Shown here: one piece after another, positions 1-44,504 of the stretch
How the letters are laid out: every line of letters starts with the position of its first letter
Position numbering within the stretch: the first letter of the stretch is position 1
Assembly (NCBI GenBank): GCA_025061835.1
Contig: JANXAC010000002.1
Location: 101,185-145,688, forward strand
DNA: 44,504 nt
Origin: Spirochaetota bacterium
GTDB taxonomy: Bacteria; Spirochaetota; Brevinematia; DTOW01
Direction of reading: 5' to 3'
Position numbers and translations under genes: made by a program
The notes under the pieces: model-generated
Databases searched by the model: none
What the model was told of the DNA's origin: nothing
What the model saw: only the letters and a program-made list of their open reading frames with translations

Positions 1-1587
1 TCAGAGATATTCCACTTACTACTATTAGAAACACAATCAGTAATTACAAGAGAGTTAGCAATAGACTCTCAGTATAGTGCCTTGCTGTTTATCAAAGACA
101 CTGATTTAAGACAAGAGATAACAACTTCGCTTCTGATAAACAATTTCAATGTTTTCAGTGTGAATAATTATTACGAAGCATTGAAGGTCCTTGAAAAGAT
201 GGATATAGACCTGTTGATATGTGATAACGAGGTTGATAATAAGTCTGGCATTAGCCTTATAAGGAATATAGAGTCTATACCAACAAAATCGCATATTTTT
301 AGTGTGCTCTTATTCTACGACTTTAACGAAGAGACATCAAGAGAAACACTTGAAACATTCTCAGATATCCAGATGATGGTAAAAAACGATTTTCTTTACA
401 TAAACAACATGATTTCTTATGTAATAAGTAATCTAATAGCTAAAAAGAGGATTGAGAAGACTTTTAAAAACATAACAAGTTTAAGCTTACATTCAACAGT
501 ATTATTAGACAAGATACTTGGTTACAAAACAACTTCGTTTGATGATGTAGAGATTGAGATAATTTCAAAACTACTCCTACAACCAGATGTGAATACTCCT
601 TCATTTTTGGCCATAGGTGAAATAAAGAGAACATACATAAGGTCTAAAGTGTTTGCGATACTGCAAGGAAGACAAATAACATACTTGGACACTGTGGATA
701 TCCCTATTGAGTTTTACTCTAGGAAGAAGTTTGGCAGGAACAAAGTTATTTATTCAGACTATGTTGAAGAAGGTATTCCTCCTCGTGAATTCTCAAACCT
801 TATATCAAAAGAGATATCTAGCATAGTTAATCCTATATACAATTTTCTAGCAGTTTCAACAGAGGATTCGGCGATAATATCCATAAATTATTCCTCAAGA
901 ATATCTTCGTGGGATATAGACCTAATGAGATCTTTGCTAGTTAACTATCTACTTATGAAAGCGATATATGAGGAGGTTAAAGAGGTGGACAATGCCTTTG
1001 TATATACTATGCAATCTCTTGCAAGGGCAGCTGAAGAAATGGATGAAGAGACAGGTTTTCATATATACAGAGTAGGAGAATATTCAAAGATGCTTTCAAA
1101 ATACCTAGGATTCAGTGATGAGTTCTGCAACTCTATATATTATGCTTCACAAATGCACGATATAGGTAAGTTAAAGATTCCTAGGGAGATACTCAGAAAA
1201 CCAGGGATACTGACACCAGAAGAATTTGAAATAATGAAGGAACATACAATAGCAGGAGCAATAATTTTAGGAGATCATCAGAAGTTAAGTATGGCTAAGG
1301 ATATAGCATTATCACACCATGAGAGATGGGATGGTAGCGGCTATCCTTACGGATTGGAAAAGGACAAAATTCCAATAAGTGCTAGAATAGTAGCAATATC
1401 AGATGTGTATGATGCGCTAAGATCACCAAGAACCTACAAGCCAGAATTTGAACATGAAAAAGCTGTAAAAATAATTATTGAAGGTGATGGTAGGACTAAA
1501 CCATCTCATTTTGACCCAGATATACTACAAGCATTCAAAGAGTTGCATCATAAATTTGAAGAGATATATCGGAAGTATAAGGAATAG
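1..1587 (+). CDS. REC-like/HD-GYP protein, 5' partial
   Basis: Probable cyclic di-GMP phosphodiesterase. The reading frame is open from base 1, so the gene very likely begins outside the window; the in-frame TTG at 82 has no Shine-Dalgarno. Counting from that TTG, residues 1-120 look like a divergent receiver domain (LLFIKDTDLR, then LLICDNE around the usual phospho-acceptor Asp). A linker region of unknown fold follows to about residue 310. The C-terminal domain is a canonical HD-GYP: HDIGKLKIP (H359, D360), LTPEEFEIMKEH, HHERWDGSGYP (GYP at 420-422) and IPISARIVAISDVYDAL. All metal and GYP residues of active enzymes are present, so hydrolysis of c-di-GMP is expected from family knowledge. 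The stop abuts the stop of the converging repeat-protein gene with no spacer. The REC assignment is less certain than HD-GYP. Confidence 0.9.
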   Translation, partial: SEIFHLLLLETQSVITRELAIDSQYSALLFIKDTDLRQEITTSLLINNFNVFSVNNYYEALKVLEKMDIDLLICDNEVDNKSGISLIRNIESIPTKSHIFSVLLFYDFNEETSRETLETFSDIQMMVKNDFLYINNMISYVISNLIAKKRIEKTFKNITSLSLHSTVLLDKILGYKTTSFDDVEIEIISKLLLQPDVNTPSFLAIGEIKRTYIRSKVFAILQGRQITYLDTVDIPIEFYSRKKFGRNKVIYSDYVEEGIPPREFSNLISKEISSIVNPIYNFLAVSTEDSAIISINYSSRISSWDIDLMRSLLVNYLLMKAIYEEVKEVDNAFVYTMQSLARAAEEMDEETGFHIYRVGEYSKMLSKYLGFSDEFCNSIYYASQMHDIGKLKIPREILRKPGILTPEEFEIMKEHTIAGAIILGDHQKLSMAKDIALSHHERWDGSGYPYGLEKDKIPISARIVAISDVYDALRSPRTYKPEFEHEKAVKIIIEGDGRTKPSHFDPDILQAFKELHHKFEEIYRKYKE

Positions 1588-2925
1588 CTATTCCCCTTGT
1601 TCCCTAATCTTTTTGATCTCTTCTAGCGTATATTCTGATAGCTTCTCGTAAGCATCAATAATCTTATCCTTATCCATAAGTTCCTTTCTAGCCAGTTCCT
1701 CAACAATCTCGTGTGCTCTAGTGATCTCCTTTAGTTGGATGATCTCCTGTCTAGCCAGTTCTTCAACAATCTCGTGTGCTTGTATTAATTTATCTCTTTC
1801 TATCAGTTCTTTTCTAGCCATATCCTCAACAATCTCGTAGGCTTTATTTATCTTATCTCTTTCTATGAGTTCCTGTCTTGCTAATTCCTCAACAACTTCA
1901 AGAGCTTTTATGGTTTTATCCATATCAATCTTTTCTTGTCTGTCTAGTTCTTGAACAGAATCATAAGCCTTTATTACCTTATCAAAGAATTCTCTGTTTT
2001 TTGATATATAGCTCTGCAAATTTTCATAAGCAGAAAGTATTCCATACAGTTCAATAAACTGTTTTCTCTTAACCTCATCAAGTATCTCATAAGCTTTGAG
2101 TATATTATCCATCTCCATCTTCTCTTTTCTCATAAACTCTTCTATGATCTCGTGTGCTTCTATTATCTTTAATGCTGTAGGTAAATCAATTTCCCCTATC
2201 TTAGGAATTGCAATATACCATCTCTCGTTTATCAACTCTTTTGCTACTTCTTTCATTTTGATCTCATTATTTCTATCAACTATTCCCAGTCTGATTAGAG
2301 ATTCTATAAAAATATCAAATAGATACTTAGTTGTTTTTACAATATTTTCTTTTTCTTTTCTTGCGAAGTCTTCAAGACTCTCATAAGCCTTTATAATATT
2401 ATCCGCCTCTTTTCTCTCCTCTTGTGCTAGTTGTATAACACTATCTTTAGCCTCAGCTTCTTTTCTGAGAGACATCATCTCCTCTCTTGCTAGTTCTTCT
2501 GCTACTTCAAAAGCCTGTATTATTTTATCTCGTTCCTTTATATCTTTAGCCATCATGTCAGAAACTACTTCCATAGCCTTTATGACCTTATCTCTATCTA
2601 GGAGTTCTTTTCTGGCAAGCTCTTCAACTATTTCCCTAGCTACCAACTCCTTCTTGGCTTGTCTTAATTCATCCGCACTCATCTCAAGAATCTTTTCTTC
2701 TGCCTCTATTATCTCATCTTTCTCTCTTAGTTCTGATTGTGTCAACAACTGAACACGTTCTTGTGCTTCAATTGTCTTGTATGCATCTAAAAGTTCATTT
2801 CTACTTATCTCGGATACAGATTCATAAGCTTTTATTATCTTTTCAAGATCTCTTATAATTTTCTCTTTCTCTTCAAGTTTCTTTTTAAGTATTTCAATAT
2901 TGTCTTCTTCTTTTCTACTCTTCAT
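1588..2925 (-). CDS. 21-residue tandem-repeat coiled-coil protein
   Basis: Function unknown. The 445 residues are nearly all built from 21-residue units with no gaps between them: eight units at 22-189, a non-repeat insert at about 190-245, and nine units at 246-434, then a short charged tail. A typical unit is KELIERDKLIQAHEIVEELAR, which is three heptads and predicts a long, continuous alpha-helical coiled coil. The most similar units are at the C-terminal end, and the 63-bp repeat is visible in the DNA near 1680-1900. There is no signal peptide or membrane segment, so it is probably cytoplasmic. The insert (YLFDIFIESLIRLGI, then ELINERWYIAIP) may be a small globular domain. The ATG at 2925 has GGAG upstream. 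It lies 12 bp behind the 305-residue gene, in one operon. A scaffold or cytoskeletal role is only a guess. Confidence 0.85.
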   Translation of the reverse strand: MKSRKEEDNIEILKKKLEEKEKIIRDLEKIIKAYESVSEISRNELLDAYKTIEAQERVQLLTQSELREKDEIIEAEEKILEMSADELRQAKKELVAREIVEELARKELLDRDKVIKAMEVVSDMMAKDIKERDKIIQAFEVAEELAREEMMSLRKEAEAKDSVIQLAQEERKEADNIIKAYESLEDFARKEKENIVKTTKYLFDIFIESLIRLGIVDRNNEIKMKEVAKELINERWYIAIPKIGEIDLPTALKIIEAHEIIEEFMRKEKMEMDNILKAYEILDEVKRKQFIELYGILSAYENLQSYISKNREFFDKVIKAYDSVQELDRQEKIDMDKTIKALEVVEELARQELIERDKINKAYEIVEDMARKELIERDKLIQAHEIVEELARQEIIQLKEITRAHEIVEELARKELMDKDKIIDAYEKLSEYTLEEIKKIREQGE

Positions 2926-2937
2926 AAAAATACTCCA

Positions 2938-3855
2938 TTAAAACAACTCAAGTGGCTTATTAACATCCTTCTTTAGGAAGGTATGAAATCTATTACTCGC
3001 TCCTTCGAAAAGATATTTTCTGAGCTTACTTATATCTCTTATACCTCTACCTGCTACACAGAAGAATATGGTATCTCCATGTTTGACTTTCCCCCATTTG
3101 AATAGAGCGTTAAGGTCGTTAATCTGTTCTCCTCCATGGAATACCATAACCTTAAGATGAGGATATTTGACATTGTATGACTCAATAATATTTTTCCACG
3201 CTTCCACATTCCCATTGTGGAATAACTCGTTAGTTACTTCAACACCATACTTAGGAGTTATCTGGAATGATTCATCACTTACTTCTTCACTGGATTCTTT
3301 CTTTACTTCTGACTTCTTTACATCCTTACTTTTCAAAACACTATCCATATCTCCTATGTCTTTACCATCAAGAAGGTCTATTACCAGCGACAAGGCTTTA
3401 CTTTCTATCTCTTCCTTTTTGTCTTCCTTGTCCGAAATGCATTTAGCATAAACAACGACTAACTGGTTCTTACCTAAAAAACCTACCTTGTTGAAGTGTC
3501 TTAACGATTTAGGGTTTATAGCCAGACAACCTACAGTAGGATTATGGTAAATTATCACAATGTCAACTTTGTCCCAAGTAGAGATTTTTTTAACTATTGT
3601 GTTAAAGTTGTCAACAGAATTAGAGAGGTTGTATGAGACATACTTGTAGTTAAATTTTTGAACTAAAAGTGCGTAGGATATAGGTATAATCTGTAAAGGT
3701 TCAATATCACCATTGTCTAGATATTCGTTTATCATATCGGCAGGATTTTGACCTGATTTGATCGCATTCATGACACCGCTGGTTTTATAGAAGTGTCGTA
3801 GGGATTTATTAAAAACATCTATAGTTCCCAGAGAAAATAAATACCTATTAACCAT
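2938..3855 (-). CDS. Conserved hypothetical protein, 305 aa
   Basis: I do not recognise a named domain. The N-terminal part (about 1-145) is a mixed alpha/beta sequence with no signal peptide or membrane segment. A lysine/glutamate/serine-rich linker spans roughly 145-200 (KKSEVKKESSEEVSDES). The C-terminal ~100 residues form a distinct block starting YGVEVTNELFHNGNVEAW and containing LFKWGKVKHGDTIFF and KYLFEGASNRFHTFL. That block resembles conserved hypothetical proteins I associate with spirochaetes, but this is memory and not a search. It is the first gene of an operon with the 21-residue-repeat protein, driven by a near-consensus promoter at 3880-3908. Start ATG at 3855 with GAGG seven bases upstream. 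The pairing suggests the two products act together. Confidence 0.8.
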   Translation of the reverse strand: MVNRYLFSLGTIDVFNKSLRHFYKTSGVMNAIKSGQNPADMINEYLDNGDIEPLQIIPISYALLVQKFNYKYVSYNLSNSVDNFNTIVKKISTWDKVDIVIIYHNPTVGCLAINPKSLRHFNKVGFLGKNQLVVVYAKCISDKEDKKEEIESKALSLVIDLLDGKDIGDMDSVLKSKDVKKSEVKKESSEEVSDESFQITPKYGVEVTNELFHNGNVEAWKNIIESYNVKYPHLKVMVFHGGEQINDLNALFKWGKVKHGDTIFFCVAGRGIRDISKLRKYLFEGASNRFHTFLKKDVNKPLELF

Positions 3856-3879
3856 ACATTTACCTCTTCAGTCAGTAGA

Positions 3880-3908
3880 ATGATATAATAAATGAATCAT
3901 TTTGTCAA
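3880..3908 (-). promoter_or_regulatory. Promoter of the 305-aa/repeat-protein operon
   Basis: On the reverse strand TTGACA (3908-3903), a 17-base spacer and TATCAT (3885-3880) lie just upstream of the 305-residue gene. This is the closest match to the sigma-70 consensus that I found in the window. Confidence 0.7.
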
Positions 3909-4067
3909 GAAAATATGAGGCTGCTCAAAAAATGTATGTAATGCTTGTGAATACCTTGTTCTGATTAATACCTCCCTGCAAGTGTAATAAAAACACCAAA
4001 AACAAAAAAATTTTTTACCCCCAACATCCCAAACATTACAAATCCTAATACATCCACCACCAAACTC

Positions 4068-4244
4068 CTACTCCACCTCCTCATCCCTAACTTCCAAGCA
4101 CCTTACCCCTCTTTTCTTGAAATGACCTATCAGCATAATCAGAACATCCTTGCGTTTCTTCTTTCTACCTCTGTAATGATCTTCGCCGATTATTCTTTCT
4201 ATCTCCCTGTATATTCGTTTGATACTCTTCAAGAAGAATATCAT
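4068..4244 (-). CDS. Small basic ORF of doubtful status, 58 aa
   Basis: A 58-codon frame starting at ATG 4244 with no Shine-Dalgarno. The product is lysine/arginine-rich (YREIERIIGEDHYRGRKKKR) and ends in an acidic tail. Its ATG overlaps the TGA of an upstream open frame (4241-4399) as ATGA. Codon choice is richer in G than in neighbouring genes. It may be the decayed remnant of a larger gene rather than a functional protein; I recognise no family. Confidence 0.25.
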   Translation of the reverse strand: MIFFLKSIKRIYREIERIIGEDHYRGRKKKRKDVLIMLIGHFKKRGVRCLEVRDEEVE

Positions 4245-4405
4245 TGAGAGACATTATTTAATATACTTTCACGAACACATTCTTCTCCCCATCTAAATCT
4301 CTCAAGACACACAGGAATTTTTTGAACACTCTCACAAATTATTCTCAAACTTGAGTTATTTCTAAAAGAATCATAACAATCTTTATGATAGGTGACAATC
4401 TATAA

Positions 4406-6343
4406 CTAGTTAGTAGATATTGCTGGGCGAAGTTGCGATAGCACTGTGGAGAATATATTCTCTCTCTCTGGTTTTCTTCCTAAGATTCGTTCAATATCTT
4501 CTGATGTTAAAGTTTCCTTCTCAAGTAGTTCCTTTGAAAGCTCTTTAAGTTTATCAATGTTATTCTTCAATATATTCAATGTCTCGGTATAACAGTAGTT
4601 AACTATTGATTTTATTTCACTATCAATAACCTCAGCTATTCTATCACTGTAGGTTTTTTTAACGACTATATCCTTTCCTAAAAACACAGGCCCCTCTTTT
4701 TCACCGTATTGTATTGGTCCTAGTAATTCACTCATTCCCCACTCACATACCATTGCTCTAGCTATCTTTGTTGCCTTCTCTATGTCGTTTTGAGCACCAT
4801 TAGATATGAATTTAGACCCGAAAATAATCTCCTCAGCTGCTCTACCTCCCAAAATACCCATTATCATTTGATAGAGCATCTCCTTATTGTATAGTTTCCT
4901 ATCATTTATAGGCAACTGTTGAGTCACACCGAGAGCTCTACCTCTAGGAATTATAGACACCTTATAGACAGGGTCTGCATAAGGTAGCAAATGAGATACT
5001 ACTGCATGACCTGACTCGTGAAATGCTGTTATTGTTTTTTCTTCAGGTGTTATAACATAAACCTTTTTTTCAGGTCCCATGAGTACTTTATCCCTTGCTT
5101 TCTCAAAGTGAGACATATGAACTTTATCAGAATTTTCTCTAGCAGCAATAAGAGCTGCCTCATTTACCAAATTTTCAAGGTCTGCACCCGTAAAGCCTGG
5201 TGTTCCTTTTGCTATTATAGACACATTAACATCATCGGCAACCTGAACTTTGTTTATATGAACCTTAAGTATCTCTTCTCTTGCTTTGATATCAGGTATA
5301 TCAACAACAACTTGCCTATCAAATCTCCCTGGTCTAAGGAGAGCTGGATCTAGAATATCAGGTCTATTTGTTGCTGCAATTACAATAATCCCCTCCTGTG
5401 AGTCAAAGCCATCCATCTCCGCAAGTAGTTGGTTGAGAGTCTGCTCTCTCTCGTCGTGTCCTCCACCTAAACCTGCCCCTCTGAACCTACCAACAGCATC
5501 AATCTCATCTATAAACACTATACAAGGAGAATTCTTCCTAGCTTGCTCAAACAGATCTCTCACTCTACTAGCACCAACACCAACAAACATCTCAACAAAC
5601 TCTGAACCACTCATGCTCAAAAATGGAACGCCTGCCTCACCTGCTATAGCCTTCGCTAGTAATGTTTTACCAGTCCCAGGAGGTCCTACAAACAGTATTC
5701 CTTTAGGTATCCTAGCACCAATCTTTATATACTTCTTTGGATCTTTCAAAAAATCCACTATCTCCATTACTTCTTCTTTAACCTCATCTATACCTGCAAC
5801 ATCCTTGAATGTAACTTTCTTCGGAGGATCCCTATACACCCTAGCTTTGCTTCTTGTGAAATTAAATATTCTAGTGTTATCGGGTGCATTACCAACTTGC
5901 CTACCGAAAAACCAACTCAAAAGAAGTAAGCCACCTATTAGTATCCCTATGAATATAAGCATATTTATAAGGTCTGAGAAACCTGTCGTATCCTTTCCAT
6001 AAACCTCAACACCGTTTTCAGTGAGAAATTCCAAAAACTTTGTATCAGCAAAATGTGGTAGTATCACTTTAAACGAGAATACTGCACCTTTATCCTTTGA
6101 TATAGCCTCACCATAAACTACCTTACCGTTCTCTATCGTAGCCTTTATAACTTGCTTGTTCTTAACCATTCTAGTGAATTCAGTAAAGCTAACCTCAGGT
6201 GTGAACCTAACATTACCGATCGGAGATGCAAGGTATATTATTAATGCCCCTATGCCAAGTATTATAATTATGGTCCATAAATTGGAACGATCATTATTTG
6301 ATTGAAAATTACCAGAAGGTTTGTTTGGCGGTTGTTGCTTCAC
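4406..6343 (-). CDS. ftsH: ATP-dependent zinc metalloprotease FtsH
   Basis: Membrane-anchored AAA+ protease that extracts and degrades misfolded membrane proteins and short-lived cytoplasmic proteins as a hexamer. The 645 residues have a short cytoplasmic start, membrane segment 1 (about 22-42), an extracytoplasmic domain, membrane segment 2 (about 125-146), then the AAA domain: Walker A GPPGTGKT (220-227), Walker B IVFIDEID (275-282), and the second region of homology [13 protein letters not shown] (331-343). The zinc site HESGH is at 442-446. Length is normal for the family. The start is GTG at 6343, with GGAGG seven bases upstream. The gene is divergent from murC. After the TAG stop the same frame meets a second TAG two codons later. 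Confidence 0.98.
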
Positions 6344-6368
6344 AAGATTCCTCCAAATGACAATAAAA

Positions 6369-6396
6369 TTTATAAAAGTTATAATCGTGTAGTCAA
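6369..6396 (-). promoter_or_regulatory. Candidate ftsH promoter
   Basis: Reverse-strand TTGACT (6396-6391), a 16-base spacer and TATAAA (6374-6369), about 25 bases upstream of the ftsH GTG and clear of its Shine-Dalgarno. Called by eye from the consensus. Confidence 0.55.
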
Positions 6397-6488
6397 ATTG
6401 TTTTATATATCTAATCTTTAAAACAATTTCATACTTTGATTTTTGTGATATTGTTTTTTAGAGACCTACTAAGTTAAAATATAAACAC

Positions 6489-6506
6489 ATCGTTCTAATA
6501 AACGAT
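6489..6506. repeat. Inverted repeat upstream of murC
   Basis: ATCGTT, six bases, AACGAT: a perfect 6-bp inverted repeat 28 bases before the murC start. It could be an operator half-site pair or a small RNA hairpin; nothing identifies a regulator. Confidence 0.35.
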
Positions 6507-6534
6507 AATTTTCTAGAGAAATAATGGGGGTTTT

Positions 6535-7899
6535 ATGAAAAAAGTCTTCTTTGTAGGTATAGGTGGAATTGGAATGAGTGGTCTTGCTTTAATCCTAAAA
6601 TCCAAAGATATTGAGGTAGTTGGATCAGATAGAACCGAAAGTGAGAAAACAAAAGAACTTGAGAGGATCGGAATAAAGGTCCACATAGGACATAATCCTA
6701 GAAACATTACCAACGACATAGACCTTGTTGTCTATACTAATGCTGTTAGTGATGATAACCCCGAAGTTATGGAAGCAAGAAAAAAAGGTATAAGAACCAT
6801 CTCAAGAGCAGAATTGCTATCGGAGATAGAAAGAGAATACTTTTCAATCGGAATTTCTGGAACTCACGGTAAGACAACTACAACTTCAATGGTTTCAAAG
6901 ATACTTATTGACGCAGGCTTTGACCCAACTGTATCAAACGGAGGAAACCTAGCATACATAGGTGGTAATGCTAGAGTGGGAAACAGTAAATACCTGGTTT
7001 ATGAAGCATGTGAAGCTTTTGGTAGTTTCCTACACTTCCATCCTGACATAGGTGTTGTAACAAGTGTTGACAATGACCATGTAGCTGAATACTATAAAAC
7101 TATGGATAATGTTATAAAAGCATTCGCAACTTACATAAACAACGTGAAGGATGATGGTGTAGTTATAGTAAATGGAGATGACCCCAATACTCATATTTCA
7201 CTGATGGAGTCTCAAAGAGTCGGATGTATAACCTACGGTATAAGAGAAGGAAACCATATATTTGCTGATAAGATAAGATTAAACCATAGAACGACAGATT
7301 TTGATGTGTATTTTAATGACAGGTTCATCACAACTCTATCTATAAATGTTCCAGGGATACATAATGTTTATAATTCACTTGCCGCTTTTGGTGTTGCAAT
7401 ATCTCTAGGCGTAGCACCAGAAGTGGTAGCCGCAAGTTTGAGAGAGTTTAAGAACGCTGAAAGAAGGTTTGAGATAAAGTATGAAGACAACTACTTAACG
7501 ATCATTGATGATTATGGACATCATCCAGCGGAGATAAAGGCAACACTAACATCAGCAAAAAATCTTGGAAAACATCAAGTTATCGCAGTATTCCAACCGC
7601 ACCTGTGGTCAAGGACACATTACCTGTATAGAGACTTTGCCTTGGCACTTAACATAGCCGACAAGATTATTGTAACAGAAGTCTATGGAGCAAGAGAGAA
7701 TAGAATAGACGGTGTATCAGCAAGAATGATAGTAGATGAACTATATAAACTAAATAGAACAGAAGATGCTTTCTTTGTTGAAAACAAAAATGAAGTTGCA
7801 GAGATAGTCTCAAAAGTAATACAACCTAACTCTGCAGTAGTCATTCTAGGAGCAGGAGACATAAACAAGGTGTTCTCACTGATCCTAGAAAAAGTATAG
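6535..7899 (+). CDS. murC: UDP-N-acetylmuramate--L-alanine ligase MurC
   Basis: Cytoplasmic Mur ligase that adds L-alanine to UDP-N-acetylmuramate using ATP, the first step of peptidoglycan stem-peptide assembly. The N-terminal Rossmann-type motif GIGGIGMSGLA is at about 8-18, the ATP-binding GTHGKTTTT near residue 110, and the C-terminal Mur domain contains DDYGHHPAEIKATL and FQPHLWSRT. The 454-residue length fits MurC. In place of the common ADESD motif it reads YEACEAFGSF, closer to the ACEYRR version of Firmicutes MurC. ATG 6535 follows a GGGGG run. The 7TM-HD gene starts 2 bp after the stop, so the two are probably translationally coupled. No other mur or fts division genes are adjacent. 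Confidence 0.95.
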   Translation: MKKVFFVGIGGIGMSGLALILKSKDIEVVGSDRTESEKTKELERIGIKVHIGHNPRNITNDIDLVVYTNAVSDDNPEVMEARKKGIRTISRAELLSEIEREYFSIGISGTHGKTTTTSMVSKILIDAGFDPTVSNGGNLAYIGGNARVGNSKYLVYEACEAFGSFLHFHPDIGVVTSVDNDHVAEYYKTMDNVIKAFATYINNVKDDGVVIVNGDDPNTHISLMESQRVGCITYGIREGNHIFADKIRLNHRTTDFDVYFNDRFITTLSINVPGIHNVYNSLAAFGVAISLGVAPEVVAASLREFKNAERRFEIKYEDNYLTIIDDYGHHPAEIKATLTSAKNLGKHQVIAVFQPHLWSRTHYLYRDFALALNIADKIIVTEVYGARENRIDGVSARMIVDELYKLNRTEDAFFVENKNEVAEIVSKVIQPNSAVVILGAGDINKVFSLILEKV

Positions 7900-7901
7900 T
7901 T

Positions 7902-9956
7902 ATGGTAGATGAGAGTTTAATAAAAAGATCCTTTCAAGGATCTTTGAAATACAAATTCCTCTTTCTAGTTCTAGTATTATCAACATCACCATTCCCTATA
8001 CTCACCTATTTTGAACAGATCAATATCAACAATCAAACAATATCAAACATAAAAGAAGGACAGGTTTTCAGATACGATATAGTATCTCAAATAGATGTAT
8101 CTTTAACAAATACATTTGATATTGAAACTGCAAGGTCTAGTTTCCCAACAATACTAAAGCGAACCATATCAATAGAAGAAGACATATACAGAATTTCCAA
8201 GTTTGTTGAGGTTTTAGAGCAGGACAATAGATTGTTATTGCTACCAAAGCTCCCTAAAGTTTTGATGACAAACTTTTTTGCTCGGTTTCTGAAAGAGACC
8301 GCAATCATTGATAGTAATGAGATGATAAACATCAACAATCTATCAAATTTCAAAGTCATCTATGGAACTAATATCTACATTCCTAAAAAAGTTATATTTC
8401 TACCACTTAATTCAGAAGAGGATGTAAAGAGTGCTATTGAAGCAGTATTCGGTAAAACATTCGTTCCAATACTCAAAGATGAAATGTCTTATGTTATAGC
8501 AAACTCTATAATACCTAACACTGTATTTGATAGATCACTTCAAGAAGAAGAGTTCCAAAAATACCTTAGTACAAAAAACATACCTTTTGAGATAATGATA
8601 AAGAAAGGTGACAAAATAGTCAAAGAGGGTGAGTTGATAACAAAAGAAAGATTAGGGATAGTCAGAGAATACTTCAATGAATTGAACTCAAAGCTAATAT
8701 GGAAAACAATCTTTATTGAAATATTGATACTAATTCTCGTAGTTTTCTCAATATTTCTTTTGTCAATATTCAAGGAAGTAAAAAACAGAAACATATTGAC
8801 GATAAACTCTCTTTTCCTTATGTCTTCAATGTATCCACAATTTTATCTCAAAGGGACTTTGGGAGATGCAGTTTTATTCGTCTCACTTTTCACTTCGTTT
8901 TCTATAGTTAATAGCCTAATATGCGGAAGAAAATCAACAATTGTCATAGGAATATTCTATACGGCAACAATATTTCTGGTAATTTATAGTAGTTACATCG
9001 TGGCTATTTACTGGTTTATTTTGATAGTAGTCGCATCAATGATGTCATACAGGATAAAGAGAAGATCCAGTTTCGTGATAGTTGCTACTGTAATATTTCT
9101 GGTAAGTTTTGGTATTTATTCGTTGATACATTTTGTTGAATCATTTGAATTTGGAAACTTAATATTATCAGGTGGTTTATCATTTGTAAGTGTATTTGGG
9201 AATGTATTGCTTGTATTTCTTATATTACCTCTCTACGAATACTTCTTCAGAATTGCAACACCATTCAAGCTTTATGAGTTATCATCACTTGACAATCCTT
9301 TGCTCAAAATGCTTTTAGAAAGGGCTCCAGGAACATACTATCACTCTCTGAATGTTAGCATACTTGCAGAAGCGTGTGCAAACGAAATAGGAGCAAACTC
9401 TCTGCTAGCAAAAGTTGGAGCGCTGTATCACGATGTAGGAAAGATTGAGAATGCCGAATACTTTACAGAAAACATTGGTGGTAAGACAAGAGAAGATGTA
9501 AATATCTATAGATATGCAGAGATAATAAAGGAACATCCAAACAGAGGTGTGGATCTTGCCAAAAAATACAGATTGCCGATTGAGATTGAAAGGATAATGC
9601 TAGAACATCATGGTGGAGGACTGATACTTTACTTCTATAACAAAGCACTTAAAGAAAACCCAAATGTTGATGAAAGACTGTTCAGGTATCCTAACTATAA
9701 ACCAACTTCAAAAGAGTCAAGCATCATTTTTATATGTGACAAAATTGAAGCTACAGTTAGATCTCTAACTTCTAACAAGAACATTGATTTTCAAAAGATC
9801 TCCGATGAGATTGATAATATAATATTAAGACATACTTTGAGTGAGGAACTGTCTATGAGTAATTTAACACTACAGGATATGAATAAAATCAAAAAAGCTA
9901 TAAAAGAAACATTTAAGTATATACTACACCAGAGGATAGAATATCCGAAGAGTTAA
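7902..9956 (+). CDS. 7TM-HD family cyclic-di-AMP phosphodiesterase (PgpH/YqfF-like)
   Basis: Predicted membrane phosphodiesterase that hydrolyses c-di-AMP. Architecture: a first membrane segment near 17-34, a long extracytoplasmic domain to about residue 260, a block of seven hydrophobic segments (about 265-460), then a cytoplasmic HD domain. The HD domain opens with ERAPGTYYHSLNVSILAEA, has GALYHDVGK (H510, D511), and continues with ENIGG, KEHPNRGVDLA, MLEHHGGG and FICDKIEATVRSL, matching PgpH and YqfF in order. The 684-residue length is usual. It is co-transcribed behind murC with a 2-bp spacer, which fits the known link between c-di-AMP and cell-wall or turgor control. The gene ends 5 bp before the stop of the convergent Fe-ADH-like gene. 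Confidence 0.93.
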   Translation: MVDESLIKRSFQGSLKYKFLFLVLVLSTSPFPILTYFEQININNQTISNIKEGQVFRYDIVSQIDVSLTNTFDIETARSSFPTILKRTISIEEDIYRISKFVEVLEQDNRLLLLPKLPKVLMTNFFARFLKETAIIDSNEMININNLSNFKVIYGTNIYIPKKVIFLPLNSEEDVKSAIEAVFGKTFVPILKDEMSYVIANSIIPNTVFDRSLQEEEFQKYLSTKNIPFEIMIKKGDKIVKEGELITKERLGIVREYFNELNSKLIWKTIFIEILILILVVFSIFLLSIFKEVKNRNILTINSLFLMSSMYPQFYLKGTLGDAVLFVSLFTSFSIVNSLICGRKSTIVIGIFYTATIFLVIYSSYIVAIYWFILIVVASMMSYRIKRRSSFVIVATVIFLVSFGIYSLIHFVESFEFGNLILSGGLSFVSVFGNVLLVFLILPLYEYFFRIATPFKLYELSSLDNPLLKMLLERAPGTYYHSLNVSILAEACANEIGANSLLAKVGALYHDVGKIENAEYFTENIGGKTREDVNIYRYAEIIKEHPNRGVDLAKKYRLPIEIERIMLEHHGGGLILYFYNKALKENPNVDERLFRYPNYKPTSKESSIIFICDKIEATVRSLTSNKNIDFQKISDEIDNIILRHTLSEELSMSNLTLQDMNKIKKAIKETFKYILHQRIEYPKS

Positions 9957-9961
9957 AACTC

Positions 9962-11128
9962 CTAAAGCGCTGCTTGAAGAATAGCATTTATCTCATTTCT
10001 ATTCGCAGGTCGTGGTAATAGTGCCATAAAATCATACCTTGACGATATATCTGATATCTTGTCAATTTGCTTTTCGTCAAAGTATTCTATTTCTGAGAGC
10101 CTGAGTGGTATATTAAGGTCAAGTAGTAGTTTTCTTATGGACTCTGCAGACTTTATTGCCGCTTCTATGACGGTTATATCTTGTATCTTTTCACCTAAAG
10201 CCATCGCAGTCTGTATGAGCTTGCCTGGAACTGAAGTTAGGTTGTAGTCAATTATATGCGGGAATATCACAGAAGACACTCTCTCTGAAGGTATATCCAA
10301 AATAGAATTCACAGCCTGTGCGATTGAAGTTGATAGACCTGGTGAGCTTAGGGAAACAGATATACTCGCCATTACACCAGCGTAACACAAATTTTGAATA
10401 ATATTTATATTACTAGGTTCATTTATAAACTTCTTTATATTTACATAGAATGTTTCTATAGCCTTGTACGATAGTGCATCTGATATAGGAGTTGATCCTC
10501 TTGATATGAAAGCATCAAAAGCTACAGCCATAGCATCTACTGCAAGTGTGCCTATGTAATACGGTGGCAAAAACGATATTAAAGATGTATCAAATATCAC
10601 GGCATCAGCATAAGAATACATATCGCTATATACTGTCTTATAGCCTACATCCTTATCATAGACAAAACAAGATTTTGATAAACCTGGAACAATACCAAAT
10701 GTTATCGGAACCTCTATATAAGACACTCGCTTTCTTCTAAACTGTGTATAGCGCTTCTTGAAAACATCATCCGATGACAAAATCTTATCATATATTGACG
10801 CTACAGTCTTGGCAACACTCAATACATGATATCCACCTACACCAACTATAATATCAGGTCTAGTAGATTGAACTATATCTTTGAGGTTATCTATCTTTAT
10901 CTGATTGTTAGTGCTTCTCTCAAGTTCATCATAAATCAATACCTCATCAGTGAAAACCTTTATACTACTCTCTACCCTCTCACCAATCTTGTTATCTGAT
11001 ATATACTTAGAGTTTTCCAAGACAACAACAACTCTCTTACCCAACTTATCACAAAATTCGCCTATCCTGTTGTCTATGTCATTACCTATTATTACATTCG
11101 AGGGAACATAATATTCAAACAACGGCAT
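9962..11128 (-). CDS. Degenerate iron-containing alcohol dehydrogenase-fold protein
   Basis: 388 residues with the fold of group III (iron-containing) alcohol dehydrogenases, seen from the order of blocks, but the catalytic motifs are lost. The nucleotide motif GGGSxxD reads VGGYHVLSVAK (98-107). PTTxGTGSE reads PITFGIVPG (141-149). Of the four metal ligands only the Asp remains (D198, in VDAMAVAFDA): the expected His residues are V202, T267 and S281, and the conserved His near 271 is Gln. The sequence is otherwise well conserved (RGSTPISDALSYKAIE, ASISVSLSSPGLS, IFPHIIDYN), so this is not a decaying gene. A non-catalytic or rewired role is likely. It lies 6 bp behind the membrane-protein gene, in one operon. 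Confidence 0.8.
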   Translation of the reverse strand: MPLFEYYVPSNVIIGNDIDNRIGEFCDKLGKRVVVVLENSKYISDNKIGERVESSIKVFTDEVLIYDELERSTNNQIKIDNLKDIVQSTRPDIIVGVGGYHVLSVAKTVASIYDKILSSDDVFKKRYTQFRRKRVSYIEVPITFGIVPGLSKSCFVYDKDVGYKTVYSDMYSYADAVIFDTSLISFLPPYYIGTLAVDAMAVAFDAFISRGSTPISDALSYKAIETFYVNIKKFINEPSNINIIQNLCYAGVMASISVSLSSPGLSTSIAQAVNSILDIPSERVSSVIFPHIIDYNLTSVPGKLIQTAMALGEKIQDITVIEAAIKSAESIRKLLLDLNIPLRLSEIEYFDEKQIDKISDISSRYDFMALLPRPANRNEINAILQAAL

Positions 11129-11134
11129 CTTAGA

Positions 11135-12262
11135 CTACCTAAAGAAAGAGACCTTCTTCTTTAACTCTTTGGATACCTTTACATCATTCTCAACAAGATT
11201 CTCAAAAAATTTTAAGTTTTCCTCTGTCGTTCTTACAAGTAGGTTAGATACGGCCATATCCGATCTCTGCAATGGTTGATCTTTAATGATCTTCTTTATC
11301 TCATCTATCATTTTCTTCTTCAGTTCTGAAGATTTCTTGAGTTTTAAAACTATATTCCTATTTATGTAGAAAAGAATAACAATAATACCTATAAGGATAG
11401 ATATTTTCAAAGATACATATATCCACCTAGTCCAACTCGGCTCAGGTATAACAAAACCTATATCTAGTGACTCGTATTTTAAAACCTTCTGGCTTAATGT
11501 TCTACCAAAAAGCGATATATACTCTGACCCGATATTCTCTAGCAAATACTCTTTAGGAACACTTGTTGATGAATACACTATATCCTTATCAAGTGAAATA
11601 TAGAATAGAGCAAAATCATCTTTTGAACTGCCTAGTATATGTTCGAAAAACTTGTTTTTATCAATATAAATAACCAAAAAACCATCTATGAAATCCAGAT
11701 ATTTTGACAACTTTCTTACTTTAAGAATGTAATCCTTATAATGTTCCACTGTATCAGTTGATAACAGAAACTTTCTGAAATCCTCATTACTTGTGCTAAC
11801 ACCTAACGAGAATATCTCTATAAACTTTGACGAGTATATTGAAAAACCGGAATAGAAGTCCTCGTAGAAATAGTTTTTAAATGTTTCTTTTAGTATTTCT
11901 GATGGAAATGTGTTAGGTATGATCCAAGTTTCAAACAAGGGATTGTTAAGGAAAAGATTTATAGAGTTCTCAATTGAACTGAATTCCGAATGAAGCCTAT
12001 CAACTATGGTCTTAGGTAAAACAGAATACTTGTAAGAATAGCCATCATCCGCTATGAAATCTAAAGCACTTTGAAAAGGTGAATACACTACTCTCAATGT
12101 CTGATAACTCAATAAGTAATCACTCAAATCAATAAGGGTATTCCTTACATTATCAGGCAGAAACATAGGTAACCTGTCAGTCTTAGCAAGATATATGACA
12201 ACAACTATAAGAATTATAGTTATCAAAGTATATTTGCTTACCTGATACAACACATACTTCAT
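11135..12262 (-). CDS. Two-TM sensor-like membrane protein, unknown
   Basis: 375 residues: membrane segment 1 at about 11-26, a ~250-residue extracytoplasmic domain, membrane segment 2 at about 280-300, and a ~75-residue basic cytoplasmic tail rich in lysine (LKLKKSSELKKKMIDEIKK). The layout is that of a Cache-type chemoreceptor or sensor kinase (for example FIDGFLVIYIDKNKFFEHI and FALFYISLDKDIVYSS), but no HAMP, kinase, GGDEF or methyl-accepting domain follows. The family is not identified. It is the first gene of a unit with the degenerate Fe-ADH protein. The ATG at 12262 has no Shine-Dalgarno; a promoter -10 box ends six bases upstream, so the mRNA may be leaderless. Confidence 0.75.
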   Translation of the reverse strand: MKYVLYQVSKYTLITIILIVVVIYLAKTDRLPMFLPDNVRNTLIDLSDYLLSYQTLRVVYSPFQSALDFIADDGYSYKYSVLPKTIVDRLHSEFSSIENSINLFLNNPLFETWIIPNTFPSEILKETFKNYFYEDFYSGFSIYSSKFIEIFSLGVSTSNEDFRKFLLSTDTVEHYKDYILKVRKLSKYLDFIDGFLVIYIDKNKFFEHILGSSKDDFALFYISLDKDIVYSSTSVPKEYLLENIGSEYISLFGRTLSQKVLKYESLDIGFVIPEPSWTRWIYVSLKISILIGIIVILFYINRNIVLKLKKSSELKKKMIDEIKKIIKDQPLQRSDMAVSNLLVRTTEENLKFFENLVENDVKVSKELKKKVSFFR

Positions 12263-12268
12263 ACTTAT

Positions 12269-12297
12269 ATGATAATCGGAACGATAGAATTTTTCAA
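12269..12297 (-). promoter_or_regulatory. Promoter, probably giving a leaderless mRNA
   Basis: Reverse-strand TTGAAA (12297-12292), a 17-base spacer and TATCAT (12274-12269). Only six bases (12268-12263) separate the -10 box from the ATG at 12262, and there is no Shine-Dalgarno, so transcription would begin at or next to the start codon. Confidence 0.65.
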
Positions 12298-12420
12298 AAG
12301 AATTTGAAATTCCATAGCAATACTTATGTTAATCTCCAAACCAAGACCTTTCTGTTATCCTCTACTTCTCAATGATAACCAAATCCAAACTCATTACCAT
12401 TGCCTAACCAACAGCCATTA

Positions 12421-14391
<1,971 letters not shown>

Positions 14392-14531
14392 TTAAATTTG
14401 CGAGTCCCGTCAAAAATTCAAAACAAACATCCTTGTATCGCAATACCTCAAGGAGTTCAAACCAAAGTATTTCTTGTTTCATCTGTGTCAAGAATAATAC
14501 AAATTAAACAACCCCTAGAAATTTTAATACT

Positions 14532-14561
14532 TTGAAATAACATTAGATATTCTATTACACT
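14532..14561 (+). promoter_or_regulatory. Candidate promoter of the envelope-export cluster
   Basis: TTGAAA (14532-14537), an 18-base spacer and TACACT (14556-14561), followed by a short leader and a GAGG ribosome-binding site before the ATG at 14589. Confidence 0.5.
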
Positions 14562-14588
14562 ATCTATACTTTGAGGTTGTGAGGAATT

Positions 14589-15323
14589 ATGAATAAGATC
14601 ATTTGGTACATAGTTTTTTTATGTATATGTGGTTTAGGCTTTTCAATAACAGGTGATGAGATATTAAGAAGAGTAGATGCTAACCTAAACTTCAAGAACG
14701 CCATAATTAACGCGAAAATGGAGATATACCTACCCGGACAGCAGCCGAGAGTTAAAATATTTAGGACTTACATAATTGAAGATCAAAAAGCCTATACCGA
14801 ATTCCTTAACAAAGAGGACAAAAACATAAGATACCTAAAACTAGGTAAGCAGTTGTGGATTCATGACAAGTCTGAAAACAACACTATTCTCATTTCAGGA
14901 CATCTTCTCAAACAAGGTATGATGGGAAGTGATATATCCTATGAAGATATGCTAGAATCTGAAGACTTGTACTCAAAATACACAAGTTCCTTGGAAGGTG
15001 AGGATAAAATAAAAAATAGAGATTGTTATATCATATTACTGAAGGCTAAAACTGATAATGTTGCTTATCATTCTAGGAAAATGTGGGTAGATAAGGAATA
15101 CTATATATCTTTAAGGGAGGAGAGATTTGCAGTAAGTGGAAGACTTCTTAAGACGGTTGAAGTTGAGGATTTCAAACTATTCGGGACAAGACACTACCCA
15201 ACAGTCAGCGTAGTCTCCGATAAACTCAAGGCAAACACCAAAACAATTATCAGCATTCAAAACATTGATTTTGATACCAGCATTCAAGATAGTATATTCA
15301 CAAAAAGATACCTAGAACGATGA
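14589..15323 (+). CDS. LolA-like outer-membrane lipoprotein-sorting protein
   Basis: Predicted periplasmic carrier of the LolA_like (PF17131-type) group, often encoded with MacB/LolCDE-type or RND exporters and thought to shuttle a lipid or lipoprotein. 244 residues with an N-terminal signal peptide (IIWYIVFLCICGLGFS). Family-typical stretches are GDEILRRVDANLNFKNA near the start of the mature protein, the DISYEDM motif followed by YTSSLEGEDKIKNRDCYII, and MWVDKEYYISLREERFAVSGRLLKTVEV. The first gene of a cluster that continues with a beta-barrel and an ABC transporter. ATG 14589 is preceded by GAGG. The cargo cannot be inferred from sequence. Confidence 0.8.
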   Translation: MNKIIWYIVFLCICGLGFSITGDEILRRVDANLNFKNAIINAKMEIYLPGQQPRVKIFRTYIIEDQKAYTEFLNKEDKNIRYLKLGKQLWIHDKSENNTILISGHLLKQGMMGSDISYEDMLESEDLYSKYTSSLEGEDKIKNRDCYIILLKAKTDNVAYHSRKMWVDKEYYISLREERFAVSGRLLKTVEVEDFKLFGTRHYPTVSVVSDKLKANTKTIISIQNIDFDTSIQDSIFTKRYLER

Positions 15324-15470
15324 CCTAACGACAACTCCTAGAACCAAAACAGAATTTCCAATTCAACGCCTAAATGTAGAGATTGAACTACTCAACGGAT
15401 ACAAAGGTTTTGTTATTAGAGATTATGAACTTGTTCAAGGATTGAAGTAACCGACAGGATGGAGGGTTGT

Positions 15471-16586
15471 ATGAGGATAGCATTAATAGTTGGTTGTATC
15501 TTTTTTAGTTTGCTTGCTACTTCAGTTGTTTTCCCTCAAGATGATGAAGGGTTGAACTTTTCTGGCTTCTTCAGAACTGATGTAGGAGTTAGTTGGGTGG
15601 TATCCAACGACTCACTTGAGAGATACTCCTATGCGGGAAGGAATACATTCAGACTTGACTTTATCAACAAAGATACTACTTACGGTAAGGTTGATGGTAG
15701 TATAGACTTCTACATACTCTCTGGCGAGAAATCAAGACCTCTAACCTTCCAAACGAATGGTCTCCTGATAGGAGATGAGGTTCTTCTATGGTTTGATTTA
15801 AGAAAACTCTATCTTCTTACTAGGCTTGAGTGGATGGACATCAGTGTTGGAAGACAACTTGTGAAGTTTGGAAAGGGGTTCGTTTTCTCTCCTATCAACT
15901 TCTTTGACAGGTTGGACCTGACTGATATTAACTTCTCTAGAGTTGGTGTGGATATAATTAGAGTTAAGATACCGATATCGGATACAGGAGCTTTTGATAT
16001 TGTCTCAGCACCGAAAATAGAAATTACAAATTCAGATGTCAGCACTAGAATAATCTTTTCAGTTTTAGGGGTTGAGTTAGAAGGAATTTTCGGATACTTC
16101 GGCAAGGATGAATACTTAAGAAGTGGTGTCTCTTTCAAAGGAGACATTGAGATAGGAATATATGGAGAGTTTGTGTATAACTACAACGAGGAAGAAGACA
16201 AAAGATACTATGAATTTATGGTTGGGGGAGATTACTCTTTTCTTGACCATTTCACTTCAAGAGCAGAATACTACTACAACTCATACGACAAAGATAATCT
16301 GACTCCAATACAGAGTATCAAACTCAAACACTATCCTTTTGTCTCAAAAGATTATATCTTACTACAACTTTCATACACACCAGATATTTTGAACACAATT
16401 ACACTTTCATACATAAAAAACCTAGAGAAGGAAGGCTTTATACTTTACCTAGAATACAGAAGAAACCTGTTTCAGAACATTAACTTCTACACTGATGTTA
16501 GGTTCTTCTACCGTGATATAAGCGGGATAATTAATTCAAAAATTAATAATCTATACACTTCTTTGAGTTTTGATGTGAGGTTCTGA
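15471..16586 (+). CDS. Outer-membrane beta-barrel protein
   Basis: Predicted outer-membrane protein of 371 residues. The chosen start is ATG 15471, because GGAGGG sits six bases upstream; the in-frame ATG at 15459 overlaps that site. A signal peptide (IALIVGCIFFSLLATSVVFPQ) is followed by alternating hydrophobic/polar strands rich in Tyr, Phe and Asp, and the chain ends in FDVRF, the aromatic C-terminus typical of BAM-assembled barrels. Features such as ISVGRQLVKFGKG and FVFSPINFFDR resemble the 'alginate/porin-like' or DUF1302-type barrels found next to LolA-like genes. Its place between the LolA-like protein and the ABC transporter suggests that it is the outer-membrane component or client of that system. 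Confidence 0.75.
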   Translation: MRIALIVGCIFFSLLATSVVFPQDDEGLNFSGFFRTDVGVSWVVSNDSLERYSYAGRNTFRLDFINKDTTYGKVDGSIDFYILSGEKSRPLTFQTNGLLIGDEVLLWFDLRKLYLLTRLEWMDISVGRQLVKFGKGFVFSPINFFDRLDLTDINFSRVGVDIIRVKIPISDTGAFDIVSAPKIEITNSDVSTRIIFSVLGVELEGIFGYFGKDEYLRSGVSFKGDIEIGIYGEFVYNYNEEEDKRYYEFMVGGDYSFLDHFTSRAEYYYNSYDKDNLTPIQSIKLKHYPFVSKDYILLQLSYTPDILNTITLSYIKNLEKEGFILYLEYRRNLFQNINFYTDVRFFYRDISGIINSKINNLYTSLSFDVRF

Positions 16587-16655
16587 TGCTAGAGCACTCT
16601 TACTTAACAGCTTTAGAACAAAACATTTATACTATACCCAAAGAGGTGGAAAGTT

Positions 16656-17354
16656 ATGAGTTTGATAGTCTTGAAGAATATCACCAAAGAGTATCGCAAG
16701 GATAGTAAGAGAGAAAGTGTAAAGGTTCTGGCATTGAAGGAGATAAACCTTGAGATTGAGAAAGGAGAATTTCTCACGATAATGGGACCTTCAGGTAGTG
16801 GTAAGACAACACTTCTTAATATAATAGGATGTCTAGACACTCCAACAAGCGGCGAAGTGGTGTTCAACGGCACAAGATTGACAAACGCAACAGAGAGGTA
16901 CCTCTCGGAGTATAGAAGAAAAAATATAGGCTTCATATTTCAGTCCTACAATCTTATTCCAGTTTTGACTGTGAAGGAAAATATAGAACTACCACTTACC
17001 ATTGACAATACTCTTCCAAAGGAAGAACGAGAAGAAAGAGTGGTGAAACTTATTGAGATGGTTGGACTTAAGGGAATGGAGAATCGGTATCCTAGAGAAC
17101 TCTCTGGAGGTCAGGAACAAAGAGTAGCAATAGCAAGAGCATTGGTAAAAAAGCCACTCATAGTTCTAGCAGATGAACCAACGGCAAACCTTGACTCCGT
17201 AACAGCGGAAGATGTCATTGAAATAATGAGACTGATGAATGAGGTTGAAGGAACAACATTCATCTTCTCAACACACGACCCCAGAGTAGAAAGACACGCA
17301 CGAAGAGTAATCATACTCAAAGATGGACAAATTAACTTGGACGAAAGGAGATAG
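16656..17354 (+). CDS. ABC transporter ATPase, MacB/LolD type
   Basis: Nucleotide-binding subunit, 232 residues, of a type VII (MacB/LolCDE/FtsX-like) ABC transporter. Walker A GPSGSGKTTLLN near residue 43, Q-loop FIFQSYNLIPVLTVKEN, signature LSGGQEQRVAIARAL, Walker B IVLADEPTANLDS and H-loop FSTHDPRV are all present. The signature carries GGQEQR where GGQQQR is the usual form. This family drives mechanotransmission across the inner membrane rather than classic substrate translocation. ATG 16656 has AGGTGG upstream. The permease begins 2 bp after the stop. Confidence 0.93.
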   Translation: MSLIVLKNITKEYRKDSKRESVKVLALKEINLEIEKGEFLTIMGPSGSGKTTLLNIIGCLDTPTSGEVVFNGTRLTNATERYLSEYRRKNIGFIFQSYNLIPVLTVKENIELPLTIDNTLPKEEREERVVKLIEMVGLKGMENRYPRELSGGQEQRVAIARALVKKPLIVLADEPTANLDSVTAEDVIEIMRLMNEVEGTTFIFSTHDPRVERHARRVIILKDGQINLDERR

Positions 17355-17356
17355 AC

Positions 17357-18610
17357 ATGATATTTAAAATGGCTTTCAGAAACATATTCAGACATAAAAG
17401 AAGAACGATAATAAGTATTCTAACAATTGCGGTAGGTATTGGTTTCTACATAATGACTGACTCCATCCTTAATGGTATAGATAGACTACTAATTGAGGCA
17501 GTTGTGAATTTTTCCGACAGTCCAATAGTCATCTACTCACAAGAATACGACAAAAACAGAAGAGGATACCCCCTTGACAAAGGTATCACAAACTATGTTG
17601 AGCTAGAAAACATACTATCATCCATAAGAGGCATAGAAGGTATAACATATAGAACGAGTTTTATTGGAGAGGTAATATTTGGAGAAAGGTCAAAGTATAT
17701 CGTAGGCACAGTTATAGATACAACTAAAGACGAAAGTGTATTTGAAATCAAAAAACACATAAGTGGTAGTTATCTTAAGAACATAGGAGAGGTATTGATC
17801 GGTAAGGATCTTGCTAGAAAAATGAGTGTATCAATAGGAGACTATATCACGATAAGCGTAAGAACGGTTGGAGGAATGTATAACGCACTTGACTTTAAGA
17901 TTGTTGGATTAGTTGAAAGTCCAAATTCGGTTTTGAATGAGAATGGAGTTATTATTTCCTACGAATCCGCTAACGAACTACTCAAGCTCAACAACACCAA
18001 AACATCCACTCACATAAAAGTGCAATGGATTAGAGGTGAAAAAACTGATGGATACCTTGAGAGAGTAGAAGAAATAGCAAATAAGATTAGAAATGAATTG
18101 AAAGACTACGCAATCTACACTGTTTCTGACCTTTATAAGGACTTCTTGCTATTCGTAGAACAGAGGAGGATTATCTCTTATATAATAACTTTATTAGTTC
18201 TGTTGATAGCAGGTGTTGGAATAACAAACAATGTTCTGATGTCAGTGTATGAGAGGATAAAAGAGATTGGAATTCTTATGTCGATGGGATTATCTCCAAA
18301 GGCTGTGAGAAGGTTGTTCATCCTTGAAGGCATGTTTATAGGAATTTTGGGTGGTATCGCAGGTATGGTGGTAGGAACACTTTTAGACATATTCATCATA
18401 TATGTAGGTATTGACTTAAAATCACTCTTTAGTGATATAAGTGGCTCTCAACTAGGTTTTCCTGTATGGGGTATTATATACGGAGAGTGGAACTTACAGG
18501 CATTCGTCATAGGCTTCGCTTTCGCTGTTTTCACATCCATCATCTTCGCTTACATACCAGCAAGATACGCCTCAAAACTCAAGGTAACTGAATGCTTAAA
18601 GTTCGTTTAA
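17357..18610 (+). CDS. ABC transporter permease, MacB/LolC/E (FtsX) type
   Basis: 417-residue permease with the FtsX/MacB layout: membrane segment 1 right after the basic start FRNIFRHKRRTIISI, a ~230-residue periplasmic MacB_PCD-like domain, and three C-terminal membrane segments (about 275-295, 320-345, 380-405). The typical FtsX region VLMSVYERIKEIGILMSMG is followed by RRLFILEGMFIGILGGIAG. It pairs with the ATPase gene 2 bp upstream. With the LolA-like protein and barrel this makes a plausible trans-envelope lipid or lipoprotein export pathway; LolC/E homology is too weak to call it the Lol system itself. Confidence 0.9.
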   Translation: MIFKMAFRNIFRHKRRTIISILTIAVGIGFYIMTDSILNGIDRLLIEAVVNFSDSPIVIYSQEYDKNRRGYPLDKGITNYVELENILSSIRGIEGITYRTSFIGEVIFGERSKYIVGTVIDTTKDESVFEIKKHISGSYLKNIGEVLIGKDLARKMSVSIGDYITISVRTVGGMYNALDFKIVGLVESPNSVLNENGVIISYESANELLKLNNTKTSTHIKVQWIRGEKTDGYLERVEEIANKIRNELKDYAIYTVSDLYKDFLLFVEQRRIISYIITLLVLLIAGVGITNNVLMSVYERIKEIGILMSMGLSPKAVRRLFILEGMFIGILGGIAGMVVGTLLDIFIIYVGIDLKSLFSDISGSQLGFPVWGIIYGEWNLQAFVIGFAFAVFTSIIFAYIPARYASKLKVTECLKFV

Positions 18611-18661
18611 TCCTTAAACAAAAACTAACCTTACATACACATTAAATCCGATAATCTGAAA

Positions 18662-19147
18662 GTGAAAAAACTTTTGGTTATAGCATACATTCTTCTTGTT
18701 GCTCAAGGATACGGAAGTTTGACAAAGGAAGACATAATCTACATTCTAAAAAACCACAAAGACAAAGGTTTTTACTACGAAGGGGAAGTGTCAAAAGACA
18801 CACTCAAAGTCGTCATAGACTTTGAAACAAACTCTCAAAAAGTATTCATAAACTTTGCTGATGGAAGGGTAGCAAAAGTCATAACATTCTACTCAACCGT
18901 TATGGTTCTTGACCAAAAACCACCATACAGTATGCTAGAATATCTCCTGAGAGCGAATAACTTCAACCAATCTCTAGGTTTCTTCTACATATACTACAAC
19001 CTAATACTTGACAAATGGTTCATAGACTACGCAGTAAGGATAAGACAGGATGATATCACCAAGTCTTCATTAATTGACATTATCAAAATAGTGAGTCTAT
19101 ATTCCTATTCTGCTAGAGCACAACTATCGCAAAGACTCTTTGAATAA
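18662..19147 (+). CDS. Small exported protein, possibly YbjN-like fold
   Basis: 161 residues, starting at GTG 18662. A cleavable signal peptide is likely (LLVIAYILLVAQGYG). The rest (LTKEDIIYILKNHKDKGFYYE, MLEYLLRANNFNQSLGFFYIYY, DKWFIDYAVRI) has the helix-strand rhythm of YbjN/type III chaperone-like folds, but I cannot identify the family. It may belong to the upstream export cluster, which ends 51 bp before. There is no Shine-Dalgarno; a GATAAT -10-like box (18650-18655) ends six bases before the GTG. The 3' end overlaps the convergent speE gene by 24 bp. Confidence 0.65.
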   Translation: MKKLLVIAYILLVAQGYGSLTKEDIIYILKNHKDKGFYYEGEVSKDTLKVVIDFETNSQKVFINFADGRVAKVITFYSTVMVLDQKPPYSMLEYLLRANNFNQSLGFFYIYYNLILDKWFIDYAVRIRQDDITKSSLIDIIKIVSLYSYSARAQLSQRLFE

Positions 19148-19987
19148 TCTTCCTTCAAGAAGTCTGTCATACAATGACTGTGGTAAGAATGATACATTTC
19201 TAACATCGTCGGAGTAATATTTGTTATTTAGGAATGATGACCTGTAATCTGTCCTAGGATTATACTTCTTTGAACCTATTGATATTGTCCACCAATACCC
19301 AGTGTATATTGGTGTTATGAAATATGCAACATCAACAATCGGGAATACGTTTTTAAGTGCCTTCTGAACACCTATAACTGTCTCCTGATGATACCAGATA
19401 GACTCTGTTTGCGCTGCCATAATTCCATCATCAGTTAGAATGTTATGAACCATCCTGTAGAATGGTTCCTCAAAAAGAGGTTTTGCCGGTCCAACAGGGT
19501 CCGTAAGATCTATCATAACAACATCAAACTTATCTCCATCATACTCTTTTACGAATTTAAGCCCATCCTCATTAATTATTCTCAACCTCTTGTCCTCAAA
19601 AGCACCCTTGAAAAGATCATAGAAATATTTCTTTGATACCTCTGTAACCATCTTGTCAAGATCAACGAGTATAAGCTTCTCAACGGACTTGTGTTTCAAT
19701 ACCTCTCTTGCAACACCACAATCGCCGCCACCTATTATCAGAACATTCTTTGGATTTGGATGAGTAAATAGAGGTATGTGAGCAAGTGTCTCGTGATATA
19801 TAAACTCCTCCGCTTCAGTGAATTGAACTACATTATCCAAAACTAACGCCAAACCAAACCACTCAAACTCAACTACCTTCACATCCTGATACTCACTCCG
19901 CCCAGAGAATAAGATATTCTTAACTCTATAAATGTGATTTTCAGGTGCAAAAGGATCGTCGTCTAGGAAAATAATGTCTTTCTCCAT
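19124..19987 (-). CDS. speE: Polyamine aminopropyltransferase (spermidine synthase)
   Basis: Transfers an aminopropyl group from decarboxylated S-adenosylmethionine to a polyamine acceptor. 287 residues; the Rossmann motif IIGGGDCGVAREVLKH (85-100), the acidic loop VDLDKMV, and the catalytic-loop IDLTDPVGPAKPL (D160, D163) are present. The DLTDP form resembles Thermus-type enzymes that use agmatine, while D-S-x-D is commoner in putrescine-specific enzymes, so the acceptor is uncertain. ATG 19987 has AGGAGG five bases upstream. No speD, speA or speB is nearby. Confidence 0.93.
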   Translation of the reverse strand: MEKDIIFLDDDPFAPENHIYRVKNILFSGRSEYQDVKVVEFEWFGLALVLDNVVQFTEAEEFIYHETLAHIPLFTHPNPKNVLIIGGGDCGVAREVLKHKSVEKLILVDLDKMVTEVSKKYFYDLFKGAFEDKRLRIINEDGLKFVKEYDGDKFDVVMIDLTDPVGPAKPLFEEPFYRMVHNILTDDGIMAAQTESIWYHQETVIGVQKALKNVFPIVDVAYFITPIYTGYWWTISIGSKKYNPRTDYRSSFLNNKYYSDDVRNVSFLPQSLYDRLLEGRLFKESLR

Positions 19988-20140
19988 AAATCCTCCTTCT
20001 ACATAAAACGAGGTTTAGAATTTTATTCTTATCAAACCATCTCTTGCGAGTTCCTACAAAAACCCATTCCAATTTCTAGTGTTTTAGTCAAGAATTTTAG
20101 ATTTCATTGAAGTACCTAGACTGAAGTATAGAATTCATTA

Positions 20141-21370
20141 CTAGATTTTGAACGTATATATAACCTTTTGAATTGCTTGAGCAGCTTTATCAATGTCTTC
20201 TTTGGTATTGTAAATATAAGTGCTTATTCTAGCCGAACCATCAGAAGCACCAATTCTATTGAGTAGCGGTTGAGCACAGTGATGACCTGACCTTATCGCT
20301 ATACCTTCTCTGTCCAGAATATAAGCAACATCGTGAGGATGAACTCCTTCAATTGCGAATGAAAATACCCCTAGCCTATCTTTGGTATCTCTAGGGCAGA
20401 ACAACTTCACCTTGTCAATACTTGATAGGACTTCAAGAGTATATTCTGTAATTTCCTTTTCTAACTCTTCAATCATTTCCATTCCTATACTCTCAAGGTA
20501 ATCAACGGCATAACCCAGTCCTATACCGCCAGCAATGTTAGCAGTTCCTGCCTCAAACTTCCACGGTAGTTCATTCCAAGTGCTTTTTTCAGTAGTAACA
20601 GTTTCAATCATATCTCCACCGTACATAAATGGTTCCATATTCTCCAGTATCTCTTTTCTCCCATAGACAAATCCGATACCCGTAGGACCACACATCTTGT
20701 GTCCAGTCCCAACGTAGAAATCACACCCTATGTCCTGAACATCAACCTTGAGATGAGGTAATCCTTGCGCCCCATCAATAACAGTAATAGCACCAACTTT
20801 CTTTGCAAGTCTCACAATCTCTTTGATAGGATTTATAACACCTGTAATATTAGAAACGTGCCCCACACTAACAATCTTCGTTCTTTCAGAAAGCATACTC
20901 TCAAACTGGTCAAGCCTTAACCTATAGTCATCATCTATATCTATAAACTTAAGTTTTGAAGAAGTTCTCCTTGCCACAAATTGCCAAGGAACTAGATTGG
21001 AATGATGCTCAGAAATTGCTATTATTATCTCATCCTGAGGTTTTAGAATGTTTAGTCCAAGACTGTATGCTATCAGATTTATACCTTCAGTAGCATTCCT
21101 TACAAATATTATTTCTTGCCAACTCCTTGCGTTTATAAACCTTGCAACTTTTTTGTGTGCTTCTTCGTATTCAACAGTTGCTTCGTATCCTAGAGTATGA
21201 ACACTTCTGTGTATGTTTGCGTTGTGGTTTCTGTAAAACTCTTCAATCTTTGATATAACCTGTATGGGCTTTTGAGAAGTAGCCGCATTGTCAAGATACA
21301 CCAACTCCTTACCTCTTATTTTTCTATTAAAGATAGGAAAATCCTTTCTTATGTCGTAATGTGTAACCAT
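20141..21370 (-). CDS. sufS: Cysteine desulfurase SufS
   Basis: PLP-dependent enzyme that takes sulfur from L-cysteine for Fe-S cluster assembly. 409 residues of the group II (SufS/CsdA) type: YLDNAATSQKP near the start, HRSVHTLG, the PLP lysine in GTGHKMCGPTGIG (K225), and the catalytic cysteine in IRSGHHCAQPLL (C365). The length and the short Cys loop separate it from IscS/NifS. It stands alone here, without sufBCD or sufU, so the rest of the SUF machinery must be elsewhere. ATG 21370 with GAGGAG upstream. Confidence 0.94.
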   Translation of the reverse strand: MVTHYDIRKDFPIFNRKIRGKELVYLDNAATSQKPIQVISKIEEFYRNHNANIHRSVHTLGYEATVEYEEAHKKVARFINARSWQEIIFVRNATEGINLIAYSLGLNILKPQDEIIIAISEHHSNLVPWQFVARRTSSKLKFIDIDDDYRLRLDQFESMLSERTKIVSVGHVSNITGVINPIKEIVRLAKKVGAITVIDGAQGLPHLKVDVQDIGCDFYVGTGHKMCGPTGIGFVYGRKEILENMEPFMYGGDMIETVTTEKSTWNELPWKFEAGTANIAGGIGLGYAVDYLESIGMEMIEELEKEITEYTLEVLSSIDKVKLFCPRDTKDRLGVFSFAIEGVHPHDVAYILDREGIAIRSGHHCAQPLLNRIGASDGSARISTYIYNTKEDIDKAAQAIQKVIYTFKI

Positions 21371-21430
21371 ACCTTACTCCTCAACCATAAAAATATAACA
21401 AATGACGACCTACTTTCTAACTCAAAATTA

Positions 21431-21454
21431 AGAGATTGCTGGATACCAGTCTCT
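21431..21454. repeat. Bulged inverted repeat between sufS and cbiM
   Basis: AGAGA-TTG-CTGG, ATA, CCAG-TCTCT can form a 9-bp hairpin with a three-base bulge in the divergent region. It is too small to be a cobalamin riboswitch, and no function is assigned. Confidence 0.3.
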
Positions 21455-21530
21455 ATCACAACATAAAGTCTGAAATCTTGACCACTCACCCAAACATAAG
21501 TTCAAATTTACCAACTTCTAGAAAGCACTC

Positions 21531-21559
21531 TTGAATTCAAACTGAAAAATTATTAAAAA
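21531..21559 (+). promoter_or_regulatory. Candidate cbiM promoter
   Basis: TTGAAT (21531-21536), a 17-base spacer and TAAAAA (21554-21559), followed by GGAGGG before the ATG at 21586. The -10 match is weak. Confidence 0.35.
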
Positions 21560-21585
21560 TATATCCTATAAGGAGGGATAAGGTT

Positions 21586-22314
21586 ATGAAATTTCTAAAA
21601 CTAATACTTCTAATGACACTTGCTATATTGATACCCAATCTAGGATACTCAATGCATATATCGGAGGGGATTTTAAGCCTGAACTGGGCTTTGTTTTGGA
21701 TAGCAGTCTCACTACCATTTCTGATTTGGTCAATAATAGTTGTGATATCCAATCTTAAGAGCAAGAAGAATTACATTGCAGTTATATCACTCATTGGTGC
21801 AGTTGTATTCCTTATGTCATCTCTTGCTATACCTTCACCTGTTGCTGGTTCAGTTTCGCATCCTGCTGCGACTGGTATATCTAGTATCATAATAGGACCT
21901 ATTGCGTCAATATTCGTTGGGTTCATAACGCTCGTTATACAGGCGCTTTTTATGGCTCACGGGGGGATAACATCTCTAGGTGCTAATGTATTCGCAATGG
22001 CAATAGTTGGCTCTTTCGTAGGCTTCGGTGCTTACAAACTTGCAAGACTAGTAGGACTACCTTACTTCATCGCTGGTTTCATGGCTGGCTTCTTCGCTGA
22101 TATACTAACATACCTAACAACGGCATTCCAACTTGCGCTTGAGTTCCATGGAACAGAACCAATTACTAATGTTTGGCTTACACTATTTGGGCTATTCTTG
22201 CCTATACAACTACCAGTATCTGTTGTAGAAGGAATAATCGCTGGAATCGTCATAAAAATCTTTGTTGATAGAGCAAAAGATTACATTGACCCAATCGTTG
22301 AACCAAGCAAATAA
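21586..22314 (+). CDS. cbiM: ECF cobalt/nickel transporter substrate component CbiM
   Basis: Membrane S-component for Co2+ or Ni2+ uptake. 242 residues with an unusually clear N-terminal leader (LKLILLMTLAILIPNLGYS) before the hallmark MHISEGIL, whose Met-His form the metal-binding N-terminus of the mature protein, so leader cleavage is probably needed. About six to seven membrane segments follow, with PVAGSVSHPAATGI and MAHGGITSLGANVFAMAIVGSF as family motifs. GGAGGG precedes ATG 21586. A CbiN-like gene follows, but the CbiQ and CbiO subunits are not in this window. Co versus Ni cannot be decided from the sequence. Confidence 0.9.
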   Translation: MKFLKLILLMTLAILIPNLGYSMHISEGILSLNWALFWIAVSLPFLIWSIIVVISNLKSKKNYIAVISLIGAVVFLMSSLAIPSPVAGSVSHPAATGISSIIIGPIASIFVGFITLVIQALFMAHGGITSLGANVFAMAIVGSFVGFGAYKLARLVGLPYFIAGFMAGFFADILTYLTTAFQLALEFHGTEPITNVWLTLFGLFLPIQLPVSVVEGIIAGIVIKIFVDRAKDYIDPIVEPSK

Positions 22315-22325
22315 GGAGGTATTGT

Positions 22326-22646
22326 ATGAAAAAAGTAATCTTGGTAGCATTATCTTTGGTTGTTGGATTATCTATCATCTATGGTTTCACACTAGCATTC
22401 TCTCATTCACACGAAGATGACGACCACAAGCACCATGAGGAGGCACAAGAAGGCTTGCCAGTAGAGGAAGAAAGTTGGGGAGCACTTGATGAGATTGTAA
22501 TAGAAAAGTATGCAGAAGAGAGAGGAAAGAAACCTGGTCCCGCTATACCTCTCAGTGGTGATCTAATACTTCTATCCTTTTCACTCTTCTCGGCTATCGC
22601 GGGATTTCTTATCGGATACTTCTCAAGAGATATTTTTAAAAAGTAG
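22326..22646 (+). CDS. CbiN-like small membrane subunit with His-rich loop
   Basis: 106 residues: a hydrophobic N-terminal segment (about 4-27), a histidine/acid-rich stretch HSHEDDDHKHHEE likely to bind the metal, and a C-terminal membrane segment (LSGDLILLSFSLFSAIAGFLIGYF). This two-segment layout and its position 11 bp behind cbiM match CbiN or NikN auxiliary subunits, though I see no strong CbiN motif. GGAGG in the intergenic spacer serves the ATG at 22326. A hairpin follows the stop. Confidence 0.7.
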   Translation: MKKVILVALSLVVGLSIIYGFTLAFSHSHEDDDHKHHEEAQEGLPVEEESWGALDEIVIEKYAEERGKKPGPAIPLSGDLILLSFSLFSAIAGFLIGYFSRDIFKK

Positions 22647-22651
22647 GTCTT

Positions 22652-22672
22652 CAAGGGGTGTAAGACCCCTTG
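22652..22672. terminator. Hairpin between convergent cbiN and DUF58 genes
   Basis: CAAGGGGT, loop GTAAG, ACCCCTTG: a perfect 8-bp stem with four G-C pairs in a row, lying 5 bp after the cbiN stop and 30 bp before the DUF58 stop on the other strand. There is no immediate U-run, so it is at best a weak intrinsic or bidirectional terminator. Confidence 0.6.
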
Positions 22673-22702
22673 TGAGATAAATAACTACACATCCTTTTCA
22701 AA

Positions 22703-23911
22703 CTAAACCACTCTCTCAACTTGTAAAGAACTCTCAACTTTAAGTGTGTTGTAAGACCTTATACTCCTACTCGCTACACTTGATATTGACCTGTTTGGAT
22801 GAACATTGTATATAAATATCTCATGTCCTTTTCTAGAAATCTCAAAAAGTAGTAGTGTTGTTTCATCGTCTATCTTTGGAGTTATGAGTATTATCGCTGT
22901 ACCCCAAGGTATCTGAATTGACATGTTTTTAAGCATCTTCTGAACATCAACTTTACCTTGAGGGTATATCCTAGCAAGTAGTTCAAAAATGTTTGAGATA
23001 TGAGTATTACCAGAAGAAACAGGAACTTCAAAGAACCCAAAAGGATTTTCTAGTATTGACATACCTTTGAGTGATGTTTTTCTTCTTATCTCACCGTTTG
23101 ATACAAGACCTATCTCCTGATGGTATGTGTATAGTTCAAACACTAAAGTTGTTGCAAGCTCTACTGCAAATTCTTCATAAAACTCAGGGTATCTAATATC
23201 ATAGTCAGGATGGTATAAGTTTAGAATAACTATACTCCCAGAAGACACTGAAGGATTGTAATAATTAACATATAGCTTATCATACTTTGCAGAAACTTTC
23301 CAATTGATCTTTTTTATCTCATCACCTTTTTGATACTCTCTAACACCTTGTATCTTCGTCAAATCCTCAAATATCGGTAGTCTATTCTTTATCTCACCAT
23401 AAGGTTGTAGAATACTTTTGTCAATATCGCCGTGTGGTAGTATTGTTGGAAACACCGTTACGAAATCAATAGTATCATACTCTTTGGATGAGAATGTTTT
23501 CATAAACATATCCTTAAATTCTACCATTGTAGGACCTAAATGATGATCACCTCTTTTAGTTCCAACTATACGGTATGTAAGTTTAACCTTTGACTTTGGC
23601 GGTATGAATAAGAAAAATGTTTCTTTCTGCTTTAGTGATAATTCCATACTTGTATAGTCATACACATACCCGACCACAGGGAAAATACTCCTATTCTCAA
23701 GGATCAAACCTGCTAAAGTTGTGTCTCCGTTGAATATTTTGTTATTCTCAATGAACCTTGTGATAAAAAGGTTATTCTCAACCGAGTTTGAATATACCTT
23801 ATTGAAGAAAAACAGGAGTAGCAATGATGCAATTCCTAGTATAGACTCAAAGACTGGGAAAACAATTATGAAGACAATTATTGCTATACCTAGGAAGATA
23901 TATTTCACCAT
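22703..23911 (-). CDS. DUF58 domain protein, MoxR partner
   Basis: 402 residues. N-terminal membrane segments (YIFLGIAIIVFIIVFPVF and LGIASLLLLFFFN), then a beta-rich region, then the DUF58 core signature VREYQKGDEIKKINWKVSAK, where R-Y-x-x-GD and W-x-x-SA are the conserved residues, and a von Willebrand-type alpha/beta C-terminal part. DUF58 proteins are regularly encoded after a MoxR AAA+ ATPase and are thought to be its client or adaptor in envelope or complex assembly. Here the DUF58 ATG lies one base after the moxR stop, indicating coupled translation. No VWA or transglutaminase partner gene follows. Confidence 0.85.
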   Translation of the reverse strand: MVKYIFLGIAIIVFIIVFPVFESILGIASLLLLFFFNKVYSNSVENNLFITRFIENNKIFNGDTTLAGLILENRSIFPVVGYVYDYTSMELSLKQKETFFLFIPPKSKVKLTYRIVGTKRGDHHLGPTMVEFKDMFMKTFSSKEYDTIDFVTVFPTILPHGDIDKSILQPYGEIKNRLPIFEDLTKIQGVREYQKGDEIKKINWKVSAKYDKLYVNYYNPSVSSGSIVILNLYHPDYDIRYPEFYEEFAVELATTLVFELYTYHQEIGLVSNGEIRRKTSLKGMSILENPFGFFEVPVSSGNTHISNIFELLARIYPQGKVDVQKMLKNMSIQIPWGTAIILITPKIDDETTLLLFEISRKGHEIFIYNVHPNRSISSVASRSIRSYNTLKVESSLQVERVV

Positions 23912-23912
23912 G

Positions 23913-24872
23913 TTAATTTTTCTTTACCTCTTCAACAGGAACTTCCGTTGTTTCAAGAATGGAGTTTAGTATATCCTCAGGTTTGATACCTTTGAGTTTT
24001 GCTTCTGGCTTGAGTATAAGCCTATGTCTTAAACAAGGCATAACAACAGATTTTATATCTTCAGGTATAACATAATCTCTTCCGTTTATTCCTGCTAGTG
24101 ATTGTGCCATTTTGAAGATTGCTAGCGACCCTCTTGGAGATGCTCCAAGAAGAAGGTTAGGATTACCTCTAGTTTTATTTACAATCTCAACTATATACCT
24201 TTTCAAACTCTCTTCAATATACACTTTTTTTATCTCTTCCTGAATTTCTACTACTTCTTGCGTTGTGCATACTGAAGATATGGTCTCTATGGGATGTATT
24301 TGTTTTTGAGATGTTAGTATTTCAACCTCTTCATCCTGTGATGGATAGCCTAGAGAGATGTTTATCATAAATCTGTCCATCTGTGCCTCTGGAAGCGGAA
24401 ACGTTCCTTCAAACTCAATAGGATTTTGTGTTGCTAAAACTATAAATGGGTTTGGCAAATTAATACTTATTCCTTCTACTGATATCTGTGTCTCACCCAT
24501 AGCTTCAAGGAGTGCAGATTGTGTTTTCGGAGTTGCTCTATTTATCTCATCAACCAAAAGGATGTTCGAAATTATAGGTCCTTTTCTAAACTCAAACTTT
24601 TTTGTTTCAGGGTTGTATATTGATACTCCAATTATGTCGGATGGTAGCAAGTCTGGTGTTGCTTGAACTCTTTTGAATACACCACTTATACTCTTCGCTA
24701 TCGCTCGCGCTAACATAGTCTTACCAACACCTGGTATATCTTCTATCAAGACATGCCCTTTTGAATACATAGCAGACAGTATGAGTTTGATCTGCTTTTG
24801 CTTACCTATTATCACTTTGCTAACATTTGATATTATCTCATTCGTTACCTCTCTAACTCTCTTTACATCCAT
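23913..24872 (-). CDS. MoxR-family AAA+ ATPase (with DUF58)
   Basis: Chaperone-like AAA+ ATPase, 319 residues. Walker A GVGKTMLARA near residue 46, RVQATPDLLPSDIIG, Walker B ILLVDEINRATPKTQSALLEAM, sensor 1 ATQNPIEFEGTFPLPEAQMDRF and the C-terminal lid SPRGSLAIFKMAQSLA are all as in the MoxR family. GGAGG lies upstream of ATG 24872. Co-transcribed with the DUF58 gene. A second MoxR gene at 26138-27088 is a paralogue, not a recent duplicate: the two agree in motifs but differ through most of their length. Confidence 0.92.
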   Translation of the reverse strand: MDVKRVREVTNEIISNVSKVIIGKQKQIKLILSAMYSKGHVLIEDIPGVGKTMLARAIAKSISGVFKRVQATPDLLPSDIIGVSIYNPETKKFEFRKGPIISNILLVDEINRATPKTQSALLEAMGETQISVEGISINLPNPFIVLATQNPIEFEGTFPLPEAQMDRFMINISLGYPSQDEEVEILTSQKQIHPIETISSVCTTQEVVEIQEEIKKVYIEESLKRYIVEIVNKTRGNPNLLLGASPRGSLAIFKMAQSLAGINGRDYVIPEDIKSVVMPCLRHRLILKPEAKLKGIKPEDILNSILETTEVPVEEVKKN

Positions 24873-24957
24873 TTTTGCCTCCAGTTGGAATGAATTTTAA
24901 TTCAGTGTTGTGTTGTTTTCAATCATTGTCTCATAAATCCTCTAGTCCAAAATTTTG

Positions 24958-24986
24958 TTGAAATTTTTTTTAAGATTGATTATAAT
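24958..24986 (+). promoter_or_regulatory. Consensus promoter 11 nt before the GGDEF-PilZ start
   Basis: TTGAAA (24958-24963), a 17-base spacer and TATAAT (24981-24986). The ATG at 24998 lies 11 bases after the -10 box with no Shine-Dalgarno, so the leader would be about 0-5 nt. Confidence 0.75.
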
Positions 24987-24997
24987 TACTAGCAATT

Positions 24998-26137
24998 ATG
25001 CTAGAGGCGAAAGAATTATTTTTAAAAACTATAGACCATAAGTTCATATCATCCAATTACTTGGGGGACTTAGAAAATGTATATAAACGCTTTAATGAGA
25101 CAGGACCGGTGGCAATTCAAGACAATATAAGTTTGTTTAGAGAAACAACGAAAGTCGTATTCGGCATAGAAGCGGATGACCAAGAAATAATAGAACACTG
25201 GACTAATATACTAAATCTCAAATCAAATATGCCTAATTACGACATAAGGATTATAGCATTTGACTACTTCTTGAACAGTAAAGTGTTGGAGAATCCTAAA
25301 ATAATGGAAATGGACAGGTTTGTGAATATGCTAGAGATAATGTTCCAAGACCCAAAAACCTATGCCTACAACTACAATATGATGAAGATTCTAATTAACT
25401 ATGAAACTGAGAAAGCAAGGAGATATGGTGGGTATTTCTCTTTACTAATTATGGATTTGGATAACTTTAAGTATTACAACGATACTTATGGTCATCAATT
25501 CGGTGATGAGATACTAGAAGAGTTTTCCAAGATAGTACTCGGTTGTATAAGGCGATCAGACCTTCTGTTTAGATATGGAGGTGATGAATTCGTTGTTTTT
25601 TGCCCTGAAACTAAGAGGATCGGTGCAAGAGTAGTTGCAGAAAGGATAAGGGAAAGCACTGAACTCTTCTTCTCCAAAAGAAACCTCAATATAACAACAA
25701 GCATAGGTATATCGGTATTTCCTATTGATGGAGACAGTTTTGAGGATTTGCTAAACATAGCCGACAAAATGCTTTACTTCTCAAAATCACGAGGCAAAAA
25801 CAGAATAACTGACATATTTGATTATGTTGATGAAAACGATAGAAGGAGATTCCCTAGAATACAGCCGAAACATCCTTCTTCTATCTCTTTGAAAATAGAT
25901 GGTATAACATTTGACTCTACGATAATTGATATAAGCAAAAAAGGAGTATCAGTAAAGATAGACCCTTCAATCAACATAAGTGGTGATAGTATTATACTAC
26001 ATAAGATAGTATTAGGTGAAAGTGAATATTTTCTAGACATTCCTGTAAAAGTAACTAGAAATAATGATGGATTACTAGGGATTGATTTTAGCGAAAATAA
26101 GATACTAGAAACGCTTATATACCTGTTTGATAAATAA
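24998..26137 (+). CDS. Diguanylate cyclase with C-terminal PilZ domain
   Basis: 379 residues predicted both to make and to bind c-di-GMP. Residues 1-125 are a helical region of unknown type. The GGDEF domain (about 135-270) has the metal motif MDLDNFKYYND, the inhibitory I-site RRSD (185-188) and the active site GGDEF (194-198). The C-terminal PilZ domain (about 282-375) has RRFPR (283-287, the RxxxR motif) and DISKKG (311-316, D/NxSxxG). Both active and binding residues are intact. No membrane segment or signal peptide. It is preceded by a strong promoter with almost no leader. It converges on the second moxR gene, and their stop codons abut with no spacer. Confidence 0.93.
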   Translation: MLEAKELFLKTIDHKFISSNYLGDLENVYKRFNETGPVAIQDNISLFRETTKVVFGIEADDQEIIEHWTNILNLKSNMPNYDIRIIAFDYFLNSKVLENPKIMEMDRFVNMLEIMFQDPKTYAYNYNMMKILINYETEKARRYGGYFSLLIMDLDNFKYYNDTYGHQFGDEILEEFSKIVLGCIRRSDLLFRYGGDEFVVFCPETKRIGARVVAERIRESTELFFSKRNLNITTSIGISVFPIDGDSFEDLLNIADKMLYFSKSRGKNRITDIFDYVDENDRRRFPRIQPKHPSSISLKIDGITFDSTIIDISKKGVSVKIDPSINISGDSIILHKIVLGESEYFLDIPVKVTRNNDGLLGIDFSENKILETLIYLFDK

Positions 26138-27088
26138 CTATATCTTGACGGACACTGACTTTACAATCAATTCTATCACGTTCTCGGAAGATATATTCTC
26201 AATTTTTGCGGAGTAGTTTAGAATAACTCTGTGTCTCAAGACATCAAACACGATTTCATCAATGTGTTCCTTTAGAAGAGTTTTCTCTCCTCTCAAGAAT
26301 GCTAGTGTTTTTGATGCTTTCAGTAGATGCTGTGATGCTCTAGGACCTGCTCCCCACTCAACAAACTCCTTAACCTCGCTGATACTAGTCTCAGAAGGTC
26401 TTGTCTGTCTAACAACTCTCACTATGTATTCCACTACCTTATCCGATACAAAAACATCCTTAATCCTTGATTTATATTCAAAAAATTCTTCCTTTGACAT
26501 TATAGGACTTATCTTGGACAGATCAGGTTCAACTCTACATATCTGAATTTCTTCTTCAAAGGAAGGATAACTAACATTTATCTGCATTGTAAATCTGTCA
26601 AGTTGTGCTTCTGGTAGTGGGTAAGTTCCTTCTTGTTCTAGGGGGTTTTGAGTTGCTATCACAAAGAATGGTGACTCCAGTTCGTAAGTTTTGCTGAATG
26701 TTGTTACTCTTCTTTCTTGCATACTCTCAAGAAGTGCAGATTGAGTTTTAGGTGATGCTCTGTTTATCTCGTCTGCGAGTAGAATGTTTGTGAATACAGG
26801 TCCTTTGTGAAACCTTATAACCTTCCTACCATTACTTAAGTCATCCTCTACAACATCAAAGCCTATTATATCGGCAGGCATAAGGTCCGGTGTAAATTGA
26901 ACTCTTCTGAACTCAAACTCAAACATCCTTGAAATAGCATTCGCTATAAGCGTTTTAGCAAGCCCCGGAACACCAACCATCAGAATGTGCCCATCAGAAA
27001 ACATCGTAACCACTATCTTGGTTATCGTATCATCCTGACCTACTATCAACTTTGACTTCTCTCGTATCACAGCATCAAGTATTGACAT
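26138..27088 (-). CDS. MoxR-family AAA+ ATPase, second copy
   Basis: 316 residues, the second MoxR of the window. Walker A is GVPGLAKTLIANA, where the usual GVGKT is replaced by GLAKT, as in many MoxR (RavA-side) members; Walker B ILLADEINRASPKTQSALLESMQERR and sensor 1 ATQNPLEQEGTYPLPEAQLDRF are typical. C-terminal lid GAGPRASQHLLKASKTLAFLRG. No DUF58 or VWA gene is adjacent, so its partner is elsewhere. ATG 27088 has no Shine-Dalgarno; a promoter (27102-27131) ends 13 bases upstream. Confidence 0.9.
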   Translation of the reverse strand: MSILDAVIREKSKLIVGQDDTITKIVVTMFSDGHILMVGVPGLAKTLIANAISRMFEFEFRRVQFTPDLMPADIIGFDVVEDDLSNGRKVIRFHKGPVFTNILLADEINRASPKTQSALLESMQERRVTTFSKTYELESPFFVIATQNPLEQEGTYPLPEAQLDRFTMQINVSYPSFEEEIQICRVEPDLSKISPIMSKEEFFEYKSRIKDVFVSDKVVEYIVRVVRQTRPSETSISEVKEFVEWGAGPRASQHLLKASKTLAFLRGEKTLLKEHIDEIVFDVLRHRVILNYSAKIENISSENVIELIVKSVSVKI

Positions 27089-27101
27089 AAAACTTGAGAT
27101 T

Positions 27102-27131
27102 ATGGTAAATATGTCTCTAACCCTCTTTCAA
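27102..27131 (-). promoter_or_regulatory. Promoter of the second moxR
   Basis: Reverse-strand TTGAAA (27131-27126), an 18-base spacer and TACCAT (27107-27102). Thirteen bases lie between the -10 box and the ATG, giving an expected leader of about 6 nt. Confidence 0.5.
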
Positions 27132-27197
27132 TGTAGTAAATACCTAAATAGAAAGACTATCTCATTTTAATTTATCATTAGTTTCAGGAGACTTGTT

Positions 27198-28550
27198 ATG
27201 ACAACTTTGCTTTCTATACTCTTAGGGATACTATTCCTAGGAATAATTGTCTTTGTGCATGAACTTGGACACTTTCTGGTTGCCAGATGGAGGAAGGTAG
27301 ACGTTGAAGTCTTCTCAATAGGTTTTGGACCTAGAATATGGGGTAAGGGAATTAACGGTGTTGATTACCGAATAAGTGCTATACCATTCGGTGGTTACGT
27401 CAAGATGAGGGGGGATAGCCCTTCCGAGATAGACACAAGCGACGAAAGAACATTTTACGGAACAAAACCTCACAACAGAGTATTCATAGCCTTCGCAGGT
27501 CCTTTCTTCAACTACCTCTTTGCAGTGATAGTTATAACTACGATAATGATGGTTGGTTTCAAAACCATAGGATTCGTTCCAAGAATACATGTTGATACTT
27601 CAAAAGGTATAAACTACTTTGCTATCGCAGGAATGAAGTCTGGAGACACAATAACAAAAATAGATGGCATTGAAATAAAAACTTTTCAGGAGATAGATCA
27701 GGTTCTTATCTACAGGATGGACAGGAATGTTGAAATTGAATATATAAGAGATGGGAACACTTACAAAGCTACAGTCTTTATACCTAAAAACTACATAAAC
27801 AACGAAAGTGGGTTAGGAATATCCTACGCAGCAGAACCAGTGATTGGTAATGTAGTCAAAGACTCTCCTTCTGAAAAGGCAGGCTTAAAAGAGAATGATA
27901 GAATACTATCAATAAACGGAAGGAAGATTACCTACTTCAACGAGGTAAGCGAGGTTCTCTCGGAGTCTGGTGGAAAAGAAACTACAATAGTAGTCTTGAG
28001 AGATGGAAATAAGACAACACTAAAAGTAACACCAAAGTTTGACGAAAGAAACAGAAGATACATAATAGGTATCTCTCCTAAAATCCTATCAAACGAAGTA
28101 ATCATAACGGAGAAGAAGGAAACTAATCCTATTATGGCTTTTGTGAAAGGGTTTAACTTCGCCAACGAGAAACTAGTTGAACTAGTCAAGGGATTACAAC
28201 TACTGTTTAGTGGTAAAATAGACCCTCAATCCTCAATCGCGGGTCCTATACGGATAACATACTTCCTCAGTAGTGCGATAGAAAACCAAATAGCATTCCA
28301 AAACTTACTCATAATAGTAGCGATATTGAGTATGGCGATAGGAATATTCAATCTTATACCATTCCCTGGACTTGATGGATGGCATATAGTTCTATCATCC
28401 GTTGAGATGGTAACCAAAAAGAAACCAAGTCCCGCAACTATAAGAATCATAGAAACAATAGGTTTCGTTGCGATAATATCACTCATCATACTCGTTCTAT
28501 TCAACGACATATTCAACCTACTCGTAAGAGACCTGAAACTCTTCAGGTAA
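27198..28550 (+). CDS. rseP: Site-2 protease RseP/RasP
   Basis: Intramembrane zinc metalloprotease that cleaves membrane-bound anti-sigma factors and signal-peptide remnants. 450 residues. The first membrane helix carries HELGH (21-25). The conserved GFGPRIWGKGINGVDYRISAIPFGGYVKM follows, then two PDZ-like segments (SGDTITKIDGIEI and VVKDSPSEKAGLKENDRILSI). The C-terminal catalytic motif reads NLIPFPGLDGWH, where LDG supplies the third metal ligand. AGGAG precedes ATG 27198. In many bacteria rseP sits with dxr, cdsA or bamA; here those are absent and a hairpin-containing spacer follows. Confidence 0.95.
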   Translation: MTTLLSILLGILFLGIIVFVHELGHFLVARWRKVDVEVFSIGFGPRIWGKGINGVDYRISAIPFGGYVKMRGDSPSEIDTSDERTFYGTKPHNRVFIAFAGPFFNYLFAVIVITTIMMVGFKTIGFVPRIHVDTSKGINYFAIAGMKSGDTITKIDGIEIKTFQEIDQVLIYRMDRNVEIEYIRDGNTYKATVFIPKNYINNESGLGISYAAEPVIGNVVKDSPSEKAGLKENDRILSINGRKITYFNEVSEVLSESGGKETTIVVLRDGNKTTLKVTPKFDERNRRYIIGISPKILSNEVIITEKKETNPIMAFVKGFNFANEKLVELVKGLQLLFSGKIDPQSSIAGPIRITYFLSSAIENQIAFQNLLIIVAILSMAIGIFNLIPFPGLDGWHIVLSSVEMVTKKKPSPATIRIIETIGFVAIISLIILVLFNDIFNLLVRDLKLFR

Positions 28551-28615
28551 TTCATAACACACCTAAACAAACTTTCAACAAAAGTATAGAATTATGCTAT
28601 AGATAAACTTTATCT

Positions 28616-28650
28616 TCCTAGCAAGTGTGCTAGGACGAAGTAAATACTTC
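28616..28650 (+). terminator. Tandem hairpins between rseP and trmD
   Basis: Two perfect hairpins in a row: TCCTAGCA-AGTG-TGCTAGGA (28616-28635) and GAAGTA-AA-TACTTC (28637-28650). The 3' arm of the second can alternatively pair with AAGTATT about 20 bases downstream. No U-run follows. Either a transcript end for rseP or a structured leader for trmD. Confidence 0.45.
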
Positions 28651-28834
28651 CTAATTTACACTTAAGTATTCCATACAAGACAGCATTTTGAGATTTACAA
28701 TCTAAGACGGTTAGCAAGAAGTCAAAATTTGGTTATCAAGCGAATTTAGAAATTTCGTAATCCACTAACAAACATATCAGTAAGTTGTATAAAAGTATCA
28801 GAATGGATTTAAAATTCCATCAGCATACTACGCT

Positions 28835-29569
28835 ATGAGAGTGATATTCCTGACTATATTTCCAAACATCATAGAGACATACTTTTCAACGAGTATGATG
28901 GACAAGGCAACGAAGAGAGATTTACTTGAATACACTGTGATAAACATAAGAGACTTTGCGAAGGATAAACACAAGACAGTTGATGACTATGTTTATGGTG
29001 GTGGGGATGGAATGGTTTTCAAACCTGATGTAGTGTATGAAGCAATCTCTCACTCAAAGACACTCCTACCATCCGCAAAAGTAATTTATATGTCTTCAAA
29101 AGGAAGAAACTTAACTAGGAATGTATTAAAGGAATACTTGAATGTTGATAGTCTGATAATACTCTGTGGTAGGTATGAGGGGGTTGATGAAAGGATAATT
29201 GACAATTTTGTTGATGATGAAATTGGGATAGGAGACTTTGTTCTAACTGGTGGGGAATTACCAGCAATGATGTTCATTGACGCTCTTGTAAGGATGAAGG
29301 GGCTCATTAGTAGCAGTGCTTTAGAAAACGAAAGTTTCACATACAAGGGTGGGCTTCTTGAGTACGACCAATACACAAGACCGCGAGAGTTTATGAACCT
29401 AAAAGTTCCTGATGTTTTGGTAAATGGGAACCATAAGGAGATAGCAAGGTGGAGACACTTTTCGGCGCTTAGAAACACTTACAGAAACAGACCCGAACTA
29501 CTCAAAAATGTAAAACTATCAAGAGAAGATATAATATTCTTGTTGAGTGAGGTAAATTATGTGGGTTAA
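28835..29569 (+). CDS. trmD: tRNA (guanine37-N1)-methyltransferase TrmD
   Basis: SPOUT methyltransferase that makes m1G37 in tRNAs, preventing +1 frameshifting. 244 residues; IFLTIFPNIIETYFSTS at the start, YGGGDGMVFKP, and the trefoil-knot SAM site CGRYEGVDERI with IGIGDFVLTGGELPA are diagnostic. The usual rpsP-rimM-trmD-rplS operon is absent. The ATG at 28835 has no clear Shine-Dalgarno. Its 3' end overlaps the following membrane-protein gene by 11 bp. Confidence 0.96.
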   Translation: MRVIFLTIFPNIIETYFSTSMMDKATKRDLLEYTVINIRDFAKDKHKTVDDYVYGGGDGMVFKPDVVYEAISHSKTLLPSAKVIYMSSKGRNLTRNVLKEYLNVDSLIILCGRYEGVDERIIDNFVDDEIGIGDFVLTGGELPAMMFIDALVRMKGLISSSALENESFTYKGGLLEYDQYTRPREFMNLKVPDVLVNGNHKEIARWRHFSALRNTYRNRPELLKNVKLSREDIIFLLSEVNYVG

Positions 29570-30332
29570 GGTTTTGAAAGAGTTTTTTTGGCTTTGGTGG
29601 GACAACTTCTCCAAAAACATTCTAGTCAGTTTGCTTGGTTTCTTTGCTAACATACCTACACTATTCTTTACGATGGGACTGTTTTTGTTTATGAGAGTTC
29701 CGTTTGAAGCGACACCTACTCAAGGCGAGATTAACCTTTTCTGGATTGTGATTTCAACTCTTTTCGGCACTAGTATATTCTTTCCAACGCAGATAGGGCT
29801 ACTCACTGTTGCTAAAAACTTCTCTTCGGGCGAACATAAAAAGTTCTTTGCGGAGTTCTTCGCAGGTATGAAAGAGAGGATTGGAAAATCGCTTCTTGGG
29901 ACTGTAGCAGGTGGTTTGATATACTTTTTCGGCACTTTTGCGATTGTTTTCTACTCAAACTTCTTTGGTCTTACAAACATTTTTGGAATCATACTTACGG
30001 TGATAACATTCTGGTATCTAGTGACTTTCACACTATTTTTTGTCATTCTATCTCTATACATAACTTTCTTCCCGAAAGATAGCATCAGGACTGCGATAAG
30101 TAGGTCATGGGTTATAATGATGGATAATGTGTTTGTTGTATTTCTGACGGTATTGACAATCGTTCCTATATTCATATTTGCGTTCATAAGTGCGGTAGGA
30201 ATGGCTCTTTTCTATCAAGGGCTTGTTAATTCTTTACTTGTTGCGATGTTTGTTGTGATACTACGAAAATACAAGATAATTGAGGATGTTGAGGACACTA
30301 GAACTCTGAAGGATATTTTCAAACCGTTCTAA
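29559..30332 (+). CDS. Six-TM membrane protein, possibly DUF624/YesL-like
   Basis: 257 residues with about six membrane segments. The arrangement (WDNFSKNILVSLLGFFANIPTLFF, then GLLTVAKNFSSGEHKKFFAEFFAGMKERIGKSL, then paired helices) resembles YesL/DUF624 proteins of unknown function, but no diagnostic residue secures this. The gene overlaps trmD by 11 bp at its start and thpR by 1 bp at its end, so the three are translated from one mRNA. Confidence 0.7.
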   Translation: MWVKVLKEFFWLWWDNFSKNILVSLLGFFANIPTLFFTMGLFLFMRVPFEATPTQGEINLFWIVISTLFGTSIFFPTQIGLLTVAKNFSSGEHKKFFAEFFAGMKERIGKSLLGTVAGGLIYFFGTFAIVFYSNFFGLTNIFGIILTVITFWYLVTFTLFFVILSLYITFFPKDSIRTAISRSWVIMMDNVFVVFLTVLTIVPIFIFAFISAVGMALFYQGLVNSLLVAMFVVILRKYKIIEDVEDTRTLKDIFKPF

Positions 30333-30871
30333 TGGATAGGCTTTTCGTTGCGATTGACATACCTGACGAAATCAAAACCAAGTTTGTTGGAATTATGGAA
30401 GGTTTAAAGAAAATAGGTGCTAAAGTAGTTCCTACGACTAACATTCACTTAACACTCAAGTTCATAGGCGAAACTGAAAGGACTAAAGAAATCGTTGAAG
30501 CACTTAAGGATGTTAGATCAGGTTCTTTTGACCTCGTAGTGAGTGATGTTGGGATTTTTGGTTCTATTGAGTATCCTAGGGTTTTCTGGGTTGGTGTTGA
30601 AAAAAGTAGTAGTCTAAGGGAATTACATAATCTTGTTGAGTCTAGGCTTAACGAATTGGGGATACCGAAAGATGAGAGGGAATTTTCACCACACATAACA
30701 CTAGCAAGGTTTAAGACTAGAGTTAATTCATCAAAACTTCAAAGTATTCTTAGAGAGAACAATAGAACTTTTGGTAGTTTCAGAGTGAATAGTTTTGTTC
30801 TCTACAGAAGCATTCTCTCGCACCCAAACCCAATCTACCAGAGAATTCTAGAATTCCATCTCAACCCCTGA
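30332..30871 (+). CDS. thpR: RNA 2',3'-cyclic phosphodiesterase ThpR
   Basis: 2H-family phosphoesterase of the LigT/ThpR group, 179 residues. The two catalytic HxT motifs are HLTLKFIGE (H39, T41) and HITLARFK (H121, T123), with the start RLFVAIDIPDEI typical of the family. It hydrolyses 2',3'-cyclic phosphates in vitro; the cellular role is not settled. Its ATG overlaps the TAA of the upstream gene by one base, a strong sign of coupling in the trmD operon. Confidence 0.93.
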   Translation: MDRLFVAIDIPDEIKTKFVGIMEGLKKIGAKVVPTTNIHLTLKFIGETERTKEIVEALKDVRSGSFDLVVSDVGIFGSIEYPRVFWVGVEKSSSLRELHNLVESRLNELGIPKDEREFSPHITLARFKTRVNSSKLQSILRENNRTFGSFRVNSFVLYRSILSHPNPIYQRILEFHLNP

Positions 30872-30897
30872 AAGGGCAAGTAAAAACCATAGCGTGA

Positions 30898-30916
30898 ATA
30901 CCAAATATTTTGGTAT
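30898..30916 (+). terminator. Hairpin after thpR
   Basis: ATACCAAA, loop TAT, TTTGGTAT: a perfect 8-bp stem 26 bp after the thpR stop. No U-run follows, so termination is only inferred from the position at the end of the trmD operon. Confidence 0.45.
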
Positions 30917-31027
30917 CTACACTCGGTAGGCTAGAGCAACTTTCTATACACAACAATGTTATAAACATCATAATTTCAAATTGCAACATTTTTTGTAGGA
31001 AACCAGTATTTACAAGCATTACACATA

Positions 31028-31049
31028 TTTTTTGAACTCTTTCAAAAAA
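31028..31049. repeat. AT-rich hairpin upstream of the sigma factor gene
   Basis: TTTTTTGAA, loop CTCT, TTCAAAAAA: a 9-bp inverted repeat about 50 bp upstream of the candidate promoter. It ends in an A-run on the plus strand and begins with a T-run, so on the minus strand it could terminate transcription. Confidence 0.35.
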
Positions 31050-31096
31050 ATGTTGAAAATAGGAGTTTTAGCATTCTTAATTTTAGTATCAGTAAT

Positions 31097-31126
31097 TTGA
31101 ATTGAGAGTAGTTTATAAAAGATAAT
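31097..31126 (+). promoter_or_regulatory. Candidate promoter of the sigma factor gene
   Basis: TTGAAT (31097-31102), an 18-base spacer and GATAAT (31121-31126), followed by GAGGG and the GTG at 31143. Confidence 0.5.
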
Positions 31127-31142
31127 ATCACAGAGGGAATGT

Positions 31143-31970
31143 GTGAGGGGACCTAACATTGACTTATCAAAATATGAACTTGACCCTGAAGAAGAGGACA
31201 AAAAGTGGAAGGAGTATAAAAAAACTGGAGATATAAAAATTAGAAACTTCTTCATAGAGAAATACTCCCCACTCGTGAAGTATGTTGTATCCAATATGAA
31301 TATAACTGTAAATGATCAATCTGACTACGATGACCTCATCGGATGGGGCATTGATGGACTAATAGACGCTATTGAGAGATTTGACCCAGATAGAGGTGTC
31401 AAATTCAAAACATACGCAATCATAAGGATAAGAGGAGCAATATACGACAAATTACGAGAAATGGACTGGATACCTAGGTCTGTGAGGCAGATTGAAAAAG
31501 AATACCATAGAGCAGTGTCAGAACTCCAATACGAACTTGGCGAAAAACCATCCGAGGATATGATAGCAGAAAAACTAGGAGTATCTCCTGAAGAGTTTGA
31601 AGAGACCTCACTTAAACTACAAAGTTCTAGGAATTATATAAACTCTCTAGATGATATGTTGTTTTCAGACTCATCATCAGATAGCACTTTAACACTTGAA
31701 GATATGATTGAAGCACCAGAGGAAACCACAAACCCTGAAACGATCGTTATAAGAAACGAAATAATAGAAAAGATAAAGGAAGCAATCAAGGAACTACCAG
31801 AAAAGGAATTACAAGTGATAATGCTATACTACCACGAGGAACTTACTCTCAAGGAAATAGGTGCAGTGCTTAATGTAACAGAATCTCGCGTATCACAACT
31901 ACACGCAAGAGCACTGGAATTACTAAAAGAAAAACTAAAACCATTCCTCAAAAGCAAGGAAAGGAAATAA
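31143..31970 (+). CDS. RNA polymerase sigma factor, FliA/WhiG type
   Basis: Alternative sigma factor of the sigma-28 family that directs late flagellar and chemotaxis genes in most motile bacteria. 275 residues. Region 2: YDDLIGWGIDGLIDAIERFDPDRGVKFKTYAIIRIRGAIYD with the family-specific WIPRSVRQIEKEY. Region 3: LGEKPSEDMIAEKLGVSPEEFEE. Region 4 with the helix-turn-helix LTLKEIGAVLNVTESRVSQLHARAL. The start is GTG 31143 with GAGGG upstream. In most spirochaetes this gene lies with flhF/flhG; here it stands alone between thpR and pcm, flanked by hairpins. Confidence 0.92.
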   Translation: MRGPNIDLSKYELDPEEEDKKWKEYKKTGDIKIRNFFIEKYSPLVKYVVSNMNITVNDQSDYDDLIGWGIDGLIDAIERFDPDRGVKFKTYAIIRIRGAIYDKLREMDWIPRSVRQIEKEYHRAVSELQYELGEKPSEDMIAEKLGVSPEEFEETSLKLQSSRNYINSLDDMLFSDSSSDSTLTLEDMIEAPEETTNPETIVIRNEIIEKIKEAIKELPEKELQVIMLYYHEELTLKEIGAVLNVTESRVSQLHARALELLKEKLKPFLKSKERK

Positions 31971-31994
31971 GCATAGAATCTAGAAGATTATTTT

Positions 31995-32015
31995 GGTAGG
32001 TGTTCCTAACCTACC
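31995..32015 (+). terminator. Hairpin after the sigma factor gene
   Basis: GGTAGGT, loop GTTCCTA, ACCTACC: a perfect 7-bp stem, preceded by TTTT, 24 bp after the stop codon. No U-run follows the stem; a role as a transcript end is inferred from its position. Confidence 0.45.
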
Positions 32016-32191
32016 CTAAAGCGTAAATAAGAGTTTAAGATCCAAACCTAGTATTGAGCCTTCCTGACCAACTGGTAGCAACAAAATTATAATTTCTTTA
32101 GGCGAATGCTTGATAGTAGGATTATTTGTAATTAGTGAAGACATTGAGAGTTAGTTTGAATAGATTTATTGTATAGACTTACTAGTTTATT

Positions 32192-32869
32192 ATGAATAAA
32201 GACGAATTTATAAAGAGAAGTAAGGAAAATCTAAAAAGAATTTTGAAGGCAGAGGGACTACTTGATGAAAAACTAGAGTTAGCATTTGAAAAAGTGCCAA
32301 GAGAACTTTTCTTCAGTGAAAGCAACAGAGAAAATGCTTATCTTAACAATGCGTTTGACATAGGGTATGGTCAAACCATTTCTCAACCTTCAATGATATT
32401 TACAATGCTGAAGAAGTTAGAATTAAACAAATCTCATCGTGTTTTAGAAGTAGGAACAGGAAGTGGATATGTAACTGCACTACTATGCGAACTTTCACAT
32501 TTTGTGTATTCTGTTGAGATAATTCCTGAACTTGCTAGATTAGCAATAGAGAGACTTGTTAAGTTAGGTTATACTAACTATTTGGTCTTGGTGAGGGATG
32601 GTAGTATAGGGCTTCCTGAATACGCACCTTATGATAGAATAATAGTTAGTGCCGCAAGCCCACAGATACCGAATAGTCTAATAAATCAACTATCCGATAA
32701 TGGTATAATTACTATACCAATAGGTGGATTAGAATTACAAAGGTTAATGGTTGTGAAAAAAATATATGGAAATGTTAAAGTTTTTCAGGATATTTCGTGC
32801 AGGTTTGTGCCTCTTGTTGGAAAGGAGGGTTTTAAGGAAGATGCTATTAAGAATTATAGGATCAAGTAG
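32192..32869 (+). CDS. pcm: Protein-L-isoaspartate O-methyltransferase
   Basis: Repairs isoaspartyl damage in aged proteins with S-adenosylmethionine. 225 residues; the family motifs YGQTISQPSMIFTML, VLEVGTGSGYVTALL (SAM motif I) and YDRIIVSAASPQIP are present in order. The ATG at 32192 has no Shine-Dalgarno; a TTGAAT box (32156-32161) with an 18-base spacer and a weak TACTAG lie just upstream, so the leader may be very short. Its 3' end overlaps the M23 peptidase gene by 29 bp. Confidence 0.93.
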   Translation: MNKDEFIKRSKENLKRILKAEGLLDEKLELAFEKVPRELFFSESNRENAYLNNAFDIGYGQTISQPSMIFTMLKKLELNKSHRVLEVGTGSGYVTALLCELSHFVYSVEIIPELARLAIERLVKLGYTNYLVLVRDGSIGLPEYAPYDRIIVSAASPQIPNSLINQLSDNGIITIPIGGLELQRLMVVKKIYGNVKVFQDISCRFVPLVGKEGFKEDAIKNYRIK

Positions 32870-33737
32870 CATATTAGTCACTTTAAACTTACTTATAGTA
32901 TCTCCCCTATTCTCTTCGGACAAGGTGTATCTCTCAAAAACCTCTATTGACTCTATCGGAGATATAGTCGTGGTTTACCTAAACGGAGATACTACATCAA
33001 AAACATTCGTAAGACCATCATACAATACTAACTTACTGTTTCCATTTTATAAGTCTTCAAACACATTCTTCTCCGTAATACCTATACCTCCTGATATTAG
33101 AGTTAAGGAGTTAGCCCTGTATATTGAAAGAGATGGAAAAGTAATATCTTCAAACACAGTAATCCTTGAGTATCTAGATAAGATTGATATGAAACCAAAG
33201 AAACTAACCTTACCTAAACAGTCAAGAGAAATACTTAAAAATAAGGAAAGAATATCTAGTGATATCCACTTCATAGTGAATACAATATCTAAAATTGAAC
33301 TTGAATCTTTTGTGAGTGATCGTATTCCTATCTTTTCATTACCTTCTACCAATAGAATAACATCACCATTTGGTGTCTCAAGAGTGTATTCAGATGGTAG
33401 AATTAGGTATCACAGAGGAGTTGATTTTAGTTTTGAGCCTGATGACAATGTGTATGCAGTCGCAGACGGAGTAGTAGTTATATCAAGTAACTTTCTTGCT
33501 AATGGTGAAAGTATATACATCTACCATGGAGTCGGGATTGTATCATCATACTTTCATCTTAAAGAGAGATACGTCAATGCTGGAGAGAGGGTTATGAGAG
33601 GACAGATAATAGGTAAAATAGGTCAGACGGGTATTTCAACAGCACCTCACTTACATCTTGGAATGTATGTAGTCGGAGTAGGAGGATATGTTGCCTTTAA
33701 TCCCCTAACATTCATCACAAACGGACAAATACAGTAA
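32841..33737 (+). CDS. Exported M23-family peptidase
   Basis: Predicted zinc endopeptidase that cuts peptidoglycan cross-links, or an EnvC/NlpD-like activator. I place the start at ATG 32841 (298 residues): it has GGAAG upstream and opens directly with a signal peptide (LVTLNLLIVSPLF); the longer frame from 32766 adds 25 residues that would mask it. A linker domain precedes the M23 core: HRGVDF (H191, D195), FHLKER and HLHLGMYV (H270, H272). All four metal and catalytic positions are kept, so it is probably active. It overlaps pcm by 29 bp and is likely translated with it. Confidence 0.9.
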   Translation: MLLRIIGSSSILVTLNLLIVSPLFSSDKVYLSKTSIDSIGDIVVVYLNGDTTSKTFVRPSYNTNLLFPFYKSSNTFFSVIPIPPDIRVKELALYIERDGKVISSNTVILEYLDKIDMKPKKLTLPKQSREILKNKERISSDIHFIVNTISKIELESFVSDRIPIFSLPSTNRITSPFGVSRVYSDGRIRYHRGVDFSFEPDDNVYAVADGVVVISSNFLANGESIYIYHGVGIVSSYFHLKERYVNAGERVMRGQIIGKIGQTGISTAPHLHLGMYVVGVGGYVAFNPLTFITNGQIQ

Positions 33738-33858
33738 TAGTTCAGAGATCATGAGCAGAAAAAATTTATGTTCAACGTTATCTCACTAGAAAACATAATA
33801 GTATGTTTCATTTCCTCTCTAACGATTCTAAAAATCCCATACTGATACACTTACTAAC

Positions 33859-33888
33859 TTGATTTCAAATGAATACTTTGTGTAAAAT
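33859..33888 (+). promoter_or_regulatory. Candidate rpmJ-rpsM promoter
   Basis: TTGATT (33859-33864), an 18-base spacer and TAAAAT (33883-33888), followed by GTGAGG 5-10 bases before the rpmJ ATG. Confidence 0.5.
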
Positions 33889-33910
33889 TTAAATTATAGT
33901 GAGGTTTAGT

Positions 33911-34048
33911 ATGAAGGTTAGAGCATCGGTTAAACCTATATGTGAGAAGTGTAAAGTAATAAGGAGAAAAGGTAGAGTAATGATAATATGTGAAAACCCC
34001 AAACACAAGCAGAGACAGAAAGGAGGTAGAATATCATGGCACGTATAG
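33911..34048 (+). CDS. rpmJ: 50S ribosomal protein L36
   Basis: 45 residues, below the size that routine ORF calling reports. [20 protein letters not shown] is the canonical L36 start, and the zinc ribbon C11, C14, C27, H32 is complete. Most L36 proteins end soon after KHKQRQ at about residue 38; this one runs seven residues further (GRISWHV), because its stop lies 13 bp inside rpsM in another frame. The extension is probably an accident of the overlap. It is followed by rpsM, as in the classic spc-alpha junction. Confidence 0.95.
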
Positions 34049-34407
34049 CAGGTGTTGAGATACCCAACAAAAGATTGTTAGTAGCATTAAGGTATATATA
34101 CGGCATTGGTAAATCTCTTGCCTATAGCATACCTAAAAGGCTAGGCATTGATCCAAACAAGAAAGTTTCTGAACTCACAGAAGATGAATTCAACAAACTC
34201 AAAAATGAAATAGAGAAGAATTATAAACTTGAAGGTGATCTAAAGACTGAAATCAGGCTCAACATAAAGAGACTTATAGACATTGGATGCTATAGAGGAA
34301 TAAGACACAAGAAGGGATTACCTGTAAGAGGACAGAGAACTAGAACCAACGCAAGAACGAGAAAAGGACCTAGACCTCACAGGTTAGGTAAGAAGGATAA
34401 AAAATAG
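34036..34407 (+). CDS. rpsM: 30S ribosomal protein S13
   Basis: 123 residues. [25 protein letters not shown], the [25 protein letters not shown] block and the basic tail are diagnostic of bacterial S13, which contacts the small-subunit head and tRNA. AAAGGAGG lies inside the end of rpmJ, eight bases before the ATG. The alpha operon normally continues rpsK-rpsD-rpoA-rplQ, but here it is cut after rpsM and a DUF4340 gene follows. Confidence 0.98.
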
Positions 34408-34418
34408 AACCCTAATCT

Positions 34419-35399
34419 ATGAGGGGCAAGACAGTTCTTATTCTTATCCTTCTTGGAATTCTGGTAGTCCTACTTGTATTCTTCTTTATCTTTGAAAGAG
34501 GTGAGGTAAAGGTAGTAAAAAAGAAAGAATTCATTCTTGGAGAATTTACATCTCAAGACATCTCCTTTATCTCAATATATTTTAGAGACTACTACGATAG
34601 GACTAAGGAGTATAACTATACTTTATTCAAGAAGGCTGGAAATGAGTATTGGTTCATATCTTACTCAAATATAACCGACAGAGTTGACCCAAAGTTAGGA
34701 AATTTCATCGCTAACATTCTAGGAGATATTGAAGAACTTGGAAGAATATCTTCAAATGAAGTTGATGATATTTATCTTAACTTCGGCTTTGACAAACCTA
34801 ATGCCAGGGTTCAGTTTGACATAAAGGGAAAAACAAATACTCTGACTGTAGGTAATCTAGCACCTACCAAAGACTACTACTATACCGTCTTGAACGATGA
34901 TTACTCACAAATATATCTAGTCTATGCATACAAAATTGACAACATCTTAAAGTATCCAGATGAAGCAAGAGATAAAAATATATTCACCTACGAATGGACT
35001 AATGTCACAGGAATTGAATACAAACCTATGAGTTATCCCGTTATGGTATTCACAAACATAAATAACAGATGGTTGTCAAAAGTTCCTGTTGAGAAGGAGT
35101 TGGATAGCACTTTCATAGAGACAGAGTTTCTTAAGGATTTGAGGAGTATATCCATAAGTTCCTTTATACCACCTGACAGTAGGATGTATAGGGATTTGGT
35201 TATCAAGAGTAATTCTCCATTGGCTTACATAAAATTTTATAACGGCAAGAACGAACTAACTCTTTTCGTTCTGTCCAAAGCTAGCACAAATTTCTACTGC
35301 TACGATACCGATAGAAAATTAGTTTATAGTATTGATTATGAGAGCACTAGAGTTTTATTTGATTCTAGTTATGAGAGGTTTGTTAAAATTACGAATTGA
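34419..35399 (+). CDS. DUF4340 domain protein
   Basis: 326 residues. An N-terminal membrane anchor (VLILILLGILVVLLVFFFIF) is followed by an extracytoplasmic DUF4340-type domain (VQFDIKGKTNTLTVG, YYYTVLNDDYSQIYLVYAYKI, RDKNIFTYEWTNVTGIEY). DUF4340 proteins are commonly encoded behind GldG-like ABC-2 exporter subunits; no such exporter lies here. It sits 11 bp after rpsM with no Shine-Dalgarno, so it may be read as an appended gene in the ribosomal operon. Confidence 0.8.
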   Translation: MRGKTVLILILLGILVVLLVFFFIFERGEVKVVKKKEFILGEFTSQDISFISIYFRDYYDRTKEYNYTLFKKAGNEYWFISYSNITDRVDPKLGNFIANILGDIEELGRISSNEVDDIYLNFGFDKPNARVQFDIKGKTNTLTVGNLAPTKDYYYTVLNDDYSQIYLVYAYKIDNILKYPDEARDKNIFTYEWTNVTGIEYKPMSYPVMVFTNINNRWLSKVPVEKELDSTFIETEFLKDLRSISISSFIPPDSRMYRDLVIKSNSPLAYIKFYNGKNELTLFVLSKASTNFYCYDTDRKLVYSIDYESTRVLFDSSYERFVKITN

Positions 35400-35411
35400 G
35401 GAACTACTTGT

Positions 35412-36491
35412 ATGCGGTGTGTGGTTATAATGGCTGGTGGTAGGGGTGAGAGGTTTTGGCCTAAAAGTGTAAGATCATTCCCCAAGCAATTCCTAAACCT
35501 CACAGGCGATAGAACCATGATTCAGAGTGCATATTACAGAGCACTAGAATTAGTTGATAATGATAAGATTTTTGTAGTTACTTCCTCTGACCTCATCCCA
35601 ATAGTTGAGAGACAGTTACCCGAACTTCCTATTGAAAACATCATAGTTGAACCAATACCGAAAAATACTGCTCCTGCAATAGGATTATCGGCAGTGTATA
35701 TAAGAAAATTTTTTGGCGACTACACTATGTTCGTTATGCCTTCGGACCATTACATTGACGACCTTGACAAGTTTTATGAGGTTGTTGAAGTTGGTTTTGA
35801 AACAGCGGAAAAATATTTATCACTCGTTACTCTCGGCATAAAGCCATCAAGACCTGACACAGGATACGGTTACATTGAAGTTGGAAATATTATTGACACA
35901 TTCAACAAACGAAATGTTTTTGAAGTTAGGAGATTTGTTGAGAAGCCTAGCTATGAAAAAGCAGTTGAATACTTAAGCAGTGGTAAGTTCTTCTGGAACA
36001 GTGGGATGTTTGTATGGAAGGTATCAACAATAATTGAAGAAATATACAAACATTTACAACCTCTCGGTGAAGCATTAATAAACATTGAGGAAGCGATGGG
36101 TAAAGAACTTGAAGGAGAGGTAATGCTTGAGGAGTTTGAAAAGATTGAAAGCATATCTATTGACTACGGAGTTATGGAGAAAAGTAAGTCCGTTCTGTGC
36201 GTCAAGAGTGATTTTGTCTGGGATGACGTTGGGTCCTGGGCATCTGTCTATAGACTCAACAAAAAGGATGATAACGAGAATGTAATAAAAGGTAATGTCA
36301 TAACCTACAATGTTAAGAATTCTCTTATTATAGGTGAGAATACAGGAGTTGTTGCAGTTAGTTCCCTTGAGGATGTCATTGTAATAAAGGAAGGAGACAA
36401 TGTCTTAATCACAAAGAAATCAGAAGACCAAACAGTTAGAGAGATAGTCAAGATCATGAAAAGTCAGGATAAGTATGAAAGGTATCTATGA
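35412..36491 (+). CDS. manC: Mannose-1-phosphate guanylyltransferase
   Basis: Makes GDP-mannose from mannose-1-phosphate and GTP, for polysaccharide or glycoprotein synthesis. 359 residues of the nucleotidyltransferase-only type: MAGGRGERFWPKS, PKQFLNLTGDRTMIQSAYYR, EPIPKNTAPAIGLSA, FVMPSDHYIDD, FVEKPSYEKA, FFWNSGMFVWKV and SIDYGVMEKS. No C-terminal phosphomannose isomerase domain is present, unlike bifunctional AlgA/ManC proteins. It overlaps the ruvC start by 4 bp (ATGA). Confidence 0.92.
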   Translation: MRCVVIMAGGRGERFWPKSVRSFPKQFLNLTGDRTMIQSAYYRALELVDNDKIFVVTSSDLIPIVERQLPELPIENIIVEPIPKNTAPAIGLSAVYIRKFFGDYTMFVMPSDHYIDDLDKFYEVVEVGFETAEKYLSLVTLGIKPSRPDTGYGYIEVGNIIDTFNKRNVFEVRRFVEKPSYEKAVEYLSSGKFFWNSGMFVWKVSTIIEEIYKHLQPLGEALINIEEAMGKELEGEVMLEEFEKIESISIDYGVMEKSKSVLCVKSDFVWDDVGSWASVYRLNKKDDNENVIKGNVITYNVKNSLIIGENTGVVAVSSLEDVIVIKEGDNVLITKKSEDQTVREIVKIMKSQDKYERYL

Positions 36492-36970
36492 GAGTTCTTG
36501 GTATAGACCTAGGGTATTCAATCCTCGGGTATGGTATAGTTGAGTATGATGGAAGAAACTTGAAACTTATAACATCTGGCGTTGTTGAAACTTCAGAATA
36601 TACCGACTTCAACGATAAGATAGTTAAGATAAACGACATTTTAAGTTCAATAATTTCAGAGTATTCACCATCTGCTGTTTGTATTGAAAAGGTATTCTTC
36701 GGTAAGAACGTCAAAACTGCAGTCAAGGTTTTAGAAGTAGCAGGTGTTGTTAGAATCTTGGCACTCAAGTCAGGCATAAAGGTTTTTGAGATTACTCCCC
36801 TTGAGGTTAAGAAACTTATAACCGGTCGCAAAGGAAGACACCCAAAGGTTCAGATACAAAACATAGTCAAACTTATTCTAGGTCTTGATAAAGTTCCAAA
36901 ACCCGATGACTGTGCAGACGCAATAGCGATAGCAATAGCAGGACTATCAAAAATAAAACTTAAAAACTAA
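36488..36970 (+). CDS. ruvC: Crossover junction endodeoxyribonuclease RuvC
   Basis: Resolves Holliday junctions. 160 residues; catalytic residues D7 (LGIDLGYSILGYG, with Leu where most have Pro), E67 (CIEKVFFG), and the C-terminal acidic pair around D140/D141 and D144 (PDDCADAIAIA). The KGRHPKVQIQ basic segment is conserved. It is translated in step with manC by an ATGA overlap. ruvA and ruvB are not in the window. The 3' end overlaps the convergent DUF190 gene by 4 bp. Confidence 0.95.
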   Translation: MRVLGIDLGYSILGYGIVEYDGRNLKLITSGVVETSEYTDFNDKIVKINDILSSIISEYSPSAVCIEKVFFGKNVKTAVKVLEVAGVVRILALKSGIKVFEITPLEVKKLITGRKGRHPKVQIQNIVKLILGLDKVPKPDDCADAIAIAIAGLSKIKLKN

Positions 36971-37317
36971 CTTCTTTCGCTGTGTATATATCTTATAACA
37001 TTAACCTTCTCCATAGTTATCAATCCACCTTTACCTTCAACAATCTCATCAACATAAGGCAAAAGTAGATTTATTTTTTCTTCAGTATCAACTATTTCAA
37101 CTACTACTGGTAGGTCTGATGATAACTCAAGAATCTTTGCTGAGTGTATGAGTTTAGTAGTAGCCCCATATCCCATCATACCTCTTATGACTGTTGCTCC
37201 TGCTATTCCTATCTCTCTTGCTTTCAGAACTATTTGTTCATAAACCGGTTTACCTCTGTACTTATCACTTTCACCAACGAATACCCTTATTAGAACAGCA
37301 TCACCAGAAAGCTTCAT
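36967..37317 (-). CDS. DUF190 protein (PII-like fold)
   Basis: 116 residues of the DUF190 family, a ferredoxin-like/PII-like fold: LIRVFVGESDKYRGKPVYEQI, GIAGATVIRGMMGYG and PVVVEIVDTEEKI. DUF190 genes are often found next to crcB/fluC, but their function in fluoride handling is not established. The ATG overlaps the crcB TGA as ATGA, so they are translated together. Confidence 0.9.
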   Translation of the reverse strand: MKLSGDAVLIRVFVGESDKYRGKPVYEQIVLKAREIGIAGATVIRGMMGYGATTKLIHSAKILELSSDLPVVVEIVDTEEKINLLLPYVDEIVEGKGGLITMEKVNVIRYIHSERS

Positions 37318-37706
37318 ACCTTCCTCCCCATTATTAACCCACCGAATACATATCCAACAACAACAGCACCTAACCCAAGCGAGACAGATAAAAATATATT
37401 AAGGACGAAAAATTTTATCTCACCATCCCTTAAAAGGTTTATATTCTCAAGTGAGAATGTAGAAAATGTTGTGAAACCACCAATAACTCCTACCATCAGA
37501 AACATCCTGAAACTCGTTGGTATTATAGATACTTCAGAAAGATAAGATATAAAACCTATTATGAACGAACCTAGAGTGTTTACAATCAATGTCCCTAAAG
37601 GAAATGACGGATCCAACCACGAAGTTGTGTAAAAAGACAACAAATATCTAAGAACTGCCCCTATCCCACCACCAAAGAATACCGTTAGAATGTATTCAAT
37701 TTTCAT
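37314..37706 (-). CDS. crcB: Fluoride ion channel CrcB/FluC
   Basis: 130-residue, four-helix membrane protein that forms a dual-topology homodimeric fluoride channel. GGGIGAVLRYLLSFY, GTLIVNTLGSFIIGF (the Asn-Thr fluoride-path motif) and GFTTFSTFSLE (the Phe-box/TTFS motif) are intact. Start ATG 37706 with AGGA upstream. I looked for a fluoride riboswitch in the short 66-bp spacer and found none; a 9-bp palindrome is there instead. Confidence 0.94.
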   Translation of the reverse strand: MKIEYILTVFFGGGIGAVLRYLLSFYTTSWLDPSFPLGTLIVNTLGSFIIGFISYLSEVSIIPTSFRMFLMVGVIGGFTTFSTFSLENINLLRDGEIKFFVLNIFLSVSLGLGAVVVGYVFGGLIMGRKV

Positions 37707-37728
37707 ATATTATTCCTACATATCAAAC

Positions 37729-37749
37729 ATTACCATAAAGTATGGTAAT
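37729..37749. terminator. Palindrome between the EF-G paralogue and crcB
   Basis: ATTACCATA, loop AAG, TATGGTAAT: a perfect 9-bp stem in the spacer between two same-strand genes. No U-run follows on the transcribed strand. It could be a transcript end for the upstream gene, an operator or a leader hairpin for crcB. Confidence 0.5.
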
Positions 37750-37772
37750 AACAATACTTGAGTTCTAACGTA

Positions 37773-39860
37773 TTAACTGTTTGCTTTTTCTTTTATCTTT
37801 CTTCCCATCTCGGAGACTTCATTCTTCATCTTTTCTGGCAATATATCATAGTAGGCAAGAGACATTGTAAATCTACCTATTCCTTTAGTTATAGAGCTTA
37901 GAGCTGATGAATACTTTATCATCTCTGACATAGGAACGTATGCACTAATTACTACAGTTCCATCTTCCTTTCTATCAATGTTATTTATCCTACCTCTTCT
38001 ACTGTTTAGATCCTCTGTGATAGCGCCCATATAACTCTCATCAACTATTATTTTTGCATCCATGATTGGTTCAAGAATAACAGGAGATCCATTTTCAAGT
38101 GCTATCTTCATCGCATGCCAACCCGCTATCTGGAAGGATATATCGGATGAATCAACTTCGTGATAAGAACCTTCATAAAGTATAACTCTGACATCAACAA
38201 CAGGATACTTACCCAAAACACCCTCCTCCATCGCACTCAAGACACCCTTCTCAACAGAAGGTATAAACTGCTTCGGAATATGTCCTCCTCGTATCTGATC
38301 AACAAACTCAAAGCCTTTACCTCTCTCAAGTGGTTCAACCTTGATAAACACTTCACCATACTGCCCGTGTCCACCAGTCTGCTTCTTGTGTTTGTAATGC
38401 GCTTCCACAGGTTTTGTTATCGTTTCCCTATAAGGTATTTTAGGAGTATCAAGTGCGAAGTCAATCTTATACCTCTCCTTGAGTATCTCAACATATATAT
38501 TAAACTGGTTTTCCCCCTGACAATGAACCTCAAGCTCTTTTGAAAAATCATTGAACTTAACTATGAAAGAAGGGTCTTCTTCAGAAAATCTAGCAAGAAG
38601 TTCAGCAAGTTTATCCTCATCACCTCTGTTTTTACCTATTACCGCAGTAAAGAATATAGGATTAGGAAGTGCTAGATGCTTGAGTTTCAAATCCACCTTA
38701 TCAGACACCAAAGTGTATCCAACTTTTACTCCCTCAAGTTTCGGAACAGCGAAAATATCTCCCGCCTTAACTTCACTAACCTCCTCAAGAGATTTACCAA
38801 AGCATAAATATAGGTGTTGTAATTTCAAGGTTGATGATGTATCGGGAATGAAAAATTCAGCCCCACTCTTAACACTACCGGTCCAAACTTTGAAGTATGA
38901 TATCCTTCCAGTATATGGGTCAATCCTAACCTTAAAAGGAGTCAATATCGTGAGTTTTTCACTGGATATATCTTCAGTTACCTCTTTACCGTTCTTTAAA
39001 ACAACTAGTTCCTTATGAACATCCGGCGAAGGGAACTCCTCTACTATAATATCTAACACATTAAGAACTCCAACATTAGTCAAGGAAGAAACAGCAAATA
39101 TAGGTATTATCTTACCTTTCGTTATACAATCCCTAAAACCTTGAACAATCTCACTCTCGGAAATCTCCTCACCAGAAAGATACTTCTCCATAAATGCTTC
39201 GTCTATATCGGATATGTCTTCAAATATCTCATCACGATACTTATTCACAAGTTCCTCATAATTCTTTGGAATATCAAGTTTCTTGAAGCTTCTACCTTCA
39301 TTTTCATAGACAATCAAGTTTTTATGAATAACATCTATCGTTCCTACAAACTTACCTCCGTCAAAGTATGGTATCTCAACAGGAACTGCTATCTTACCTA
39401 TCTTTGCCTTAATTTTATCTACAAGTTTATCAAATTCTGTTGAAAGCGTATCTATCTTATTTATTATGACTGATTTAGCAACGTGTAGTTCATCAACAGA
39501 GTGCCAGATTCTGTCCGTCTCTATCGTTATACCTCTTTCAGCATCAACTACCAGGATAACATTTTCAACGACTTCAAGAGCCATCTCCATCTCACCGATG
39601 AAATCTACAAAGCCCGGAGTATCTATGAAGTTTACCTTTTTGTCCTTGTATTCCACATACGAGTAGATGCTTCTGATTGTCATCTTTCTTTTTACTTCTT
39701 CTGGGTCAAAATCCATTATTGAAGTTCCCTTATCTACGCTTCCTTTTTCACTTACCTTACCCGATACAAAGAAGACACTGTCAAGGAAAGTTGTTTTACC
39801 ACTTCTGTGCTCACCTATGACTGCTATATTTATTATTTCTTTTGTATCATAAACTTTCAT
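37773..39860 (-). CDS. EF-G paralogue (EF-G2-like translation factor GTPase)
   Basis: 695 residues from ATG 39860, chosen because GGAGG lies seven bases upstream; the in-frame TTG at 39875 would place the ribosome-binding site inside the gene. G domain: P-loop GEHRSGKTT, DTPGFVDF and NKID. Domain IV: KKQTGGHGQYGEVFIKVEP, where standard EF-G reads TGGRGQ or SGGRGQ. The switch region reads GTSIMDFDPEEVKRKMTI, the form seen in the EF-G-like EF-G2 group (PRK12740) rather than canonical EF-G, whose version contains ERGITI. So this is probably a second EF-G, with the true fusA elsewhere. It is followed by crcB. Confidence 0.88.
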   Translation of the reverse strand: MKVYDTKEIINIAVIGEHRSGKTTFLDSVFFVSGKVSEKGSVDKGTSIMDFDPEEVKRKMTIRSIYSYVEYKDKKVNFIDTPGFVDFIGEMEMALEVVENVILVVDAERGITIETDRIWHSVDELHVAKSVIINKIDTLSTEFDKLVDKIKAKIGKIAVPVEIPYFDGGKFVGTIDVIHKNLIVYENEGRSFKKLDIPKNYEELVNKYRDEIFEDISDIDEAFMEKYLSGEEISESEIVQGFRDCITKGKIIPIFAVSSLTNVGVLNVLDIIVEEFPSPDVHKELVVLKNGKEVTEDISSEKLTILTPFKVRIDPYTGRISYFKVWTGSVKSGAEFFIPDTSSTLKLQHLYLCFGKSLEEVSEVKAGDIFAVPKLEGVKVGYTLVSDKVDLKLKHLALPNPIFFTAVIGKNRGDEDKLAELLARFSEEDPSFIVKFNDFSKELEVHCQGENQFNIYVEILKERYKIDFALDTPKIPYRETITKPVEAHYKHKKQTGGHGQYGEVFIKVEPLERGKGFEFVDQIRGGHIPKQFIPSVEKGVLSAMEEGVLGKYPVVDVRVILYEGSYHEVDSSDISFQIAGWHAMKIALENGSPVILEPIMDAKIIVDESYMGAITEDLNSRRGRINNIDRKEDGTVVISAYVPMSEMIKYSSALSSITKGIGRFTMSLAYYDILPEKMKNEVSEMGRKIKEKANS

Positions 39861-39997
39861 ATATTCCTCCTCCAAAACCTAAACCATTATAAAAAGATGC
39901 CCCCCTGCTTTCAATAATTTTTGGTTATATTATCAAATTCCAAATTCTAACCAAGTAAGTAAGCAGGATTTTTTAGACCCTTCGCACATTTACTACC

Positions 39998-40024
39998 TTG
40001 AATTCTACATAGATTACTTATAAT
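39998..40024 (+). promoter_or_regulatory. Promoter of the BtuF-like gene, leaderless
   Basis: TTGAAT (39998-40003), a 15-base spacer and a perfect TATAAT (40019-40024). Six bases separate the -10 box from the GTG at 40031, and there is no Shine-Dalgarno. The spacer is shorter than ideal. Confidence 0.55.
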
Positions 40025-40030
40025 ACAACT

Positions 40031-40888
40031 GTGAAAAGAAGAGTATTCTGTCAAGCAACAGGCAACTGGCTAGAATTACCTGAGAAATGTAATAGAGTAG
40101 TTAGTTTCAGCCCATCTATAACAGAATCTTTGTTTAAAATGGGACTAGGTGAAATAGTTAAAGGGATAAGTGTCTATTGCGTTCATCCAGATGAAAGCAT
40201 AAGAAAAGGTAGAGTAATAGTCGGCTCATATTCAACATATAAGAAGGAAGTATTGGAAGAGATTAATCCTGATGTTATCTTTCTAACAACAGGATATCAG
40301 TTAGAATTCGCAAGAAAGCTGTCTGAAAACTATCCTGTTTATGCAATAAGACTACCAGCAACACTATCTGAACTTATAGCAGGATGTGTAGAGGCGGGAC
40401 TTGTATGCGGATACTATGATAGAGCAGTTGAGTTAGAAAAAAACCTACTAGCATCCTTATCAAGACACTTAAGCCAAACTTATGAGAACAGAATAAAAAC
40501 TTACATTGAGATAGACCTTGGAGGACCTGTGACATTTGGTGCATACAGTTATATCACCGATACACTCAGATTGTTAGGATTTGAGAACATTTTTGAGAAC
40601 TATCCTTCTGAATGGTTAGAACCGATACCTGAAATACTCAAGGAAAATGAGCCTGATGTGATAATATACGAACCTAAAATGTTTTCAAGGTCAAGAAGCA
40701 TAGATATGATAAAAAACTCTCTAACAAAAAGATTTGGAAACCTTAAAGCAATTGAAGAACAGAGAGTAATCCTTACACCAGGGATCTATGACTTTTTCGC
40801 ACATTACGGTCCTTCGTTTGTTTATAAAGTTATACCCTTCCTACTAGATATAAGAGATAAATCCCTATCTTCAAAATTTCAAACATAG
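40031..40888 (+). CDS. BtuF-like substrate-binding-fold protein without signal peptide
   Basis: 285 residues of the cluster 8 (siderophore/cobalamin) binding-protein fold: RVVSFSPSITESLFKMG, INPDVIFLTTGYQ, then a long helix (about 110-140) and the C-terminal lobe with GAYSYITDTLRLLGFENIF and EPDVIIYEPK. The N-terminus (KRRVFCQATGNWLELPEKCN) has no signal peptide, lipobox or membrane anchor, so the product is expected to stay in the cytoplasm, unlike BtuF. No btuC or btuD gene is nearby. The ligand is unknown. The 3' end overlaps the convergent glycosylase gene by 18 bp. Confidence 0.75.
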   Translation: MKRRVFCQATGNWLELPEKCNRVVSFSPSITESLFKMGLGEIVKGISVYCVHPDESIRKGRVIVGSYSTYKKEVLEEINPDVIFLTTGYQLEFARKLSENYPVYAIRLPATLSELIAGCVEAGLVCGYYDRAVELEKNLLASLSRHLSQTYENRIKTYIEIDLGGPVTFGAYSYITDTLRLLGFENIFENYPSEWLEPIPEILKENEPDVIIYEPKMFSRSRSIDMIKNSLTKRFGNLKAIEEQRVILTPGIYDFFAHYGPSFVYKVIPFLLDIRDKSLSSKFQT

Positions 40889-41641
40889 AAAGTCTATTAA
40901 TTCGTTACTACTTTTCAAACCCATCTTACCTATCTCAACGAACCCTGCGTGTAAAACCTTCAATACCAAAACAACTCTTTCTAATACACTACCTATACTA
41001 CACTCCCAATAGTTCCAAGCCTTTACAAGACTCCCTAAGTCCAAAAACAACCTCAAATTCCCGAAGATACAATCTAGAAACATTCCTCTCAAAAACTCGT
41101 AATCTCTATCTTTTCTAAAAGATTTAGAGAAAAGAGAATTAATTATCCTAACAGTGTAGTTGTCAATAACGAAAGTTGGAACTTCAAACGAATACAGTAG
41201 AATACTATCAGCAGTCTCTTTTCCTATTCCTTTCACTCTCATTAGTTCATTCCTATAACTATCAACTATACCAATAACTTCCTTGAACGACTTGCTACGC
41301 CTTATAAGCGAAAACATTAGATTCTTAAATACTCTATATCCTCCATAACCGTTAATATACCTAGCAACCTCAAGAATAGTTTTAGCCTTTGACTTACTAA
41401 ACCCTGAAGGATTTATAATGTCTTTCAATACCTCGTAGTCTAACTCCCCTACCCTATCAAGACTAGTTGAACCTACTTCCTGAAAGATATTGTTGAGAGA
41501 CTTAACTACATTCTTCCAATTCGTATTCTGTGTAAGAATTGAGGAGATAATTATTTCATCCTTATCGTTATAGTAAGGCCACCAACTTGAGTAAGTGTGA
41601 TAATGAACCACAATCTGCCTACAGAGTTGAAAAATCTCCAT
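40871..41641 (-). CDS. Endonuclease III-related HhH-GPD DNA glycosylase (COG2231/MagIII-like)
   Basis: 256 residues. SSWWPYYNDKDEIIISSILTQ and QNTNWKNVVKSLNNIF match the Nth-related COG2231 group. Helix-hairpin-helix MRVKGIGKETADSILLYS and the catalytic Asp in TFVIDNYTVRI are intact. The C-terminal 4Fe-4S cysteine motif of Nth is gone: after HAGFVEIGKMG the expected CK...C..C is replaced by LKSSNELIDFLCLKF, with one Cys. An extra ~25-30 residues (LVKAWNYWECSIGSVLERV) lie before it. Loss of the cluster is also known in Helicobacter MagIII, so a 3-methyladenine-type glycosylase is possible. It is 4 bp behind nadK, at the end of the ribosomal operon. Confidence 0.75.
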   Translation of the reverse strand: MEIFQLCRQIVVHYHTYSSWWPYYNDKDEIIISSILTQNTNWKNVVKSLNNIFQEVGSTSLDRVGELDYEVLKDIINPSGFSKSKAKTILEVARYINGYGGYRVFKNLMFSLIRRSKSFKEVIGIVDSYRNELMRVKGIGKETADSILLYSFEVPTFVIDNYTVRIINSLFSKSFRKDRDYEFLRGMFLDCIFGNLRLFLDLGSLVKAWNYWECSIGSVLERVVLVLKVLHAGFVEIGKMGLKSSNELIDFLCLKF

Positions 41642-41645
41642 TCAA

Positions 41646-42488
41646 TTACCAGTTAAGTTTTCTTCTCAGTACTTCAAAGAAGTTAATTTTAGGGTTTGTA
41701 ACGACCTTTGCGTAGAAACTGCATTTAGTTACTTCTACTTCTACCTCCTCGTCTATATCAATGTAGTCTTGTCCATCCATCACAACAACAGATGGAGGAG
41801 TTGTGTATCCAATTTTAAGAACAATTGACTTTGTGCTTTCAAGAATTATTGAACGAGCGGATAGCGTGTGAGGACAGATTGGCGTTATTATCAAATTCTC
41901 CATCGTAGGCATAGCAATAGGACCAAAAGCAGACAGAGAATACGCTGTTGAACCAGTAGGTGTTGAAACAATAATACCATCCGCACGGTATGTATTCAAA
42001 TACTCTCCATCAACAAAGACATCTATATCCAGAAGCCTATGAAACTTACCTCTTGATACAACAACCTCATTCAAAGCATTACCAAAAAACTCTCTTCCAC
42101 TCTTGAACCTCACAATCACACTTATCATCATTCTATTTTCAAACTTAAAGTTATCCTCTTTTATCATCTTTACAACATTCTCAATCTCACTTTCAGAAAA
42201 GTGCATAAGAAAACCTAACTTACCGACATCTATGCCTATTATAGGGACTTCATATTGAGCGAAAAGCCTAGCGGAGTAAAGGATCGTGCCATCACCACCT
42301 ACACTGACAACATAATCAGGTTTCTTAATACCCCGATGTATATCAATGTTGGCAGAAAAGTTTGAGTAGTCAGACTTTACAAGAAAAAAGTCAAGTCCTT
42401 CTTCTGAAAACAGGTTTTTTAACTTGTCTATTACTCTCTTCGTTTCTTCCTTGACAGGATTATATACAATAGCAACAAATTTAGACAT
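41646..42488 (-). CDS. nadK: NAD kinase
   Basis: ATP- or polyphosphate-dependent phosphorylation of NAD to NADP. 280 residues; the GGDG motif is at 64-67 (VSVGGDGTILYSARLF), the substrate motif ADGIIVSTPTGSTAYSLSAFGP and the C-terminal LSARSIIL are canonical. The ATG is 7 bp behind rpsI, with AAGG upstream. It lies in the rplM-rpsI operon and precedes the HhH-GPD glycosylase gene by 4 bp. Confidence 0.95.
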   Translation of the reverse strand: MSKFVAIVYNPVKEETKRVIDKLKNLFSEEGLDFFLVKSDYSNFSANIDIHRGIKKPDYVVSVGGDGTILYSARLFAQYEVPIIGIDVGKLGFLMHFSESEIENVVKMIKEDNFKFENRMMISVIVRFKSGREFFGNALNEVVVSRGKFHRLLDIDVFVDGEYLNTYRADGIIVSTPTGSTAYSLSAFGPIAMPTMENLIITPICPHTLSARSIILESTKSIVLKIGYTTPPSVVVMDGQDYIDIDEEVEVEVTKCSFYAKVVTNPKINFFEVLRRKLNW

Positions 42489-42495
42489 TCAAACC

Positions 42496-42894
42496 TTATC
42501 GTTTTGAGTACTGTTTTGACTTTCTCGCCTTTACTTTTCCGTATTTTTTCCTTTCAACTGCCCTTGGGTCTCTTCTCACTAAATTGAGTCTCCTTAAGTT
42601 AGGTCTTAATGTTTGAGTGTCATACTTTGCTAAAGCAAGGGATATTCCATGTCTTATAGCCTGTGCTTGAGACGAGATACCACCACCTTTTACTGTTACA
42701 TAAACATCAAACTTACCCTCAGTATTTGTTACTCTGAAAGGTTCTAGAACAGTATCAATATATTCTTGAATATTCTTAAAGTAATCCTTAAGAAGAAGAC
42801 CGTTGACAGTTATATTACCTTTACCACCAGGACTTAAAAAAACCCTAGCAGTTGCTGTCTTTCTACCACCTCTTGCTATAACAGTTTTAGCCAT
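42496..42894 (-). CDS. rpsI: 30S ribosomal protein S9
   Basis: 132 residues. GGRKTATARVFLSPGGKGNITVNG at the start and the C-terminal RRDPRAVERKKYGKVKARKS with the QYSKR end, which reaches the P-site tRNA, are diagnostic. GGAGGTG lies upstream of ATG 42894. It follows rplM by 11 bp, the conserved pair. Confidence 0.98.
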   Translation of the reverse strand: MAKTVIARGGRKTATARVFLSPGGKGNITVNGLLLKDYFKNIQEYIDTVLEPFRVTNTEGKFDVYVTVKGGGISSQAQAIRHGISLALAKYDTQTLRPNLRRLNLVRRDPRAVERKKYGKVKARKSKQYSKR

Positions 42895-42905
42895 AACTAC
42901 ACCTC

Positions 42906-43331
42906 CTAGACCTTGTATTCAATCGCACCGGAAGGAATCTTAACATTATCATCCTTTACTACTATCATCCTTCTCAATCTATGTTTCCTCAATCTATTCT
43001 TTGGTAACATTCCTCTGACAACTCTTTCAAAAACGAACCTTGGATTCTTCAAGATTGCGTCCTTAAAATAGACATGCTTGAGTCCCCCCGGGTACCCTGA
43101 ATGCCAGAAAAATACCTTAAACTGACTCTTCTTACCTGTCATAATTGCTCTTGAAGCATTCTTGACTATTACATAATCACCGTTGTCAATATGAGGAGTA
43201 TAATCTACTTTATGCTTACCCATAAGTAGTCTTGCTATCACAACACCTAACCTACCTACAGGTTTATTAGCAGCATCTATAACATAATATCTTCTACTTA
43301 CCTGACTTCCTTTTATCATTATCGTTTTCAT
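42906..43331 (-). CDS. rplM: 50S ribosomal protein L13
   Basis: 141 residues, an early-assembly large-subunit protein. RYYVIDAANKPVGRLGVVIARLLMGK, YTPHIDNGDYVIVKNA and HSGYPGGLK followed by MLPKNRLRK are canonical. AAGGTGG precedes ATG 43331. First gene of rplM-rpsI-nadK-glycosylase, under the promoter at 43358-43387. Confidence 0.98.
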   Translation of the reverse strand: MKTIMIKGSQVSRRYYVIDAANKPVGRLGVVIARLLMGKHKVDYTPHIDNGDYVIVKNASRAIMTGKKSQFKVFFWHSGYPGGLKHVYFKDAILKNPRFVFERVVRGMLPKNRLRKHRLRRMIVVKDDNVKIPSGAIEYKV

Positions 43332-43357
43332 AAACCACCTTCAGAAAGCGAAAGTTG

Positions 43358-43387
43358 ATTATAAATATAACACCAAAGTACCTTCAA
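43358..43387 (-). promoter_or_regulatory. rplM promoter
   Basis: Reverse-strand TTGAAG (43387-43382), an 18-base spacer and TATAAT (43363-43358), about 27 bases before the rplM ATG and just behind the stop of the frameshifted coiled-coil gene. Confidence 0.65.
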
Positions 43388-43395
43388 ATTACAAA

Positions 43396-43806
43396 TTACC
43401 TCAAAACCAAATTTATGACTATACCAACAATAGACGTTAGAATAACAGATAAAACAACCACTAGTATTCCAACCATGAGTTTATACAAACTATTATTCTG
43501 AGGCTTGTTTCATCAACTCTCTTACTTGTTCCATCAATCCTTTGAGATAACTCACTTCTAGCATCCTCAATCCTCTGGGATAACTCTAACCTAAATTCAT
43601 CAATTCTCTTGTTTGTCTCATCAATTAGCTTACTCAACTCATCAAACTTTTTGTCAATCTTTGTATCTATTTCAACAAACCTAAGTTCAACGTAGGATTT
43701 AAATTCCTTCAAATCACCACGAATAATATCTACCTCTCTTATTAAAAATAACACAGGATCATACCTATTATCTCTCTTCCTTTACTTGAACCTCTACAGT
43801 TTCCAT
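43396..43806 (-). pseudogene. Frameshifted coiled-coil/membrane-tail protein gene
   Basis: Three frame segments join into one plausible protein. From ATG 43806 it reads METVEVQVKEER and stops; about 43775-43781, the loss of two bases in a GA repeat would shift it into RDNRYDPVLFLIREVDIIRG and the coiled coil (repeats of SQRIDGTSKRVDETS type). Near 43490-43498 a one-base loss in AATAATAG shifts the frame again, and the other frame continues as LYKLMVGILVVVLSVILTSIVG, a membrane tail, to TAA at 43396. The layout (short start, heptad repeats, C-terminal membrane helix) is common for small coiled-coil proteins of unknown function. It is a decayed gene, unless the bases are sequencing errors or the shifts are functional. 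Confidence 0.65.
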
Positions 43807-43976
43807 ACAAAAATTCTAATAACATACTTTCACCTGGTAGTCAAACAGTATGGACTTAAGATATAAATTCTAGTAGGTGAGTTAGCAAATTAAAATGTTC
43901 CATTTAGATTAAAGTAAGAAACCATACCTGACCGTAAATTTTAGACCATATTGTATCTCAAATGAAAAAACACAAA

Positions 43977-44504
43977 CTATTCAACCAAAGTTATACCCTT
44001 TGTGAATTTTATCTCCTTTACTCTAAACTTGTTCAGTTCCTCACCCAGAACCTTGAGACTCTCTACAACTTCAGGCAACCTCTCACTCGCACTCCTCAAC
44101 ACCTCAACAGCTCCCCTCATCACCCCATACACCTCACTAAACCTATCATTCAAATTACCCGTAGCATCACTTACCTCATACACAGCCCTCACAACCTCCT
44201 CCATACCCACCTTCCCCTCCTCAACAGCTACCCTTATACCCTCACTATAACTCGTCAAATTACTTATCACCCCCATAACCATCTCATTAGTCCTCCCCAC
44301 CTCCACCATACTCGCATTTATCTCCCCAACAAACGCACTCACCTCCCTTATCCCATCTCCTATCCTCACAAACCTCTCCCCATTCTCCTCCACCCCCTCA
44401 ATGCTACCCTTCACCCTCTCAATAACATCCCTCACTATCCTCTCAACCTCCACTGCCTTCTTCCTACTGTCCTCCGCCAAGTTCCCCATCTCCTCAGCAA
44501 CCAC
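43977..44504 (-). CDS. Methyl-accepting chemotaxis protein, C-terminal fragment
   Basis: Runs off the right edge, so the N-terminal part, including any sensor and membrane segments, lies outside. The visible 175 residues start inside the signalling hairpin (VVAEEMGNLAEDSRKKA, the VVAxEIRxLAExS motif with Met-Gly for Ile-Arg) and continue as the descending helical arm with heptad repeats, then a short tail (LGEELNKFRVKEIKFTKG). No C-terminal NWETF-type pentapeptide. The coding strand is almost free of C: only 15 G occur on the plus strand over the 404 bases 44101-44504. This is very unlike its neighbours. Confidence 0.85.
   Translation of the reverse strand: MVAEEMGNLAEDSRKKAVEVERIVRDVIERVKGSIEGVEENGERFVRIGDGIREVSAFVGEINASMVEVGRTNEMVMGVISNLTSYSEGIRVAVEEGKVGMEEVVRAVYEVSDATGNLNDRFSEVYGVMRGAVEVLRSASERLPEVVESLKVLGEELNKFRVKEIKFTKGITLVE

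Follow-up and report, generated by a model that had tools for sequence, protein, structure and literature searches.

A probable pseudoenzyme family of Spirochaetota, related to iron alcohol dehydrogenases, with a likely tie to flagellar gene control

The ADH-like gene and its locus

In the window, that is, the entire 44,504-nucleotide stretch of spirochaete DNA analyzed here, an open reading frame free of frameshifts encodes a 388-aa protein related to iron-containing alcohol dehydrogenases (Fe-ADHs; hereafter, the ADH-like protein), and the frame is open in all relatives from the same genus and family (Table 1; start codons were picked mechanically). That the protein belongs among the iron ADHs is clear from both its fold and its domains: the Pfam families Fe-ADH (PF00465, 2.4e-17) and ADH_Fe_C (PF25137, 1.2e-27) both score over their cut-offs, the AlphaFold2 model built from 52 relatives has a pLDDT of 89 and a pTM of 0.89, and a Foldseek comparison of this model yields a TM score of 0.88 to 1,3-propanediol oxidoreductase (3bfj). 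The nearest solved relatives are catalytic Fe-ADHs with about 22% identity, and the whole fold, the length and both Pfam domains are common to the window protein and the group III ADHs, such as 3bfj and lactaldehyde reductase FucO. An earlier note on this DNA, made from the letters alone, had read the fold as intact outside the active site, and this reading holds.

Of the Asp and three His that bind the metal in catalytic Fe-ADHs, the alignment with these enzymes finds D198 alone in the window protein. Opposite V202, T267 and S281, catalytic Fe-ADHs from this phylum carry H (or Q), H and H, respectively, as expected from the claim of the earlier note that three of the four ligands are replaced. 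The alignment with group III ADHs that it had called for agrees, the catalytic comparators keeping the ligands and the window protein lacking the three His. The nucleotide-binding motifs GGGSxxD and PTTxGTGSE are both missing from the window protein as well, with PITFGIVPG in place of the latter, exactly as previously read, and GGYHVLS in place of the former. Here, the loss of the loop stands and its register is corrected by one residue, so that the Asp corresponds to S104, not L103.

Comparison of the window protein with sn-glycerol-1-phosphate dehydrogenase (NF002022), likewise suggested, gave 31.6 bits against a cut-off of 413, with the match limited to the N-terminal part. The protein is covered by no NCBIfam equivalog, which fits the earlier statement that no family of this kind has been described: the best model, ErcA (NF041833), reaches 112.1 bits against a cut-off of 550, and ErcA is also the best NCBIfam match for all 52 family members scanned. 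Judged by its sequence, the window protein is probably not a dehydrogenase of known type.

Table 1. Coordinates of the ADH-like gene, its altered sites and neighboring features in the window
Feature	Position	Strand	Basis
ADH-like pseudoenzyme, 388 aa	9962..11128 (stop codon included)	minus	ORF, Pfam, alignment, AlphaFold2
Metal ligands 1 and 2: D198 retained, V202 replaces His	10523..10537	minus	alignment columns; coordinates via codon numbers
Metal ligand 3: T267 replaces His	10328..10330	minus	alignment
Metal ligand 4: S281 replaces His	10286..10288	minus	alignment
Remnant of the GGGSxxD dinucleotide loop: G98-G-Y-H-V-L-S104	10817..10837	minus	alignment
Remnant of PTTxGTGSE: P141-I-T-F-G-I-V-P-G149	10682..10708	minus	alignment
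Upstream gene; its 375-aa product has no Pfam match and two hydrophobic segments (residues ~3-35 and 278-308)	11135..12262	minus	
Promoter-like block TTGAAA-N17-TATCAT with CCGATTA inside, 5' of the 375-aa gene	12269..12297	minus	conserved in three genomes of the genus
fliA, sigma28 of the window genome	31143..31970 (G000:C2:132435-133124)	plus	

The ADH-like gene starts 6 bases after the gene for the 375-aa protein, and the two are probably in the same operon. In our sample, the latter gene occurs only in the window's genus and evolves faster (dN/dS of 0.19-0.27); its product possibly has an extracytoplasmic part. The promoter-like block in front of this gene pair looks sigma70-like, and a sigma28 promoter for the window operon, sought with the flgM-trained matrix described below, was not supported (78th percentile). 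In the window genome, flgM, the gene for the anti-sigma28 factor, is not directly upstream of the ADH-like gene; it lies on the same strand of the same contig, some 12 kb off (G000:C2:99494-99643). With the ADH-like gene thus placed behind a membrane-protein gene and at a distance from flgM, and no clear sigma28 promoter seen in the window's family (f1), its timing there may have changed. The window also contains several genes implicated in cyclic-nucleotide signaling, namely those for a response regulator with an HD_5 domain (82-1587), a 7TM-HD protein (7902-9956) and a GGDEF-PilZ protein (24998-26137).

The ADH-like family across Spirochaetota

Matches to the window protein, mostly full length, were found in 58 of 60 relatives, with the identity falling from 83-86% in the genus and 70% in the family to 33-38% in most of the class and about 22-36% beyond it. 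The contig search with the single protein reached the genus and family only; the survey of distribution, made within Spirochaetota, used a profile of the family that detected matches in 349 of 393 genomes at E<=1e-10, a count that takes in catalytic Fe-ADHs in some genomes.

The search for homologues with the same substitutions, which the earlier note had proposed, yielded 64 relatives without the metal site across the phylum, so that the window protein is not a single case. A His is found in none of the 64 at ligand 3, in two at ligand 2 and in two at ligand 4, where the residue is mostly K, S, R or Q, and no relative has two of the three His together; ligands 1, 3 and 4 are kept in all 21 catalytic Fe-ADH comparators from the same phylum. 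The NAD motifs are absent from all 64 inspected relatives and present in the 21 catalytic paralogues. This pattern of ligand loss is far beyond chance. In the phylogenetic tree, the ligand-less relatives are split from the catalytic Fe-ADHs of the phylum by one branch (SH-aLRT 99), with the window protein on the ligand-less side, beside its class; the root of this tree is not known, so that the description of the group as one clade presumes a root among the catalytic proteins. As far as sequence comparison goes, the descent of the family is shown to be mainly vertical.

Estimates of dN/dS for the ADH-like gene in the genus and family are in the range of 0.04 to 0.11; these values are rough because dS is high (1.3-2.7) and yet clearly below 1. 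Thus, the ADH-like gene is under strong purifying selection although the catalytic residues are lost, in agreement with the earlier suggestion of selection for a role other than that of a dehydrogenase. Across the relatives, there is wide variation in the residues that line the metal and NAD sites and conservation in the C-terminal helices; the catalytic proteins do not share the family's conservation of D158, E322, A324, E329, R332, R343, R373 and L384. The ADH-like group of Spirochaetota, without the metal site and the NAD loops and distinct from the phylum's catalytic Fe-ADHs, is a phylum-wide family, probably of pseudoenzymes, and not a local oddity.

Linkage to flgM and sigma28-type promoters

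Inspection of the neighborhoods of 55 relatives identified two recurrent upstream families, which are, by sequence, RsmI (16S rRNA methyltransferase) and FlgM, the identity of the latter being confirmed by Pfam PF04316 at the same places. Linkage was counted by searching 80 genomes for the FlgM and FlhA families, re-annotating the loci and comparing the coordinates. Of the 62 genomes with both genes, 49, including the very diverged G023 and G141, have flgM directly upstream of the ADH-like gene and on the same strand, with a median gap of about 76 bases (53 pairs), and the common gene order is rsmI-flgM-ADH-like. The locus tags of Treponema denticola agree with the rsmI-flgM order: TDE0200 is annotated as a tetrapyrrole methylase, as is RsmI (PMC3914990), and TDE0201 is FlgM (PMC9481697). 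In the other 13 genomes, which belong to the window's class (f1-f5), f14, f32 and one genus of f22, the ADH-like gene is relocated.

A gene for a SpoU/TrmH-type methyltransferase follows the ADH-like gene in Treponema-like groups (an inferred label). Examination by eye revealed a LarB-like gene (AIR carboxylase family) after the ADH-like gene in several families (L037, L047, L086, L102, L103), a bactofilin-like gene directly 3' of it in f9 (L104, L105) and, in class relatives of the window (L081, L083, L084, L093), hexose-1-phosphate uridylyltransferase-like and AEC-type transporter-like genes beside the moved gene.

The ADH-like gene is present in 62 of the 72 genomes with FlgM and in none of the 8 without it (p ~1.5e-6, uncorrected and with few independent losses). 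Nearly all flagellated spirochaetes have it. By the Pfam FlgM family alone, 12 genomes counted as FlgM-less (G025 being taken as positive); a phylum-specific FlgM profile found diverged flgM genes in G068 and G216 and, weakly, in G040 and G050, after which the statement that the gene tracks FlgM was cut to its being found only where FlgM occurs. The five genomes of f49 lack FlhA, FlgM and the ADH-like gene and have catalytic Fe-ADHs only; f36 has FlhA, but FliA does not reach the cut-off, and FlgM and the ADH-like gene are both missing. Genomes lacking both FlgM and the ADH-like gene contain rsmI; therefore, the ADH-like gene does not track rsmI, which was ruled out as a functional tie.

Several lineages (G068, f25, f44, f47, f53, G211 and G146) have lost the ADH-like gene while keeping flgM and sigma28; the gene is therefore not essential to flagella. 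The deletion can be clean, with a trmH-like gene directly after flgM in L195 and rsmI and flgM without the ADH-like gene in L196, which indicates that the ADH-like protein is an accessory factor. In G380 (L159:5201-6157), what stands between flgM and the trmH-like gene is an eroded ADH-like gene, encoding 318 aa with 35 bits against the family profile; this copy is an intermediate toward loss.

A site that fits the plain consensus TAAA-N14-16-GCCGATAA at 10 or more of its 12 positions stands upstream of 76% of the flgM genes; the share is 5% for other genes and 3% for rsmI. Training on 66 regions upstream of flgM gave a matrix with the motif TAAAGTTT-N11-GCCGATAA, whose median distance to the start codon is about 24 bases. 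The matrix threshold of 7.1, set at the 95th percentile among 621 control genes, is exceeded by 90% of the flgM genes, a figure that is partly circular because the same genes trained the matrix; the ADH-like genes were outside the training set. Only 2 of the 55 ADH-like genes adjacent to flgM exceed this threshold, as against 16 of the 24 relocated ones (Fisher p ~4e-9, not corrected for relatedness). Hence, the genes that follow flgM lack a promoter of their own, whereas those that departed usually have one. Relocated genes with such a promoter, mostly 26-38 bases from the start, come from f3, f4, f5, half to most of f14, genus g26 of f22 and single members of f1 and f2. This contrast is the strongest evidence that the family belongs to the sigma28 regulon.

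A possible role in flagellar gene control

Taken together, the data make it reasonably likely that the ADH-like protein is a sigma28-regulon pseudoenzyme of Spirochaetota that is tied to flagellar gene control and has a protein-binding role, and thus probably an undescribed flagellar or motility protein. Under this scenario, the binding of metal and NAD by a copy of a group III (iron) ADH would have been lost ahead of the diversification of the phylum, and this copy would have become tied to flagellar gene control. The protein would be made with the late flagellar genes and, with no hydrophobic segment found in it, would act in the cytoplasm, where the conserved C-terminal helices may bind a protein partner in the FlgM/sigma28 checkpoint; alternatively, it could hold or chaperone another late flagellar protein. 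The likeliest partners would be FlgM, FliA or a late flagellar protein. Because the cleft varies and the residues specific to the family are conserved, the protein probably works through the surface of its C-terminal helices. The earlier note had proposed a binding or sensing role: the variability of the cleft weakens sensing through it, and, together with the conserved C-terminal helices and the linkage to flgM and sigma28, points to protein binding rather than to metabolite sensing.

Enteric bacteria and Bacillus have flgN and other genes after flgM, which share with the ADH-like gene its usual position behind flgM and, probably, sigma28 control; FlgN is a small helical chaperone that is unrelated to the ADH-like protein in fold and size. 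In most genomes, the ADH-like gene shares its probable transcription unit and its promoter type with the spirochaete FlgM/sigma28 checkpoint (TDE0201/TDE2683 in T. denticola). Among the papers searched, we found none on the ADH-like gene or its T. denticola locus, and no mention of the protein in connection with this checkpoint; co-transcription data may exist in others. According to a review, T. denticola FlgM stabilizes sigma28 (FliA) and promotes rather than represses flagellin expression, and its deletion lowers flagellin (PMC12655853). If FlgM stabilizes FliA as this account has it, an extra partner in the switch is plausible. More tentatively, the ADH-like protein could be an ancestral, undescribed component of the FlgM/sigma28 checkpoint that directly binds FlgM, FliA or a late flagellar protein and helps to explain the atypical FlgM of T. 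denticola.

It appears rather unlikely that, instead, the protein is a metabolite sensor or ligand binder in which a small molecule is still bound in the former cleft and reported to a partner, in the manner of ErcA of Pseudomonas (PA1991), a regulatory protein that likewise has the ADH fold. ErcA is described as an ADH-like protein in the regulation of ethanol use, and ErcA/YiaY as an Fe-containing ADH whose gene adjoins that of a histidine kinase for ethanol use (PMC12997753); the ADH-like family adjoins flgM instead. ErcA is the nearest named model, and the product of the neighboring gene in the window is a possible membrane sensor, but this neighbor is restricted to the window's genus in the sample, and the residues of the metal and NAD sites are too variable for one conserved ligand.

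Somewhat less probable still is that the gene is a passenger of conserved synteny between flgM and the trmH/spoU-like gene, with a non-flagellar job, for example, in RNA methylation or the cell envelope. The adjacency counts are not independent because gene order is inherited, and the neighboring rsmI and SpoU/TrmH-like methyltransferase genes are housekeeping genes; however, rsmI is retained without the ADH-like gene where FlgM is missing, and the relocated copies bear sigma28-type promoters that a passenger would not need. An enzyme of new chemistry, with a metal-free active site or another site on the same fold, would account for the purifying selection, the well-kept predicted fold and the conserved charged residues (D158, E322, E329, R332, R343, R373), but we consider it improbable given that these charges are mostly C-terminal, with no conserved polar set at the metal and NAD positions, and that the usual neighbors are regulatory or housekeeping rather than metabolic genes. 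Decay of an ADH into a pseudogene, for which the lost catalytic residues and the eroding copy in G380 might speak, is ruled out for practical purposes by the low dN/dS and the intact frames throughout the phylum.

The ADH-like gene is likely annotated as an iron-containing alcohol dehydrogenase in many spirochaetes. The protein is probably no dehydrogenase, and metabolic reconstructions that count the gene as one would therefore be wrong. In a phylum with flagella inside the cell envelope, the ADH-like protein is a strong candidate for a missing motility factor.
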